In this document: piece after piece, positions 1 to 64,000 of the stretch
Position numbering within the stretch: position 1 is the first letter of the stretch
Layout of the letters: every line of letters starts with the position of its first letter
DNA from: Heyndrickxia ginsengihumi
Lineage (GTDB): Bacteria > Bacillota > Bacilli > Bacillales > Bacillaceae_C
Assembly (NCBI RefSeq): GCF_011008565.1
Contig: NZ_JAAIWK010000005.1
Coordinates: 62,001-126,000, forward strand
Length of the DNA stretch: 64,000 nucleotides
Direction of reading: 5' to 3'
Position numbers and translations under genes: made by a program
Notes under the pieces: model-generated
What the model saw: only the letters and a program-made list of their open reading frames with translations
The model's database searches: none
Told to the model about the DNA's origin: nothing

Positions 1-19
1 TGTAGTTTAATATAATAAT

Positions 20-33
20 TGAAACCGGTTTCT
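20..33. promoter_or_regulatory. Candidate LacI-family operator upstream of kdgT-like gene
   Basis: The site contains the perfect 12-bp palindrome GAAACCGGTTTC, centred on CG as in LacI/GalR-family operators. It lies about 50 bp before the permease gene. It resembles, but is not identical to, the operators near the LacI gene at 40.7 kb. It could alternatively be a weak cre. The regulator is probably encoded outside the window or by that LacI gene; this is inference. Confidence 0.45.
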
Positions 34-79
34 ATTGCTTGTTTATTGTTTAAAATTGAAACATAGGGGATGGATGAAC

Positions 80-1072
80 ATGAAAATTAAGGAAGCAATA
101 GATAGAGTACCAGGGGGAATGATGTTAATCCCTTTACTTATAGGAGCGTTAATCAGGACATTTTTTCCAGGAATCTTTGATACTCCAGAATTTAAAAGTT
201 CTTTTACAGGTGGTTTGTTAACTGGAACTTCAGCATTATTGGCTGCTTTTTATATTTGTTTAGGTTCAACGATACGATTTCAATCAACTGGCTATATCCT
301 TAAAAAAGGGGTTAGTTTATGGATCGGAAAAATTGCAACCGCTTTTATTATTGCTTTGCTCATTAAACATATTTTTCCGGATCAAAATCACTTGTTTTTA
401 GGTCTGTCTGCATTGGCAATTATAGCTGCTTTTTCTGATACGAATGGCGGTCTTTATATGGCATTAATGGGGCAGTTAGGAAAAAAGGCGGAGGATGTAG
501 CCGCATATTCTATTATGTCGCTTGAATCAGGTCCATTTTTTACAATGCTAATTTTAGGAGTAGCCGGATTGGCAAGTTTCCCAGTTCTGGCTTTTGTTTT
601 CGCGATTCTTCCTTTAGTTGTTGGGATGATTCTTGGAAATTTAGATGAAAAAATGCGCGAGTTTTTAAGCAAAGGTCAAGATGTTATCATTCCGCTTTTC
701 TCATTATCGATTGGAGCAGGAATTAACTTAACAAATGTTGTAAAGGCTGGAATATCAGGGATTATATTAGGAATAGGTGTAGTAGTCATCACAGGTTTAG
801 TTTTATTCATTATTGACCGTGTAACAGGGGGAGATGGTGTTGCGGGAGTCGCTGCTTCATCAACAGCTGGAAACGCAGCAGCAGTACCAGTGGCAGTCGC
901 TGCAATTTATAGCGGATATAGTCAAATCGCTGCAACTGCGACTCTTCAAGTAACAGCAGCTGTTATCGTTACGGCAATTTTAACACCATTGCTTACGACT
1001 TGGTTTGCAAAAAGAGCTGAAAAAAGAAATGTAAGCCATGTCAGTTTAAGTGAAAATCATGATATGAAGTAA
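80..1072 (+). CDS. 2-keto-3-deoxygluconate permease family transporter (KdgT-like)
   Basis: This polytopic membrane protein of 330 residues matches the KdgT family in length (E. coli KdgT 327) and in its N-terminal motif RVPGGMMLIPLL. About ten hydrophobic segments are visible, with conserved SDTNGGLY near residue 120. KdgT proteins import 2-keto-3-deoxygluconate with protons. The start at ATG 80 is chosen because AGGGG at 65-69 is well spaced; ATG 74 is possible. Fourteen bases downstream begins a DUF1537 kinase, followed by PdxA2, so here the substrate is more likely a four-carbon acid such as D-threonate or erythronate than KDG. Family assignment is firm; substrate is inferred. Confidence 0.85.
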   Translation: MKIKEAIDRVPGGMMLIPLLIGALIRTFFPGIFDTPEFKSSFTGGLLTGTSALLAAFYICLGSTIRFQSTGYILKKGVSLWIGKIATAFIIALLIKHIFPDQNHLFLGLSALAIIAAFSDTNGGLYMALMGQLGKKAEDVAAYSIMSLESGPFFTMLILGVAGLASFPVLAFVFAILPLVVGMILGNLDEKMREFLSKGQDVIIPLFSLSIGAGINLTNVVKAGISGIILGIGVVVITGLVLFIIDRVTGGDGVAGVAASSTAGNAAAVPVAVAAIYSGYSQIAATATLQVTAAVIVTAILTPLLTTWFAKRAEKRNVSHVSLSENHDMK

Positions 1073-1085
1073 AGGGGCAAGGATT

Positions 1086-2390
1086 ATGCAGCGTTTTTAT
1101 ATCATTGCAGATGATCTTACGGGGGCGAACGATTCAGGCGTACAGCTATCAAAGATGGGCATCGCATCTACTGTACTTCTAGATTGTAATGATGATCGTA
1201 CATTACAAAGTATACAGGATGTCGCAATTATTGATACTGACAGTCGTGCACTCAGTGAGGAATATGCATTTAAAAATGTTTATCTATCAAGCTTTAAGTG
1301 TTATGAGCAAGGGTTTACTCAAGTTTATAAGAAAATAGATTCCACATTAAGGGGGAATATTGCAGCTGAGTTATCTGCCATTGCACTAGTCCACAAGCCG
1401 GAAATTGTCGTCGTCGCACCTGCATATCCAAAAATGGACCGTTTAACAATTAACGGTCATCAATATGTTCACGGTCATCTCGTTTCGGAATCAGAGTTTG
1501 GAAAAGATCCAAAGACCCCTGTGACAAACAGTTATATTCCAGCAATATTAGGCAAGCTTGTAAAGGATCCAATTATTTTATTGAATCACGATTTATTACA
1601 AGGCTCAACAGAGGAGATTAAGAATTTCATTAGCACTCAAAGTCAACAAGGATCTACTTGGTTCGTCTGTGATGCAAAAACTGATGCGGATTTAAAGAAA
1701 ATCGCAACGGCTTTTGGAAAAGTAAACAAAAAAACGATTTGGGCGGGTTCTGCTGGATTAATTGAATATTTACCTGATGTACTGGATTTAGAGAAGAAAG
1801 CGACCAATCAGGAAAAAGATATTTTAGTTAACAAAACATTAACAGTATCTGGAAGTATGTCAAGTACTACGAAACAACAAATTGAATACATTAAGCATCT
1901 GGCAGATTCTTATTTAATAGAACTCGACCCAGTAGATTTAATAGATCGAACTTATTGTATAAAAGAGATTGTAAATGAGATCAAAAGGATGCAATTTAAA
2001 AAGCACTTTGTTCTATTTGTGGATCCATCAGCTAAGAATAGGAAAGCCACAAAAGAAATTGGTTTTAGGCGCTCTCTCAATAAAAAAGAAATTGGTGCTA
2101 TTATTTCAACAGAACTTGGGAAAATTGCCAAGGAAATCGTGTCAGCTTTTCATGATATTAATGGTTTAATTTTGACTGGCGGAGATACGGCGAAGGCTGT
2201 ATGCAATCAGTTGAATATGTTCCAAATCGCTTTATATTCAGAGATTGAACCTGGATTGCCGTTAGGAAAGCTTAGTAATGCAGTGCAGAATGTATGGGCA
2301 ATCACAAAGGCGGGAGGATTTGGGAATAAGTATTCGTTAGTGAATGCATTAAAATATATGGTAGGAGATGTAAAAGAATATGGATATTAA
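1086..2390 (+). CDS. Four-carbon acid sugar kinase (DUF1537 family; D-threonate/tetronate kinase-like)
   Basis: The 434-residue cytoplasmic protein has the two-domain DUF1537 layout: an N-terminal substrate domain with ADDLTGANDSG (residues 8-18) and KKIDSTLRGN (about 82-91), and a C-terminal ATP domain with LTGGDTA (about 363). The family includes D-threonate kinase DtnK, D-erythronate kinase DenK and 3-oxo-tetronate kinase OtnK. Pairing with PdxA2 and a KdgT-type carrier is the context described for DtnK/DenK, in which the 4-phosphate is oxidised and decarboxylated to dihydroxyacetone phosphate. Its stop overlaps the next gene by 11 bp, indicating translational coupling. The exact stereochemistry of the substrate cannot be read from sequence. 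Confidence 0.85.
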   Translation: MQRFYIIADDLTGANDSGVQLSKMGIASTVLLDCNDDRTLQSIQDVAIIDTDSRALSEEYAFKNVYLSSFKCYEQGFTQVYKKIDSTLRGNIAAELSAIALVHKPEIVVVAPAYPKMDRLTINGHQYVHGHLVSESEFGKDPKTPVTNSYIPAILGKLVKDPIILLNHDLLQGSTEEIKNFISTQSQQGSTWFVCDAKTDADLKKIATAFGKVNKKTIWAGSAGLIEYLPDVLDLEKKATNQEKDILVNKTLTVSGSMSSTTKQQIEYIKHLADSYLIELDPVDLIDRTYCIKEIVNEIKRMQFKKHFVLFVDPSAKNRKATKEIGFRRSLNKKEIGAIISTELGKIAKEIVSAFHDINGLILTGGDTAKAVCNQLNMFQIALYSEIEPGLPLGKLSNAVQNVWAITKAGGFGNKYSLVNALKYMVGDVKEYGY

Positions 2391-3384
2391 TAAACCAATA
2401 GTTGGCATAACAATGGGAGATGGAGCAGGGGTGGGTCCTGAAATCATCATGAAAAGCCTTCGAAATCAAGAAGTTTATGATATTTGTCGCCCAATTGTGA
2501 TTGGCGACAGCAGTATTTTAAATCGCGCCCAACAATTTATTCATAGTGATTTAAAAGTAGAAACTATTACAGAAGATCAATTAGGTGAATTATCTTATTC
2601 GTATGGAACGGTGTATTGTTTAGATCTACATTTACTAAATGAAGATCTCCCAGTCGGGAAAGTGTCCGCTGAAGCTGGGCACGCTGCTTTCGAATATTTA
2701 GCGAAGGCAATTGATTTAGCAAAAAAACAACAAATTGATGCAATATGTACTGCCCCACTTAATAAAGAGGCGCTTCATAAAGGTGGTCATCAATATCCGG
2801 GACATACTGAAATTTTAGCAGACTTAACGAATACGAAAGATTTCTCAATGATGCTTTCTGCTCCAAATTTAAAGGTTATACATGTAACAACACATGTAGG
2901 AATTATAGATGCTGTCAAAATGATTAATCCTGAAAGAGTTTATCATGTTATTAAACTGGCACATGACACTCTTACAAAATCAGGTATCGAACATCCGAGA
3001 ATTGCGGTTTGTGGAATTAATCCTCATGCAGGTGAAAACGGCCTATTTGGCTACGGTGAGGAAGAAGAAAAAATTATTCCAGGAATTGAAAAGGCAAAAG
3101 CAGAAGGCATTCATGCAGTTGGTCCACTTCCAGCTGATACTTTATTTTTCCGCACTGTACGAGGGGACTTTGACATCGTTGTTGCCATGTACCACGATCA
3201 AGGTCACGGACCTGTGAAAGTACTTGGCTTGGATGCAGGCGTCAATATTACAGTAGGTCTACCAATTATAAGAACAAGCGTCGACCATGGAACGGCTTTT
3301 GATATTGCCGGTAAAGGCATTGTAGAAGAGAAAAGTATGATGGAAGCTATTCGACAAGCCGTAGAACTGGCCCCAAAAAACTAA
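2380..3384 (+). CDS. pdxA2: 4-phospho-D-threonate/erythronate dehydrogenase, PdxA2 type
   Basis: This 334-residue NAD-dependent oxidative decarboxylase of the PdxA superfamily carries the family signatures GITMGDGAGVGPEI, PGHTEIL, GINPHAGENG and MYHDQGHGPVK, which supply metal-binding histidines. True PdxA acts in vitamin B6 synthesis. The overlap with the DUF1537 kinase instead points to PdxA2, oxidising 4-phospho-D-threonate or -erythronate and giving dihydroxyacetone phosphate and CO2. AGGAG at 2363-2367 supports the ATG at 2380. A long perfect hairpin starts right after the stop codon and is shared with the convergent gene. Confidence 0.85.
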   Translation: MDINKPIVGITMGDGAGVGPEIIMKSLRNQEVYDICRPIVIGDSSILNRAQQFIHSDLKVETITEDQLGELSYSYGTVYCLDLHLLNEDLPVGKVSAEAGHAAFEYLAKAIDLAKKQQIDAICTAPLNKEALHKGGHQYPGHTEILADLTNTKDFSMMLSAPNLKVIHVTTHVGIIDAVKMINPERVYHVIKLAHDTLTKSGIEHPRIAVCGINPHAGENGLFGYGEEEEKIIPGIEKAKAEGIHAVGPLPADTLFFRTVRGDFDIVVAMYHDQGHGPVKVLGLDAGVNITVGLPIIRTSVDHGTAFDIAGKGIVEEKSMMEAIRQAVELAPKN

Positions 3385-3434
3385 AAAAAGGTGCCTGACC
3401 CCTTTAGTTCACTAAAGGGGTCAGGCACCTTTTT
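3385..3434. repeat. Palindromic repeat copy 1, bidirectional terminator
   Basis: A 50-base perfect inverted repeat with a 2-base centre (outer arm AAAAAGGTGCCTGACCCC) fills the gap between the convergent pdxA2 and alcohol dehydrogenase genes and reaches the latter's stop codon. The A-run and T-run at its ends make a Rho-independent terminator on both strands. It is one of six related elements between 3.4 and 20.8 kb. Confidence 0.9.
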
Positions 3435-4557
3435 ATGGTGTTACGACTATTCTATTGACTTCACCGTTTGTTAAGCGGTCAAATCCTTCATTAATTTTTT
3501 CTAAAGGAATGACATCACTTAACAGTTTATCTACTGGCAGACGACCTTGTTTGTATAATTCTATAAACCTAGGAATATCGCGTGATGGAACACAACTTCC
3601 TAAATAAGATCCCTTTAGTACTTTTTCATCTGCAGTTAAAGTAACTTGTGGAAAGGAAAACTCGTGATCTGGATGTGGGAGACCTGTCGTTGTTGTTGTT
3701 CCGCCTCGGCGCGTAATATGATAAGCGACTTTCATAGCTGGAACGGCACCAGCTGTTTCAAAAGCAAACTCAACTCCGCCGTCAGTCACCTTTTTAATTT
3801 GGTCAATAACATCTTCATCTCGAGAATTAAAGACGTGGGTGGCTCCTAATGTTTTTGCAAAGGCTAATTTACTTGGATTGATATCAACCGCGATTACTTC
3901 TCTAGCACCAGCGGCAATAGCCCCAAGCAATGCACTTAAACCGACACCGCCAAGCCCAACAACGGCGACAGAGTTTCCCATTTTTACTTTCGCTGTGTTA
4001 ACGACGGCGCCCACACCTGTCATAACGGCGCAACCAAATAACGCCGCTTTTTCAAAAGGAATAGATGGATCAATTTTTACTAATGAATTCCTTGAAGTTA
4101 CGACATAGCTTGAAAAAGCACTAACCCCTAAATGATGATTAATATAATGGTTGCCATCATGTAGTCGTTTCGCCCCGCTTAATAATGTACCGTTACTATT
4201 TGTCTTTGCCCCTTCTTCACATAGTGCAGGTCTTCCTTCCTGGCACGGAGCACAGTGACCGCATGTAGCGACAAAGATACATACAACATGATCCCCAACT
4301 TGTAAATCATGAACATCTTCACCTGTTTCAACGACAACACCGGCAGCCTCATGTCCTAACGCCATTGGCAATGGACGGGGACGACTGCCATTAATAACCG
4401 ATAGATCAGAATGACATAGTCCTGCTGCCTTGATTTCAATTAATACTTCTCCACGTCCTGGAGCGTCTAGTTCCAGTTCTCTAATCACAATCGGCTTACT
4501 TTCCTCATAAGGGGATTGAGCTCCCATTTTCTCAAGTACTGCGGACGTTACTTTCAT
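3433..4557 (-). CDS. Zinc-dependent alcohol dehydrogenase, MDR family
   Basis: This 374-residue medium-chain dehydrogenase has catalytic zinc ligands Cys48, His69/Glu70 and Cys176, the structural zinc cysteines 99, 102, 105 and 113, and the NAD-binding motif GLGGVG at 201-206, all intact. It probably interconverts an alcohol and an aldehyde in the cytoplasm. It lies 57 bp downstream of a lactonase, in apparently one transcript from a sigma54 promoter. A natural reading is lactone opening to a hydroxy acid, then oxidation to a semialdehyde, as with BlcC/BlcB in Agrobacterium, although BlcB is from another dehydrogenase family. Substrate is inferred; family is clear. Confidence 0.88.
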   Translation of the reverse strand: MKVTSAVLEKMGAQSPYEESKPIVIRELELDAPGRGEVLIEIKAAGLCHSDLSVINGSRPRPLPMALGHEAAGVVVETGEDVHDLQVGDHVVCIFVATCGHCAPCQEGRPALCEEGAKTNSNGTLLSGAKRLHDGNHYINHHLGVSAFSSYVVTSRNSLVKIDPSIPFEKAALFGCAVMTGVGAVVNTAKVKMGNSVAVVGLGGVGLSALLGAIAAGAREVIAVDINPSKLAFAKTLGATHVFNSRDEDVIDQIKKVTDGGVEFAFETAGAVPAMKVAYHITRRGGTTTTTGLPHPDHEFSFPQVTLTADEKVLKGSYLGSCVPSRDIPRFIELYKQGRLPVDKLLSDVIPLEKINEGFDRLTNGEVNRIVVTP

Positions 4558-4614
4558 GTTTTTATCCTCCTCGGCAAAAATAGCTATTTTACTTGTGATT
4601 ACATGGCAAAAAAA

Positions 4615-5463
4615 TTATTCGTAATAGCCTTCAGTTGATTTAATAAATTGTTTAAACTGTTCTGCATCATGGCCAAACCAAACTTGTGAGTCTGTTTCTT
4701 TTGCAATTTTTTTAATTTTTTCAACTGCTTTTACATACCCAAGTGAGTCGTAAATAATTCCTGGAATTTTAATTGGCGGTCCATAGTTTTCAGCTGAATA
4801 GACAGCATCCGAGGCTAAAATAATGCCTCCTGTATCAGGCATGTCAATTTGCAGGCCAATCAGTCCCCATGCGTGTCCGCTTCCAAAATTTAAAATTTTG
4901 ATGCCATCAACAAGTTCGATATAGTCTTCATTGCGCCCAATTGTCTGCCATTGTAAATGGTTTTTTATCCAAGCGTCGATATCTGCCCAAATATAGGCAC
5001 CGCCTTTATCGTAATTTGCATAAGAACGGAGGGTTCCATTTAATTCATCCTCATGAACAATGATTTTTGCGTTCGTAAACATTTCTAAACAGCCCGCATG
5101 ATCTAAGTGCAAATGGGAAGCGATGACAAACTTAATATCTTCAGGACGAACATTTAACTGTTCGAGACGGTTATGCAAGTAACATTCTTCATTCGCTTGC
5201 CATGGAAAGGTTTTTTGGGTCATTTCCTCCCATCTGCCTTTTTCGCCCATCGAATTTGGGTTACATGCAGTATCGAACAGAATTTTTCCTTCGGGGTGAT
5301 CAATTAGTACTGTATAAATCGGAAATTCTACAAAAGTGGCAGGCATATTTGGTTGATCAATCGTTGCAGGATTATGCATTGCAACCATATAATTCTTATC
5401 CATTCTCATTCTTCCATTATCTAATACGAAAAGTTTTGGACGCGGTTTAATGATATTTGCCAT
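4615..5463 (-). CDS. Metallo-beta-lactamase-fold lactonase (AHL/gamma-butyrolactone lactonase family)
   Basis: The 282-residue protein has the dinuclear zinc motif H117-L-H119-L-D121-H122, followed by His197, bridging Asp219 and His265, the order seen in AiiA and BlcC/AttM lactonases. It should hydrolyse a lactone ring. Overall length and sequence style resemble gamma-butyrolactone lactonase, so it may be catabolic rather than a quorum quencher. The start at 5463 is preferred because GGGGG is 8 bases upstream; an ATG at 5469 is too close, and longer versions would begin inside the promoter. It precedes the alcohol dehydrogenase and is divergent from a sigma54 activator. Confidence 0.85.
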   Translation of the reverse strand: MANIIKPRPKLFVLDNGRMRMDKNYMVAMHNPATIDQPNMPATFVEFPIYTVLIDHPEGKILFDTACNPNSMGEKGRWEEMTQKTFPWQANEECYLHNRLEQLNVRPEDIKFVIASHLHLDHAGCLEMFTNAKIIVHEDELNGTLRSYANYDKGGAYIWADIDAWIKNHLQWQTIGRNEDYIELVDGIKILNFGSGHAWGLIGLQIDMPDTGGIILASDAVYSAENYGPPIKIPGIIYDSLGYVKAVEKIKKIAKETDSQVWFGHDAEQFKQFIKSTEGYYE

Positions 5464-5506
5464 TTTCATTCCCCCATTAGTTTGTTTAAAATTCATACGT
5501 GAAAAA

Positions 5507-5523
5507 TGCAAGAATTATGCCAA
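5507..5523 (-). promoter_or_regulatory. Sigma54 (RpoN/SigL) -24/-12 promoter of the lactonase operon
   Basis: On the minus strand the site reads TTGGCATAATTCTTGCA, matching the SigL consensus TTGGCAC-N5-TTGCA at all conserved positions except one (T for C). Transcription would start near 5495, leaving a leader of about 30 bases before the lactonase start. A sigma54 activator gene is divergent from it, which makes this promoter call strong. Confidence 0.88.
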
Positions 5524-5560
5524 CCTAAAAAACACGTGCTGACTAGATAAAATATTTCGT

Positions 5561-5644
5561 ATGGTGAAAATATTCTTCACATTGTGTTAAGATAAATACA
5601 GAAAGCGGTTACAATATTCTTTTTGGAAAGAAAATATTCACCAT
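5561..5644. promoter_or_regulatory. Candidate upstream activator sites for the sigma54 activator
   Basis: Two 17-base sequences, at 5561-5577 (ATGGTGAAAATATTCTT) and inverted at 5628-5644, match at 15 of 17 positions. They lie about 40 and 105 bp upstream of the -24/-12 promoter, the usual place for enhancer sites of bacterial enhancer-binding proteins. The second also sits just before the activator's own start, so autoregulation is possible. Inferred from symmetry and position only. Confidence 0.55.
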
Positions 5645-5659
5645 TCAAAAGAGGGGGAA

Positions 5660-7030
5660 TTGGCCATTTATCAAAATATCGCAAAGATAAGTACGAGATT
5701 AGAGACAATACTTGAGTTTGTTTCTGATGGCGTCTATATTGTTGATCATTCTGGCATTACACTTTTTGTTAATAAGGCTTATGAACAGTTGTCTGGTTTT
5801 AGCCGCAATGATTTATTAGGTCGATATATGGGTGATTTAATAGAGGAAGGATATATTAATCAATCAGTCTCGTTATTAGTTTTAAGGGAGAAAGAACCTG
5901 TATCAATTATGCAAACATTGCGGGGAGAGAAAGACGTCATAGTGACAGGGAGACCGATCTTTGATCAGAATGAAAATATTGAAATGGTTGTTACGAGTGT
6001 CAGAGATATTACAAAATTGAACAAGCTGAAGGATCATTTAGAACGTGCTGAAAATATTTCAAATTTAAATCACCATCGTTTTACATACCGCCAACAAGGA
6101 GATGAACAAGCACAGTTTCTTTATAAAAGTGAACAAATGAAAAAAATTATTCAACAAGTGGAACAAGTAGCACCATTTCCGACAAGTGTACTAATTACAG
6201 GACCTTCTGGGGTAGGGAAAGAGGAAATTGCGAATTTGATTCATTATATGAGCAATCGTCAAAAGAAGCCGTTTATTAAAGTGAACTGTGCGGCAATACC
6301 TGAAGCATTATTGGAATCAGAGCTTTTTGGCTATGAAGAAGGGGCATTTACTGGCTCGAAAAAGAAAGGGAAAATGGGGCTGCTTGAGTTAGCGGATGGC
6401 GGAACATTTATGTTAGATGAAATCGGTGACATGCCGATGTCATTGCAAGTAAAACTGTTACGGGTCGTTCAAGATAAAATGATTCAAAGAATTGGCAGTA
6501 CACAATCAAAAAAAATAGACGTCAGAATTATTTCAGCAACTAATCAAGATTTAGAAAAAAGAATGGAGAAGGGAGCATTTAGAGAAGATTTATTTTACCG
6601 TCTAGCGGTTGTACAAATCGAAGTACCGCCTCTTAATGAGAGGCTGGACGATGTAGAAATATTAATTGATTACTTTTTCAATAGTTTTAAGCAGCAATAT
6701 CGGATGGAGAAGGAGCTTTTGCTCGAAACAAAGAAAGTGTTACAAGGCTATCACTGGCCAGGTAATATTCGCGAATTAAAAAATGTGGTGGAAAGTATTA
6801 TCGTTTCCATCCCAGACAAAATCATTACACCAGAGCACTTACCGCGCCATATTTTCCAAACTTCATATAAAAGTATTCCGAAAACATTAAAGGATCAAGT
6901 TGAGAACTATGAAAAGATGCTAGTAGAAGAAGCAATTAAAAGAAAGCAATCAATCAGACAGGCAGCAAAAGAACTCGGTATTCATCACACAACATTGGTT
7001 AAAAAATTAAAAAGATGGAATGGTGCCTGA
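5660..7030 (+). CDS. Sigma54-dependent transcriptional activator with PAS sensor domain
   Basis: The 456-residue protein has an N-terminal PAS domain (about 12-115), a AAA+ domain with Walker A GPSGVGKEE (about 181), the sigma54-contact loop GAFTG (about 228) and Walker B MLDEIGD (about 252), and a Fis-type helix-turn-helix at about 433-453. It would hydrolyse ATP to open a SigL promoter in response to a small molecule sensed by PAS. The divergent lactonase operon carries such a promoter and is the obvious target. The start is TTG 5660 behind GAGGGGG. The last two residues and the stop codon lie inside a palindromic repeat, so the natural C-terminus may have been altered by its insertion. Confidence 0.9.
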   Translation: MAIYQNIAKISTRLETILEFVSDGVYIVDHSGITLFVNKAYEQLSGFSRNDLLGRYMGDLIEEGYINQSVSLLVLREKEPVSIMQTLRGEKDVIVTGRPIFDQNENIEMVVTSVRDITKLNKLKDHLERAENISNLNHHRFTYRQQGDEQAQFLYKSEQMKKIIQQVEQVAPFPTSVLITGPSGVGKEEIANLIHYMSNRQKKPFIKVNCAAIPEALLESELFGYEEGAFTGSKKKGKMGLLELADGGTFMLDEIGDMPMSLQVKLLRVVQDKMIQRIGSTQSKKIDVRIISATNQDLEKRMEKGAFREDLFYRLAVVQIEVPPLNERLDDVEILIDYFFNSFKQQYRMEKELLLETKKVLQGYHWPGNIRELKNVVESIIVSIPDKIITPEHLPRHIFQTSYKSIPKTLKDQVENYEKMLVEEAIKRKQSIRQAAKELGIHHTTLVKKLKRWNGA

Positions 7031-7070
7031 CCCCTTTTAGGCTTTAATGCCCAAAAGGGGTCAGGCACCA
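7021..7070. repeat. Palindromic repeat copy 2, overlapping a stop codon
   Basis: A 50-base hairpin with 18-base arms (TGGTGCCTGACCCCTTTT and its complement) surrounds a loop containing TTAATGC. The codons GGT, GCC and the TGA stop of the sigma54 activator lie in the left arm. It probably terminates that transcript before the MFS gene, although no strong T-run follows. Confidence 0.85.
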
Positions 7071-7118
7071 TATTATTATTTTATGTAAATTTAAATTTTG
7101 TTATAAGTTCTAACAAAC

Positions 7119-7142
7119 ATCTCTTGAAAACTATGAAGAGAT
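7119..7142. promoter_or_regulatory. Inverted repeat upstream of MFS gene
   Basis: A perfect 7-bp inverted repeat (ATCTCTT / AAGAGAT) with a 10-base spacer lies 35 bp before the GTG start of the transporter. It could be an operator or a leader hairpin. No sigma54 promoter is visible here, so co-regulation with the lactonase is not supported by sequence. Confidence 0.35.
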
Positions 7143-7176
7143 CCTTTGTTGAAACACATTAAAAGGGGGGAATAGT

Positions 7177-8523
7177 GTGGAGGAAGTAATCGGAAGCCGG
7201 TTGGATTCTTTAGCAATTGGAAGTGGGCACAAAAAGGCTACGATCCTAATTGGAGTTGGCCTGTTTTTTGAAATGTATGAACTTTTTTTATCGGGTGTAT
7301 TATCAAGTGTACTAGGTGAGAAGTTTCATATCAGTGAAGGGATCATGCCGCTTTTATTAGGCTCAAGCTTTTTAGGGATGTTTGTTGGAGCGATTTTCCT
7401 CAGTAGAGTTGCGGATCGATATGGGAGGAAAAAGGCCTTTTTATTTAATTTTGCTATTTATAGTTTTTTTACATTATTGATCGCTTTCAGTCCAAATGTT
7501 GAATGCATTATTTTATTTCGATTTTTAGCAGGGTTAGGTTTAGGGGCACAGCCCGCCCTTTGTGATACGTATCTATCTGAAATTATCCCAACGGATAAAC
7601 GTGGAAAATATATTGCGTGGGCATATACTTTATCTTTCCTTGCTGTTCCAATTGAGGGATTTATTGCAAGAGCGCTAGTTCCGTTATCACCTTTAGGTTT
7701 TGAAGGTTGGAGATGGGTGTTTCTTATTGGAGCAGTTGGGGCAATTGTTGTATTTTTCCAAATGAAAAACTTACCGGAATCACCAAGATGGCTGGCATCC
7801 GTTGGAAGATTTAAGGAAGCAGAAAGTATTCTAGCAAAGTTAGATACAAGCTCACAAGTCAGTGTAGCTTTAGAATCTTCAGCAAAGGATTTTATGAAAA
7901 CGGTCCAAGTTGCCAAACCATATTCATATGCCGTCGTCTTTCAAAGAAAATTTGTAAAACGCACAGTTATGCTTTACATTCTTCAAATCTTTCAAACGGT
8001 TGGATATTTCGGTTTTGGGACGCTGGCACCGTTAGTTTTAGCGGCAAAGGGTTATACGATTACGCATTCACTTGAGTTTGTTGCTCTTTCTTTCATTGGA
8101 TATCCATTGGGTTCTTTGTTTTCTGTACCATTAATTGAGAGAATTGATCGTAAATGGCTTGTTTGTCTTTCAGCTTTCTGTATGGGGCTGTTTGGAATAT
8201 TATTTGGCATTGGCAATTCTTCTACGACCATTATTCTATATGGGTTCCTTTACACACTGTTTAGCAATGTATTTTCGAATTCATTTCACGTCTTGCAAGC
8301 AGAAATATTCCCGACGGATATTCGGGCTTCTGCTACTGGAATAGCTTATAGCTTAAGTAGAATTATGAGCGGTTTAATGCCATTTATGTTGCTCCCTGTT
8401 TTGCAACAATATGGAGCAACAACCGTGTTTGTCATCGTTGCCACAGCAATGATCATTGTTATATTAGACATTGCGATACTGGCACCAAAAACAACCGGCC
8501 GCTCGCTGGAAACACTTCAATAA
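7177..8523 (+). CDS. MFS transporter, metabolite:H+ symporter type
   Basis: The 448-residue integral membrane carrier has about 12 hydrophobic segments and the MFS signature RVADRYGRKK between helices 2 and 3, plus a second-half LIERIDRK motif. PESPRWL after helix 6 and the C-terminal TTGRSLETL resemble sugar and organic-acid porters. GTG 7177 follows AGGGGGG with good spacing. It sits alone between two palindromic terminators, so it is probably a monocistronic unit, perhaps importing the lactone or hydroxy acid handled by the neighbouring lactonase cluster. The substrate is not determinable. Confidence 0.85.
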   Translation: MEEVIGSRLDSLAIGSGHKKATILIGVGLFFEMYELFLSGVLSSVLGEKFHISEGIMPLLLGSSFLGMFVGAIFLSRVADRYGRKKAFLFNFAIYSFFTLLIAFSPNVECIILFRFLAGLGLGAQPALCDTYLSEIIPTDKRGKYIAWAYTLSFLAVPIEGFIARALVPLSPLGFEGWRWVFLIGAVGAIVVFFQMKNLPESPRWLASVGRFKEAESILAKLDTSSQVSVALESSAKDFMKTVQVAKPYSYAVVFQRKFVKRTVMLYILQIFQTVGYFGFGTLAPLVLAAKGYTITHSLEFVALSFIGYPLGSLFSVPLIERIDRKWLVCLSAFCMGLFGILFGIGNSSTTIILYGFLYTLFSNVFSNSFHVLQAEIFPTDIRASATGIAYSLSRIMSGLMPFMLLPVLQQYGATTVFVIVATAMIIVILDIAILAPKTTGRSLETLQ

Positions 8524-8577
8524 AAGGTGCCTGACCTCTTTTGAGCATTAAAGCACAAAAGGGGTCAGGCACCTTTT
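8522..8577. repeat. Palindromic repeat copy 3, terminator
   Basis: The arms AAAAGGTGCCTGACC and complement enclose a centre with TTAAAGC. The left arm differs from the family at one base (CCTC for CCCC), giving one non-perfect pair. It begins inside the stop codon of the MFS gene and ends in TTTT, as expected for a terminator. Confidence 0.85.
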
Positions 8578-8635
8578 AATTGACGGAAGATTTATAATTT
8601 AGTACCATAAAGACATGGTAATCATAAATGAAATA

Positions 8636-8657
8636 TTAAATCATATATGTGATTTAA
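8636..8657. promoter_or_regulatory. Candidate IclR-family operator
   Basis: A perfect 8-bp inverted repeat (TTAAATCA / TGATTTAA, spacer of 6) ends 13 bp before the start of the IclR gene. A second perfect 6-bp repeat with the same 6-base spacer (TACCAT / ATGGTA) lies at 8603-8620. Position and spacing fit autoregulation of the IclR gene and control of the downstream galactonate operon. No experimental motif is known to me for this regulator. Confidence 0.5.
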
Positions 8658-8670
8658 GGGGGTTTGTAGG

Positions 8671-9423
8671 TTGGCAGTTAAGTCAGCGAAGCGTGTGCTT
8701 GAAGTATTTGAATTATTGGCTCAACATTCGAGAGGTTTAACGATTAAGGAGATTAGTGAAGATCTTTCGATGCCGCAGAGCAGTACATCGAATTTGATCA
8801 AGACATTATTGGAAGAGGGTTACTTAATTCAAGATGTGCTTAAAAAGTATCGTTTAGGGCCAAAGCTAATCCAAATTGGTGCGAACGCAAGGGAATCGCT
8901 CGATATCCATGCTCAAGGTCTCCCATATTTAAAGAAACTAATGGAGGATGTAGAAGAAACTGTTTTTTTAGCGGTACTGTCAGGTGATGAAATTGTTTAT
9001 ATTGCTAAGATGGACAGTAATCGATCGATTCGTACGAGTGCACAGCCAGGTTTTCGCCGCCCATTATATTGCACGGGGCTAGGAAAAGCATTTCTTACTT
9101 TTTTAGATGAGGAAGAAAGAAATCGTATTTTAGATCATACAGAGTTTAAAGCGTTGACTGAGCATACCATTACAGATCGAAACATGATGGAGAAAAAAAT
9201 CCTCGAATATCAACGTTTAGGTTATGCGATCGATGATGAGGAAAGTGAGGAAGGATTATATTGTTTAGCAGCGCCGGTTTTCGGAGTAGAACGGACGATA
9301 CAGGCTGCCATTAGTGTTGCAGGTCCTAAAGAAAGGATGTTGGCGAGAAAAGAATTGATTGTACCAAAGCTGCTAAGCACAGCGCAGCATATCTCAGACA
9401 GTATGGGATATATACATGCGTAA
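8671..9423 (+). CDS. IclR-family transcriptional regulator of the galactonate module
   Basis: The 250-residue protein has an N-terminal winged helix (about 1-65, with LTIKEISEDLSMPQSSTSNL) and a C-terminal IclR effector domain (about 75-245). It starts at TTG 8671 behind AAGGGGG. It is the first gene of a tight five-gene set for D-galactonate, so it probably represses that set and responds to galactonate or a keto-deoxy intermediate. Family assignment is clear; effector is inferred. Confidence 0.88.
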   Translation: MAVKSAKRVLEVFELLAQHSRGLTIKEISEDLSMPQSSTSNLIKTLLEEGYLIQDVLKKYRLGPKLIQIGANARESLDIHAQGLPYLKKLMEDVEETVFLAVLSGDEIVYIAKMDSNRSIRTSAQPGFRRPLYCTGLGKAFLTFLDEEERNRILDHTEFKALTEHTITDRNMMEKKILEYQRLGYAIDDEESEEGLYCLAAPVFGVERTIQAAISVAGPKERMLARKELIVPKLLSTAQHISDSMGYIHA

Positions 9424-9452
9424 TAACATCATTTACGAGTAGGAGGGTGGTC

Positions 9453-10403
9453 ATGGATGTCATTGGTCTTGGGGAAACAATGATATTGTTTACTCCAGAA
9501 ACGAAAGGTTTAATGAGATATGCAAAGTACTTTTCGATGAAGATTGCAGGTGCGGAAACGAATACCCTTATCGGATTATCACGATTAGGACATCAAACAG
9601 GTTGGATTAGCAGAGTGGGGAAGGATGAGTTTGGATCATCGATGCTTTCCTCTATCCGTGGTGAAAGCATCGATGTAAGTCAAGTAAAAATGGATCCCGC
9701 CGCCTCTACAGGTATATTTTTTAAAGAGATTGTGAATGAAAAAGCTGTTCGTGTGAATTATTATCGTAAAAACTCAGCCGCAAGCCGACTCAATCATTTA
9801 GATATTAAGGAAGATTATATTGCAAGTGCTAAATATTTATATATTACTGGGATCACTCCGGCATTGAGCGATTCATGTCTTGAAGCAATATTTCAAGCTA
9901 TTACATATGCAAAAAAACATCATGTTCAAGTCGTATTTGATCCGAATATCAGAAAAAAACTTTGGAGTGAGGAACAGGCACGAGAGGTTATTGTAAAAAT
10001 TGCTCAGCAATCAGATATTATTTTTCCGGGAGTCAGTGAAGGGCGGTTTTTATTTCAAGTTGAAGATTATCGCGAAATTGCACAACGTTTCCTAGAATTA
10101 GGCGCTCGTTTAGTCGTCGTGAAGCTTGGAGCAGGTGGTGCTTTTTATTCAATGAGTAATGAAAGCGATACCGTTCCTGCTTTTAAAATTGATAGAGTAG
10201 TAGATCCTGTTGGAGCCGGGGATGGATTTGCGGCTGGTGTTTTATCTGGTTTATTAGATGGTCTTTCAGTAAAGGAAGCTATTTCCCGGGGATGTGCTGT
10301 TGGCGCAATCGTTACAACGGTAGATGGAGATATTGAAGGATTACCAGATAGAGAGTTGTTAGAAAATTTTATCCATTCTAATCAAGAAGATGTTAATCGT
10401 TAA
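9453..10403 (+). CDS. PfkB-family 2-dehydro-3-deoxygluconate/galactonate kinase
   Basis: The 316-residue sugar kinase of the ribokinase family has GAETNTLIGLSRLG near the N-terminus and the catalytic/anion-hole motif VDPVGAGDGFAAG near residue 252. It would phosphorylate the 2-keto-3-deoxy acid made by DgoD. The ATG at 9453 is preferred over GTG 9447 because AGGAGG at 9441-9446 is then correctly spaced. It is followed after 17 bp by the aldolase. A clearly related second kinase lies at 42.6 kb. Enterobacterial DgoK belongs to a different family, so this is a non-orthologous version of the step. Confidence 0.85.
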   Translation: MDVIGLGETMILFTPETKGLMRYAKYFSMKIAGAETNTLIGLSRLGHQTGWISRVGKDEFGSSMLSSIRGESIDVSQVKMDPAASTGIFFKEIVNEKAVRVNYYRKNSAASRLNHLDIKEDYIASAKYLYITGITPALSDSCLEAIFQAITYAKKHHVQVVFDPNIRKKLWSEEQAREVIVKIAQQSDIIFPGVSEGRFLFQVEDYREIAQRFLELGARLVVVKLGAGGAFYSMSNESDTVPAFKIDRVVDPVGAGDGFAAGVLSGLLDGLSVKEAISRGCAVGAIVTTVDGDIEGLPDRELLENFIHSNQEDVNR

Positions 10404-10420
10404 TATTAGGGGGAATAAAG

Positions 10421-11056
10421 ATGGATACATTTAAAACGATAGTAGATTCAAAAATCATTGCCATTATTAGAGGTGCCGAACCAGCGGATGTATTGCCGAT
10501 TGCCAAAGCACTGTATGAAGGTGGGATTCGTGCTGTTGAAATTGCTTTGAATTCAAAGAAAGCGTTGTCATCTATAGAGGAAGTTGCATCAGAAATGGGC
10601 GATGACATGAAAGTTGGAGCAGGGACTGCATTAGATCCAGAATCAGCACGTGCTGCCCTTATAGCGGGCGCCAGTTTCGTTTTAGCGCCGTCACTTAATC
10701 CAGAAACGATTAAAATAACAAAGCGTTACGGTGCGGTTAGTATCCCAGGGGCGTTTACACCGACTGAAATTTTACAGGCTTATGAATTAGGAGCAGACTT
10801 AGTCAAAGTTTTCCCGGCATCAACGTTGGGACCGGGGTATGTGAAAGATCTTCATGGACCGCTTGCACAAATTCCTCTGCTGCCAACAGGGGGAATCGAT
10901 TTAAGCAATGTAGGAGCCTACATTAAGGCTGGAGCAGCTGGAGTTGGTGTAGCAAGTTCACTTGTGAATACAAAGCAACCAGTTACTGAAGATTACTTAG
11001 AGCAGTTAACGGCTAAAGCAAAGCAATTTGTCTTTGAAGTAAAACAATCTATTTAA
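10421..11056 (+). CDS. 2-keto-3-deoxy-6-phosphogluconate/galactonate aldolase (Eda/DgoA family)
   Basis: The 211-residue class I aldolase has the TIM-barrel motifs GIRAVEIALNS, VGAGTALDP and IPGAFTPTE, with the Schiff-base lysine at Lys129 (DLVKVFPAS). It cleaves KDPG or KDPGal to pyruvate and glyceraldehyde 3-phosphate. Lying between the keto-deoxy-acid kinase and galactonate dehydratase, it most likely serves as DgoA. Length is normal for the family, unlike the truncated paralogue at 46.1 kb. Confidence 0.9.
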   Translation: MDTFKTIVDSKIIAIIRGAEPADVLPIAKALYEGGIRAVEIALNSKKALSSIEEVASEMGDDMKVGAGTALDPESARAALIAGASFVLAPSLNPETIKITKRYGAVSIPGAFTPTEILQAYELGADLVKVFPASTLGPGYVKDLHGPLAQIPLLPTGGIDLSNVGAYIKAGAAGVGVASSLVNTKQPVTEDYLEQLTAKAKQFVFEVKQSI

Positions 11057-11077
11057 AATATGATGGAGATGATAGAA

Positions 11078-12226
11078 ATGAAAATTACTGGATATGAAGT
11101 ATTTCAAGTACCGCCACGCTGGCTTTTCTTAAAAATTAATACAGATGAAGGAATTTCCGGCTGGGGTGAGCCTGTTATTGAAGGAAGAGCAGAGACAGTG
11201 AAAGCGGCAGTGAAAGAATTGATGGAATACTTAATTGGAAAGGATCCTTCACGAATTGAAGATCATTGGAACACGATGTATCGCTCTGGATTTTATCGTG
11301 GTGGTCCAATTTTAATGAGTGCAATTGCGGGAATTGATCAAGCGCTTTGGGATATTAAAGGTAAGCTATACAATGCTCCTGTTTACGAATTAATGGGTGG
11401 TGCAGCGCGTGACTCTATCCGTGTCTATTCTTGGATTGGCGGAGATCGTCCATCCGATGTTGGGCATGCAGCAAAAGAAGTTGTTGAGGCAGGATTTACT
11501 GCTGTAAAGATGAATGGAACAGAAGAACTTCAATATATTGATTCGTATGAAAAAATTGATCAAACGGTAGAAAGAATTGCGGCAGTTCGTGAAGCTGTTG
11601 GTCCATATGTTGGGATTGGCATTGATTTTCATGGAAGGGTTCACAAGCCGATGGCGAAAATTTTAGCAAAAGAACTTGAACCTTATCGCCCAATGTTCAT
11701 TGAAGAGCCGGTCCTTCCAGAAAATAATGAAGATTTACGTGAAATTGCAAGGAGTACGAGTATACCAATTGCAACAGGAGAAAGAATGTTTTCACGTTGG
11801 GACTATAAATCTTTGCTTGCAGAAGGATTTGTAGATATTATCCAGCCTGATTTATCACATGCTGGGGGGATAACGGAATGTAAAAAGATTTTATCGATGG
11901 CTGAAGCATATGATGTTGCTGCAGCACCGCATTGTCCTCTAGGACCGATTGCGTTAGCAGCGTGTCTTCAAGTTGATGCAACTTGTCATAATGCCTTTAT
12001 ACAAGAACAAAGTTTAGGGATTCACTATAACGTTGGCAGCGATCTCCTTGACTACATTGTGGATAAAGATGTTTTTAAATACGAAGATGGATATGTGAAT
12101 ATTCCAAACGGTCCAGGTCTTGGTATTGAAGTTAATGAAGAGCTTGTCCGAAAACTAGCAAAAGATGGCCATAATTGGAGGAATCCAGTATGGCGCCATA
12201 AGGATGGCAGTATTGCAGAATGGTAA
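11078..12226 (+). CDS. dgoD: D-galactonate dehydratase
   Basis: This enolase-superfamily dehydratase is 382 residues when started at ATG 11078, the same length as E. coli DgoD. Numbered from that start, the metal ligands fall at Asp183, Glu209 and Glu235 and the catalytic histidines at His185 and His285, the numbers I recall for the E. coli enzyme. GGAG at 11065-11068 supports this start over ATG 11060. It converts D-galactonate to 2-keto-3-deoxygalactonate, feeding the kinase and aldolase just upstream. Confidence 0.94.
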
Positions 12227-12229
12227 CTG

Positions 12230-12267
12230 AATAGGTTGGGGCCTGGATTGGCGGGCTCCTATTTTTT
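12230..12267 (+). terminator. Intra-operon hairpin with T-run
   Basis: Outer arms AATAGG / CCTATT enclose a GC-rich inner region and are followed by a run of T. It lies between dgoD and the transporter gene and may reduce expression of the transporter relative to the enzymes. Confidence 0.6.
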
Positions 12268-12294
12268 CAACGAAGGGAAAGTGGGGGATTTTTT

Positions 12295-13620
12295 ATGAGG
12301 GAGAATGAACTGAGGAAATATCAACAACCAAGTATGCTTGAAAATCATAAGGAAAAGGCTACGAGAGTCCGATATAGCATTTTATTGCTCATTTTTATAA
12401 ATGTCGTTGTAAATTATATGGATCGGAGTAACATTTCAATTGCGGCTCCGTTTTTGAGTAAAGACTTACATTTGTCATCAGTACAAATGGGGTTGATTTT
12501 CTCAGCTTTCGGTTGGGCGTATGCGTTGCTTCAAGTTCCCGGCGGCTGGTTTGTAGACCATGTTAAACCGAGAGTTTTGTATGCGATTACACTTGGGTTG
12601 TGGTCGGTAGCAACACTCATTCAAGGAATGGTGAGAGGGTTTGGCGGATTGTTTGGACTGCGAATTAGCTTAGGTGTTTTGGAAGCTCCGGCATATCCAA
12701 CGAACAATAGAATCGTAACTTCATGGTTTCCAGAGAATGAACGGGCACGTGCAATCGGTTTGTATACGTCTGGCCAATTTGTCGGCCTTGCCTTTTTAAC
12801 ACCTGTATTAACGACGATTCAAAGTGCATTTGGCTGGAGAGGGTTATTTGTCGTTACTGGTTTAGTAGGGATTGTTTGGGCCATTGTTTGGTATTTATTT
12901 TATCGTGATCCGAGAGATAGCCGACGAGTGAACAAGGCTGAGCTAAAAGTCATTAGTGATGGTGACGGATTAGTTGATTGGAATAAAAGTGGGAAACAAA
13001 AAAGTAGTACAGGTGTGAAAGAACTTGCCTTTGTACTTACAAAAAGAAAATTATGGGGAATTTATATTGGCCAATTTTGTGTCAATTCCACTCTTTGGTT
13101 TTTCTTAACATGGTTTCCTACCTATTTGGTCGAATATCGTCATATGGCTTTTATAAAAGCTGGCTTCTTAGCGTCCTTACCATATTTAGCTGCTTTCATA
13201 GGTGTCATTGCATCAGGATATGTTTCTGATTTGCTTGTTAAAAGAGGGGCAGCTCTAGGTGTCGCACGGAAGACTCCGATTATTGTTGGTCTCTTGTTGT
13301 CTATTTCTATTATTGGAGCCAATTTTGTGGAAAAACCTTCGATGGTCATTTTGTTTATGACATTAGCCTTTTTAGGAAATGGTCTTGCATCCATTACTTG
13401 GGTATTCGTCTCAACATTGGCACCGAAAAATTTAGTTGGATTAACAGGCGGTGTATTTAATTTTATCGGAAATATTGCTTCAATTGTAATTCCGATTGTA
13501 ATCGGTTTTTTAGTAAAAGGAGGAAACTTTGCTCCTGCAATTGTATTCATTGCAGCACTAGGATTAATCGGGGCACTTTCATATATTTTTCTTGTAGGTA
13601 AAGTAAAAAGATTAGAATGA
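12295..13620 (+). CDS. MFS transporter, anion:cation symporter family (DgoT-like D-galactonate carrier)
   Basis: The 441-residue carrier has 12 hydrophobic segments and the family signature NYMDRSNISIAAP in helix 1, as in D-galactonate, glucarate and hexuronate carriers of the ACS family. GGWFVDHVKPR follows helix 2. It completes the galactonate module by importing the substrate with protons. ATG 12295 is preceded by GTGGGGGA. It is related to the carrier at 15.9 kb but they are not close duplicates. Specificity is inferred from neighbours. Confidence 0.86.
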   Translation: MRENELRKYQQPSMLENHKEKATRVRYSILLLIFINVVVNYMDRSNISIAAPFLSKDLHLSSVQMGLIFSAFGWAYALLQVPGGWFVDHVKPRVLYAITLGLWSVATLIQGMVRGFGGLFGLRISLGVLEAPAYPTNNRIVTSWFPENERARAIGLYTSGQFVGLAFLTPVLTTIQSAFGWRGLFVVTGLVGIVWAIVWYLFYRDPRDSRRVNKAELKVISDGDGLVDWNKSGKQKSSTGVKELAFVLTKRKLWGIYIGQFCVNSTLWFFLTWFPTYLVEYRHMAFIKAGFLASLPYLAAFIGVIASGYVSDLLVKRGAALGVARKTPIIVGLLLSISIIGANFVEKPSMVILFMTLAFLGNGLASITWVFVSTLAPKNLVGLTGGVFNFIGNIASIVIPIVIGFLVKGGNFAPAIVFIAALGLIGALSYIFLVGKVKRLE

Positions 13621-13673
13621 AAGGTGCCTGACCCCTTTTTTGAACTAAAGCAAAAAAGGGGTCAGGCACCTTT
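13620..13673. repeat. Palindromic repeat copy 4, terminator
   Basis: The arms AAAGGTGCCTGACCCCTTTTTT and complement flank a centre with CTAAAGC. It begins at the last base of the transporter stop codon and ends the galactonate module. Confidence 0.87.
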
Positions 13674-13752
13674 CATTTTTTGGTTATTATATAGAACTAA
13701 GTTTAATATAATAAACTAATGATAAATCCACTATATGAAAAGGGGAGCTTCC

Positions 13753-14658
13753 ATGCAAAATAGAGCAGTATTTCAAGGAATCATTCCCCCTGTTCCAACA
13801 CTTTTTAATAAATATGGGGATCTAGATAAAAAAGGAATGGGGAATCTGATTGACTTTCTTATTGATTCAGAAGTAAATGGGCTATTATTTTTAGGATCTG
13901 GCGGCGAGTTTAGTCAAATGCCAGCTGAGTTGAGAAAAGAGGTTGCAAGTTTTGTCATCCAATATGTTAATGGGCGTGTTCCAGTTATTATCGGAACAGG
14001 GAGTCCAAGCACAAAAGAGGCAGTTTCACTAAGTATACATGCAAGAGAACAAGGTGCAGATGGGATTATCGTCATTAATCCATATTATTGGGGATTGTCC
14101 GAGGACCATCTTTATCAACATTATGGGGAAATTGCAGCACATGTAAACATTCCGATCATTCTTTATAATTATCCTGCCATAACAGGACAGGATTTATCTC
14201 CAGCATTTGTTTTGAAACTAGTAAGAGCGTATCCAAATATTATCGGAATTAAAGAAACGGTTGATTCGGTAACTCACATTAAAGAGATGATTTTAACTGT
14301 AAAGTCAGAGAAAAAGAATTTTTCCGTGTTAGCTGGATATGAGGACCATCTTTTTAACACATTGGCTCTTGGAGGAGATGGCTCTATTCCAGGTATTGCA
14401 AATTTTGCACCAGAACTTGCAACAGGAATCTATCAAGCTTTTAGTAAAGGAAATTATGAAAAAGCGATTGAACTGCATCGTAAGTTAGCGCCATTATCAT
14501 TACTGCTTAAACTAGATTCTCCTTTTGTCAGCGTGATAAAGGAAGCGATCTCACAAAGGGGGATAGAAATTTCTACAGAGGTGCTGCCGCCTGCTCGCCC
14601 ACTTAGTAATGAAAAAATACAACAAGTAAAACAGTTTTTAAAACAAGTTTTAGAATAA
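13753..14658 (+). CDS. 2-keto-3-deoxy-sugar-acid aldolase, DapA superfamily (YagE-like)
   Basis: The 301-residue class I aldolase has GSGGEFSQ for carboxylate binding, Tyr138 and the Schiff-base Lys167 (GIKETVDS). Long stretches such as GADGIIVINPYYW and TGQDLSPA recall E. coli YagE, a 2-keto-3-deoxygluconate aldolase giving pyruvate and glyceraldehyde (or glycolaldehyde from keto-deoxypentonates). It uses a non-phosphorylated substrate, unlike the Eda-type aldolases nearby. The start at 13753 fits AAGGGGAG at 13740-13746. It heads the second sugar-acid module, with a UxaA-type dehydratase downstream to provide its substrate. Confidence 0.85.
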   Translation: MQNRAVFQGIIPPVPTLFNKYGDLDKKGMGNLIDFLIDSEVNGLLFLGSGGEFSQMPAELRKEVASFVIQYVNGRVPVIIGTGSPSTKEAVSLSIHAREQGADGIIVINPYYWGLSEDHLYQHYGEIAAHVNIPIILYNYPAITGQDLSPAFVLKLVRAYPNIIGIKETVDSVTHIKEMILTVKSEKKNFSVLAGYEDHLFNTLALGGDGSIPGIANFAPELATGIYQAFSKGNYEKAIELHRKLAPLSLLLKLDSPFVSVIKEAISQRGIEISTEVLPPARPLSNEKIQQVKQFLKQVLE

Positions 14659-14704
14659 AGAAAGAATTAGTTATATGCGAGAAATAGTGTACGTATTGTT
14701 AATA

Positions 14705-14719
14705 ATGTAAGCGCATTCT
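14705..14719 (+). promoter_or_regulatory. Candidate cre (CcpA) site
   Basis: ATGTAAGCGCATTCT matches the cre consensus WTGWAARCGYTWNCW at 14 of 15 positions. It lies 118 bp before the Ldh2-type dehydrogenase gene. A similar site occurs at 31162-31176. Confidence 0.5.
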
Positions 14720-14836
14720 TTTAATCTTCTATTATGTGAACACATTCGCCGATAGCGTTACCTATGATCGCTGTCGCTGCATTTTCCTTTTAAATCCAAG
14801 AAAAAATTTTTTTTACGGGAAAGGAGAAAGATCAAG

Positions 14837-15850
14837 ATGGAAAATAACGTTGTTGTTCCCCACACAGAACTTAAGGGACTGGTTAGGCGGAAGCTGGAAC
14901 AGGTAGGGGTTCCAGAAGATCATGCTGAGATTGTCGCAGATGTATTGGTTCATGCCGATTTGCGCGGTGTCCATTCTCATGGCGTACTGCGTACTGAACA
15001 TTATGTAAAGAGAGCAAAAGCAGGAGGATTAAATCTAAATCCTACAATATCATTCCGGGAAACAGGCCCAGTTACAGGAATATTAGATGGGGATGATGGT
15101 TTTGGACATGTTGTTGCTAAAGAGGCTATGAACAAGGCAATTAGTCTTGCAAGCAAAAACGGAATTGGTGTTGTTGGTGTCGTTAACAGCAGTCACTGTG
15201 GCGCTCTATCATACTTTGTGTATGAAGCAATTCAGAACCAAATGATTGGAATGGCCATGACGCATACAGATAAAAGTGTTGTTCCAACTGGAGGAGCACA
15301 AGCCTTTTTTGGAACGAATCCGCTTGCATTTGGTTTTCCGACTAAAGACAATCCTCCAATTGTATTAGATATGGCTACGAGTAAAGTAGCATTTGGAAAG
15401 GTATTGCATGCACGTGAAACCGGAAAATCGATTCCGTCTGATTGGGCAGTAGATACAAAAGGAAATCCAACGACGGATCCTTTTGAAGCAGTTGCCTTAT
15501 TGCCAGCAGGAGGAGCAAAAGGATATGGGTTAGCACTTGTTGTTGATGTTTTATCAGGAATTTTAACGGGATCTGCTTTTGGCCCACATATTACCACTAT
15601 GTATGATGATTATCAAAAAATGCGAAAGCTTGGTCACTTTGTTTGTGCAATCAATCCGAAAGCTTTCACTAATATTGATACATTTTTAGCATCAATGGAC
15701 CAAATGATTGATGAGATTCATGAGATTCCACCTGCAGAAGGATTCAATAAAGTTTTAGTGCCAGGCGAGCCAGAGCTGCTAAAAGAACAGCATTATTTAC
15801 AGAATGGCGTTCCTATTCCAGAATCTGTGCATCATTATTTAGTAAATTGA
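14837..15850 (+). CDS. Ldh2-family NAD(P)-dependent oxidoreductase (AllD/YjmC-like)
   Basis: The 337-residue protein belongs to the malate/L-lactate dehydrogenase type 2 family, with the typical RGVHSHGVLR and SSHCGALSYFV motifs and the C-terminal PAGGAKGYGLAL segment. Its overall pattern is close to ureidoglycolate dehydrogenase AllD, but no purine genes are present. Family members interconvert 2-oxo and 2-hydroxy acids. Here it probably handles an intermediate of the sugar-acid module. AAAGGAG precedes the ATG. Family firm, substrate unknown. Confidence 0.82.
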   Translation: MENNVVVPHTELKGLVRRKLEQVGVPEDHAEIVADVLVHADLRGVHSHGVLRTEHYVKRAKAGGLNLNPTISFRETGPVTGILDGDDGFGHVVAKEAMNKAISLASKNGIGVVGVVNSSHCGALSYFVYEAIQNQMIGMAMTHTDKSVVPTGGAQAFFGTNPLAFGFPTKDNPPIVLDMATSKVAFGKVLHARETGKSIPSDWAVDTKGNPTTDPFEAVALLPAGGAKGYGLALVVDVLSGILTGSAFGPHITTMYDDYQKMRKLGHFVCAINPKAFTNIDTFLASMDQMIDEIHEIPPAEGFNKVLVPGEPELLKEQHYLQNGVPIPESVHHYLVN

Positions 15851-15944
15851 TGATAGATAATAGATTTCCATTTTGCGATATTGGGAGTTTGGAAGTGAAG
15901 TGGTCGATGAACTAAAGTTTGAATCATTAATAGGGGGTTTTTTT

Positions 15945-17264
15945 ATGGATAAAAACGTGAACAAGGAAGTGAATTTTCGTAAACAAACTAATAAAAGGAC
16001 AAAGGCCCGTTGGAACATTGCAATTTTAATGTGGGCTGCAATTGCTATCAATTATTTGGACCGTGCTAATTTATCAGCGGCTGCACCAAAAATAATGGAA
16101 GATCTTCATATCAATGATGCGCAAATGGGAATTGTCATGTCGGCCTTTTTCTGGTCTTATATGATTTTTCAAATTCCATCTGGGTGGTTTGCTGACAAAG
16201 TCGGGCATCGAATTAGCTTAGCGTTCGCCGTAGGTTGGTGGTCTGTTGCTACTGCATTAACTGCATTTGCAAGAGGGATCGGATCGATGATCGGATTGCG
16301 GATCTTGCTTGGGATAGGAGAATCAGGGGCGTATCCAAGCAATAGCGGTGTCACATCAAAATGGTTTCCAGATCATGAACGGGGGAAAGTTTCGGCTTTC
16401 TTCGATAGTGGTTCCAAAGTGGGAACTGCATTGGCAATGCCACTTATCGTCTGGATTATCGGTTTTTTTGGATGGAGGTTTTCATTTGTTGTTTCCGGTT
16501 TAATCGGAATTATCTGGATGATCATTTGGATCTGGTATTTTCGTGATCCTGAAAAGCATAAGTATATTAATCAGGAGGAACTTCGCTATATTCGCGACGG
16601 ACAAGTGAAGAAAGACGGGCTTGATAAGGATCAAGCAATGAAATGGTATGAATTATTTCGCTATCGAAACATTTGGGCTATGTGTTTTGGTTTCTTTACC
16701 TTAAATTATGCGATCTATTTCTTCATCACGTGGTTCCCAACTTATTTAGTTGAAGAACGTGGAATGAAAATGATGAATATGGGATTTGTTGCGATGATAC
16801 CGCCGCTTGTTGGAATGATCGGTGAATGGATCGGCGGATGGTTGACGGATCATTTGTATCACCGCCGGAAGCTTTCGTTGACTGTAGCGCGAAAGATTAA
16901 CCTCGTTGGCGGAATGTTATTGGCAACATCCATCGCCTTTGCAGGAATGGTGTCTTCAGCTGTAATGTCAGTTGCTTTACTGTCTATTTCTTACGCTGGA
17001 TTAGCCATCGCTGCTTCTGCAATTTGGTCTTTACCTGGTGATATCGCTCCTAAAAATATGACTTCCACAGTAGGAGGCGTTCAAAACTGTGCTTCCAATA
17101 TTGGGGGAATATTAGGACCCATTCTAACTGGATTCATTGTAGCATCAACTGGTTCGTTTATTATGGCCTTGCTTATCTCTGGAGTGGCAACATTATTAGG
17201 TGCGGCAGCATATCTATTTTGGTTAGGTGAAATAAGGCCAATTAAACCAAAGGTCAAAGTATGA
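15945..17264 (+). CDS. MFS transporter, anion:cation symporter family
   Basis: The 439-residue carrier has the ACS-family helix 1 signature NYLDRANLSAAAP and GWFADKVGHR after helix 2. It probably imports the sugar acid or hydroxy acid used by the surrounding enzymes. The start at 15945 is chosen for TAGGGGG 8 bases upstream; the open frame extends further back without a suitable ribosome site. It is followed 46 bp later by the split dehydratase. Confidence 0.86.
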   Translation: MDKNVNKEVNFRKQTNKRTKARWNIAILMWAAIAINYLDRANLSAAAPKIMEDLHINDAQMGIVMSAFFWSYMIFQIPSGWFADKVGHRISLAFAVGWWSVATALTAFARGIGSMIGLRILLGIGESGAYPSNSGVTSKWFPDHERGKVSAFFDSGSKVGTALAMPLIVWIIGFFGWRFSFVVSGLIGIIWMIIWIWYFRDPEKHKYINQEELRYIRDGQVKKDGLDKDQAMKWYELFRYRNIWAMCFGFFTLNYAIYFFITWFPTYLVEERGMKMMNMGFVAMIPPLVGMIGEWIGGWLTDHLYHRRKLSLTVARKINLVGGMLLATSIAFAGMVSSAVMSVALLSISYAGLAIAASAIWSLPGDIAPKNMTSTVGGVQNCASNIGGILGPILTGFIVASTGSFIMALLISGVATLLGAAAYLFWLGEIRPIKPKVKV

Positions 17265-17310
17265 TAATTGGATGATTTTATGTATACGTGAAGGCGGGAG
17301 GATTTCATAC

Positions 17311-17616
17311 ATGAAAAATGACTATAAAGCGTTAATGCTGAATCCGAAAGATCATGTGGCAGTAGCTCTGGAGCCAATCCCAACCGGTGCTGTAGTCAAA
17401 GTGGTATGCCAGTACTTTCAAAAGGAAATTGAATTAAAAGATCAGATTGAATTTGGTCATAAATTTGCAGTGCGACCGATTTCAATAGGAGAAGATATTT
17501 TGAAATATGGAGAAGTGATCGGATCGGCTAGTACAAATATTGAGGCTGGGGATCATGTTCATACTCATAATCTTGAAGGGAAAAGAGGAAGGGGTGACAG
17601 AGTTGGTGGAAAATAA
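17311..17616 (+). CDS. UxaA-family dehydratase, small (SAF-domain) subunit
   Basis: The 101-residue protein corresponds to the N-terminal SAF domain of altronate/galactarate dehydratases, with DHVAVAL, EFGHKFAVRPI and GDHVHTHN. GGGAGG supports ATG 17311. Its end overlaps the large subunit gene by 23 bp, so both are co-translated. Split UxaA systems occur for altronate-type dehydratases and also for sulfolactate sulfo-lyase (SuyA). Context favours a sugar acid. Confidence 0.82.
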   Translation: MKNDYKALMLNPKDHVAVALEPIPTGAVVKVVCQYFQKEIELKDQIEFGHKFAVRPISIGEDILKYGEVIGSASTNIEAGDHVHTHNLEGKRGRGDRVGGK

Positions 17617-18769
17617 ATTATTTGGATATAGACGTCCGGATGGCAGCGTAGGTATTCGCAATCATGTTTTAATATTACCGACCATTACATGTGCTACACA
17701 AACAGCTCAAAGAATTACAGAGCTAGTGGATGGTACAGTCACATTTATTCATCAGCATGGATGTGCACAAGTTGGTGTAGATTATGAACAAACGTTTAGA
17801 ACGTATGTCGGGATGGGGGCTAATCCAAATGTATATGGTGTAATCGTTCTTGGGTTAGGCTGTGAAACCCATCAGGCTTATCGTATTGCTGCCAAAGTTA
17901 AAGAAACTGGCAAACCTGTTGACGTAGTATCCATCCAAGAGCAAGGAAGTACTCTGGATGCGATTGCAAAAGGTGCAAAAATTGCTGTGAGAATGGTGCA
18001 AGAGGCCTCTATGCAACAGCGAGTTCCGATTGATTTTAGCGATTTGATTATTGGAACGGAATGTGGCGGATCCGATGCTTGTTCAGGATTATCAGCTAAT
18101 CCGGCTGTTGGCGAAGTCAGTGATATGATTGTCGATCTTGGAGGAACAGCAATCTTGGCTGAAACGACTGAACTGATTGGTGCAGAGCATTTACTGGCGG
18201 CAAGAGCTGTTAATGATCAGGTGAAAAAGCGGGCGTACGAGGTTATTGAGGCGATGGAAAAACGCTCAATTCAAATGGGGGTAGATATCCGCACTGGAAA
18301 TCCGAGTCCAGGAAATATGCGAGGCGGCTTAAGTACACTAGAAGAAAAATCATTAGGTGCTGCTAAAAAGGCAGGAAGCCGGCCGTTGCAGGAATTAATC
18401 AATTATGCGGAACGTCCTACAAAAAAAGGGTTAGTATGGATGGATACCCCAGGACATGATATTGAACAGCTGACAGGAATGATTGCCGGTGGTGCGCAAA
18501 TTGTGTTATTTACAAGCGGTCGAGGAACACCAACCGGTTCACCTATAGCGCCTACGATTAAAATTTCTACAAATACGGCAATGTTCGAGCGAATGAATGA
18601 CAATATGGATATTAACGCGGGTACAGTTATTGAAGGAAAAGAAACCCCGAGAGAAGTGGCAGCCAAGATGTTAGATGAAATTGTGGAAGTATGCTCTGGC
18701 AAAAAAACAAAGGCCGAAATATTGAAGCAATATGATTTTGGCATATGGAGAATTGGCCCAACATTTTAA
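17594..18769 (+). CDS. UxaA-family altronate/galactarate-type dehydratase, large subunit
   Basis: The 391-residue protein has the Fe-dependent UxaA/GarD C-terminal fold: GYRRPDGSVGIRNHVL at the N-terminus, HQHGCAQVG, TECGGSDACSG and the closing MDTPGHDIEQLTG and GRGTPTGSPIAPTIK motifs. It should dehydrate a sugar acid to a 2-keto-3-deoxy acid, the substrate of the YagE-like aldolase in the same cluster. The start is GTG 17594 behind AGGAAGGGG. The large subunit of (R)-sulfolactate sulfo-lyase (SuyB) is homologous, but the residues around the C-terminal motif look more like the sugar-acid enzymes. Confidence 0.84.
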   Translation: MTELVENKLFGYRRPDGSVGIRNHVLILPTITCATQTAQRITELVDGTVTFIHQHGCAQVGVDYEQTFRTYVGMGANPNVYGVIVLGLGCETHQAYRIAAKVKETGKPVDVVSIQEQGSTLDAIAKGAKIAVRMVQEASMQQRVPIDFSDLIIGTECGGSDACSGLSANPAVGEVSDMIVDLGGTAILAETTELIGAEHLLAARAVNDQVKKRAYEVIEAMEKRSIQMGVDIRTGNPSPGNMRGGLSTLEEKSLGAAKKAGSRPLQELINYAERPTKKGLVWMDTPGHDIEQLTGMIAGGAQIVLFTSGRGTPTGSPIAPTIKISTNTAMFERMNDNMDINAGTVIEGKETPREVAAKMLDEIVEVCSGKKTKAEILKQYDFGIWRIGPTF

Positions 18770-18774
18770 ATATT

Positions 18775-18822
18775 GGTGCCTGACCCCTTCTTTGCGTTAA
18801 TGCAAAGAAGGGGTCAGGCACC
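18775..18822. repeat. Palindromic repeat copy 5 between dehydratase and dehydrogenase
   Basis: A perfect 21-base-arm hairpin begins with GGTGCCTGACCCCTTCTTTGC and closes with its complement around GTTAAT. There is no T-run after it; instead AAAGGAGG follows within 4 bases and serves the next gene. It may stabilise or attenuate the message rather than fully terminate. Confidence 0.85.
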
Positions 18823-18837
18823 GCAAAGGAGGAAAAT

Positions 18838-19839
18838 ATGGGATATCAAGTCGTCGTTACGGATTATGATTATAAAGATGTGAATGTTGAAAGGGAATTG
18901 ATGCAAAAGCATGGAATTGAATTGATTACGGCCCAATGCCGGACAGAAGAAGAAGTGATTCAAGCAGCGAGGGAAGCAGATGGGATACTAAATCAATATG
19001 CACCGATTACGAAACAGGTCATTGAGCAGCTAGACCATTGCAAAGTAATTGCTCGATATGGTGTTGGCGTCAATACGATTGATGTGGATGAGGCAACGAG
19101 AAAAGGAATCATTGTTAGCAATGTAACAGATTATTGTTTGGATGAGGTTGCGGATCACAGTTTGGCATTACTGCTAGCTTTAGCACGGAAAATTACAATT
19201 CTGGATCAAGCTGTCAAACATCACAATTGGGATGTTACTGTTGCAAAGCCTGTGTTCAGATTAAAGGATAGGATATTAGGATTGGTCGGATTCGGAAATA
19301 TTCCACAAGCATTAGCTAGAAAGGCAAAACAGTTAGGATTCCAAATTCTTGCTTATGATCCATTCATTCCTTTGTCAACAGCCTCTACGTTAGGCGTCCA
19401 ACTTGTCCAATTCGAAGAGCTTTTTCGAAGATCCGATTTTATTTCCGTCCATTTGCCGTTAAACCAAAATACAAAAGGGCTCATTGGGCATAATGCATTC
19501 CAAATTATGAAAAAGGATGCCTTTTTGATTAATACATCAAGAGGACCTGTTATTAATGAGTCAGCGCTTATTCAGGCACTAACCGAGAAAAAAATTGCTG
19601 GTGCTGCTTTAGACGTAGTAGAAGAAGAACCTATTTCTCATCAAAATCCGCTGCTCGAGATGGATAATGTGATTTTAACGCCTCATGCAGCATATTATTC
19701 AGAACAATCTCAAATAGAGTTAAAGAGTAAGAGTGCGCAAAATATTATAGATGTGCTAAGTGGATATTATCCAGATTATATTGTGAATCCTTCTATAAAA
19801 AGCACGGTAAAGCTACAAAATAAATCATCTTATATGTAA
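18838..19839 (+). CDS. D-isomer-specific 2-hydroxyacid dehydrogenase (CtBP-like)
   Basis: The 333-residue NAD-dependent enzyme has ARYGVGVNTID in the substrate domain, the Rossmann motif LVGFGNIPQAL, catalytic arginine in NTSRGPVINES, glutamate in VVEEEP and histidine in TPHAAYYSEQ, all intact. It may reduce hydroxypyruvate, glyoxylate or another 2-oxo acid from the sugar-acid module. AAAGGAGG at 18826-18833 supports ATG 18838. It is the last gene of the module and ends in a compact terminator. Confidence 0.85.
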   Translation: MGYQVVVTDYDYKDVNVERELMQKHGIELITAQCRTEEEVIQAAREADGILNQYAPITKQVIEQLDHCKVIARYGVGVNTIDVDEATRKGIIVSNVTDYCLDEVADHSLALLLALARKITILDQAVKHHNWDVTVAKPVFRLKDRILGLVGFGNIPQALARKAKQLGFQILAYDPFIPLSTASTLGVQLVQFEELFRRSDFISVHLPLNQNTKGLIGHNAFQIMKKDAFLINTSRGPVINESALIQALTEKKIAGAALDVVEEEPISHQNPLLEMDNVILTPHAAYYSEQSQIELKSKSAQNIIDVLSGYYPDYIVNPSIKSTVKLQNKSSYM

Positions 19840-19850
19840 AATGAAATTTT

Positions 19851-19873
19851 AGCATCCTCGAGGGTGCTTTTTT
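19851..19873 (+). terminator. Rho-independent terminator
   Basis: The stem AGCATCCT / AGGGTGCT (one G-T pair) with a CG loop is followed by a T-run. It lies 12 bp after the dehydrogenase stop and faces the convergent IclR gene. Confidence 0.85.
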
Positions 19874-19917
19874 CTTATAATAAAGGCAATCAAAGATATA
19901 GACAGAAAGAAAGGCTA

Positions 19918-20676
19918 TTATTCCATATGACCGGTGTATTCTGATAAATGATTAGCCAGGTTCAATATTTCAGTAATAGCACGTTCTTTTTTTTCTTTCC
20001 AGCTGCCTTCTAGCATCGTAAAACTAACAGCAGCAATCATATGGTTCTCATAATTCCATATAGGTGCAGCTACACAATAGAAATCCTTCGTTGCTTCTCG
20101 TTGCTCAAAAACATAACCGTTTTCCTTTATATATTGTAATTGCTCCCATAATGCTTGGCGAGTTTTTACTGTATATGGTGTTAAAGGTTCTAAAGGTTCA
20201 TCAGGATACAATTCAATCAATTGTTTATATGTAAATTGTGAAAGCAGCACTTTTCCTAAAGAAGGTGCATGTGCGGGCAGAGTCATTCCGGGATCTGTTG
20301 CAATCCTAATAGGAGACTGGCTTTCCTGCTTTGCTAAGTAAAAAATATGTTTATCGTTTAATATCGCTAATTGCGCTGTTTCTCCTATCCGTTCGACATA
20401 TAAAGGAGCGATTTGATGAAATATTTCCACTAGATCAAGTTGATGAAAATAAGAGGCGCTAAACATTCCCATTGCTAATCCAAGAGCATAAGTACCATCC
20501 TTTTCCTTTTTCACCCAATGTAGATCTTCAAGTGTATTTAGCAATGAAAACATAGAACTTTTATTAATGTTTAACTCATTAGATAAATCAATTAGCCGAT
20601 ATTGTCTAGGGTGGTTGGCAAGTATTTTTAAAATGGAATCAGCTCGTTCTATTGCAGGAACCCAATATTTTTTCAT
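19918..20676 (-). CDS. IclR-family transcriptional regulator
   Basis: The 252-residue protein has an N-terminal helix-turn-helix (about 20-45, RLIDLSNELNINKSSMFSLL) and an IclR effector domain with HAPSLGKVLLSQ in the expected loop. It is convergent with the UxaA-containing module and likely regulates it, since no other regulator lies within that module. It differs clearly from the IclR protein at 8.7 kb. Confidence 0.86.
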   Translation of the reverse strand: MKKYWVPAIERADSILKILANHPRQYRLIDLSNELNINKSSMFSLLNTLEDLHWVKKEKDGTYALGLAMGMFSASYFHQLDLVEIFHQIAPLYVERIGETAQLAILNDKHIFYLAKQESQSPIRIATDPGMTLPAHAPSLGKVLLSQFTYKQLIELYPDEPLEPLTPYTVKTRQALWEQLQYIKENGYVFEQREATKDFYCVAAPIWNYENHMIAAVSFTMLEGSWKEKKERAITEILNLANHLSEYTGHME

Positions 20677-20746
20677 CTGTATTCTCCAATTCTAAAAGCC
20701 TATTTTTTTTACCAATTTATCATATCAAATATAAAAATGACAATGC

Positions 20747-20796
20747 AGGTGCCTGACCCCTTTTTGGGTTTAAAGCCAAAAAGGGGTCAGGCACCT
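20747..20796. repeat. Palindromic repeat copy 6
   Basis: The arms AGGTGCCTGACCCCTTTTTGG and complement surround a TTAAAG centre. Unlike the other copies it lies between two divergent gene starts (IclR and the DUF4395 gene), so it cannot simply be a terminator for an adjacent gene and shows the element inserts independently of gene ends. Confidence 0.85.
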
Positions 20797-20861
20797 TTTC
20801 AATTTTTAAATAATTAGATAAAATTAAACTGAATAAATCCAATTAGAAAGATGGGGATTGT

Positions 20862-21287
20862 ATGGATGAACATGTTCGATCTATTCCACGTCCATTAGTT
20901 CGAACAAATCAGTGGGTTATTGTCCTTAGTGTTTTGGCTACATGGTTAACTCATCAAGAATGGTTTTTACTGATTCCGCTCATTTCAGGGCTTTGTGGAT
21001 TGTTATTTCAATTTAATCCAATTATGCGTTTAGCGAAATTATTTTTGCGAAGAAATCCAAAAGAGTATATTCCTGAAGAATGGGGGCAGCAGCAATTTAA
21101 TCAAAAAATTGCCGTTATTTGTTTAGCACTTGGGTTTATTGGATTTTTACTCGGATGGAATATCGTTGGTTATATATTTACGATTCTTGTGGCTTTAGCG
21201 GCTTTTATTGCTATTTTAGGTTTTTGCATTGGCTGTTTTCTCCATTATCAATGGAAGCAATATAAATATCGAAGATCAAATTCATAA
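20862..21287 (+). CDS. DUF4395-family membrane protein
   Basis: The 141-residue protein has the motif IPRPLVRTNQW at its N-terminus and four predicted hydrophobic segments in two pairs (about 18-46 and 85-125), matching DUF4395. The function of the family is not known to me. It ends in a basic tail. It appears to be a single-gene unit with a hairpin after it. Confidence 0.75.
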   Translation: MDEHVRSIPRPLVRTNQWVIVLSVLATWLTHQEWFLLIPLISGLCGLLFQFNPIMRLAKLFLRRNPKEYIPEEWGQQQFNQKIAVICLALGFIGFLLGWNIVGYIFTILVALAAFIAILGFCIGCFLHYQWKQYKYRRSNS

Positions 21288-21329
21288 ACTTAAGTGTATG
21301 ATTGATTTTCAGTATATGAGGGCTCTCGA

Positions 21330-21370
21330 CTAAAAGAAATAAGTATATCTTTTAGATCGGGCTCTTTTTT
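21330..21370 (+). terminator. Probable terminator after DUF4395 gene
   Basis: The 8-bp stem CTAAAAGA / TCTTTTAG is followed after 11 bases by TTTTTT. The distance to the T-run is longer than usual, so efficiency is uncertain. Confidence 0.5.
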
Positions 21371-21476
21371 ATTTAAAAAATTTCATTGCTTCAACGTTTT
21401 TCTTTCAATAAATATATATACATTTTTTGAGCATACTACAATTTAGACTTAATAAAGTGTGGAAGGAGTTTATTAA

Positions 21477-21629
21477 ATGTTTAATAAGAAAAAAGAAAAT
21501 GAACCTACGATTGCTCCAGGAATGGATGATCAAGAGGAATTGAATCAAAGTGCTACAGAGGAAGAAATTGAAGAAGGAGAATATACAAGTGTTACAACAT
21601 TTTCATGGGACGAAGTAGATCCAAGCTAA
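21477..21629 (+). CDS. Small acidic protein of unknown function (50 aa)
   Basis: A strong GGAAGGAG precedes ATG 21477, and the frame encodes 50 residues: a short basic head (MFNKKKEN), a long acidic middle and the tail TTFSWDEVDPS. I do not recognise the family. A hairpin lies directly after, before a convergent small gene. The ribosome site and codon usage argue for a real gene. Confidence 0.6.
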   Translation: MFNKKKENEPTIAPGMDDQEELNQSATEEEIEEGEYTSVTTFSWDEVDPS

Positions 21630-21665
21630 AGACTTGGACAATCAAAATTAGAAAATATCTTAATA

Positions 21666-21698
21666 GTCCGCAATTATTTTTGTCTAATAATTGCGGAC
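21666..21698. terminator. Hairpin between convergent small genes
   Basis: The stem GTCCGCAATTAT / ATAATTGCGGAC with a 9-base loop separates the two convergent small genes. No clear T-run follows on either strand, but the stem is long and could terminate both transcripts. Confidence 0.65.
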
Positions 21699-21710
21699 AG
21701 GCAGTTCTCC

Positions 21711-21917
21711 CTATTCTGGCTCTACATTCTCATTATTGCTACTTTCACTTACTTCATCTAATTGCCTTTGTTGCGGCCTCCAAAAGAAGTCCCAAGGATC
21801 TCGCCGTGGCTGCTCGTTATCATCGTTATTATTGCCTTCATTAATAATCTCAACTTCCTGTGCATGGATGACAAGTTTATCAACATGAATCACTTTTTCT
21901 CTTTTACCCTCAGACAT
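21711..21917 (-). CDS. Small conserved-looking protein of unknown function (68 aa)
   Basis: On the minus strand an excellent AAAGGAGG site precedes an ATG encoding 68 residues. The N-terminal half GKREKVIHVDKLVIHAQEV looks like a structured beta segment; then come an Asn/Asp stretch, RRDPWDFFW and an acidic tail. I believe similar small proteins occur in spore-forming bacilli but cannot name one. It is convergent with the acidic 50-residue gene. Confidence 0.65.
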   Translation of the reverse strand: MSEGKREKVIHVDKLVIHAQEVEIINEGNNNDDNEQPRRDPWDFFWRPQQRQLDEVSESSNNENVEPE

Positions 21918-22130
21918 TTTTATTTTCCTCCTTTAAATGTATTTCATGTAAAATAAGTTGTACTAATGGTAAATGACTAACTACTTCTATGTTATGTATG
22001 ATTCATTAATCGGAATGGTTAAAAGCACAGGGCTAATGCGGAAAGATTTGCGGGGTGCTTGTATATATAAATGATTTTTTTATTTTAAGACTGTTGTTTT
22101 ATTACGGATAAGAATTTTCCCTTATGCTAA

Positions 22131-22168
22131 AGAAACCTAAGTTCTATTTCTTTAGAACTCAGGTTTCT
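22131..22168. terminator. Hairpin downstream of iolR
   Basis: Arms AGAAACCTAAGTTCT and AGAACTCAGGTTTCT (one mismatch) form a strong hairpin about 60 bp beyond the iolR stop. A short T-run follows on the minus strand. It probably ends the iolR transcript. Confidence 0.65.
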
Positions 22169-22228
22169 AAGTAAAAAAGAATCGTTATTTTAGATTCGAT
22201 TCATAACTACATATATTAGCCAACAATA

Positions 22229-22984
22229 CTAATTAGCAATCGTCAGGTTAATTCCATTTTCTTTTGCATATTCTTCATAGCTCTTATCTGGCATTGCATC
22301 AGTAATTAAATAATCAATTTGATCCAATGTACAATAAGTCATCAAGGCTGATTTATCAAATTTATAATGATCAACTAATAAATAAACTTTGGCACTTTTT
22401 TCAACAACTATTTGTTTAATCTGGCTTTCAAGCGGTGATGAATTTGTTACTCCATTCGTAATCGATACGCCAGTTGAGGCCATGAATGCCTTATTAATAT
22501 TATAGGTATTAAACAATTCCATATTTTTAATGGTTGCAAATGACTTGGTAGTTCGTTCGAGTATTCCCCCGGTGGAAATGACATTTAAACTTTCGTAAGG
22601 AAGGGAATTAATAATAAAATCAAGATTGTTTGTAATGACCGTGATTTGCTTTGTTTTAAGGTATTCAAGCATCTCTACAGTGGTAGTTCCAGAATCTATA
22701 AAAATGATATCCCCATCCTCAACAAAATTAGCCGCTCTTTTTGCAATTAATTTTTTTAATTGCTGATTTCGTGCCGTTCTATCTGTAAATGGCTCAAGCG
22801 AAGTATGATTTACTGATACTCCACCATACACTTTTTTAATTTCTCCGCTATCTACTAATTCTTGGATGTCGCGTCTAATCGTGTTTTTCGATACATCAAA
22901 CTTTTTAACTAGCTCATCTAATGATACCGTTTGATGTTCAAAAACATAATCTCGAATTAAGTTAATTCGTTTTGTTTTTAACAT
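22229..22984 (-). CDS. iolR: Inositol operon repressor, DeoR family
   Basis: The 251-residue protein has the DeoR helix-turn-helix TVSLDELVKKFDVSKNTIRRDI (about 19-40) and effector-domain motifs IFIDSGTTTVEML and ASTGVSITNGVTNSS. These match my memory of B. subtilis IolR closely. It should repress the iol genes until 2-deoxy-5-keto-gluconate-6-phosphate accumulates. It is divergent from iolA, as in B. subtilis, across a 457-bp regulatory region. CCTCCCCC on the plus strand just upstream provides its ribosome site. Confidence 0.92.
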   Translation of the reverse strand: MLKTKRINLIRDYVFEHQTVSLDELVKKFDVSKNTIRRDIQELVDSGEIKKVYGGVSVNHTSLEPFTDRTARNQQLKKLIAKRAANFVEDGDIIFIDSGTTTVEMLEYLKTKQITVITNNLDFIINSLPYESLNVISTGGILERTTKSFATIKNMELFNTYNINKAFMASTGVSITNGVTNSSPLESQIKQIVVEKSAKVYLLVDHYKFDKSALMTYCTLDQIDYLITDAMPDKSYEEYAKENGINLTIAN

Positions 22985-23080
22985 AATATCCTCCCCCTTT
23001 AATAGAATAATTTTTCAAAAAAATGATTATATACATTATTTTTTAATCTTCGCAGTGTCATTTTAAAACAAAAGACTTAA

Positions 23081-23150
23081 AAGTATTGATAAAACAATGG
23101 ATTAATTATTTATTATAGTATGTCATGTTGATAGAATAATATCAATACTT
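23081..23150. promoter_or_regulatory. Candidate IolR operators in the iolR-iolA intergenic region
   Basis: AAGTATTGAT at 23081-23090 recurs perfectly inverted as ATCAATACTT at 23141-23150; a related AATCAAAATA follows immediately. B. subtilis IolR recognises direct repeats of the type WRAYCAADARD, which the ATCAA cores resemble. The paired arrangement between divergent genes fits repression by looping. The remaining part of this AT-rich 457-bp gap holds the iolA promoter and no visible gene. Confidence 0.5.
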
Positions 23151-23288
23151 AATCAAAATATGACCATTATTTATTTGGTACATAAATAAATTCGTTCAAA
23201 TGCTTGAGATTTACTGTGAATCTTATTAAGATAGACTATTATGGATGCGGAATTCTTAAGAAAATTATAAAAAATTAGCAAAACAAGA

Positions 23289-23317
23289 TTGACTGTAAAC
23301 GGTTTTATAATTATAAT
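23289..23317 (+). promoter_or_regulatory. SigA-type promoter of the iol operon with cre-like overlap
   Basis: TTGACT at 23289-23294 and TATAAT at 23312-23317 are spaced 17 bp, near consensus. The sequence TGTAAACGGTTTTA begins inside the -35 box and resembles a degenerate cre, so CcpA may repress initiation. The leader to iolA is about 120 bases. Confidence 0.7.
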
Positions 23318-23441
23318 GTAACCATAATATTATTAAAACATATCCATAACATAACAATAATTTATGGAAATTGATATGTATAGTTAATATTCAATGCATT
23401 TCTTATTTATTAATAGCCTATTCTTAAGGGAGGAAAATGAC

Positions 23442-24917
23442 ATGGCAGAAGTAGCAGTAGAAGTTAGAAAACTCAAAAACTATATAAATGGCGAATGGGT
23501 TGAAAGCAGGACTACTCAATATGAAGACGTTTATAATCCGGCAACAAAAGAAGTAATTGCCCGTGTCCCGCTTTCTACAAGAGAAGATGTTGAATATGCT
23601 GCAAAAGTTGCTCAAGAAGCATTTGATAAATGGAAAATAGTTCCGGTCCAAAAACGCGCCCGCATTCTATTTAACTACCAACAATTGTTAACTCAGCATA
23701 AGGAGGAACTAGCTCGCTTAATTACACTTGAAAATGGAAAAAGCTTCTCGGAAGCATTAGGTGAAGTTGGCCGCGGAATTGAAAATGTGGAATTTGCAGC
23801 AGGAGCTCCTACATTAATGATGGGAGATTCTTTATCAACAATTGCTACCGATGTCGAAGTCTCCAATTATCGTTATCCAATCGGTGTAATTGGCGGTATT
23901 GCTCCTTTTAACTTTCCAATGATGGTGCCATGTTGGATGTTTCCGATGGCAATTGCAGTAGGAAATTCATTTATATTAAAACCATCTGAAAAAACCCCGC
24001 TCCTAACAGAAAAGTTGGCCGAACTTTTACAAGAAGCAGGGCTGCCAAATGGTGTATTTAATATGGTTTATGGGGCTCATGATGTTGTAAACGGCATTTT
24101 AGATCATCCTGATATTAAGGCAATTTCGTTTGTTGGTTCAAAACCTGTTGGTGAATATGTCTACAAACGTGGGAGCGAAAATTTAAAACGTGTTCAAGCG
24201 CTGACGGGGGCAAAAAACCATATCATTGTGCTAAATGATGCAGATCTAGAAGAAGCAACGACAAATATTATTAATTCAGCATTCGGATCAGCTGGTGAAC
24301 GCTGCATGGCATGTTCTGTTGTAACAGTTGAGGAAGGGATTGCAGACCAATTTATTTCTAGACTCGTTGAAAAAACGAAAAACATTCAAATGGGGAATGG
24401 CTTAGATGATGGAGTTTTACTAGGTCCTGTTATTCGTGAAGAAAACAAAAAACGTACAATTCGTTATATTGAAAAAGGAATCGAAGAGGGAGCATCCATG
24501 ATCGTTGATGGACGTGAACGTCAATCTGAAGAAGGATTCTTTATTGGACCAACCATTTTTGATCATGTAACAACTGAAATGACGATTTGGAAAGACGAAA
24601 TTTTCGCTCCAGTTTTGTCTATCATTCGTGTGGAAAACTTAAAAGAGGCAATAAAAGTAGCAAATAAATCGGAATTTGCAAATGGTTCATGTATTTTCAC
24701 AACAAATGCATCAGCAATTCGCTATTTCCGTGAAAATATTGATGCAGGGATGTTAGGTATTAACCTAGGGGTTCCAGCGCCAATGGCCTTTTTCCCATTC
24801 TCTGGTTGGAAGTCTTCATTCTATGGGACATTGCATGCGAATGGTAAAGATAGTGTCGATTTTTATACACATAAAAAAGTAGTAACAGCGCGCTACAAAG
24901 CACCTTCATTTGAATAA
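23442..24917 (+). CDS. iolA: Methylmalonate-semialdehyde/malonate-semialdehyde dehydrogenase (CoA-acylating)
   Basis: The 491-residue aldehyde dehydrogenase has the catalytic cysteine at Cys288 in [10 protein letters not shown], the signature of CoA-dependent MMSDH enzymes. It converts malonic semialdehyde to acetyl-CoA and CO2, the last inositol step. AAGGGAGG at 23427-23434 selects ATG 23442. It is the first gene of the operon and is followed by a long hairpin before iolB. Confidence 0.95.
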
Positions 24918-24940
24918 AGCATTTCATTTTTTACTGATAG

Positions 24941-24971
24941 TATGCATGTGCGTTCTATTTGCACATGCATA
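24941..24971 (+). other. Perfect mRNA hairpin between iolA and iolB
   Basis: The 11-bp perfect stem TATGCATGTGC / GCACATGCATA has a 9-base loop and no T-run. It lies 23 bp after iolA. It could protect or process the message so that iolA and the rest of the operon are expressed at different levels. Confidence 0.65.
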
Positions 24972-25017
24972 TGTATGATATCCCGATAAGGTTCAAAAAC
25001 AATGAGGAGGTAGAAAA

Positions 25018-25836
25018 ATGAGCCGTCTTCTCCGAAAACCTAGTAATATTGAGCAATCTAATGGTGTTACGATTGTCCATGAAGTGAAGAAGGAAAATTC
25101 TCCTTTGCAATATGTTGAATTTAGAATAGTAGAATTGGATCAAAATGCTAAATATACGGAAGTGCTTGGCAAACAGGAATGCTGTATTGTTGCATTAACA
25201 GGTAAAATAAGTGTCACAGATGGTGAGCAGTCGTTTAACAATATTGGGAGGAGGATGGAAACTGTTTTCGAACAGAGGCCAACAGACAGTGTGTATATCT
25301 CCAATGATCGCCGTTTCGAAATAAAGGCAGTTAGTCACGCGCGTATAGCACTCTGCTATTCTCCATCAGAAAACCAATTACCAACGAGATTGATAAAAGC
25401 TGAGGATAATACTGTTGAGAGAAGAGGAAAGGGGAATAATAAACGGCTAGTTTTTAATATTTTACCTGATTCAGATCCATCTGCGAACAGTGTACTTGTC
25501 GTTGAAGTATTTACAGAAAGCGGTAACTGGTCAAGTTATCCGCCTCATAAACATGATCGGGATAACCTACCAAATGAATCATTATTAGAAGAGATTTATT
25601 ATCATGAGATGAACCCAAAACAAGGATTTGTTTTTCAACGCGTATATAACGATGATCGCTCGCTTGATGAAACAATGACTGTCGAACATGGAAATGTCGT
25701 GCTTGTTCCAGAAGGTTATCATCCTGTAGGTGTACCCGAAGGCTATACATCTTATTATTTAAATGTAATGGCAGGACCAAAACGTACTTGGAAATTCTAC
25801 AATGATCCTGATCATGAGTGGATATTAGAACGTTAA
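25018..25836 (+). CDS. iolB: 5-deoxy-glucuronate isomerase
   Basis: The 272-residue bicupin isomerase has the metal-site cluster SSYPPHKHD and a downstream Glu/His (EEIYYHEMNP), plus the second-half motif GNVVLVPEGYHPVGVPEGY. It converts 5-deoxy-glucuronate to 2-deoxy-5-keto-gluconate. GAGGAGG precedes ATG 25018. Gene order and length match B. subtilis IolB. Confidence 0.94.
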   Translation: MSRLLRKPSNIEQSNGVTIVHEVKKENSPLQYVEFRIVELDQNAKYTEVLGKQECCIVALTGKISVTDGEQSFNNIGRRMETVFEQRPTDSVYISNDRRFEIKAVSHARIALCYSPSENQLPTRLIKAEDNTVERRGKGNNKRLVFNILPDSDPSANSVLVVEVFTESGNWSSYPPHKHDRDNLPNESLLEEIYYHEMNPKQGFVFQRVYNDDRSLDETMTVEHGNVVLVPEGYHPVGVPEGYTSYYLNVMAGPKRTWKFYNDPDHEWILER

Positions 25837-25856
25837 AGGTGAGGAGCTGTTATCAA

Positions 25857-26834
25857 ATGAAATATGAATTTAATAATGATAGAAAATTTGATGTGATCGC
25901 CATTGGACGTGCATGTATTGATTTAAATGCAGCAGAATATAACCGTCCGATGGAAGATACGATGACTTTTAAAAAATATGTTGGGGGCTCCCCTATTAAT
26001 ATTGCAATTGGAAGTTCAAAGCTAGGTCTGAAAGTTGGATTCATTGGTAAAATTTCAGATGATCAACATGGTCGTTATATTGAAAGATATGTGCGTGAAG
26101 TGGGTGTTGATACATCGAACATTGTAATAGACGATGAAGGTCATAAAACTGGTTTAACTTTTACGGAAATTAAAAGTCCCGAAGACTGCAGTATTTTAAT
26201 GTACAGGGAAGAAGTTGCTGATCTTTATTTAAAACCTGAGGAAGTTCATGAAGATTATATAAAACAAGCTAAGGTATTGCTTGTCTCAGGAACTGCCCTA
26301 TCTAAAAGTCCATCCCGTGAAGCCATTTTAAAAGCAGTTAGTTTAGCTAAGAGAAATAATGTCAAAGTCATTTTTGAATTAGATTACCGTCCATATTCAT
26401 GGAAATCAACAGAAGAAACGGCTGTTTACTATTCTCTTATTGCAGAACAATCAGATATTGTAATTGGAACACGTGATGAATACGATATGATGGAACATAC
26501 AACCGGTGGGACAAATGAACAAACGATTCATTATCTATTTCAGCATTCTCCAAATCTTGTAGTGATTAAACATGGGGTAGAAGGTTCATATGCGTATGCA
26601 AAGTCAGGAGAAATCTTTAAGGGGAATGCCTATAAGACGAAAGTATTAAAAACGTTTGGAGCAGGGGATTCATACGCTTCAGCTTTTCTATATGCTCTCA
26701 TTAACGGAAAAGATATTGAAACTGCTCTAAAATATGGAAGCGCTTCAGCCTCTATTGTTGTAAGCAAACATAGTTCATCAGATGCAATGCCGACAGTGGA
26801 TGAAATCGAAGGATTGATTTCTACGCGTGTTTAA
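25857..26834 (+). CDS. iolC: 5-dehydro-2-deoxygluconokinase
   Basis: The 325-residue PfkB-family kinase has VGGSPINIAIGSSKLG at about residues 42-57 and the catalytic motif TFGAGDSYASAF near the C-terminus. It phosphorylates 2-deoxy-5-keto-gluconate to the 6-phosphate, which also acts as IolR inducer. ATG 25857 is used because GTGAGGAG is correctly placed just before it; an earlier in-frame ATG overlaps the end of iolB without a ribosome site. Confidence 0.94.
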   Translation: MKYEFNNDRKFDVIAIGRACIDLNAAEYNRPMEDTMTFKKYVGGSPINIAIGSSKLGLKVGFIGKISDDQHGRYIERYVREVGVDTSNIVIDDEGHKTGLTFTEIKSPEDCSILMYREEVADLYLKPEEVHEDYIKQAKVLLVSGTALSKSPSREAILKAVSLAKRNNVKVIFELDYRPYSWKSTEETAVYYSLIAEQSDIVIGTRDEYDMMEHTTGGTNEQTIHYLFQHSPNLVVIKHGVEGSYAYAKSGEIFKGNAYKTKVLKTFGAGDSYASAFLYALINGKDIETALKYGSASASIVVSKHSSSDAMPTVDEIEGLISTRV

Positions 26835-26865
26835 CATTTAACTAACGATCATAGAGGTGGAAATG

Positions 26866-28776
26866 ATGAGAAAGGTTCGGTTAACAACAGCTCAAGCTTT
26901 GATTAAATTTTTAAATCAACAATACATTCATGTAGATGATAAGGAATTTCCATTTGTTGAAGGAATATTTAATATTTTTGGTCATGGTAATGTACTAGGG
27001 ATTGGGCAGGCGCTCGAACAGTATTCGGGACATTTAAAAGTGATTCAAGGAAAGAGCGAACAAGGGATGGCACATGCCGCGGTCGCCTATAGTAAACAGA
27101 TGCTGCGGCAAAAAATCTTTGCTGTGACGACATCTGTTGGACCGGGTTCGGCAAATTTAGCAGCAGCTGCAGGAACCGCATTGGCAAATAATATCCCGGT
27201 ACTTTTTTTACCAGGCGATACGTTTGCAACACGCCAGCCAGATCCAGTATTACAGCAAGTTGAACATGAACATAGCCCTATTGTTACAACAAATGATGCT
27301 TTAAAAGCAGTTTCGAGATATTGGGATAGAGTTACACGGCCAGAACAATTAATGTCTAGCTTAATTCGTGCGTTTGAAGTTTTGACAAATCCGGCAATCG
27401 CAGGTCCTGCAACGATTTGTATTTCTCAGGACGTAGAGGGAGAGGCTTATGATTTCGATGAACAATTTTTTGAAAAACGGGTGCATTATATAGATAGAAA
27501 GTTACCGACCCAGCGCGAGATTGAAGGGGCAGTCCAATTGATTAAAGATAGCAAACGTCCACTAATCATTGTCGGCGGTGGGGCAAAATACTCTGAAGCG
27601 CGTGATATATTAATGAAGATATCTGAAAAATATGATATTCCACTGGTTGAAACACAAGCAGGTAAATCAACAGTAGAGAGCACTTTTAAAAATAATTTGG
27701 GCGGTATGGGCATTACTGGAACTTTGGCGGCAAATAAGGCTGCGTTGCAAGCAGACCTGATTATCGGGGTAGGAACAAGATATACAGACTTTGCGACTTC
27801 TTCGAAAACGGCATTTCAGTTTGAAACAGCAAAATTTTTAAATATTAATGTTAATAGAATGCAAGCTTATAAGCTAGATGCTTTCCAGGTTGTAGCAGAT
27901 GCCAAAGTAACATTAGAACAATTAGATTTATTATTAGAAGGCTACAAGAGTGAATTTGGTTCGACAATTGCTCAGTTAAGAGAAGAGTGGCTAGCTGAGA
28001 GGGATCGTCTAAGTCAAGTTACATTTAACCGTAATCAGTTTGAACCGGAAATTAAAAACCAATTTACTCAAGAGGTGCTCAATGAATATGCAGACGCACT
28101 GGATACAGAGCTTCCTCAAACAACGGCATTAATTACTGTTAACGACTGTATTGAACCTGATAGTTCGATTATCAGCTCAGCAGGATCTCTTCCAGGAGAT
28201 TTGCAACGTGTATGGAATACTACGATCCCAAATACTTATCATCTAGAATACGGATATTCCTGTATGGGGTATGAAGTCTCAGGCGCATTAGGCATTAAGC
28301 TCGCACATCCAGATAGAGAAGTATATTCACTTGTTGGTGATGGCAGCTTTCTTATGCTACATTCAGAGCTTATTACGTCGATCCAGTATAATCAAAAAAT
28401 TAATGTTGTTTTATTTGATAATTCAGGATATGGCTGTATTAATAATTTACAGATGGAAAACGGCAGCAGCAGCTATTTTACAGAATTTAGAACTCATGAC
28501 AACCAAATTTTGAACATTGATTATGCGAAAGTAGCAGAAGGTTATGGAGCTAAAACTTATAAGGTCCATACACTTGATGAACTGAAGGCAGCTTTAGAAG
28601 ATGCAAAGAAACAAGAAACGTCGACACTGATAGATATTAAAGTACTTCCAAAGACAATGACAGACGGGTATGAAAGCTGGTGGAACGTCGGTGTTGCTGA
28701 AGTATCAAATAACGAGAACGTTCAAAAGGCACATGAATCTCGCATGCAAAAATTACAATCTGCAAAGCAGTATTAA
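26866..28776 (+). CDS. iolD: 3D-(3,5/4)-trihydroxycyclohexane-1,2-dione hydrolase
   Basis: The 636-residue thiamine-diphosphate enzyme is nearly collinear with B. subtilis IolD. The ThDP-activating glutamate lies in [10 protein letters not shown], and the GDG...N cofactor motif is [11 protein letters not shown] through LFDNSGYG. It hydrolyses the trihydroxycyclohexanedione ring to 5-deoxy-glucuronate. ATG 26866 is favoured by GAGGTGG at 26854-26860; GTG 26857 and ATG 26863 are alternatives. Confidence 0.95.
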
Positions 28777-28793
28777 GAAATGAGGAAGGGTAT

Positions 28794-29687
28794 ATGTCGA
28801 ATCAAGATATTTTATGGGGCATTGCCCCAATCGGTTGGCGTAATGATGATATGCCTGAGATTGGCAAAGAAAATACTGTACAACAACTATTAAGTGATAT
28901 CGTCGTTGCTGGCTTTCAAGGCACGGAAGTCGGCGGCTTTTTCCCAGAAGCAAAAGCGTTAAATAAAGAATTAAAACTGCGAAACTTAAAAATAGCGGGG
29001 CAATGGTTTAGTAGTTTCATTATTCGTGATGGGATAGAAGCGGTTTCAGATGAATTTCACAAACATTGCCAATATTTAAAGGACGTTCATGCTGATGTCG
29101 CGGTAGTATCAGAGCAAACCTACAGTATTCAAGGTTTAGATAAGAACATCTTTACGGAAAAACCTTCCTTTAACAATGCCGAATGGGGAAAATTGTGTGA
29201 AGGTTTAAATGATCTTGGGAGAATTGCAGAACAATATGGTTTGAAATTAGTCTACCACCATCACATGGGTACGGGTATTCAAACAGCACAGGAAGTTGAC
29301 CGTTTAATGGAAAATACAGATGCGAACCATGTGCATTTACTCTATGATACGGGGCATATTTACGTATCTGATGGAGATTGCATGTCAATGTTAAAGAAGC
29401 ATATTGGCCGCATTAAACATGTTCATTTTAAAGATGTTCGAAAACGTATATTGGAAGAATGTAAAACCAATGGAAAGTCATTTTTGCAATCGTTTTTAAG
29501 TGGGATGTTTACTGTACCTGGGGATGGCAGTATAGATTTTACAGAAGTGTTTCAAGTATTAGTTGATCATGATTATAAAGGATGGATTGTAGTCGAGGCA
29601 GAACAAAACCCTCAAATTGCCAATCCTTTAGAATATGCATTAATCGCTAAAACATACATTGATGAAAATTTACTCGTCCATACTTAG
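28794..29687 (+). CDS. iolE: Myo-inosose-2 dehydratase
   Basis: The 297-residue xylose-isomerase-like TIM-barrel protein has [16 protein letters not shown] at its N-terminus, [20 protein letters not shown] and HVHFKDVR, supplying the metal ligands typical of IolE. It dehydrates 2-keto-myo-inositol to the diketone used by IolD. It follows iolD after 17 bp. Confidence 0.95.
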
Positions 29688-29703
29688 AAGGTGGGGAAAA
29701 AAC

Positions 29704-31143
29704 ATGAATAATAATGGGGAAATGAAGCAGCGTAGTAAAAAAGGATTTCTAAAAACAATCACGTTTGTTTCAACTTTCGGAGGTCTTCTCTTTGGATATG
29801 ACACAGGGGTTATTAATGGTGCTTTGCCTTATATGGCTAGAAAGGATCAACTTAATCTTAATTCATTTACTGAAGGTCTCGTCACTAGCTCGTTACTGTT
29901 AGGCGCAGCGTTAGGTGCATTGTTCGGAGGGAGATTATCCGATAGAAATGGCCGTCGTAAAACGATCCTCTATCTAGCATTAGTGTTTTTAATTGCCACA
30001 CTTGGATGTACTTTTTCACCGAATGCAACAGTTATGGTCATCTTTCGCTTTATTTTAGGTCTTGCTGTAGGAGGTGCATCTGTAACAGTACCGACATTTT
30101 TAGCTGAAATATCACTGGCTGAACGCAGAGGGGGAATGGTTACCAAGAATGAACTCATGATTGTAACTGGTCAACTGTTAGCCTTTACCTTTAATGCCAT
30201 TCTTTCAAGTACACTCGGTGATATTGCACATATTTGGCGGTATATGTTAGTCATTGCCACACTCCCAGCAGTCTTTCTATGGTTTGGAATGCTGGCTGTA
30301 CCGGAAAGCCCGCGTTGGTTTGCTTCAAAAGGCAAGTTTGGCGATGCTTTACGTGTTCTTAAGAAAATACGTGAGGAAAATCGTGCACAAATAGAGCTCG
30401 AGGAAATTAAGAACGCGATTACCGAAGAATCTGAGCTTGAAAAAGCTACTATTAAAGACCTAGCTGTCCCATGGATTCGCCGTATTTTACTTATTGGAAT
30501 TGGAATTGGGATTGTCCAGCAAATTACAGGTGTCAATTCCATCATGTATTATGGAACTGAAATTTTAAAGGATGCCGGTTTTAAAACTGAGGCTGCAATT
30601 GTTGGAAATATCGCAAATGGGGTTATATCAGTTTTAGCAACCTTCGTCGGGATTTGGCTGCTTGACAAAGTTGGTCGTAGACCAATGCTTTTGACAGGTC
30701 AAATTGGAACAACAACAGTTTTGCTGCTTATTGGCATATTCTCGATTGTTCTTAAAGGAACAGCTGCACTTCCTTTTATAGTGCTTGCACTCACAGTTAC
30801 TTTTCTTGCTTTTCAACAAGGGGCCATTTCACCTGTTACATGGTTAATGCTTTCAGAGATTTTCCCGTTGCGGTTAAGAGGTCTTGGTATGGGGATTACA
30901 GCATTGTGCCTTTGGTTAACAAACTTTCTTATCGGATTAACTTTTCCAATTTTGCTGGATAAGATTGGATTATCTACAACGTTCTTCATTTTTGTTGCCT
31001 TAGGTCTTATCGCAATAACATTTGTTGCAAAATGTTTGCCAGAAACAAAAGGACGTTCGCTTGAACAGCTCGAACATAATTTCCGTTCGCAATGGGATAA
31101 ACAACAAGAAACGGAAGGACCGACAGGAACGACTGGTTTATGA
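29704..31143 (+). CDS. iolT: Myo-inositol:H+ symporter, sugar porter family
   Basis: The 479-residue 12-helix carrier has FGYDTGVINGALP in helix 1, GGRLSDRNGRR after helix 2, PESPRWFASKGK after helix 6, QQITGVNSIMYYG in helix 7 and PETKGRSLEQLE at the end. Length and motifs match the major inositol carrier IolT of B. subtilis, rather than the shorter IolF that occupies this position there. AAGGTGGGG supports ATG 29704. Confidence 0.88.
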   Translation: MNNNGEMKQRSKKGFLKTITFVSTFGGLLFGYDTGVINGALPYMARKDQLNLNSFTEGLVTSSLLLGAALGALFGGRLSDRNGRRKTILYLALVFLIATLGCTFSPNATVMVIFRFILGLAVGGASVTVPTFLAEISLAERRGGMVTKNELMIVTGQLLAFTFNAILSSTLGDIAHIWRYMLVIATLPAVFLWFGMLAVPESPRWFASKGKFGDALRVLKKIREENRAQIELEEIKNAITEESELEKATIKDLAVPWIRRILLIGIGIGIVQQITGVNSIMYYGTEILKDAGFKTEAAIVGNIANGVISVLATFVGIWLLDKVGRRPMLLTGQIGTTTVLLLIGIFSIVLKGTAALPFIVLALTVTFLAFQQGAISPVTWLMLSEIFPLRLRGLGMGITALCLWLTNFLIGLTFPILLDKIGLSTTFFIFVALGLIAITFVAKCLPETKGRSLEQLEHNFRSQWDKQQETEGPTGTTGL

Positions 31144-31161
31144 TAAAGACAATAAACTAAT

Positions 31162-31176
31162 TTGTAAGCGCATACT
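31162..31176 (+). promoter_or_regulatory. Candidate cre (CcpA) site inside the iol operon
   Basis: TTGTAAGCGCATACT matches the cre consensus at 14 of 15 positions and lies 62 bp before iolG. An internal cre could act as a roadblock or mark an internal promoter. The B. subtilis iol operon also has an internal cre, located in iolB. Confidence 0.55.
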
Positions 31177-31228
31177 GGAAAGGATAATCTAGTAAACAAG
31201 CAGAAATGATATCAATAATTATATATAG

Positions 31229-32269
<1,041 letters not shown>

Positions 32270-32304
32270 AATTTTCTTTACTCAATTTGAATGGAGGAAT
32301 AAAT

Positions 32305-33174
32305 ATGAAAATTGCACTAGACCCATCAATGTATGAAAATTTATCTTTAAAGGAAATGGTAGACAAAACAGCGGAGCTAGGATACGACTATATTGAATTA
32401 TCACCGCGCGAAGATTTTTGCCCATTCTATAAATATCCTAAAGTAGATAAAAGTCAAATTAAAAATTTAAAAAGATGGTTAAATGATGCGGGGGTTAAAA
32501 TATCTTCATTACTTCCTCTTTATTATTGGGCAGGTCCAGAGGAGGACCGTCGTCAGGCGGCAGTACGAAATTGGAAACGTGCAATTGAAATTGCTGTAGA
32601 ATTGGATATTGATTTAATGAATAGCGAATTCAATGGTACAAAGTACAATCCAGTCGTTTGTGAGGAGAAGTTTATTAAATCGATGGATGAACTTATTCCA
32701 GTCTTTGAAAAAGAAGGGATTAAACTAAATCTTCAAGCGCACCCTTATGATTTTATCGAAACAAATAAAGGCGCAGTAGATATGATCCGTGCATTGGATC
32801 GACCATGGATTAATCTTGTTTATTCAACGGCTCATACTTTTTATTACGATGATGGTATTGGGGATATAGAAACGATGTTCGACTATGCTGGCGATCGGCT
32901 AACACATGTGTTGTTTTCTGATACATTTAATCACAAAGCGGCAAACGGTTTACGTTATATTGTTAATCCACCAGGAGCAGAAGTAACGATTCATCAACAT
33001 TTAAATATTGGCGAAGGTGAAGTAGATTTCGATACAATTTTTAGAAAGTTAAAAGAAATGAATTTTGATGGAATTGCAACAAACGCTGTATTTGCCTGGG
33101 TTGATAAGGCTGATGAATCTAGTAAGTTCATGCTGGAAAAAATGAAAGAAGGTTTAGGCCTAGCGATAAGTTAA
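32305..33174 (+). CDS. iolH: Inositol operon TIM-barrel protein IolH
   Basis: The 289-residue xylose-isomerase-like protein has [10 protein letters not shown] at its N-terminus, [10 protein letters not shown] and FSDTFNH, and equals B. subtilis IolH in length and position. Its reaction is not established; it is thought to be a sugar-phosphate or inosose isomerase-type enzyme. GGAGG precedes ATG 32305. Confidence 0.9.
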
Positions 33175-33210
33175 TACGCCTATTAAAAATAAATTTGTAT
33201 TGGAGAGCTG

Positions 33211-34065
33211 ATGATGAAACTAGGATTTAATGAAGCTACGACACTACGAAACTCAAATTTAATAAAGGATTTAGAATACTGCGAAAAACTAGGATACGAT
33301 TATATCGAAATTCGAACAGAGGATAAATTGACGGAATATTTACAGAATCATACGCTTGAGGAGTTAGTGTATTTTTTTGACACACATCATATTAAACCAT
33401 TGGCGCTCAATGCATTAATATTTTTCAACAATCGCGATGAAGCTGGACATAAAGCAATAATAGATAAATTTAAAGATATGGTTGAAAAAGCTTCGAAAAT
33501 TGGAGCGAAATATATTGTGGCTGTTCCGTTAGTTACGGAAGAAAAAATATTAAAAAATGAGATTAAAAAGAGCTGCGTAGAAGTGCTGCAAGAGTTATCT
33601 ATGATTGCTGAACCATATGATGTAAAAATTGCTGTTGAATTTATCGGACATCCACAGGCGACGGTTAATACATTTGCTCAAGCATATGACATTATTCAAA
33701 CGGTTAATCGTGAAAACGTAGGTTTAGTATTTGACTGTTTCCATTTTCATGCAATGGGTTCACAGCTGGACGACTTAAAAAAAGCGGATGGATCAAAAAT
33801 TTTCATATTGCATATTGACGATACAGAGGATTTTCCAATCGGAATTTTAACGGATGAAGATCGAGTATGGCCGGGTTTTGGTGCAATTGATCTTGATAAT
33901 ATACTATCAACATTAAAAGCAATTGGCTATTCAGATGTTGTTTCTGTCGAACTATTTCGTCCTGAATATTATCAGTTAACTGCGGAAGAAACGATAAAAA
34001 CAGCTAAAGATACGACTCTAAAAGTTATATCTAAATATTACGATTTAAATGCAGTTAAGAACTAA
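33211..34065 (+). CDS. iolI: Inosose isomerase
   Basis: The 284-residue TIM-barrel protein has KLGFNEATTLRNS at its N-terminus and metal-site segments AVEFIGHPQA, GLVFDCFHFHAMGS and HIDDTEDFP. This fits IolI, which interconverts 2-keto-myo-inositol and 1-keto-D-chiro-inositol, letting the operon accept D-chiro-inositol. The ATG at 33214 is equally possible. Confidence 0.93.
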   Translation: MMKLGFNEATTLRNSNLIKDLEYCEKLGYDYIEIRTEDKLTEYLQNHTLEELVYFFDTHHIKPLALNALIFFNNRDEAGHKAIIDKFKDMVEKASKIGAKYIVAVPLVTEEKILKNEIKKSCVEVLQELSMIAEPYDVKIAVEFIGHPQATVNTFAQAYDIIQTVNRENVGLVFDCFHFHAMGSQLDDLKKADGSKIFILHIDDTEDFPIGILTDEDRVWPGFGAIDLDNILSTLKAIGYSDVVSVELFRPEYYQLTAEETIKTAKDTTLKVISKYYDLNAVKN

Positions 34066-34097
34066 ATATGACTTTGAAATGAGAGGATGCTGCCAAA

Positions 34098-34970
34098 GTG
34101 ACGCTTGTATCGATGAAAGAGATGGTTTTAAAAGCGAAAGATGGTCAATATGCAATTGGCCATTTCAATATAAATGGATTACTGTGGACTCAAGCGATTT
34201 TACAGGCGGCTGAAGAGGAACAAGCACCAGTTATTTTAGCTGCTTCTGATAGAATTATAGATAAATTGGGTGGGTTTAAGGCGATCGTTGGAATGGTAAA
34301 TGGACTTTTAACTGAAATGTCCATTTCAGTTCCGGTAGCACTGCATTTAGATCATGGTAGAACAGTAGAAAGATGTAAGGAAGCAATTGACGCAGGATTT
34401 ACCTCTGTGATGATTGATGGTTCACATTATCCGATTGATAAAAATATTGTAATGACAAAGCAAGTTGTTGAATATGCAAAGGCTAACGGTGTCTCAGTAG
34501 AAGCAGAAGTCGGGACAGTCGGTGGCATGGAGGATGGACTTATTGGCGGGATCCAATATGCAGATCCAAATGAATGCTTAAGACTTGTCAATGAAGCGGG
34601 GATTGATGCATTAGCTGCTGCGCTTGGTTCAGTGCATGGACAATATCAAGGTGAACCGAAGCTTGGGTTTTCAGAGATGAAATATATTTCAGAGTTAACA
34701 AATATCCCGCTTGTATTACACGGTGGATCAGGTATACCAGACTATCAAATTAAAAAAGCAATTAAATATGGTCATGCAAAAATTAATGTCAATACGGAAT
34801 GTATATTAGCGTGGGCGAAGGCGATCAGAACAGTGCTCATAAATGATAGTAAAGTACATGATCCATGGGCGATTCTTACACCTGGTAAAGAAGCAATAAA
34901 AACTACTGTGAAAGCAAAAATGAAAGAATTTGATGTAAGTCAGAGAGTAGAAAAAAGTTACGTTGATTAA
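34098..34970 (+). CDS. iolJ: 6-phospho-5-dehydro-2-deoxy-D-gluconate aldolase
   Basis: The 290-residue class II aldolase of the fructose-bisphosphate aldolase family has zinc ligands in [16 protein letters not shown] and LVLHGGSG. It splits the phosphorylated keto-deoxy acid into malonic semialdehyde and dihydroxyacetone phosphate. The GTG start at 34098 gives an N-terminus (TLVSMKEM) collinear with B. subtilis IolJ. It is the last iol gene and a terminator follows. Confidence 0.93.
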
Positions 34971-35020
34971 ACGGTCTGCGGAAAAAGAATCTACATGGGT
35001 AGCTTTTCAATAAATTTTTA

Positions 35021-35050
35021 AGGGCACTGTAAAAATTAGTGCCCTTTTTT
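35021..35050 (+). terminator. Terminator of the iol operon
   Basis: The perfect stem AGGGCACT / AGTGCCCT around an A-rich loop ends in TTTTT. It lies about 50 bp after iolJ. Confidence 0.9.
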
Positions 35051-35201
35051 GACTGCTATCAATATCAACGGTTGAAGTGATGTATGAGCAGCAATATCAA
35101 CTGGAAAATATTGTATGTAATTAATTTTGGTTAAAATCGAACCTCTCCCTCTCTTAAACTATTATAATTAGCAGTATAAAGGAAAAAGGGGAGAATAAGC
35201 A

Positions 35202-37592
35202 TTGTTTGTATGTTTTTGGAAGATATGTTATACGGCTATCTTTATCATTCTGTTCGCCTTTGTGCCGATAGAAGTGTCCGCAAGCAGTGGATCTTCTAAA
35301 GATGTGACACAATCTTTAAATCAGGATAGTAATAAGGAAGCAGCTTCAGTTCCTAAAAATTATGAATTAATCAGTAATGAGTCAACAAATGGAACTAAAA
35401 GTGAGAATTCTGATTCTATACAAATTAATAATGATCAATACACGTTTAATAAGCACATTGCAAAAAACGCCTATGAAATGGATTATGTAAAGCCATTTGA
35501 TGAAGAGAAATATAAAAATCAACTTCTCAGTGAAAATGCGAAATCTATAAAACAATCATATGATGTCGGTGATCATAAGCAATTTTGGACTTATAATATT
35601 GCAAAAGACCAATACGAGAGCATGAATGCGACATTATTATATGACGGTTCCCGTACACAAGTCTGGGTGAACGACAATGAAATTTCGGCAACAGAAGCGA
35701 AGCAATTAGGAAGCGAATTTGACGATCATATTTACCCATTAGATGTGGAAAATTTTGGAAATGAATCAGATGTTGATGGAAATAAAAAAGTTAATATTCT
35801 TGTCTATGATATACAAGATGGATTTAGCGGTGACGGAGGATATGTTGCAGGCTATTTTGATCCCCGCGATCTCTCCACTGCTTCTTATTCAAATCGCTCA
35901 GAAATTTTCTATATTGATACGTATCCATCGATGGGGCTAGGATCTAGTAAAGATGTTTCGGAAGCATATTCTACTTTAGCTCACGAATTTCAACATATGA
36001 TCAATTATAACCAAAAAGTATTGATTCAGCAGAAACCCGAAATGGATACTTGGCTGAATGAAGGACTTTCAATGGCGGCGGAGCAAATGTATTTAAAGCA
36101 ATCCCTTCAAGATCGCATCGACTATTACAATGAAGATGCAGATATTACGAAGGGGCATTCTTTACTAAATTGGGATGATTCGGGAGATACGTTAGCCAAT
36201 TATTCATTATCATATTTATTTATAGAGTATTTAAAAATTCAATGTGGGCACGGAGATCAAATTTTTAAAGAATTAATTGATGATCCCAATAGCAACTATC
36301 AAGCCGTTCAAGATATTATTAAAAAATATATAGATAAAAATCTTACATTTGGAAAATTCATGACAGATTTTAGGGCGGCGTTGATATTGCGGCAACGTTC
36401 TGGTCTATATGGTTTTAAAGGAGATCCAGCTTTTGATTCATTACAGACTAAAGTTTATAGTGGAGGAGCTTTGAATTTAAAAGGCGGGGGAGCAGTTGTA
36501 AAGCAAATTCCATCTTCACAAAGTTTAAGCATCCCCGTCAATAAAGGGACAGATATTACTTATACCCTTTTATCGACCGATCAAAGCAGTGCACAACCAA
36601 TTAAACCAAATGTACAAGAAATTGGCGATAATAGTAACTTCATTATCGGTACAGCGTATGAGAATAATAAAGTCTTTGTTAAGTCAGGTTCTAAAGTTAT
36701 TGGTCAGGCTACTGTAGACAGTCATGATATGTTTAAAGTTCAACCTATTCCTAAGCAAAAGGCAGGATCAATTTTAACTATTTATGCTGAAAATTCATTA
36801 CAGCAAAAGAGCGCTGCAGTTTCTGTCAAGGTAGTAGATAAAACACCGCCGGCAGTACCTACTGTGTACACTTTTGGCAATAATGCTATAACGATAACTG
36901 GCAAAGCTGAACAAGGTTCATCCGTTTTCATTAAAAGCGGAAAAACGGTGCTTGGCCATGGGATTGCTAGTAATAAAGGGAGCTTTTCCATAAAGATCAA
37001 AGCAAAACAAAAGGCAGGCACTGTGCTCACAGTGTATGCTGTAGATAAGGCGGGAAACAAAAGTGCTAGTAAAACGATAAAAGTAGTGGATAAAATTTCG
37101 CCAGCTACACCGAAAGTCTATACATTTGGGAACAATTCAACAACGGTAACTGGAAAGATTGAGGCAGGGGCGACACTGACTATATACAGAGGAAAAATAG
37201 TATTGGGAAAAGGCGTGGCAAACAGTAAAGGAAATGTATCTGTTAAAATTAAATCAAAACAGAAGGCAGGTACTGTATTAGTCGCATATGCTACAGATAA
37301 AGTAGGAAATAGGAGCCATAGCAAGTCATTTAAAGTTGCGGACAAAATAGCACCACATATGCCATCGGTCAATAAAGTTACGACAAAAACTACGAAAGTG
37401 ACAGGGAAAGCTGAAAAAAGTGCGACTGTTTATGTTTATAGAGGGAGCAAGTATCTCGGAAAGGCGAAATCCAGTTCAAAAGGGTACTATCACATTAAAA
37501 TATCGAAACAGAAAAAAGGAGCAACGTTAAAGATTTATGCCAAGGACAAAGCCGGCAATAAAAGTAAGACGCGTAGTGTGAAAGTATACTAA
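35202..37592 (+). CDS. Secreted M30-like zinc metalloprotease with C-terminal Ig-like repeats
   Basis: The 796-residue protein begins with a signal peptide (about 1-27, cleavage after VSA). Its catalytic domain contains the zinc motif H261-EFQ-H265 and WLNEGLSMAAE at 284-294, where Glu287 is a likely third ligand, as in hyicolysin-type M30 peptidases. From about residue 465 four modules of roughly 83 residues follow, each with a (V/I)TGKAE-like strand, KQKAGTxLTVYA and DKAGNKS; the first is degenerate. These resemble adhesive Ig-like or wall-associated repeats. Start is TTG 35202 behind AAGGGGAGA; the nearby ATG is out of frame. It is monocistronic. Confidence 0.78.
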   Translation: MFVCFWKICYTAIFIILFAFVPIEVSASSGSSKDVTQSLNQDSNKEAASVPKNYELISNESTNGTKSENSDSIQINNDQYTFNKHIAKNAYEMDYVKPFDEEKYKNQLLSENAKSIKQSYDVGDHKQFWTYNIAKDQYESMNATLLYDGSRTQVWVNDNEISATEAKQLGSEFDDHIYPLDVENFGNESDVDGNKKVNILVYDIQDGFSGDGGYVAGYFDPRDLSTASYSNRSEIFYIDTYPSMGLGSSKDVSEAYSTLAHEFQHMINYNQKVLIQQKPEMDTWLNEGLSMAAEQMYLKQSLQDRIDYYNEDADITKGHSLLNWDDSGDTLANYSLSYLFIEYLKIQCGHGDQIFKELIDDPNSNYQAVQDIIKKYIDKNLTFGKFMTDFRAALILRQRSGLYGFKGDPAFDSLQTKVYSGGALNLKGGGAVVKQIPSSQSLSIPVNKGTDITYTLLSTDQSSAQPIKPNVQEIGDNSNFIIGTAYENNKVFVKSGSKVIGQATVDSHDMFKVQPIPKQKAGSILTIYAENSLQQKSAAVSVKVVDKTPPAVPTVYTFGNNAITITGKAEQGSSVFIKSGKTVLGHGIASNKGSFSIKIKAKQKAGTVLTVYAVDKAGNKSASKTIKVVDKISPATPKVYTFGNNSTTVTGKIEAGATLTIYRGKIVLGKGVANSKGNVSVKIKSKQKAGTVLVAYATDKVGNRSHSKSFKVADKIAPHMPSVNKVTTKTTKVTGKAEKSATVYVYRGSKYLGKAKSSSKGYYHIKISKQKKGATLKIYAKDKAGNKSKTRSVKVY

Positions 37593-37600
37593 TTGGATAG

Positions 37601-37795
37601 AGAGGCTGGGGAAACTCAAAATTGGTTAGCTAAAGATGAGCATTGCATAAATCAGCTCCGGAAATAAACGTAGACTCCTTGCGGGAGGATAGGCATCGGT
37701 TAGACCCCGCAGTGCAATTAGCACGAGGAGGCTCACCAGCCGCCCGCGGAAAGCGAAGTATATTTCTTCAGGAGCGGGGGTGGAGCACATATTTG
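37601..37795. repeat. Dispersed Bacillaceae intergenic repeat, copy A
   Basis: This element begins AGAGGCTGGGGAAA and contains GCGGGAGGATAGGCATCGGT and AGACCCCGCAGTGCA. Its first 130 bases or so recur in opposite orientation at 46925-47060. It is GC-rich relative to its surroundings, has no coding frame, and resembles a family I recall as common between genes in Bacillus genomes, whose name and function I cannot state. Confidence 0.75.
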
Positions 37796-37820
37796 GGTTT
37801 TCATTAGTTATTTCCTAATA

Positions 37821-37857
37821 AAGAGCTAGGCACTTTCATTTGTGCCTAGCTCTTTTA
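37821..37857. terminator. Bidirectional terminator
   Basis: A perfect 15-base-arm hairpin (AAGAGCTAGGCAC arm core) with TTTT lies between the convergent protease and pxpA genes. It ends 5 bases before the pxpA stop. Confidence 0.9.
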
Positions 37858-37861
37858 AATA

Positions 37862-38629
37862 TTAAACAATTTCACTAATCTTTCTAACTAAAATTCCAGC
37901 ATCTTTTAACGCTTTCGTAATATATTGAGCAAATTCAAGGGCATGTTCTCCGTCTCCGTGGATACAAATTGTGTCCGCTTGAATGGAAATATCAGTTCCT
38001 TGTAAAGACGTTACTTTTCCTTTCTTTACCATGCGAATGACTTGATTAACAGCAGCTTCATGATTTTTTATTAATGCATTTGCTTCACGTCTAGATGTTA
38101 AAGAGCCATCTTCTTGATAGGTGCGGTCAGAAAAGACTTCACTAGCAGTACGAAGACCAATTTTTTTCCCGGCTTTAATAAGCTCACTGCCAGCTAAACC
38201 GAACATGATCAGTTCCGGATCGACCTTGTATATGGCTTCTGCGATCGCCTCAGAAAGAGGGGCACTTTTGGCAGCCATATTAAATAGTGCACCATGTGGT
38301 TTAACGTGCTGTAGTGTTCCCCCTTCTGATTTTGCGAATGCGTAAAGTGATCCAATTTGGTAAACGACAAGATCATAAGCTTCCTGAGGAGAGATTTGCA
38401 TATTTCTTCTTCCAAAACCAACTAAATCAGGCAATCCTGGGTGAACTCCGAGACCGACATTTTTTTCTAATGCCAACTGTACCGTTTTTCTCATCGTTGT
38501 TGGGTCACCAGCATGGTATCCGCAGGCTATATTTGCAGATGTAATAAAATCGAGGATGTCTTCATCACTTCCAATTTGATAAGCGCCAAAACTTTCCCCC
38601 ATATCACAATTTATATCGACAATATGCAT
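37862..38629 (-). CDS. pxpA: 5-oxoprolinase subunit A (LamB/YcsF family)
   Basis: The 255-residue protein has the family signature [11 protein letters not shown] at its N-terminus, CGYHAGDP and [10 protein letters not shown]. PxpA is one of three subunits of the ATP-dependent prokaryotic 5-oxoprolinase, turning pyroglutamate into glutamate. ATG 38629 is chosen since AGGAG is 8 bases upstream; a GTG at 38638 overlaps that site. It is last in the pxpB-pxpC-pxpA transcript. Confidence 0.92.
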
Positions 38630-38643
38630 GTTTCTCACTCCTA

Positions 38644-39642
38644 TTAAAATTTTAGTTGGATTCCTTTTTTTAAGTGTTGAATTTTTATTTCCCTTTCTAA
38701 ATAGAGCTGTTGAGCCTCTTCAAGACTGATTTCTGCAAAGCGAATTTGGTCGCCTGGTTTTGCCTGCGCTAATAGTGGCAAGTCAGCAGAAGCAATTTGT
38801 CCAATTTTAGGATATCCGCCTGTCGTTTGCCGATCAGCTAATAGAACGATCGGATTTCCGTCGGAAGGAACTTGAACGGTGCCGAAGCTTACTGCTTCTG
38901 ACAGCATTTCTTGCGGCTGTTTTAATGCTAACGATGGGCCTTGCAAACGGTATCCCATCCGATCTGATTCAGTTGAAACAGAAAAAGCACGATGGAAAAT
39001 ATTTGCTTGACTTTCCTGAGTAAATAATGAAAACTGTCTCCCTTTCATCATGCGGATAGGGGAGTTCAAATGATAAAAAGAAATTAATTCCGCTGATACG
39101 GACCAATCCATTTCTTTAAAAGCATGATTGCCGGCCATTTCTTTAAATCTATTCAACATTTTCATAGAAAGCGCAGTTGGGGAAGCTGCTATTATTTGGT
39201 CACCCGCTTGTAAAGCACGGCCATGATAGCCACCGATGTTTGCTCTTAAATATGTGGATTTACTATTCATTACAGTTGGTACTGAAAAACCCCCGGCAAT
39301 TGCAAGATAAGCACGACAGCCATTTTTTGCAGAACCAAATGTTAACATACTCCCCTTTTGCACAAACACAGGTTTCCATAAATGAACAGGTTTGTTATCA
39401 ATCTTTGGTGATAGGTTGCCGCCACAAATAGAGATCAATGATGGTTCGTTAAATTGGATAGTCGGGCCAAGTAAAGTCATTTCTATAGTCGGTGCTGTTT
39501 CTTCATTGCCTACGAGTAAATTTGCGATTCTATGCGCCAGTGTATCCATTGCACCACTTGCAATTACACCATATTTTTGAAATCCAAATCTCCCGATATC
39601 TTGAATTGTTGTAAGCAGACCAGGTTTATAAATAGTAATCAT
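38644..39642 (-). CDS. pxpC: 5-oxoprolinase subunit C (biotin-dependent carboxyltransferase-like, KipA)
   Basis: The 332-residue protein has [19 protein letters not shown] at its N-terminus and [18 protein letters not shown] near the C-terminus, both typical of the AHS2/KipA family. With PxpB it forms the complex that acts on phosphorylated oxoproline. Its ATG overlaps the pxpB stop by four bases, so the two are translationally coupled. Confidence 0.92.
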
Positions 39643-40343
39643 GATTCATCTTTCTCCAATTGTAAGTATTCTTCGTGACTAATAGGTTTAAATCGAATGC
39701 TGTCACCTGCTTTTAACAGGCTTGGCGATACACCTTTTGGGCGAAACAATTTTATAGGAGTTCGTCCAATTAATTGCCAGCCCCCAGGTGTTTCAATAGG
39801 ATAAACGCCTGTCTGCTTTCCTGCTATGCCAACAGATCTTTCAGGAATTGTTAATCTTGGCGATTTTCTCCTTGGCGCTGCAATCTTTTCAGACATTCCA
39901 CCGATATACGGGAAACCAGGGGCAAAGCCGATCATGTATACTAAATAATCGCCTGATGAGTGAATGTCAATGACTTCTTCTGGTGTCAGTCCGTTAATTT
40001 CAGCAACATATGCTAAGTCTGGTCCGAATTCTCCGCCATAGCAAACGGGTATTTCAACAATCCGGTGTTTTGGAGATGAATCGATTGTTAAAGTTGATAG
40101 AATGTGGTGAAGCTCTTTACAGACATATGTATAAGGAAATACTGTATGTTGATGGATAGCTAAAGGATTATAAAAAATCGTTACGGTTGTATATGCAGGT
40201 ACATATTCAATCATCCAATCAGGTGGGGATTCGTCCAAATAATTAGAAATGAATTGTATGTAACGATGTGTCTCTATGTTAATATCATTTCCAACTTCAA
40301 TAACAATTGCTTGGTCACCTAAAGGATATAATTGATAATCCAT
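39639..40343 (-). CDS. pxpB: 5-oxoprolinase subunit B (KipI family)
   Basis: The 234-residue AHS1-domain protein has YPLGDQAIVIEVG at its N-terminus, IGFAPGFPYIGGM and GGWQLIGRTP. In B. subtilis the homologue KipI also inhibits the sporulation kinase KinA, but no kipR is seen here. ATG 40343 is preferred because GGAGGTGA lies 8 bases upstream; the ATG at 40361 contains part of that site. First gene of the operon, divergent from a LacI gene. Confidence 0.92.
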   Translation of the reverse strand: MDYQLYPLGDQAIVIEVGNDINIETHRYIQFISNYLDESPPDWMIEYVPAYTTVTIFYNPLAIHQHTVFPYTYVCKELHHILSTLTIDSSPKHRIVEIPVCYGGEFGPDLAYVAEINGLTPEEVIDIHSSGDYLVYMIGFAPGFPYIGGMSEKIAAPRRKSPRLTIPERSVGIAGKQTGVYPIETPGGWQLIGRTPIKLFRPKGVSPSLLKAGDSIRFKPISHEEYLQLEKDES

Positions 40344-40673
40344 TACATCTGTCACCTCCATTAAAATAGTATTGTATGAGAATATTGATGAAAAATGAAA
40401 AACATTGCTGATATATAAATTTTAATGTAAATTTTCTAATGATTCAATATAATCACAATGTCCGTTATGATTGAAAGTATCAAACTTTCCCATTTTCATC
40501 AAATTTTATGAATTAAGATATGAAAAATAAGAAGAAGGGATGGAACGCGTTGGCGTGCACTTAATTTTTAATTATGTGTTTTCTTAATTGTATACTGTTG
40601 CTCTTTAACGATGACATGGAAAATGTGGAGAGAAAAATCTACTAATTTATTTAACTTCTTTTTTAAAAAATCA

Positions 40674-40717
40674 TTGACATATTGAAAGCGTTTGCTAAAA
40701 TAATGGTATCGGTTTCA
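40674..40717 (+). promoter_or_regulatory. SigA promoter with perfect cre and LacI-type operator
   Basis: TTGACA (40674-40679) and TAAAAT (40696-40701) are spaced 16 bp. TTGAAAGCGTTTGCT at 40682-40696 matches all 15 positions of the cre consensus and sits between the boxes. TGGTATCGGTTTCA at 40704-40717 overlaps the start point and has the LacI-family TGNNANCGNTNNCA form. The LacI gene is thus probably autorepressed and under CcpA control. The other 300 bases of this divergent gap show no gene. Confidence 0.82.
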
Positions 40718-40743
40718 TTTTAAATATTGGATGGTTGAAGAGT

Positions 40744-41778
40744 ATGAAAAAAGAAGATTCAAAAGTGACAATTTATGATGTAGCGGCGGCAGCAGGTGTA
40801 TCAAAATCAACAGTCTCACGTTATTTAGGTGGCCGCTTTCATGAAATTTCACCAAAAACGCAAAAGAAAATTGAACATGTAATTCAACAATTAAATTATA
40901 GACCGAATAATTTAGCACGAGGTTTAAAGGGGAATCGCAGCTATTTAATCGGGGCTATCGTTGCAGACATTACGAATCCATATACGACAGCGATATTAAG
41001 AGGAGCAGAGGATGTTTGCAAGCAACACGGATATAGTTTATTAATCTGTAACTCTGACAATCAACCATCAAAAGAGCGTGAATATATTTCAATGCTCCAA
41101 TCTCATCAAATTGATGGGGTATTTGTGCAAACGACAGGAGGAAATCAAGCTTTTTTACAGGAACTTTCGAGGAATGGGGAAACACCGATCGTTCTTGTGG
41201 ATAGGAAAATTCCTGAACTGTCTTTTGACACAGTCGGAATCGATAACCATCACGCTGTATTGCAAGCAGTTTCCTATTTGCTAAAACAGGGGTATGAAAG
41301 AATTGCTTACTTTACCGAACCAGTTCAAGAAATCAGTCCGCGCCGTGAAAGATATGTAGCTTTTCTTGAAGCACTACAAATAGAGAACGAAGAGCATCAA
41401 AGTTTGAATGATATCTATGAGTTGGATGTTCATGATAAAGATTTGTTGGATAGTCAACTTGCTGCATTTTTAGCTGATTCAAAGGGGCAGGCAAGGGCAA
41501 TTTTAACAGCAAACAGTGTTGTGGCATTAAAGCTTATTTTAAGTATAAAAGAAAAAGGATTACAAATTCCAAAAGATATCGCTTTAATGAGCTTTGATAA
41601 TCCTAGTTGGGCAGCAGCTATTGAGTCAGGCATTACAACAATGGTGCAGCCAACTTATCAAATTGGATCAACTGTTGCAGAATTAATATTGAAAAGAATT
41701 AACGGAGAGCAAACAGCTGTTCAAACGGTTGCATACCAAACAAGGCTATTTGAAAGAGGATCTACTCCAAAAGTTTAG
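40744..41778 (+). CDS. LacI-family transcriptional repressor (KdgR-like)
   Basis: The 344-residue protein has the helix-turn-helix VTIYDVAAAAGVSKSTVSRY near its N-terminus, the hinge YRPNNLARGLKGNRS and a periplasmic-binding-protein-like effector domain with VADITNPYTTAI. Operators of matching form lie in its own promoter and twice before the next operon, so it controls the KDG-type genes that follow. The likely inducer is KDG or a related acid. ATG 40744 is weakly supported by GGATGG. Confidence 0.9.
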   Translation: MKKEDSKVTIYDVAAAAGVSKSTVSRYLGGRFHEISPKTQKKIEHVIQQLNYRPNNLARGLKGNRSYLIGAIVADITNPYTTAILRGAEDVCKQHGYSLLICNSDNQPSKEREYISMLQSHQIDGVFVQTTGGNQAFLQELSRNGETPIVLVDRKIPELSFDTVGIDNHHAVLQAVSYLLKQGYERIAYFTEPVQEISPRRERYVAFLEALQIENEEHQSLNDIYELDVHDKDLLDSQLAAFLADSKGQARAILTANSVVALKLILSIKEKGLQIPKDIALMSFDNPSWAAAIESGITTMVQPTYQIGSTVAELILKRINGEQTAVQTVAYQTRLFERGSTPKV

Positions 41779-41813
41779 CTTACAGCAAAGGATAAATCAT
41801 TTACACAAGAAAA

Positions 41814-41852
41814 TGGTATCGGTCCCAATAACTAAAAGTGGTATCGGTCCCA
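41814..41852 (+). promoter_or_regulatory. Two tandem LacI-type operators
   Basis: TGGTATCGGTCCCA occurs identically at 41814-41827 and 41839-41852, 25 bp apart start to start, just upstream of the isomerase gene. It differs from the operator in the LacI promoter only at two bases in its right half. The spacing (about 2.4 helical turns) places both on a short stretch where RNA polymerase must bind or read through. Confidence 0.8.
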
Positions 41853-41870
41853 AACAAAGGGGTAAGCAAT

Positions 41871-42611
41871 ATGGAAAATCTGTTGATTACAATGAATTCA
41901 TTCCCATTGGAAACAAATTATGAGGAAATTTTTTCTGAAGTGAAAGCTGCTGGACTAAAGGGTGTAGAGATTCGCAGGGAGTTATTAAATGAACAAACTC
42001 CTAATTTAAGAGAGATTAAGCGTATGCTGACAGCACTTAATTTAAAAGCGTATTATTCTTGTCCAATAGCACTGTTCGGAAAAGAACATCAGCTCATTGA
42101 TTTAACAACTTTTTATAAAGAAGCAATTGAACTCGGGGCAGAATTGATCAAATTTTCATTGGGGGATTATAAGGAAAACATATCAAATATTCGTGCTTTG
42201 GGAGATGCTGTCAACTATTTTACAGAGGCTGGAATTACCTTTACCATCGAGAATGACCAAACGGCATTAGGGGGCAGGATTGATAGACTAGTAAACTTTT
42301 TTTCAACTTGTCATGGTGCAAGGATTCCCATTTTTTTGACTTGTGATATCGGTAATTGGGTATATGTGGGGGAAAATCCAGAAACGGCTATTGAAATGTT
42401 ACGGGATGAGACGATTTACATTCATATTAAAGAAGTAATTGAAACGGGAAAAGGACTAGAAACGATTGCAATAGATGATACATTGAACCAAAAATGGAAG
42501 CGTTTTCTTAGTCTGTTCTCGAAAACTCATACGATGGCATTTGAATTTCCAATCAAATCTAAAGTTGAATGTTATATACAGTTCATACAAGAAGGGGTGT
42601 ATGTAAGATGA
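41871..42611 (+). CDS. Xylose-isomerase-like TIM-barrel sugar isomerase/epimerase
   Basis: The 246-residue protein belongs to the AP endonuclease 2/sugar isomerase family, with GLKGVEIRREL, LIKFSLGDYKEN, TIENDQTALGG and IYIHIKEV providing the barrel strands and metal residues. AAAGGGG precedes ATG 41871. It starts a tightly coupled operon with a KDG kinase, hexulose-phosphate-type enzymes and a KDPG aldolase, so it probably isomerises a keto-sugar or sugar acid. Specific reaction unknown. Confidence 0.78.
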   Translation: MENLLITMNSFPLETNYEEIFSEVKAAGLKGVEIRRELLNEQTPNLREIKRMLTALNLKAYYSCPIALFGKEHQLIDLTTFYKEAIELGAELIKFSLGDYKENISNIRALGDAVNYFTEAGITFTIENDQTALGGRIDRLVNFFSTCHGARIPIFLTCDIGNWVYVGENPETAIEMLRDETIYIHIKEVIETGKGLETIAIDDTLNQKWKRFLSLFSKTHTMAFEFPIKSKVECYIQFIQEGVYVR

Positions 42612-43570
42612 CAATATTTGATGTCATGACTTTTGGAGAAGCAATGGGGATGTTTATTGCAAAAGAGACGGGTGATTTAGCGACAGTTACAGAATTTACA
42701 AAGGAGTTAGCGGGAGCGGAAACAAATGTAGCGATCGGTTTAGCACGCTTGAAACATCATGTTTGCTGGATGAGCAAGGTGGGTACTGATCCGCTTGGTG
42801 ATTATATCATTCATGAATTAAACAAAGAACATGTAAACACTACTCTCGTGAAAAAGGATAAAGAGCACCTTACAGGATTCCAGCTCAAAGAAAAAGTATT
42901 AACAGGTGATCCTTTCGTTCAATATTATCGAAAAAACTCCGCTGCGAGCAAGATGAAAATGGAGGATTTTCCTGAGTTAGCAGAGATGAAAGCGAAACAT
43001 TATCATTTAACAGGTATTCCGCTTGCGCTTTCACCATCTACTCGCGAATTAAGTCGCTATCTCATAGATAAGGCTAGGAATGAAGGGAGCACAATTTCAT
43101 TTGACCCAAATTTACGACCGTCTCTATGGACTAGTGAAGGAGAAATGATTGAAACGATTGAATCGTTCGCATGCCAAGCTGATTATGTCTTTCCGGGAGT
43201 TGCTGAAGGAAAGGTATTAACGGGATATGATCGTCCTGAGGACATTGCGGCACACTATTTAAATAAAGGAGTCAAAATTGTATTTGTCAAAATTGGTGAA
43301 AAGGGTGCATATGTTGCTACAGAAAAAGAACAGGGTATTATACCAGGCTTCTATGTTAAGACGGTTGTTGACACGGTAGGTGCAGGCGACGGTTTTTCCG
43401 TAGGTGTTTTAAGTGGATTATTTGATGGTTTATCTGTATTTGAAGCAGCTAGAAGAGGAAATGCGATTGGTGCACTTGCAACAATGTCTGCTGGAGATAA
43501 AGAAGGTTTGCCGACAAGAGCGCAACTCATGACATTTATGCAACAAAATAAGGCTGCTGTAAGGTCGTAA
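42608..43570 (+). CDS. kdgK: 2-dehydro-3-deoxygluconokinase, PfkB family
   Basis: The 320-residue kinase has GAETNVAIGLARLK near residue 35, FDPNLRPSLW and the catalytic VVDTVGAGDGFSVG. It phosphorylates KDG to KDPG, the substrate of the aldolase at the end of this operon. Its ATG overlaps the preceding stop codon (ATGA), indicating coupling. It is a paralogue of the kinase at 9.4 kb. Confidence 0.88.
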   Translation: MTIFDVMTFGEAMGMFIAKETGDLATVTEFTKELAGAETNVAIGLARLKHHVCWMSKVGTDPLGDYIIHELNKEHVNTTLVKKDKEHLTGFQLKEKVLTGDPFVQYYRKNSAASKMKMEDFPELAEMKAKHYHLTGIPLALSPSTRELSRYLIDKARNEGSTISFDPNLRPSLWTSEGEMIETIESFACQADYVFPGVAEGKVLTGYDRPEDIAAHYLNKGVKIVFVKIGEKGAYVATEKEQGIIPGFYVKTVVDTVGAGDGFSVGVLSGLFDGLSVFEAARRGNAIGALATMSAGDKEGLPTRAQLMTFMQQNKAAVRS

Positions 43571-43667
43571 AACTAGCCTTTTGAAAGAGGTGATGTGAAT
43601 CATCGGAGCATAACGGCAACATGATTCAAGAAATGCAATAAGGATCAAAATCTTTTTATAGGGGTGT

Positions 43668-44963
43668 ATGATGATGGAGAAAAACGTAGCGAGCAAAAAA
43701 AGATTTTTCTACTTGGTTCCGATTGCTTTTATTACTTACAGTTTGGCATATTTTGACCGTGCCAATTATAGTTTTGGTGCAGCTGGTGGAATGGCAGGGG
43801 ATTTGAACATTACAGCAGGTGTTGCATCCTTTTTATCAGCTTTATTCTTTTTAGGCTATTTCTTCTTTCAAATTCCTGGTGCCATTTATGCTGAAAGAAA
43901 AAGTGCAAAAAAGCTTGTTTTTTGGAGTATGATTTTATGGGGATTTTTGGCTTCAGCAACAGGTTTAGTCCACCATGTGGCATGGTTATATCCAATTCGT
44001 TTCTTTCTTGGTGTTGTAGAATCTGCCGTTATGCCGGCGATGCTTGTATTTTTAAGTAATTGGTTTTTAAAAGAAGAACGCTCACGTGCGAATACCTTTT
44101 TAATTTTAGGTAACCCGGTTACAGTATTATGGATGTCGATCGTATCTGGCTATTTATTGAAAGCGCTTGACTGGAGAGGGATGTTTGTAATAGAAGGTTT
44201 ACCAGCAATCATTTGGGCATTTTTCTGGTTGAAGTTAGTTCAAGATAAACCTAGTCAAGCAAAATGGTTAACGGATGAAGAAAAACGTAATATTGAAGAA
44301 GAGATGAGTGAGGAACAAAAAGGATTGAAAGAAGTTGCTAGTTATAAAGAATCCTTCCGTTCTAAAACAGTCATTCTCCTTGCAATTCAATATTTCGCTT
44401 GGAGTATTGGGGTATACGGTTTTGTCATGTGGCTGCCGTCTATGATTAAGGAAGCTTCCCATATGGATATTGTTGCTACAGGATGGTTATCTGCAGCCCC
44501 ATATTTATTAGCAACGATTGCGATGATTCTAGTATCCTACTTTTCTGATAAAACATTAAATCGCAAAACATTTGTATGGGTGTCATTACTTATTGGTACA
44601 GTTGCCTTTTATGGTAGTTATATGATTGGATCTTCTAATTTCTGGATTTCTTATGCGCTCCTAATTATTGCAGGAGGCGCTATGTATGCACCGTATGGTC
44701 CATTCTTTGCCATTATGCCAGAAATTTTACCTAAAAAAGTTGCTGGTAGTGCAAACGCTTTAATCAATAGTATGGGTGCACTTGGATCTTTTGTCGGGGC
44801 TTATATTGTTGGTTTCTTAAATGGTGCTACAGGCGGAACGAAAGCATCCTTTATGTTTATGGCAATTGCCTTACTGATCTCAGTCATTTTAACATTGTTG
44901 GTGAAAGCTCAAAAGCGAGTAGAAGTGAAAGAGGAATTTGAAGCAAAGGCGGTAATAAAATGA
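43668..44963 (+). CDS. MFS transporter, anion:cation symporter family
   Basis: The carrier of about 430 residues has SLAYFDRANYSFGAAG in helix 1 and 12 hydrophobic segments in all, as in hexuronate and sugar-acid symporters. AGGGGTG allows ATG 43671 or 43674 as well as 43668. It overlaps the next gene by four bases. It probably imports the acid metabolised by this operon. Confidence 0.85.
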   Translation: MMMEKNVASKKRFFYLVPIAFITYSLAYFDRANYSFGAAGGMAGDLNITAGVASFLSALFFLGYFFFQIPGAIYAERKSAKKLVFWSMILWGFLASATGLVHHVAWLYPIRFFLGVVESAVMPAMLVFLSNWFLKEERSRANTFLILGNPVTVLWMSIVSGYLLKALDWRGMFVIEGLPAIIWAFFWLKLVQDKPSQAKWLTDEEKRNIEEEMSEEQKGLKEVASYKESFRSKTVILLAIQYFAWSIGVYGFVMWLPSMIKEASHMDIVATGWLSAAPYLLATIAMILVSYFSDKTLNRKTFVWVSLLIGTVAFYGSYMIGSSNFWISYALLIIAGGAMYAPYGPFFAIMPEILPKKVAGSANALINSMGALGSFVGAYIVGFLNGATGGTKASFMFMAIALLISVILTLLVKAQKRVEVKEEFEAKAVIK

Positions 44964-45580
44964 TTATACAGTTAGCGTTGGATCGGTTTTCTATTCCGGA
45001 AGCAATTGAAATCGCTTCCGGAGCAGAAGCTGAAGTTGAATGGATTGAGGTAGGAACTTCTTTAATAAAAGAGTTTGGGGTCAAAAGTATTTATGAGATA
45101 AAAAATCGCTTTCCTAATAAAACAATTATTGCGGACGTAAAAACATTTGATAACGCTAAATATGAGTTCGAGCTTTGTTTTAATGCCGGAGCAGATATTG
45201 CTACGGTAATGGGAGCAGCGCCAATGGTGACGATTGAAACGTGTTTAGAAGTAGCGAAGAAATATGAAAAAAAAGTGATGATTGATTTATTAAATACAGG
45301 TGAAGACAATAGGCATACTATTCAGCATCTGCAAGATGTTATTGTTTGCAAACATATTAGTAAAGATCAGCAAGAAGAAGGGGATCGAGCAGTGTGGGAT
45401 CAAGAAAAAATCCCTTCTTACCAGCAGCTTGCAGTGGCAGGAGGGATTTCCCTTACGTCACTCCCAGAGCTAAACAAAATGAATCCTGATGTATTAATCG
45501 TTGGTTCGGCTATTAGTAAAGCAAAAGATCCAGGTCAGGCAGCCAAGGAAATTAAAGAAGCATGGAGGAAGCTAAAATGA
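44960..45580 (+). CDS. 3-hexulose-6-phosphate synthase-like protein (OMP decarboxylase superfamily)
   Basis: The 206-residue barrel protein has the suprafamily motif Asp59-x-Lys61-x-x-Asp64, followed by NAGADIATVMGAAP and HISKDQQEEG. HPS enzymes join formaldehyde to ribulose 5-phosphate; close relatives such as UlaD decarboxylate 3-keto-gulonate 6-phosphate. The segment after the motif reads more like HPS than UlaD. It is coupled by overlap to the MFS gene before and the SIS protein after. In a sugar-acid operon its physiological reaction may be novel. Confidence 0.8.
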   Translation: MIIQLALDRFSIPEAIEIASGAEAEVEWIEVGTSLIKEFGVKSIYEIKNRFPNKTIIADVKTFDNAKYEFELCFNAGADIATVMGAAPMVTIETCLEVAKKYEKKVMIDLLNTGEDNRHTIQHLQDVIVCKHISKDQQEEGDRAVWDQEKIPSYQQLAVAGGISLTSLPELNKMNPDVLIVGSAISKAKDPGQAAKEIKEAWRKLK

Positions 45581-46128
45581 ATCGTGAAACAGAAATTATT
45601 TTATCAGAAATTCAAACTGTCTTTTCAAAAATCAATAATCAACATGTCGCTACACTTGTCGACATGTTAACAACACCATCAAGAATTTTCGTCTTAGGGG
45701 AGGGCCGTTCAGGACTCATTGCCAAATCGTTTGCAATGCGGCTTATGCATTTAGGTTTTCAAGTTTACGTTGTCGGCGAAACGATCACACCATCCGTTAA
45801 GGACGGAGATGTATTAGTGGCAATATCGGGTTCGGGAACAACAGCAAACGTAGTCCAAACGGCAGAGAAGGCAAAGAAAACAGGTGTAACCGTTGTCAGT
45901 GTTACTTCTGATTCAGCATCGCCGCTTGCAAACCTTTCTCATCAAACAATTGATATACCAGCTGCAACGAAATATCGAAGAGAAGGAGAAATTCAAAGTA
46001 AACAGCCATTAAGTTCGTTATTTGATCAAGCAGTCCATATTTATTTTGATGCAGTTTGTATGGCTCTAATGGAAACACAGCAATCGGGGAATGAGGACGC
46101 CTTTCAACGCCATAGTAATCTAGAATAG
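45577..46128 (+). CDS. 6-phospho-3-hexuloisomerase-like SIS-domain protein
   Basis: The 183-residue single-SIS-domain protein has FVLGEGRSGLIAKSFAMRL, VLVAISGSGTTANVV and the C-terminal SLFDQAVHIYFDAVCMAL, typical of HxlB. It would isomerise a 3-keto-hexulose 6-phosphate to fructose 6-phosphate, or a related arabino-phosphate. Its ATG overlaps the HPS-like stop (ATGA), preserving the classic hps-phi pair. Confidence 0.83.
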   Translation: MNRETEIILSEIQTVFSKINNQHVATLVDMLTTPSRIFVLGEGRSGLIAKSFAMRLMHLGFQVYVVGETITPSVKDGDVLVAISGSGTTANVVQTAEKAKKTGVTVVSVTSDSASPLANLSHQTIDIPAATKYRREGEIQSKQPLSSLFDQAVHIYFDAVCMALMETQQSGNEDAFQRHSNLE

Positions 46129-46144
46129 TGAGGAGATCTGTAGC

Positions 46145-46711
46145 ATGAATCCAATTATAGAAAAGATCCATGACGAACAATTTATCGCGGTATTACGGGC
46201 AGACACAGTGGAAGAAGCAATTGAAAAAGGCGAGAAGCTGATACAGGCAGGTATACGGATCCTTGAAGTGACCTTTACGATTCCCGAAGCAGAGAAAGTG
46301 ATCGAATATTTTACTAGAAAAGTAGATATGATTGTCGGAGCCGGAACAGTTATAACGATAGAACAAGCACAGCTGGCTGTAAGAGCAGGTGCACAATTCG
46401 TCATTAGCCCTGGCTACGATCATGAGCTCGGCAAGTTTGCTAAAGAACATCATATCGTCTATATTCCAGGTGTTGTGACGCCTACAGACATTATGCAAAC
46501 AATGAAAGATGGATTTACTATATTGAAGCTTTTTCCAGCCAATGCATATAGTCCAAGCTATATTAAGCATTTAAAAGGGCCATTCCCAAATATTGAACTA
46601 ATTCCAACTGGCGGAATCACAAATGAAACAGCACAGCAATGGCTCGATGCCGGCGCTCTTGCAGTTGGAATGGGAAGCGGCTTGGCTGCAATAAAAGGGC
46701 CGGTTTTATAA
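46145..46711 (+). CDS. KDPG aldolase, short form
   Basis: The 188-residue aldolase has GIRILEVTFTIP, VGAGTVITIE, IPGVVTPTDI and the Schiff-base Lys128 in ILKLFPANAY, so the barrel core is complete. It ends at VGMGSGLAAIKGPVL, about 20 residues before the usual C-terminal helix of the family, and neither other frame restores it. It may still be active, cleaving KDPG to pyruvate and glyceraldehyde 3-phosphate. It is the last gene of the operon. Confidence 0.85.
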   Translation: MNPIIEKIHDEQFIAVLRADTVEEAIEKGEKLIQAGIRILEVTFTIPEAEKVIEYFTRKVDMIVGAGTVITIEQAQLAVRAGAQFVISPGYDHELGKFAKEHHIVYIPGVVTPTDIMQTMKDGFTILKLFPANAYSPSYIKHLKGPFPNIELIPTGGITNETAQQWLDAGALAVGMGSGLAAIKGPVL

Positions 46712-46723
46712 CGGGCAATGAAA

Positions 46724-46748
46724 AGGAGGATACTTTTGCTATCCTCTT
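46724..46748 (+). terminator. Probable terminator of the LacI-controlled operon
   Basis: The stem GAGGATA / TATCCTC with a 7-base loop is followed by TTATTTG. It lies 13 bp after the aldolase stop. Confidence 0.6.
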
Positions 46749-46924
46749 ATTTGTCTACAGTCTTTTTTATGTTAGATAGGGATTCTCCGAAGCTTACCGT
46801 GGGCAAGCACCGAGCGGACGTTTCTCTAAACCAATGGAGTATTTGCATTTAAACTCCATTTATATAGAAGAAATTCTACTCCTTTTCTTGAAAGTTATCA
46901 TGGCCATGGACTTAAAGTAATTAG

Positions 46925-47060
46925 CAAGAGGCGGGGACAAAAGTAAATGCACTGCGGGGTCTCACCGATGCCTATCCTCCCGCAGGAGTATATTTCCAGA
47001 GCTGATTTGTACAATGTTCGTCTTTAGCTAACCACTTTTGAATTTTTTCCCAGCCTCTTG
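46925..47060. repeat. Dispersed Bacillaceae intergenic repeat, copy B (inverted)
   Basis: Read on the minus strand, this copy begins CAAGAGGCTGGG and contains GCGGGAGGATAGGCATCGGT and the GACCCCGCAGTGCA segment of copy A. It ends with the complement of its own first eight bases (CAAGAGGC / GCCTCTTG), giving it short terminal inverted repeats. The other part of this 458-bp gap holds a hairpin at 46833-46860 (AATGGAGT arms) and two terminators, and no gene. Confidence 0.75.
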
Positions 47061-47075
47061 AGCTTGCGCTAAAAA

Positions 47076-47118
47076 TAGAAGCCCCCCATCGCATAATAGA
47101 TTCAATGGGGGGCTTCTA
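47076..47118. terminator. Strong bidirectional terminator
   Basis: The perfect stem TAGAAGCCCCCCAT and complement has a 15-base loop. It lies about 50 bp beyond the lipoprotein gene's stop and would end that minus-strand transcript. Confidence 0.85.
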
Positions 47119-47169
47119 TACTATTTAGAAGGATAACATTTCTTTATTCTCATTTTGCTTTGTTCAGCC

Positions 47170-48141
47170 TTACTGAGCTGTAATTTTTTTCGTTTTTTTG
47201 TTTACACTGTACCAGCCACGGGTTACACTATGACCTACACCAGTGCTTGGGTCATCTATGACTTTTTCATAAACATGAATAATATAGTTTCCTTGACCAT
47301 CATCGTGATCGTATTGAACGATCGTTTTGTCATCGGAGTCGACACCTAAGTATTGCTTAACTAAATTGACAGCTTCTTCTTGTGTTAAGCTTTGATTTGT
47401 TCCTTGATTCGTACCGGAGTCTTGTGATTGATCAGAAGACTGGCTTGAACTTTGACTTGAACCTTGGCTAGAGCCTTCTTGCTGATTAGTGTTTGTATTA
47501 GTATTTGAACTTGTTGCTTTTGAGCTTGTATCTTGGTTAGATTTTGTATTATCTGATGAACTTTTTTGCGGCTGGGCTGACGTTTGCTCAGTATCAGACG
47601 CAGATGTTTTTGCTCCATTTACTGCTTGCTTTATTAAACTCTTGATTGTACTTTTTTGCTCAGAGATTGCAGGGTGTTCTAACGTGTTTTTACTTAATGC
47701 TTTATTTAAGACGTCGTTTGCTTCATCATATTGATTGTTGGCAAGAAGTGCTTTTCCCTTTTTTATGCTCTTCTCCAAGGATTTTTTTTGTCTTAATAAT
47801 GTTTGATCCTTATGAATCAGTGATTTCGCTTTTGACTTTGCTCTTTTTAGAAGTGAATCATTTCCTTTCATTGCTACCACCTGCTTCGCCTTTTTCAAAC
47901 TTATATCTAATTTCCCTTGTTTTATAGCTTGTTCACTATCAAGCAATAGTTGTGTAGCCTTAATATAGGAAGAGATTTCATCTGTTTCTTTTTCGTTCTG
48001 CGCTTTTTCAAATAAACTGACGGCTTTTGAATAATCTCCATCGTTAAAAGCATCTTTTCCTTTTGTTAAATTGTCTGAATACGCTTGTGGTGTGCATCCA
48101 ACTAATAAAAGAGCAATTACTAAAATCGACAATTTTTTCAC
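47170..48141 (-). CDS. Lipoprotein with TPR-like N-terminal region and Ser/Gln/Thr-rich linker
   Basis: The 323-residue protein has a lipobox LLLVGC (lipidated Cys16). Residues about 20-170 are helical with TPR-like units (KGKDAFNDGDYSKAVSLFEKA and similar). A low-complexity Ser/Gln/Asn/Thr linker spans about 180-250, and a conserved C-terminal domain begins at LTQEEAVNLVKQYLG. It is probably anchored on the outer face of the membrane with the last domain reaching into the wall. The start is GTG 48141 behind GGGGGG. Function unknown. Confidence 0.78.
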   Translation of the reverse strand: MKKLSILVIALLLVGCTPQAYSDNLTKGKDAFNDGDYSKAVSLFEKAQNEKETDEISSYIKATQLLLDSEQAIKQGKLDISLKKAKQVVAMKGNDSLLKRAKSKAKSLIHKDQTLLRQKKSLEKSIKKGKALLANNQYDEANDVLNKALSKNTLEHPAISEQKSTIKSLIKQAVNGAKTSASDTEQTSAQPQKSSSDNTKSNQDTSSKATSSNTNTNTNQQEGSSQGSSQSSSQSSDQSQDSGTNQGTNQSLTQEEAVNLVKQYLGVDSDDKTIVQYDHDDGQGNYIIHVYEKVIDDPSTGVGHSVTRGWYSVNKKTKKITAQ

Positions 48142-48701
48142 ATACGTCCCCCCCGATCATAGTGCTTCTATAAGTAAATGTTAACACGAAAAAGCAATAG
48201 GGTCATTAAAATCTTGGGTGAATTCCCAAATAATTGTAAAAAACGAAAGTGTTTTCATATTTAAAAAGGAAACATAAACAAATATTTTACCTTTTATTAT
48301 TCATTGGGAGATAAAAAATTATCCTTCAAAAATAAAGAGTGTGGGCTATTTTACCATTGAAAACTAGATGGAGAAAGATAAAATGAACATATTAGAAATT
48401 GTATTTATGTAGGCCTTTTGTAGTGCTAATATAAATGACTTTTTCAATTCGACATGCTTCAACATACTATTACAAGTGCATTACAAATATGACGAGAAAC
48501 TCCTAATAGCTATGAAATATGTTATAATGTGGTATAAATTGTACTTGTTTTTTACATTAATAATAATGGGAATAAAACTAATTTTAGATGGTATAGAAGT
48601 AGTATTATACAATTTTAAAATATAAAGGTCCTTATTAAAAAATAGAATAGAAACTATTATATAAATAGAATTTATAGCTAAAAATTGGGGGTATAAAATT
48701 T
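48142..48701. other. 560-bp AT-rich intergenic region without a visible gene
   Basis: The region separates the lipoprotein gene from galU. A short hairpin (TTGGG / CCCAA) lies at 48214-48229, and TATAAT at 48523-48528 may be a -10 box for galU, although no good -35 box is present at 17 bp. No frame with a ribosome site is visible. It may contain a long 5' leader. Confidence 0.5.
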
Positions 48702-49586
48702 ATGAAGAAAGTAAGAAAAGCAATTATTCCGGCTGCGGGTTTGGGGACAAGATTTTTACCTGCTACAAAAGCAATGCCGAAAGAAATGTTGCCAATTGTT
48801 GATAAGCCAACGATTCAATATATTATTGAAGAGGCTGTTGAAGCAGGAATCGAAGATATTATTATTGTTACAGGCAAAGGAAAGCGGGCAATTGAAGATC
48901 ATTTTGATCGTGCTCCGGAACTAGAACAAAATCTTGCTTCAAAAGGTAAGCATGAACTTCTTGAAAAAGTAAATTACTCCTCGAATTTAGCTAATATCCA
49001 CTACATTCGCCAAAAAGAGCCAAAAGGACTTGGACATGCTGTTTGGAGTGCACGCAGTTTTATTGGTGATGAACCATTCGCAGTTCTATTAGGCGATGAT
49101 ATCGTTCAAAGTGAAACTCCATGCTTAAAACAATTAATGGACAAATATGAAGAAACACATTCTTCTATTATTGGTGTTCAACAAGTACCTTCAGAAGAAA
49201 CTCATCGTTATGGCATTATTGACCCAACAGCACAAAATGGCCGACTTTATGAAGTTAATAATTTTGTTGAAAAACCTGCCCAAGGAACTGCTCCATCTAA
49301 TTTAGCGATCATGGGACGTTATGTACTAACACCGGAAATTTTTACACTTCTAGAAAATCAAGAAACAGGTGCAGGAGGGGAAATTCAATTAACAGATGCA
49401 ATCCAAAAACTAAATACAACACAGCGCGTATTTGCCTACGATTTTGATGGCAAACGTTATGATGTCGGAGAAAAATTAGGATTCGTAAAAACGACAATAG
49501 AATTTGCTTTGCAACATGAAGAAATAAGACAAGATGTCATTAAAGTAATAGACGAATTGCTACAAGAATACAAAATAAAGTCTTAA
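48702..49586 (+). CDS. galU: UTP-glucose-1-phosphate uridylyltransferase
   Basis: The 294-residue nucleotidyltransferase has [20 protein letters not shown] (about 11-30) for nucleotide binding, [10 protein letters not shown] and the [13 protein letters not shown] loop. It makes UDP-glucose for teichoic acid glucosylation, glycolipids and exopolysaccharide. It matches the GtaB/GalU family in length and stands first in a wall-polymer locus. GGGGGT precedes the ATG. Confidence 0.93.
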
Positions 49587-49621
49587 TAATAATTAATTAT
49601 TAGAAAGATGTGATAAATAGA

Positions 49622-52600
49622 ATGGATTTCTTTGAAATTTCTTTTTATACTTTGAGGGAAAACTTTTTGATTATGACTATAGAAGATGAAAAATTTCCTG
49701 TAGAGAATTTTCAACTTTTATTTGTTAACAGAGAGTCGAAAAAAATCCAAAGTGTAACTCCTGAAATAGAAAACAATAAAAACGGAAAATTTATTAATAT
49801 AGATTTAAATGGAATTTATTTTGATGATAAGAGTAAAAATATTATTGATTTATATATTAATAGAGAAAATAAAAAAATAAAAATAAAATATAACACAGTT
49901 AATTTAAAAACTAGGGTTAATAAATATTTGCCGAATGAATATCGGTTAAATTCTAATAGAGTTGTTGTTCCTTATTTAACTAAATTAAACACATTGTCTC
50001 TTTTATATGGTAATGCAACTGAAGTGTTTAAAAGCTATTGTAATAAAATTGATGAGAAGATCACTGCTCAGAATGTTGAATTTAATCAGAATAATGTTAT
50101 TTTGACATTTAAAGAAAATCTTTTAAATATTAATAACTCTCCATTGTATTTGGCTGTTCAAAATAAAAAAGATAATAGTATAGTTGGAATTACCTTTGAG
50201 ATATTGAGTGCTAATCCTTTAAAATTGCAATTTCCTTTTGAAAGCATTAGAGATTTAAAACATGAATTAGAATATTATTTATATCTAATACAAAAGAATG
50301 GTGGGTATAATTTAGTTAAATATAGAATTGGATTAGATCAAAATATTAGTGAAGAAAGCCAGAGATTTTTTAACTCATTTGAAATAAATCGAACTAAAAA
50401 AATATTACCGTACATTACTTCAAAAGGGGAGCTATCTTTTTTAATTGGAAACGATGAGATCTTGGATAAAAGAATCTATAGTGTAGTACGTAATGATGTA
50501 TACATTGATCAATTTTCATTAAATAATAAAACATTGAAAATTTCCTTGAAAGAATCAGATAATATAGATTTTCAAGGTGAGTACGCAATATATATTAAAA
50601 ATCGTAAAAGTTCAGATGTAATTACTTTGAATACGGAAGAAGTACTTTTTGATCCATTAAAAAGGGAAATTAACATTAACTTACTGTCACTATTTGACAA
50701 AAATAACATTTTTGAGCTTAATCAAAGATGGTTTTTGTATGTGAAATTTTACAAAGAAGAACAGGTTATAATTTCACAGGTGAAAAAAGAAGGTATTTGG
50801 GTTGAATCTGCTCTTCAAAGACATATGAGCCCACTTGAAATAAATAAAGACTTAAGTCTAATAGTATATATTTCTGGTAAAAATGAGCTAGGGATTTTAT
50901 GTGGAGATCAATCGATATATAATAGAGAAGTTTATAAAAAATTATCTGGATATACAAATATCCATGATATTAGACTTATTGGTACTAATATACATTTCAG
51001 TATCAATAATTATGGTTATAACATGGATAATCTAAAACTTGCTATTATATTTAAGGAAAGAAAAACAAAAGAAGAGTGGAAACAGGAGTTAAACTATAAA
51101 TCTAAAGATGGTTTAATATCTATAATTTTAAATCTAGATTCATTTATACAGGAGTATAAAACTAAACAATCACGATGGGATTTGTATCTAGAAATTCAAA
51201 CATACAGAATAATAGAAACTAATAGGATAGGATATTTTGATGCTCCGGTAAAACCAGCGTATGACAGGTTTTTAGATAGCATAATAACGGACACCCCTAA
51301 TTCAGTTACTCCATATTTAACTTCTAAAAACGAATTATCAATCGTTGTGAAGCCTGAAATTAATTTGAATTCTGAAAAAGTTAAAGCTGATATGAAGCTA
51401 ACTAAGTTTAAAATGAGAGGACCATTGATAAGTGGACAAGTATCCTTAAAATTACATGAATGTAATGTCTATGAGGTTACTTCTGTCATGCTAAAGTATC
51501 GTGATAAAATCGAAGTAGTAGAATATAAGTTTGAGGCAAAAGAAAAAAAGGATAATACAAACAACTCTCAAGTATTCTTTAAAGTTGACCTAAGTTCACT
51601 AGAGCTGCAGAATTACTATTGGGATTTATTTGTTGTAGTTAAAATTAACAATAGAGAATATGCCCTTAAAATTAAAAATCCAACTAAAGAAGTTAAAAAG
51701 GCAATTGACAAAAAAGTAGTAAGATATTCTTATACAGATAAAAATGGTTTTCTAATATATCCATATGTTACTTCGGTAAATACATTGGCTATCGGATATA
51801 AAGAAAAGGAAGCTTATGAATCTACATTTTATAAAATAAAAGAGAATCTAGCTTATTATACTTATAGGCTATTTAAAAATTATTTTAATAATAAAGGTAT
51901 ATGGCTTGGTTATGAAAAATTTTCTGAGGGTGCTCAGGACAATGGATACTACTTTTTTAAATATTGCTATGAAAATAGCAAACGGAAAAATTTTTACTAT
52001 ATAATTAAGGAAAGTTCTCCAGATTATTCAAATGTTATTGGTATGAAGGATAAGGTTCTAAAATTTATGAGTTTTAAATATATGTTGTATATGTTTGCTG
52101 CTGAGTTGCTTATTTCTTCTGAATCAAAAGGGCATTCATATGATATTCGTATTGAAAAAGGTAGACTAAAAAAAGCCTTAAAAAATAAAAAACAAGTATT
52201 TTTGCAACATGGTGTTACAGCATTAAAAAGAGTTGATTACGTATTTAATAAAAATTCAACGCATGCGGTTGATTTATTTGTGGCTACTTCTGATTATGAA
52301 AAGAATATTATTAAAAATAATTTTGGTTATAATGATAATGAAATTATTACAACTGGTTTTTGTAGATGGGATGTTCTAAAGGATTTATCTGGGGAAGAAA
52401 AAATAATATTTCTTATGCCAACCTGGAGAACTTGGATGGATGATTTACCAGAATCAAAATTCAGAGAAACAGAGTATTATAAGAAATATGTTGGCTTTTT
52501 AAATTCAAATGTACTTGTTGATTTCCTTGAAACAGAAAATATAATATTACAATTTTATATACATCCAAAATTTAAGGCCTACATTGATAACTTTAAAACG

Positions 52601-52987
52601 AACTCAAAAAATATTAAGATTTTACAATATGGGGAAGAAAAAGTAAATGAGTTATTAATGAAATCATCGCTATTAATAACAGACTACTCAAGTGTAGCGT
52701 GGGAAATGTTTTATATGAAAAAACCAGTAATTTTTTACCAATTTGATATTGAAGATTATAATAATTTTCAAGGTAGTTATTTAGATATGGAAAATGATTT
52801 GTTCGGAGATAGAGTATTTGATGTTGATCAACTTGTAAAAATGGTCAAGGATTATTATCAGAGAGATTTTAAAGAAAAACCTAACTATGGTTTACTTAGA
52901 AGTAAGTATTTTAAATACGTAGATAATAAGAATTGTGAACGGACATATAAGGCTATTATGGATAAGAAAAAAAAGAACATCCTTTAA
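49622..52987 (+). CDS. CDP-glycerol glycerophosphotransferase-family protein with five tandem N-terminal modules
   Basis: The 1121-residue protein ends in a TagF/TagB-type catalytic domain (about 735-1115): His863 in FLQHGVTALK, MPTWRTWMDD, His981 in YIHPKFKAY and LLITDYSSVAWE. Before it, a motif of the form PYxTxxNxLS occurs near residues 113, 260, 411, 560 and 710, an almost constant 150-residue period, indicating tandem beta-rich modules. It probably polymerises or adds polyol-phosphate units at the membrane. The start ATG 49622 is preferred; a GTG at 49610 is possible. Composition is AT-rich compared with galU. The gene is much longer than ordinary TagF (about 750). Confidence 0.82.
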   Translation: MDFFEISFYTLRENFLIMTIEDEKFPVENFQLLFVNRESKKIQSVTPEIENNKNGKFINIDLNGIYFDDKSKNIIDLYINRENKKIKIKYNTVNLKTRVNKYLPNEYRLNSNRVVVPYLTKLNTLSLLYGNATEVFKSYCNKIDEKITAQNVEFNQNNVILTFKENLLNINNSPLYLAVQNKKDNSIVGITFEILSANPLKLQFPFESIRDLKHELEYYLYLIQKNGGYNLVKYRIGLDQNISEESQRFFNSFEINRTKKILPYITSKGELSFLIGNDEILDKRIYSVVRNDVYIDQFSLNNKTLKISLKESDNIDFQGEYAIYIKNRKSSDVITLNTEEVLFDPLKREININLLSLFDKNNIFELNQRWFLYVKFYKEEQVIISQVKKEGIWVESALQRHMSPLEINKDLSLIVYISGKNELGILCGDQSIYNREVYKKLSGYTNIHDIRLIGTNIHFSINNYGYNMDNLKLAIIFKERKTKEEWKQELNYKSKDGLISIILNLDSFIQEYKTKQSRWDLYLEIQTYRIIETNRIGYFDAPVKPAYDRFLDSIITDTPNSVTPYLTSKNELSIVVKPEINLNSEKVKADMKLTKFKMRGPLISGQVSLKLHECNVYEVTSVMLKYRDKIEVVEYKFEAKEKKDNTNNSQVFFKVDLSSLELQNYYWDLFVVVKINNREYALKIKNPTKEVKKAIDKKVVRYSYTDKNGFLIYPYVTSVNTLAIGYKEKEAYESTFYKIKENLAYYTYRLFKNYFNNKGIWLGYEKFSEGAQDNGYYFFKYCYENSKRKNFYYIIKESSPDYSNVIGMKDKVLKFMSFKYMLYMFAAELLISSESKGHSYDIRIEKGRLKKALKNKKQVFLQHGVTALKRVDYVFNKNSTHAVDLFVATSDYEKNIIKNNFGYNDNEIITTGFCRWDVLKDLSGEEKIIFLMPTWRTWMDDLPESKFRETEYYKKYVGFLNSNVLVDFLETENIILQFYIHPKFKAYIDNFKTNSKNIKILQYGEEKVNELLMKSSLLITDYSSVAWEMFYMKKPVIFYQFDIEDYNNFQGSYLDMENDLFGDRVFDVDQLVKMVKDYYQRDFKEKPNYGLLRSKYFKYVDNKNCERTYKAIMDKKKKNIL

Positions 52988-53012
52988 ATAATAAACATGT
53001 CGTCTAAAATTT

Positions 53013-53041
53013 AAGAACGCTTTTTTAGCGTTCCTTTTTTA
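53013..53041 (+). terminator. Rho-independent terminator
   Basis: The stem GAACGCT / AGCGTTC with a T-rich loop is followed by TTTTTT. It ends the galU-to-first-transferase transcript, so the next transferase may have its own promoter in the 125 bases that follow. Confidence 0.88.
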
Positions 53042-53175
53042 TAATAGACTTTTAAGTAGTGCACTTATTTTTTTGAAAGTATTTCTATCTTATGTAAACA
53101 TTTACTGTGGGTTATTAATCCCTTGAACTTGATTTTTTATGTTGTTGATAATCTTAAGTTAAAGGAATGATGCAA

Positions 53176-55419
53176 GTGAAGAAAATTAAGTATAGTCAAA
53201 TGTTACCCACAACAAAAATTGATTATAGTGTTGTTAAAGAAAAATTATCTATTAGTGACATTTTATTGGATATAAAAGAAGAAAAAATAACGTTTAAAAT
53301 TAAAAAATATAAATTTTTAGATCTTTTGAATTTACAATTAGTTATACAAGAGAGAAGATCCAAAATTAGATGGATTAAGAAGTTAACTAGCAATTCTATC
53401 AAGAGTAATGGAGTAATTGTTATTAATGTGGGCCAATTTATACAGAAATATAGTCATATGGTATCACGTTGGGATTTTTATCTAATTGAAGAATGTAATG
53501 ATTTAGGTGTGATAAAAGAATATCGAATAGGCTTATTTGATAGGGATGTTCAATTTAAGCATATGAGATATTTCCAATCTTTTGTATCAGAAGGAACTAA
53601 TTTAGTAACACCTTATTTAACTACCAAAAATGGTTTTTCACTAGTAATAAAGAATTATTTGAATTTATCAAATGAAAAATTATCATTTCGCATGAAATTA
53701 TTAAAGTTTAATATGAATAATAGTACTATTACAGGTCATTTAAAACTAAAATTTTTAGAATTAAAGTCATACGAAATAAAATCCTTATTACTTATATATA
53801 GAAATAAAAATGAAAATATTAAATATGAGTTTCAAATTAATGAAGTTAGAAAGAAGAATTACTCATCTGTTTATTTTTGTTTAGATATTTCTAACTTACT
53901 GTTTGAAAATTATTACTGGGATTTTTATTTAGTAATTCAAGTTGATGGGGAAGAATTTTTCTTGAGAATTAAAAATCCTTCATTCAAAGTTAAGAAAAAA
54001 ATTAACCACAGTATTCGTCAGTCATATACCTATGATAATGGATATTGGATCTATCCATATATTACAGCAGTAAATTCAATTGCTCTGATTTATAAAGAAA
54101 AGGAAAAATATGAAAGCGAATTTTATAGATTTAAGGAAAGACTAGCCTACCTTTTTTATATAATTTTCAAATTTTACTTTGATCGAAAAAAAATATGGCT
54201 TGCTTTTGAAAAATTCTCTGAATCTGCTCAAGATAATGCTTACTTCTTTTTTAAATATTGTTATGAACATAATAAAAAGGATAGTTTTTACTATATTATA
54301 AAAAAAGATTCCTCTGATTATAAAAATCTTTTTGAAATGGATGATAAGGTAATAGAATATATGAGTTTTAAATATATGGTATATTTATATGCTGCAAAGT
54401 TACTTATATCTTCAGAATCTAAAGGACATGTTTATAATATTAGAGCCCAGCGTGGGAGAATAAAACAGTCATTAAAAAGAAAAAAACTAGTCTTTCTACA
54501 ACATGGTGTTATCGGTTTAAAAAAAGTTGATCATATATTTAAAAAGACTAGTTCAAATGCGGTTAATTTATTTGTAGTTTCTTCTAATTATGAGAAATCA
54601 ATTATACGAGATAACTTTGGATATAAAGATGAGGAAATAATTTTAACTGGTTTAAGTCGGTGGGATCAATTAACTGATAAATCATGTGGTAAGAAGACAA
54701 TCCTACTAATGCCAACTTGGAGATCCTGGATGGATGATTGGACTGAGGAAAAATTTATTAAAACAGAGTATTATCGTCAATACACATCATTATTAAATTC
54801 TCTTGAACTAGAAAGAATTTTAGTTAAGTATGATATTGAGTTGAATTTTTATATTCATCCAAAGTTCAAAGCATATATTAGTAAATTCTCAAGTGCAAAT
54901 AAGAGAGTAAAAGTTTATAAGTATGGAGAGGAAAAAGTAAATGAACTACTAATGAGTTCTTCTTTACTTGTTACAGATTATTCAAGCGTAGCATGGGATA
55001 TGTACTATCAAAAGAAACCAGTTATTTTTTATCAATTCGATTATGAAGACTATAAAAAATATCAAGGTAGTTATTTAAATATGGAAAAAGAGATTTTTGG
55101 AGATAGAGTATTTAGCTTGTCGGGGCTCCTTACTATAATTAATGAGTATGCAGTTAGAGGATTTAAAGAAAAAAAGGAATTTGCTGATAAAAGGAATAAT
55201 TATTTTGCTTATATTGATTCGAAGAATTCAGAAAGAATTTTCGAGAATATTATTCAAAGACAAGATCTACTAAAAAGAAGAGTAGACTACGATAATTATT
55301 TAATAAAATTAAATTCAAATAAATTAATTCATAAATTATGGCAATATATGAAAAGAAATAGTCTAACTTCTAAATTAGCATTAAATATTAAGAGTGCTTT
55401 ATTAAAAGAAAAATTTTAA
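53176..55419 (+). CDS. CDP-glycerol glycerophosphotransferase-family protein (TagF-like)
   Basis: The protein of about 747 residues is a paralogue of the C-terminal two thirds of the preceding protein, matching segment by segment: RWDFYL, YRIGLFD, VTPYLTTKNGFSL (about 140), YYWDFYLV and YPYITAVNSIAL (about 290). The catalytic domain carries His443 in FLQHGVIGLK, MPTWRSWMDD, His561 in YIHPKFKAY and LLVTDYSSVAWD. GTG 53176 fits the AAAGGA at 53161-53166; ATG 53167 is possible but too close. It probably acts on the same wall polymer. The last 70 residues are basic and could bind the membrane. Confidence 0.82.
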   Translation: MKKIKYSQMLPTTKIDYSVVKEKLSISDILLDIKEEKITFKIKKYKFLDLLNLQLVIQERRSKIRWIKKLTSNSIKSNGVIVINVGQFIQKYSHMVSRWDFYLIEECNDLGVIKEYRIGLFDRDVQFKHMRYFQSFVSEGTNLVTPYLTTKNGFSLVIKNYLNLSNEKLSFRMKLLKFNMNNSTITGHLKLKFLELKSYEIKSLLLIYRNKNENIKYEFQINEVRKKNYSSVYFCLDISNLLFENYYWDFYLVIQVDGEEFFLRIKNPSFKVKKKINHSIRQSYTYDNGYWIYPYITAVNSIALIYKEKEKYESEFYRFKERLAYLFYIIFKFYFDRKKIWLAFEKFSESAQDNAYFFFKYCYEHNKKDSFYYIIKKDSSDYKNLFEMDDKVIEYMSFKYMVYLYAAKLLISSESKGHVYNIRAQRGRIKQSLKRKKLVFLQHGVIGLKKVDHIFKKTSSNAVNLFVVSSNYEKSIIRDNFGYKDEEIILTGLSRWDQLTDKSCGKKTILLMPTWRSWMDDWTEEKFIKTEYYRQYTSLLNSLELERILVKYDIELNFYIHPKFKAYISKFSSANKRVKVYKYGEEKVNELLMSSSLLVTDYSSVAWDMYYQKKPVIFYQFDYEDYKKYQGSYLNMEKEIFGDRVFSLSGLLTIINEYAVRGFKEKKEFADKRNNYFAYIDSKNSERIFENIIQRQDLLKRRVDYDNYLIKLNSNKLIHKLWQYMKRNSLTSKLALNIKSALLKEKF

Positions 55420-55451
55420 AAAATAGAAGTTTATACAAAAGGAGAATGAAA

Positions 55452-57458
55452 TTGTTTCAAGTTGAAAAGATTAATGTTAATAAGACGTTTATAAATATTA
55501 TTTTTTCTGCAAAGAAAGATTTTGATAATCTTAAATTAGAACTAAGGTTACGAGACACGGGTAGATTCCTAATGTATTCTTATGAAAATTGTTCTGAGGT
55601 AGATGTACACCATCATAACAATAATCATTATGAAGTTAACATTAGCTTGAAAGAACTCGTTAAATGCTTTCAAATAATAAACCCGGTAAAACAACTGGTC
55701 TATATAAATGTTATGGATGGTAATGGAAATTATTATGATCTTTTTATTAATGATAATATTAAAAAGCAGTTGAAAGAAATTAAAGAGATATCTCTTAATA
55801 AACTTGCAAAAATGACTCTAATAGGTAGAGGAAAAAATGAATTAGCATTTAAGATTCAAAAAAATACTTTAAGAAACAAAATAGATTATTTAAATATTGA
55901 TAATAAAAATAAAAAAATAATGCTAGCTGTTACTTCTTCTATAAAAAACTCTGAAGAAGAATTATTTATTGATAATTTGTATCTGAAAAAAAGAGTATTC
56001 AAGGATACTTTAGTGTATTCTGAAAGTTTGGAATTACAAAGATTAAGTAGTAATTTATTTAGTTTAGATTTTGAACAAATAAATAATTTTACTTATGATG
56101 ACATCATTACTGTTTTAGACTTTGTTGCAGAAGTAAAGGAAGACGGTATAAGTCTTGAGGCTGATTTAAAAAGGGATGAAGAGCTTAAAATTGAAGAAAT
56201 AAATATAAATAGTGATAATAAAATCAATCCATATTGGACACTTTCAAATGGATTATCTATTCGTGTAGAATCCCTTTTTAAAAGTATTATTATTAATTCT
56301 ATCAACTTAAATGGTTATTTATTATCACTAAAGTTAAAGAAAGAACTTAGCTCTACTAATAATATAAAATGTTTTCTTTTTAGAGAGCAAAAAATTTATA
56401 ATGACTTAGAATTAGTACCATTTAGAGAAATAAATGTGGTAAATAAAGAAGAAAATATATATATAAATTTAGATATAGAAGAAATATTTAAAAATTTAGA
56501 TACTAATATAAGACAAGCTTACCAGTTGTGTATAGAGAAAAATGAAGAAAGATATATTTTAGTAACAAACAATAAATTTGAAGATACTATATATGTAAAT
56601 AATAATATTAAGATTGCACTTATTTCTGATGATAATACGCTAAAAATTAGCATTGAACCAAATACAGAAAAAGCAGTCAAATTAGGTATCATTGGTTCAT
56701 GTTTTACGCGTCTAGCATTCAGTAGTAAAGATGATTTTTTTAATCCAGATTATAAAACGTACTTTAGTGTTGAATTTTCACATTTTTGGCCTTCGATAAT
56801 TAGCTTATTTAGCAACCCAATTGATTTCAAAGAAGAAAATTTTCCTGAAGTAAAGGGTACGGATCTTGTAAATTTGAAGAGGGAATTTGAAAAGTCAACT
56901 TTTAATGAACTTAAAAACAAAAATATTGAATATGTTTTAATTGACTTTTTTGTAGATGCAATTCATGGTGTTAGAAAATTTAAAGACAGAGATGCCTATG
57001 TGGTTCAACATGGTTCAATGCAAAGAACATCTTTTTTAAAAGACAAATTGTTGAAGGAAACTGAACAGTTTGATTATAGGAATCCCTCTTTTTGGGAAAA
57101 ATGGAAAAAGTCATGTGATCAATTTATTATGGAGCTAGAAAAATTGATAGACTTAGATAAAGTTATTCTTATTTGGGGAGGACTAGCAAAGGAATATTAT
57201 GATAAGAATAAATTAGTTAAAAATTTCGCAGGAGAGAAAAGATTTACAAATACTCAATTGAATTATTTTAATAATATATGGAATAAGATGAATAATTATT
57301 TTCTTTCTAAAGCTCCTAATGCCAAATTAATTGATATGAGAAAATATAACTATTTATCTACTATGGATCATAAGGATGCTTTTGGACCTCACCATTTTGA
57401 AAGCAACTATTATAAAAGTCTTATAGGTGAACTTTCAAAAATTGTTACAAGATCTTAA
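55452..57458 (+). CDS. DUF6270-like (SGNH-type) protein with N-terminal repeat modules
   Basis: The protein of about 668 residues has a C-terminal region starting near residue 415 with IIGSCFTRLAF, then VEYVLIDFFVD, VQHGSM and DAFGPHHFES, compatible with an SGNH-hydrolase-like fold of the DUF6270 type. The N-terminal part has repeats like those in the two transferases before it (LIGRGKNELAFKI near 120, NPYWTLSNGLSIRV near 256, LISDDNTLKISIE near 386). It may modify or trim a wall polymer by acyl transfer or removal. TTG 55452 suits AAAGGAGA at 55438-55445; ATG 55446 lies too near. The family call is moderate and the role is inferred. Confidence 0.6.
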   Translation: MFQVEKINVNKTFINIIFSAKKDFDNLKLELRLRDTGRFLMYSYENCSEVDVHHHNNNHYEVNISLKELVKCFQIINPVKQLVYINVMDGNGNYYDLFINDNIKKQLKEIKEISLNKLAKMTLIGRGKNELAFKIQKNTLRNKIDYLNIDNKNKKIMLAVTSSIKNSEEELFIDNLYLKKRVFKDTLVYSESLELQRLSSNLFSLDFEQINNFTYDDIITVLDFVAEVKEDGISLEADLKRDEELKIEEININSDNKINPYWTLSNGLSIRVESLFKSIIINSINLNGYLLSLKLKKELSSTNNIKCFLFREQKIYNDLELVPFREINVVNKEENIYINLDIEEIFKNLDTNIRQAYQLCIEKNEERYILVTNNKFEDTIYVNNNIKIALISDDNTLKISIEPNTEKAVKLGIIGSCFTRLAFSSKDDFFNPDYKTYFSVEFSHFWPSIISLFSNPIDFKEENFPEVKGTDLVNLKREFEKSTFNELKNKNIEYVLIDFFVDAIHGVRKFKDRDAYVVQHGSMQRTSFLKDKLLKETEQFDYRNPSFWEKWKKSCDQFIMELEKLIDLDKVILIWGGLAKEYYDKNKLVKNFAGEKRFTNTQLNYFNNIWNKMNNYFLSKAPNAKLIDMRKYNYLSTMDHKDAFGPHHFESNYYKSLIGELSKIVTRS

Positions 57459-57585
57459 AAATAACGATAAGTATATAGGATTGATTTGTAATTTGTAATA
57501 CGATACATTGATACTTAAAAATTATTAGTAGAGATTGATTAGTGAAGAATATAAATTTATTATGATGATTGGAGCCAATACTTAA

Positions 57586-58926
57586 ATGAATTATAAAAAG
57601 AAATATGCAATTAGTATTACTCTAATTTTATTAATTTTAATTTTAGGTATTTTATTTTTGAATATAAACTTAACTAAGCATAAATCGAATTCTAACATTA
57701 AATCAATTAATGAAGAAAAAAGCTCAAAAAATAAAATACTTAAAACTTCTTACTATTCTTCTCTTAGACTCAATGTAAAGCAATATGGTGCGATTGGTGA
57801 CGGTCACCATGATGATTGGAAGGCAATTCAATTAGCATTAAATAGAGTAAAAAGTAATGGTGGAGGAACCGTATATATTCCTAATGGCAAATATATTGTT
57901 ACTCACGCATTGCGAATATATAGTAACACTTATTTAAAACTTGCAAAAGATGCTATTATAGTCAGAAAAGATGATGGAACGGTAGTAATTAATGGCGAAG
58001 TGAATGGACAATACACAGGATATAATGGACAAGGAAATATTTTAATTGAAGGAGGAATTTTTTTGATGAATGATTCCTCCAATCCTAAACCTGGGACTGC
58101 TTTTGGAATTGCAAGAGCAAACGGTCTTGTAATACGAAATGTAAAAGTTTTAAATATTGTTAACTCACACGGTATAGATTTAAACTCCTCTAAAAACGTT
58201 GTTATTGAGAATTGCAAATTTATGGGCTTTAAAGATACTACTAACAATAAATCAAGAGGATATGCAGAGGCAGTTCAAATCGCAAATCACACAAAAATTG
58301 GTTTCAGTATATTAGGAGTTTATGATGGGACTCCGTGTGAAAATGTTAAAGTATCTCATTGTATATTTGGTAATAACAGTAAAGACGGGTTCGGTTCATG
58401 GGGAGTAGGTATAGGAGATCACAGTTTAGGAGTAATCGGGAAATATAATAGGCATATACAAATTACGAAAAACACATTTCTAGACTGTTCATTCTCAGGT
58501 ATACATATAAATAGTTATAAGGATACAGAGATAACCGGGAATAGATTTGAGGAATGTGAACATTCTATTTTTGTTTTTACTCCATCTGAAACATACACGT
58601 CGAAGGGTATTATTAATGATAAAATGCAAGTTGGTGAGGATATTTATATAAATAAGAATCAATTTATAAATACACAAAAAGAAAATATTCTTATTTCTGG
58701 AAATATCATAAAGAATAATGAGAAAAGGTATAGTAAAATTAAAATTAATAATAATAATTTTATAAGCACTAATAGAAAAATCAAAAATAATATTCCTAAT
58801 ATTAAACTAGAGCTATGTCAAGGTCTTTTAATAAGAGATAATTATTTTAAAGGAACCACTTATAATATACAACTATTGAACAGTGATGAATCAAGAGTAT
58901 TAAATAATAAATTATTATCTAGTTGA
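57586..58926 (+). CDS. Membrane-anchored right-handed beta-helix protein (pectate-lyase-3-like)
   Basis: The 446-residue protein has an N-terminal membrane anchor (about 8-28) and an outer domain beginning LNVKQYGAIGDGHHDDWKAI, the signature of pectate-lyase-3/GH28-type beta helices, followed by repeated parallel-helix rungs rich in Asn and Ile (GLVIRNVKV, NVVIENCKF, HIQITKNTF, DTEITGNRF). Such proteins degrade or epimerise acidic polysaccharides. Its place after the polymer transferases suggests it processes a surface glycan. The ribosome site is weak. Substrate unknown. Confidence 0.75.
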   Translation: MNYKKKYAISITLILLILILGILFLNINLTKHKSNSNIKSINEEKSSKNKILKTSYYSSLRLNVKQYGAIGDGHHDDWKAIQLALNRVKSNGGGTVYIPNGKYIVTHALRIYSNTYLKLAKDAIIVRKDDGTVVINGEVNGQYTGYNGQGNILIEGGIFLMNDSSNPKPGTAFGIARANGLVIRNVKVLNIVNSHGIDLNSSKNVVIENCKFMGFKDTTNNKSRGYAEAVQIANHTKIGFSILGVYDGTPCENVKVSHCIFGNNSKDGFGSWGVGIGDHSLGVIGKYNRHIQITKNTFLDCSFSGIHINSYKDTEITGNRFEECEHSIFVFTPSETYTSKGIINDKMQVGEDIYINKNQFINTQKENILISGNIIKNNEKRYSKIKINNNNFISTNRKIKNNIPNIKLELCQGLLIRDNYFKGTTYNIQLLNSDESRVLNNKLLSS

Positions 58927-58967
58927 TTCGCATTTTTATGGATTATTGTGATGTTTTGATTATTCAG

Positions 58968-58999
58968 AAGGAGCTATAGTAACATATTAGCTCCTTTTT
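58968..58999 (+). terminator. Rho-independent terminator
   Basis: The stem AAGGAGCTA / TAGCTCCTT ends in TTTT about 40 bp after the beta-helix gene. It separates that gene from tagH. Confidence 0.82.
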
Positions 59000-59119
59000 A
59001 AATGATTTCCTTAAATATTTATTCTTACCGTCGATTTGTAATTTCATTTTTGTTATAGTAAATAAGTGATATAATCTTTTCACTGCACATGAGAGATCAT
59101 TAATTATTGGAGAGAAATT

Positions 59120-60715
59120 ATGAGTCATTCAGTCATTTTCAAAAATGTTACAAAAAAATATAAAATGTACAAAAATAATGCCCAAAAGCTATTAGATGTC
59201 GTTATTCCAGACGGCTATGGTGAAGATTTTTATGCATTGCAAAATATTAGTTTTACTGCTGATGAGGGCGATGTCATCGGAATCATTGGTGTTAACGGTG
59301 CCGGAAAATCTACATTATCAAATTTAATTACCGGTATCATTCCTCCAACTTCAGGTTCAATTGAGGTAAAAGGGCAGGCATCATTAATTGCGATCAATTC
59401 AGGCTTAAATAATAACTTATCTGGTAGAGAGAATATTGAATTAAAATGCTTAATGCTTGGATTTAATAAAAAACAAATTCGCGAGTTAATGCCTGAGATC
59501 ATCGAATTTGCTGATATAGGTAAATTTATTGATCAGCCTGTGAAAAATTATTCAAGCGGTATGAAATCACGGCTAGGATTTGCGATTTCAGTTAACGTTG
59601 ATCCTGATGTTTTAGTAATCGATGAAGCATTATCGGTTGGCGACCAAACATTCACGGATAAATGCTTAGATAAGATGAATGAATTTAAGGAAAAAGGCAA
59701 AACAATCTTTTTCATTAGCCACTCGATTGGACAGGTGAAGAAATTTTGTCAAAAGGCGCTTTGGCTTGAAGCAGGTGAAGTAAAAGCATATGGCACAATT
59801 GAAGAAATCGTACCGGAATACGAAAAGTTTTTAAAAGAGTTTAAAAAAATGTCTAAAGAAGAACAAAAAAACTTTAAACAAATGGTTTTAGAAAAGCGGA
59901 GCAGATTGAGGGAACAGGAACAGAGGGCTGCGAATGATGAAGATGAGCTAATTCCACAGGGACTTTTAAGAGAAAGTAAAAAAAAACATAAAGTAGCTCG
60001 TTATTTTATACGGCTGCTTTATGTAATTATATTCTTGATATTAATCGGCGGCGTAATATACGCGACAAAGTCAGGATTACTTTCAAAACAGCAAAATCAC
60101 AAGTCTTCTGCGGTTCATCACACTGTAGAGCATGCTAAATCGAAGAATACTGTGACAACGGAAAAGACAAAGAAACAGAAAAAAAAGGCTAGTACATTCC
60201 GATATGTCGATGTTCCAAAGGCAAATATTCGAAAATCTCCTGATGGTGCAGCGATTGCTACCGTTAATTTTGGGCAAGCTTTACAGATAAAAACATCGAA
60301 GAAAAATACTGATGGGGTTACGTGGTATAGAGTGTCTTTTGAGGGGTATGAAGGTTGGATTAGCAGTAAGGTTTTGACTAATATTAAGGATGAAAAGAAT
60401 GATGAACAAATTGCTAAGCAAATTGACCAGTTGATCGGTTTTACTCCCTCTTTAAAAGAAGCTATTCCGATGATTGGAAAGAAAAAAGGAGCAGAACAGT
60501 CTTTCGCTTACACTACGTATAAGTATAAAAAAGGTGTTGTAACGGGCTTTACGATAAAAGTCACTGGCTCTTCCCCTTCTGAAGTGGCTGCACAATTAGG
60601 GGAACCCCAGTTAAAATCTGATGATACATTGCTGTACCATGGTTCTAAATATGATTTTATTTTTGTATTATCTACGAATGGAACCATTGATACTTTAACT
60701 GTACTAAAAAGGTAA
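59120..60715 (+). CDS. tagH: Teichoic acid export ABC transporter ATP-binding protein with C-terminal SH3 domain
   Basis: The 531-residue protein has an ABC domain (about 1-245) with Walker A GVNGAGKST (57-65), signature YSSGMKSRLG (about 145) and Walker B VLVIDEALSVGDQ (about 164). A membrane segment lies at about 295-316, an SH3-like domain at about 361-423 (ANIRKSPDG, EGWISSKVL) and a further extracytoplasmic domain to the end. This architecture and length match B. subtilis TagH (about 527), partner of the permease TagG in exporting wall teichoic acid. TagG is not in this window. Codon use returns to that of the flanks here. Confidence 0.92.
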   Translation: MSHSVIFKNVTKKYKMYKNNAQKLLDVVIPDGYGEDFYALQNISFTADEGDVIGIIGVNGAGKSTLSNLITGIIPPTSGSIEVKGQASLIAINSGLNNNLSGRENIELKCLMLGFNKKQIRELMPEIIEFADIGKFIDQPVKNYSSGMKSRLGFAISVNVDPDVLVIDEALSVGDQTFTDKCLDKMNEFKEKGKTIFFISHSIGQVKKFCQKALWLEAGEVKAYGTIEEIVPEYEKFLKEFKKMSKEEQKNFKQMVLEKRSRLREQEQRAANDEDELIPQGLLRESKKKHKVARYFIRLLYVIIFLILIGGVIYATKSGLLSKQQNHKSSAVHHTVEHAKSKNTVTTEKTKKQKKKASTFRYVDVPKANIRKSPDGAAIATVNFGQALQIKTSKKNTDGVTWYRVSFEGYEGWISSKVLTNIKDEKNDEQIAKQIDQLIGFTPSLKEAIPMIGKKKGAEQSFAYTTYKYKKGVVTGFTIKVTGSSPSEVAAQLGEPQLKSDDTLLYHGSKYDFIFVLSTNGTIDTLTVLKR

Positions 60716-60757
60716 AAATCATCGTTCATTTTAAAAGAGATTACAATTACAATTACA

Positions 60758-60826
60758 CAACCTGAGCGTCATTTTAATATTAGAGATAATTGCTCTAGAT
60801 ATTTAGATGACCTCAGGTTGTTTTAT
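60758..60826 (+). terminator. Branched terminator hairpin after tagH
   Basis: ACAACCTGAG and CTCAGGTTGT form the outer stem; the enclosed 50 bases hold a further GTCAT/ATGAC pairing and an AGAG/CTCT stem. TTTTATTT follows. Confidence 0.75.
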
Positions 60827-60865
60827 TTCATTATTGAAATAAAACGATTAATTGTTAAAAAGCTA

Positions 60866-60894
60866 TTGACATATTGATTGAATAGGTGTACTTT
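60866..60894 (+). promoter_or_regulatory. SigA promoter of the met operon
   Basis: TTGACA at 60866-60871 and TACTTT at 60889-60894 are spaced 17 bp. It lies about 25 bp before the riboswitch aptamer. Confidence 0.72.
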
Positions 60895-60918
60895 AATGAA
60901 AAGTGAAAATATTTATAT

Positions 60919-61088
60919 TCTTATCACGAGAGGTCGAGGGAATGGCCCGAAGACGCCTCAGCAACCTTCAATGTTTTGTATTGAAAAGGTGCTAATTCCA
61001 GCAAGCTATTTTTAGTAGCTTGGAAGATAAGAAGAACGACGATTGTGTTCGTATGACAAAGTCTTCTTCTTATAGAAGGCTTTTTTAT
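60919..61088 (+). ncRNA. SAM-I (S-box) riboswitch with terminator
   Basis: The leader shows the S-box core: TTCTTATCACGAGAGG, GAGGGAATGGCCC, GCCTCAGCAACC, AAGGTGCTAATTCCAGCAAG and the closing GATAAGAAGAA. The terminator stem is GTCTTCT / AGAAGGC (61061-61080) followed by six T. The antiterminator is formed by ATAAGAAGAA (61027-61036) pairing with its exact complement TTCTTCTTAT (61063-61072). SAM binding would therefore stop transcription before metI. Confidence 0.95.
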
Positions 61089-61145
61089 TTTATCACAGTG
61101 GATGATTTATTGAATTTAGATACATTACTAAGGAGTGTTTACTGA

Positions 61146-62261
61146 ATGTTTAAAACAGAAACAAAACTTGCTCAAATTGGGAATCGAAGTGAGAGAGCGA
61201 CAGGAGCTGTAAATCCACCTGTTTATTTTTCAACGGCTTATCGTCATGAAGGAATTGGAAAATCTACTGGATATGATTATGTACGAACAGGAAATCCTAC
61301 TCGTCAGCTTCTGGAAGAAGCAATCGCTGATTTAGAATGCGGTGATCAAGGTTTTGCCTGTAGTTCCGGTATGGCCGCAATATTTACTGTGCTTTCTTTA
61401 TTTCAATCCGGAGATGAGTGGATTGTCAGCGAAGACCTATATGGCGGTACTTATCGCTTATTAGAGCAAGGATATAAAAAATGGGGGTTAAGCTGTCGAT
61501 ATGTTAATACATGTTGTCCTAAAGAGATTGAAAGAAATATAACCCCAAAAACAAAAGCAATTTTTATTGAAACTCCAACAAATCCTCTCATGCAGCAAAC
61601 AGACATTTCTGCTGTCTCGGAAATTGCAAAAAAACATGATGTGTTGCTGATTGTTGATAATACATTTTACACTCCTCTTTTACAGCAGCCGATTAAACTT
61701 GGCGCTGATATCGTCATTCATAGTGCAACGAAATATTTAGGCGGTCACAATGATGTTCTGGCAGGACTCATTATTGCCAAAGGAAAAGAGCTTTGCGAGC
61801 AATTAATGCTGTACCATAACGGTGCTGGTGCAACACTAAGTCCATTTGACTCTTGGTTATTGATGAGAGGAATGAAAACTTTAGCTTTAAGAATGGAAAG
61901 ACATGAGAAAAACGCGAAAGCAATTGTTCAATATCTTTCTGAACATGACTGTGTAAAAGATGTTTTGTATCCAGGCAGAGGCGGCATGATTTCTTTTCGG
62001 ATTAAAGATGAAGCATGGGTGAACCCATTTCTTGGAAACCTATCTCTTATTTGCTTTGCGGAAAGTTTAGGCGGAACAGAAAGCTTCATTACATATCCGG
62101 CAACACAAACACATGCTGATATTCCAGAACAGATTCGTATTCAATCTGGCGTTGATAATTGCTTACTGCGTTTTTCTGTCGGTATTGAAGATGCACAAGA
62201 TTTAATTGAAGACTTGGAACAATCATTTGCGAATATTAAAGAAAGGGTGACGTTATCATGA
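61146..62261 (+). CDS. metI: Cystathionine gamma-synthase/O-acetylhomoserine thiolyase
   Basis: The 371-residue PLP enzyme of the Cys/Met metabolism family has PPVYFSTAY, YDYVRTGNPTRQ, SSGMAAI, the VDNTFYTP aspartate strand and the PLP-binding lysine in HSATKYLGGHND. It joins O-acetylhomoserine with cysteine or sulfide. Riboswitch control, length and the following metC match the B. subtilis metIC operon. Its stop overlaps metC by four bases. Confidence 0.92.
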   Translation: MFKTETKLAQIGNRSERATGAVNPPVYFSTAYRHEGIGKSTGYDYVRTGNPTRQLLEEAIADLECGDQGFACSSGMAAIFTVLSLFQSGDEWIVSEDLYGGTYRLLEQGYKKWGLSCRYVNTCCPKEIERNITPKTKAIFIETPTNPLMQQTDISAVSEIAKKHDVLLIVDNTFYTPLLQQPIKLGADIVIHSATKYLGGHNDVLAGLIIAKGKELCEQLMLYHNGAGATLSPFDSWLLMRGMKTLALRMERHEKNAKAIVQYLSEHDCVKDVLYPGRGGMISFRIKDEAWVNPFLGNLSLICFAESLGGTESFITYPATQTHADIPEQIRIQSGVDNCLLRFSVGIEDAQDLIEDLEQSFANIKERVTLS

Positions 62262-63442
62262 CAAATGACACATTTACATTTGAGACAAAGCTTTTACACA
62301 ATAGCCATAAAATTGACCCTGTGACAGGTGCAGTTAGTGTCCCAATTCAGCATGCTTCTACATATCACCAGTTCAATATTGACTCCTTTGGAAAATATGA
62401 CTATAGCCGTTCATTAAATCCGACTAGGGAGGCACTTGAAGATGTTATTGCTGAACTAGAAGGAGGAATAAAAGGTTTCGCATTCTCATCTGGTATGGCC
62501 GCGATATCTACAGCTTTTCTCCTTCTTTCAGCAGGAGATCATGTCGTGATTACTGAAGATGTATATGGCGGTACGTTCCGAATGGTCACAGAAGTATTGA
62601 CTCGCTTTGGTATTGAACATACATTTGTCGATATGACAAATCTAGAAGAAGTTAAACTAGCGATTCAGGATAATACAAAAGCCTTCTACATTGAAACACC
62701 TTCTAATCCGTTATTGAAGGTGACGGATATTCAAGCAATTAGTCAGTTAGCAAAAGAGATTGGTGCACTGACTTATGTTGATAATACTTTTTTAACGCCA
62801 GCTCTACAAAAACCGTTGCAATTTGGAGCAGACATTGTTTTGCATAGTGCAACGAAGTTTTTGTCTGGTCATAGCGATGTCGTAGCGGGGCTTGCTGTTG
62901 TAAAAGATGAGAAGTTAGCTAAAAAGCTTGGATTCTTACAAAATTCCTTTGGGGCCGTTCTCGGTGTTCAAGATGCGTGGCTTGTTTTAAGAGGGCTCAA
63001 AACACTCCATGTGCGACTGGAACAATCGCAAAAATCAGCGATTGAATTAGCAGAGTTCTTACAAGACCATCCGCTTGTTCAAAAAGTGCATTATCCGCAT
63101 CTTGCCTGTCATCCGCAACATCAATTGCAGCAAAAGCAAGCAGCTGGACCTGGTGCAGTGTTATCATTTGAACTAAAGGATGAAGAATTACTGCGTACAT
63201 TTGTATCAAATGTGAAAATCCCTGTATTTGCTGTTAGTCTTGGCGCGGTTGAATCAATTCTATCTTATCCAGCAAAAATGTCACATGCTGCAATGCCGGA
63301 GGAAGAAAGGGAAAAGCGTGGAATTCGTAATAGCTTATTGCGTTTTTCTGTTGGTTTGGAGAATGTTGAGGATCTTAAAAAAGACTTCTCCCAAGCATTT
63401 GAAAAAATTAAAGGCCATTCATTCGCTTACAAAGGAGCTTAA
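62258..63442 (+). CDS. metC: Cystathionine beta-lyase
   Basis: The 394-residue PLP enzyme has STYHQFNIDS, YDYSRSLNPTREALE, SSGMAAIS, VDNTFLTP and the PLP lysine in HSATKFLSGHSDVVAG. It cleaves cystathionine to homocysteine, completing transsulfuration begun by MetI. The ATG lies inside the metI stop (ATGA), so the two are coupled. Confidence 0.92.
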   Translation: MTNDTFTFETKLLHNSHKIDPVTGAVSVPIQHASTYHQFNIDSFGKYDYSRSLNPTREALEDVIAELEGGIKGFAFSSGMAAISTAFLLLSAGDHVVITEDVYGGTFRMVTEVLTRFGIEHTFVDMTNLEEVKLAIQDNTKAFYIETPSNPLLKVTDIQAISQLAKEIGALTYVDNTFLTPALQKPLQFGADIVLHSATKFLSGHSDVVAGLAVVKDEKLAKKLGFLQNSFGAVLGVQDAWLVLRGLKTLHVRLEQSQKSAIELAEFLQDHPLVQKVHYPHLACHPQHQLQQKQAAGPGAVLSFELKDEELLRTFVSNVKIPVFAVSLGAVESILSYPAKMSHAAMPEEEREKRGIRNSLLRFSVGLENVEDLKKDFSQAFEKIKGHSFAYKGA

Positions 63443-63444
63443 TT

Positions 63445-64000
63445 ATGTCAGAACCAGATATGCAACATAAAGAAACGGTAGTTATTCATGCTGATGATGT
63501 TGAAAGTGATGGGGCAATCAATCCACCAATCTATTATTCAGCTACATTTCAGGCAAAGGATGCTGATGAATTTGCAGAAATGGCTGGAACATCGAGACAC
63601 CCGAAGTACTATACACGTTATGGGAATCCTCTCCATACGCGTGTAAGTAAAATAGTCGCCGAACTTGAGGGGACAGAGACGGCATTGGTAACAGGTTCAG
63701 GCATGGGGGCTATTTCCACGACCCTATTAGCATTAGTTCGTGCTGGTGACCATGTTATTGCACAGACAAGGCATTATATGAGTACATCTAAAATTATGGA
63801 TGAAATGCTACCGCGATTTGGGGTAGAAGTCACGGTTGTAGAGCAGGCAGATATTCAGGCATTTAAAGATGCAATACGTCCAAATACAAAGCTGATAATG
63901 GTTGAGACTCCTGCTAATCCAACGCTTGTCGTTACTGATTTGGAAGCAGTCGTAGAGCTAGCACATGCTAATGGGATCATTGTGGTTGCAGATAATACAT
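63445..64000 (+). CDS. PLP-dependent Cys/Met metabolism family enzyme (5' part, truncated by window end)
   Basis: ATG 63445 is two bases after the metC stop, with AAAGGAG upstream, and starts a frame open to the window end (185 codons). It encodes VIHADDVESDGAINPPIYYS, YYTRYGNPLHTRV, GSGMGAISTTLLAL and ETPANPTLVVTDL, all of the MetB/MetC/methionine gamma-lyase family. The PLP lysine lies beyond the window. As a third gene of the S-box operon it may be a methionine gamma-lyase or another gamma-synthase. Confidence 0.85.
   Translation, partial: MSEPDMQHKETVVIHADDVESDGAINPPIYYSATFQAKDADEFAEMAGTSRHPKYYTRYGNPLHTRVSKIVAELEGTETALVTGSGMGAISTTLLALVRAGDHVIAQTRHYMSTSKIMDEMLPRFGVEVTVVEQADIQAFKDAIRPNTKLIMVETPANPTLVVTDLEAVVELAHANGIIVVADNT

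Follow-up and report, generated by a model that had tools for sequence, protein, structure and literature searches.

An Ig-like domain formerly known as a single copy in TarS is here multiplied on wall-polymer enzymes encoded by three adjacent genes, P0001, P0002 and P0003, which carry five, two and three module copies, respectively. The sequence derives from Heyndrickxia ginsengihumi (GCF_011008565.1, contig NZ_JAAIWK010000005.1, positions 62,001–126,000, forward strand); the window is this whole stretch of 64,000 nt, and all features named below lie on its + strand. The genes constitute an AT-rich wall-polymer locus, with GC down to 23–29% in the module-gene region, between a gtaB-like UTP-glucose-1-phosphate uridylyltransferase gene as the upstream flank of the island (48702..49586; Pfam NTP_transferase) and, downstream, a tagH-like gene for an ABC ATPase with an SH3 domain (59120..60715; Pfam ABC_tran, SH3_3). 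Both flanking genes are recurrent locus neighbours in relatives, with gtaB 70–81% identical near module or DUF6270 genes at L013, L015, L017, L019, L065, L067 and L068, and tagH-like homologues at L013, L015, L019 and other loci. Homology, fold, positional conservation, catalytic histidines and locus context are shown, and the module arms probably keep hold of the growing polymer or link the enzymes to one another.

Module arrays on three adjacent proteins

P0001 (49622..52987) is a TagF-type transferase of 1121 aa that carries five modules at its N-terminus, as seen by Pfam, profile and predicted model. The sequence-only reading had placed a PYxTxxNxLS-like motif near residues 113, 260, 411, 560 and 710, with a period of about 150, in a module multiplied ahead of a TagF domain; this holds to within a few residues, five contiguous repeats of about 150 aa preceding the TagF-type domain in a single phase (147–152 aa each except module 1), with the motif element as the end of each module. 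The modules were scored with a held-out profile, built solely from other species and containing no window sequence, and the paired bit scores refer to the full held-out profile and to upstream-type modules only, in this order. Module 1 (aa 1–118; 49622..49975) reaches 16.2/21.9 bits, with no shuffle as high, and in the model its strands occupy residues 3–90 and its hairpin 113–131; module 2 (aa 119–265; 49976..50416) reaches 18.8/42.6 bits and clusters in the module tree with the second modules of L013 and L016 (99*); module 3 (aa 266–417; 50417..50872) reaches 19.9/27.7 bits. Module 4 (aa 418–566; 50873..51319; RWDLYL...RIGYFD) and module 5 (aa 567–716; 51320..51769; last-type, YYWD) are recognised by the held-out profile and, below threshold, by TarS_C1 (E 0.0028 and 0.001, respectively); module 5 has a net charge of +9 and falls in the 'last' clade of the tree (96*). 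In the AlphaFold2 model of P0001 (mean pLDDT 84.7), the same strand order recurs five times.

The adjacent P0002 (53167..55419), a 750-aa TagF-type transferase identified by Pfam and profile, had been credited with two modules, and the held-out profile bears this out: module 1 (aa 11–152; 53197..53622; RWDFYL...RIGLFD) scores 51.3/78.6 bits, and module 2 (aa 153–300; 53623..54066; last-type, YYWD) scores 116.6 bits. They are the counterparts of P0001 modules 4 and 5, to which they are 35% and 43% identical, respectively. All seven transferase modules exceed a null of about 20,000 composition-matched shuffled pieces (lowest 16.2 bits versus a null maximum of 15.1), also with the upstream-type-only held-out profile (21.9 versus 14.2). 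The self-alignment proposed earlier as a check gives a weak signal in plain BLASTP (best off-register match, P0001/P0002, 4e-6), because module copies within one protein are only about 19–25% identical; the held-out profile nonetheless places every one of them above the shuffles. That the repeats arise by chance or from low complexity in a K/N/I-rich protein encoded by AT-rich DNA, as the GC content of 23–29% and the weak single-sequence self-similarity might suggest, is therefore rejected on the profile comparison with shuffles and retains a negligible probability; the repeated predicted fold of P0001, the match of P0003 module folds to solved structures and the recognition of TarS by the module profile, in the PDB and in a scan of 399 genomes, speak against it as well. 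Neither Pfam annotation nor a PHROGs search gave a match to the window modules.

P0003 (55446..57458) is a 670-aa protein in which, according to Pfam and the predicted model, three modules precede a DUF6270 domain. Module 1 (aa 1–140; 55446..55865) matches residues 352–491 of TarS by VIA-align (Z 14.0, rmsd 2.5, 126 aligned); module 2 (aa 141–277; 55866..56276) is delimited by strand order in the model and by the motif PYWTLSNGLS, whose hairpin region is modelled at pLDDT under 50; module 3 (aa 278–410; 56277..56675) matches residues 344–560 of RmlT (VIA-align Z 9.4, rmsd 3.1, 121 aligned). From sequence alone the P0003 module signal is not significant in the profile search, and profile A5 matches the DUF6270 alignment weakly (P 0.0065). 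Nevertheless, the full-length homologue L010 gives a significant module match (E 3.5e-5 at Z=1000) over three stretches, the model shows three modules, and these match TarS C1 and RmlT, so that the three P0003 modules are real as folds. Three weaker modules had been proposed here; their number stands by predicted fold, but the motif is mostly lost, being kept clearly only in the second module. The proposal that one module is common to TagF-type enzymes and an SGNH-like neighbour is likewise upheld by the model. The DUF6270 domain (56676..57446; GSCFTR ... HHFESNYY; Pfam 6.5e-17) belongs to the SGNH-hydrolase-like fold in the predicted model, region 406–670 matching BT3161 (4h08, Z 10.9) and Est2A (3u37, Z 8.7), scores that stand out from the generic background of the match list. 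It has GSC in place of GDS and a conserved H...E..YY near the C-terminus, residues that we would guess to be catalytic. No literature on DUF6270 was found, and the fold matches provide a first reading of a wall-locus protein with this domain, namely as an SGNH-like partner that bears modules.

Kinship with TarS C1 and age of the array

The module is a beta-sandwich that bears an R ... WD signature and ends in the PYxTxxNxLS beta-hairpin and a short helix; it is distantly related to the Ig/CBM48-like C-terminal domain 1 of TarS. With TarS C1 (PF18674; 5tz8, 5u02), itself part of a teichoic-acid enzyme, a wall teichoic acid beta-GlcNAc transferase, it shares this fold and the R ... WD ... RIG signature, and a PYFTxxxxxLS hairpin follows the domain in L108 and L109. 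The structure-comparison list of P0001 is filled by its catalytic domain, and the fold match to TarS C1 thus comes from P0003, whose module 1 (Z 14.0, rmsd 2.5 over 126) has the Ig-like fold of TarS_C1. At the sequence level, the upstream-module profile finds TarS among the PDB sequences (E 2.5e-4 and 6.5e-4); in an unbiased search of 399 Bacilli genomes its matches beyond the present genome are only four TarS-like proteins of 574–578 aa, the two checked with Pfam consisting of GT2, TarS_linker, TarS_C1 and TarS_C2, and one other TagF array, a QHG enzyme in which TarS_C1 passes the curated cut-off. In the reverse direction, TarS_C1 matches in the present genome solely P0001 modules 4 and 5, the two matches, whose better one reaches 20.6 and the other 19.2 bits, falling short of the curated cut-off of 26.3. 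This cut-off is exceeded by the bridging proteins L112 and L024:13483-16416, the latter with TarS_C1 (7e-22) directly ahead of the TagF domain; profile A4 matches the L024 protein in register (P 5e-5), and profile A5 gave no match to it. TarS differs in that a single C1 (plus C2) follows a GT2 domain, whereas in the window proteins two to five copies, all below the Pfam cut-off, precede a TagF or SGNH-like domain. The accessory region of RmlT, the Listeria wall teichoic acid rhamnosyltransferase (8bz4, 9gzk), is matched by both predicted models; RmlT is a glycosyltransferase, unlike the TagF-type P0001 and P0002.

In the module tree, copies cluster by position across genera, not by protein, and the array is therefore old. 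Recent tandem duplication is rejected on this positional clustering together with the 19–25% identity within a protein. The idea that a module had been passed to a neighbouring protein thus survives in that P0003 shares the module, but not as a recent event. Orthologues at L013, L015 and L016 share an extended N-terminus in which four to five units are recognised or implied, and paralogues with one or two modules are present in the same loci.

Catalytic domains and likely product

The TagF-type domains of P0001 (51824..52960; PF04464, 4.7e-45) and P0002 (54175..55254; 1.8e-43) far exceed the Glyphos_transf cut-off of 22.1 bits (154.6 and 149.4, respectively), and the former resembles TagF (3l7j, Z 29.3) and TarL (8va1) in fold. 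Both catalytic histidines of TagF (H444, H584) have equivalents in P0001: His863, in QHG, by motif, and His981, aligned with H584. The earlier assignment of a TagF catalytic domain is thus sound as to type; the motif, however, is QHG in both P0001 and P0002 rather than the WHG of glycerol-phosphate polymerases (TagF/TarF) and TarL, which is present in the genome's own TagF. All 60 module-linked TagF domains with a detectable motif have QHG, and WHG occurs in the second TagF domain of all 23 dual enzymes. The scores against NCBIfam equivalogs are far below their cut-offs (34.9 and 32.2 bits versus 550 for TarF; 30.5 versus 1000 for TarL). Since one figure legend (PMC11666461) connects QHG, as a motif correlation, with hexose-phosphate transfer, the module-bearing transferase is probably not a glycerol-phosphate polymerase. 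An N-terminal GT2 domain in the long relatives was considered and rejected, as Pfam finds another TagF domain instead in L028, L035 and L054; the WHG pattern suggests one in the other dual relatives too.

Proposed role of the module arms

No described role had been known to the sequence-only reading, but the closest relative has one: TarS C1/C2, a tandem-CBM region, is a trimerization domain whose basic grooves lead to the active site, and its deletion lowers intrinsic processivity and polymer affinity (PMC5156392), the domain being largely dispensable for catalysis. Carbohydrate or polymer binding by the modules is plausible by analogy, as the relatives TarS C1 and RmlT include a proposed teichoic-acid binder; no ligand-binding residue was identified in the modules, and their conserved R and WD look structural. 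The search for biochemistry on close relatives found none.

The account favoured here, with somewhat better than even confidence, is that of an Ig-like arm. Five modules would give P0001 a long cytoplasmic N-terminal arm, with two on its paralogue P0002 and three on P0003; most likely, the module adjacent to the catalytic domain steers the anionic polymer towards the active site and the outer modules join the enzymes into oligomers or make them dock onto one another. The arm would raise processivity, by analogy with the TPR arm of Gram-negative TagF-like capsule polymerases, and the product, because of the QHG motif, probably contains hexose-1-phosphate and not only glycerol-phosphate. P0003 may be a partner enzyme, possibly an O-acyl transferase or esterase on the same polymer. 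A pure assembly scaffold, in which the modules would not touch the polymer directly but would join both transferases, the DUF6270 enzyme and the exporter into one complex by homo- or hetero-oligomerisation, is possible but distinctly less likely. One module type on all three adjacent gene products, the trimerization role of TarS C1/C2 (PMC5156392), upstream modules near neutral and the dispensability for activity of the oligomerising TPR arms of Cps1B (PMC5974469) would suit it; nevertheless, the module adjoining the active site, the only clearly basic one, keeps its place and its basic charge in nearly all relatives (last modules, mean charge +5.5, positive in 34/39), which fits substrate contact, and TarS truncation affects polymer affinity and processivity too. 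An array acting through its length, as a spacer or ruler for membrane or export-site distance or for chain length without specific binding, is improbable: orthologues at L013, L015 and L016 keep four to five units and module identity by position, but the same loci hold the short-armed paralogues, and sequence conservation exceeds the needs of a spacer.

The Ig-like arm account has a parallel in Cps3D, Cps7D and Cps1B, TagF-like polymerases that bear a long arm of repeats; truncation of the TPRs of Cps3D/Cps7D makes them more distributive and abolishes poly(Gro3P) elongation, for which, as for processivity, the arm is required (PMC11666461). These Gram-negative arms are alpha-helical TPRs, not Ig modules, and an extra GT domain lies in the chain. 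The tetrameric ribitol-phosphate polymerase TarL has a single module-like domain at most; it may carry one N-terminally, because the structural alignment to 8va1 runs from P0001 module 5 through the TagF domain (588–1114 with 3–561), a match left unproven by the overall rmsd of 16 Å, and no sequence link of the TarL N-terminus to the module was found. Little is understood of how chain length and processivity are controlled in Gram-positive wall polymers, TagF-like arms being important for this in Gram-negative capsules. The modules offer a natural Gram-positive series, in which enzymes that are otherwise alike bear between one and five copies of a single defined domain and which goes with a catalytic motif suggesting a different product; the role of the arm is therefore directly testable by truncation. 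More speculatively, and with rather low confidence, Ig-armed QHG-type TagF enzymes could form a distinct sugar-1-phosphate polymerase class of Bacillota and Coriobacteria; an arm of the TarS-C1 type would be obligatory in this class, its copy number would set processivity or chain length, and dual enzymes would couple WHG polyol-phosphate and QHG hexose-phosphate domains into an alternating polymer.

In Bacillus subtilis 168, the genes for GgaA and GgaB presumably occupy the same place as the module locus, between gtaB and tagH. Their minor teichoic acid is a non-GroP, hexosamine-phosphate polymer, and GgaB has an N-terminal GT2 domain; we know of no module array in either protein. The GgaB-like protein of the present genome sits elsewhere and has TPRs and HHG.

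Repeated N-terminal modules in adjacent transferases

The three adjacent forward-strand genes encode P0001 (49622-52987; 1121 aa), P0002 (53167-55419; 750 aa) and P0003 (55446-57458; 670 aa); in the Pfam search, the first two end in a TagF-type domain (PF04464; residues 755-1113, 4.7e-45, and 337-696, 1.8e-43, respectively) and the third in DUF6270 (6.5e-17), with no Pfam domain matched in the N-terminal region of any of them. A terminator-like hairpin with a T tract lies between P0001 and P0002 (53015-53033), so these tandem genes may not share one transcript.

The sequence-only reading claimed repeats of about 150 residues in these regions, and they prove real by profile and fold; the self-comparison of single sequences gave only a weak signal, a weakness foreseen there as telling against the claim. 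An iterated profile seeded with the last module of P0001, the copy adjoining the TagF-type domain, recovered the other repeats in fixed phase, and stricter profiles delimited five contiguous units in P0001 (9-118, 124-264, 270-416, 423-565 and 571-715) and two in P0002 (17-150 and 157-298). When the profile was rebuilt without any window sequence, against circularity, all seven units outscored each of some 20,000 composition-matched shuffled pieces. Module pairs within one protein are about 19-25% identical; P0001 modules 4 and 5 share 35% and 43% with P0002 modules 1 and 2, respectively. In the AlphaFold2 model of P0001 (39 sequences; mean pLDDT 84.7), a beta-sandwich, the PYxTxxNxLS hairpin and a short helix follow one another five times, with module boundaries taken from our own reading of the DSSP string; together with the held-out profile, this bears out the original observation.

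Kinship with TarS and the modules of P0003

The proposal of a carbohydrate- or polymer-binding module pointed largely in the right direction, but the module already has a known relative, the C-terminal domain 1 of TarS. With the upstream-module profile, TarS was the top match among all PDB sequences (E 2.5e-4 and 6.5e-4), the R, WD and RIG/RVG residues being aligned; the last-module profile gave 0.03 in the same search. Across the window's whole genome, TarS_C1 (PF18674) matched only modules 4 (E 0.0028) and 5 (0.001) of P0001, below the curated cut-off, and it matched nothing in any control genome. In 399 Bacilli genomes, the upstream-module profile found, outside the window genome, four TarS-like proteins of 574-578 aa, two of them Pfam-confirmed (GT2, TarS_linker, TarS_C1 and TarS_C2) and with a PYFTxxxxxLSFY hairpin closing C1 as in the window modules, and one TagF protein with a QHG motif, where TarS_C1 is above cut-off. 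Finally, the protein at L024:13483-16416 carries TarS_C1 (7e-22) directly N-terminal of a QHG TagF domain, and its alignment to the last-module profile is in register (P 5e-5). These four lines of sequence evidence argue that the modules are distantly related to TarS_C1 without being formal members of the Pfam family.

P0003 by itself gave no match to the module profile, which matched three stretches of L010, a homologue of the same architecture. Its model, from ten homologues (mean pLDDT 69.3), again contains three sandwiches; by VIA-align, residues 1-141 superpose on TarS 352-491 (Z 14.0, rmsd 2.5 over 126, far above the Z of about 6 reached by generic Ig folds) and 279-409 on RmlT (Z 9.4). 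Residues 406-669 fall on SGNH hydrolases (4h08, Z 10.9; Est2A, Z 8.7), so the DUF6270 domain is SGNH-like in predicted fold, with GSC replacing GDS. In Enterococcus, a DUF6270 protein with an extra C-terminal region of about 400 aa (L021:9943-12594) is encoded beside three tandem module-bearing TagF genes. Directly after P0003, 57586-58926 encodes a pectate-lyase-like protein with a right-handed beta-helix, either anchored in the membrane or secreted, which may act on wall polymer as a hydrolase or lyase.

Catalytic motif and proposed role of the array

The catalytic domain had been named TagF. However, its chemistry probably differs from that of TagF proper: QHG occurs in 60/60 TagF domains that are linked to modules and have a recognisable motif (including P0001, 51824-52960, and P0002, 54175-55254; loci L013-L056), most of which share descent and thus are not 60 independent events, and also in the more distant L112 and the L024 TarS_C1 protein. 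WHG is found in the window genome's housekeeping TagF and in the additional N-terminal TagF domain of dual relatives (23/23); according to a figure legend, WHG belongs to glycerol-phosphate polymerases and QHG to GT-B hexose-phosphate transferases (PMC11666461). Lachnospiraceae and Coriobacteria have dual-headed enzymes (L028, L035, L054 and similar) in which TagF domains of both types, WHG and QHG, share a chain with one module.

The Ig array would, by analogy, be an arm that holds polymer, assembles enzymes, or both. It resembles TarS C1/C2, the trimerization domain, whose basic grooves run to the active site and whose deletion changes kinetics little while lowering polymer affinity and intrinsic processivity (PMC5156392). 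It likewise resembles the TPR arms of TagF-like capsule polymerases: there the N-terminal arm is required for poly(Gro3P) elongation, truncation making the enzyme more distributive (PMC11666461), and Cps1B oligomerises via its TPR domain (PMC5974469). Outer modules are near neutral in charge, which counts in favour of assembly and would suit an array that only assembles enzymes; such a pure scaffold seems rather unlikely, since the module adjoining the active site is basic in 34/39 relatives, favouring substrate contact. The combined arm role is judged moderately probable, and a mere spacer improbable.

Age of the array and its locus

A GTDB genome scan yielded 44 loci. A last-type module directly precedes the C-terminal TagF domain in nearly every relative; L013, L015 and L016 are long forms, in which four to five modules are recognised or implied, and P0001 has the highest number recognised. 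In a quick module tree with many long branches, 16/16 last modules fall into a single group (SH-aLRT 96), while P0001 module 2 clusters with module 2 of L013 and L016 (99); copies are therefore orthologous by position, and the multiplication claimed earlier is old. The modules are rare in the sampled genomes (last-module profile, 1/398 of the phylum sample; upstream-module profile, 6/399 of the class sample), and the array is absent from the four congeners examined, two of which have other genes in the inspected regions around gtaB.

The GC content is 23-29% across the three genes (49000-58999) versus 36-42% on either side, which suggests that the interval from gtaB to tagH holds a transferred island. 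These two genes recur close to homologues. In other Bacillota, DUF6270 genes come after one of TagF-like type, and in L065, L067 and L068 they precede gtaB. In B. subtilis 168 the gtaB-tagH interval is occupied by the minor-teichoic-acid genes ggaAB. Our preferred reading of the locus is a variable island of wall-polymer genes. The window genome has three gtaB-like genes (contigs C55, C2 and C1) versus two in each of the four congeners. The tagH gene (59120-60715) stands without tagG, and an ABC-2 permease gene adjoining tagB and tagF on another contig (L083:9123-9995) is likely tagG. The genome's GgaB-like protein, in which GT2 and TPR repeats are joined to a TagF-type domain bearing HHG motifs, is encoded at a separate locus, near fliD (L082:2030-5107).
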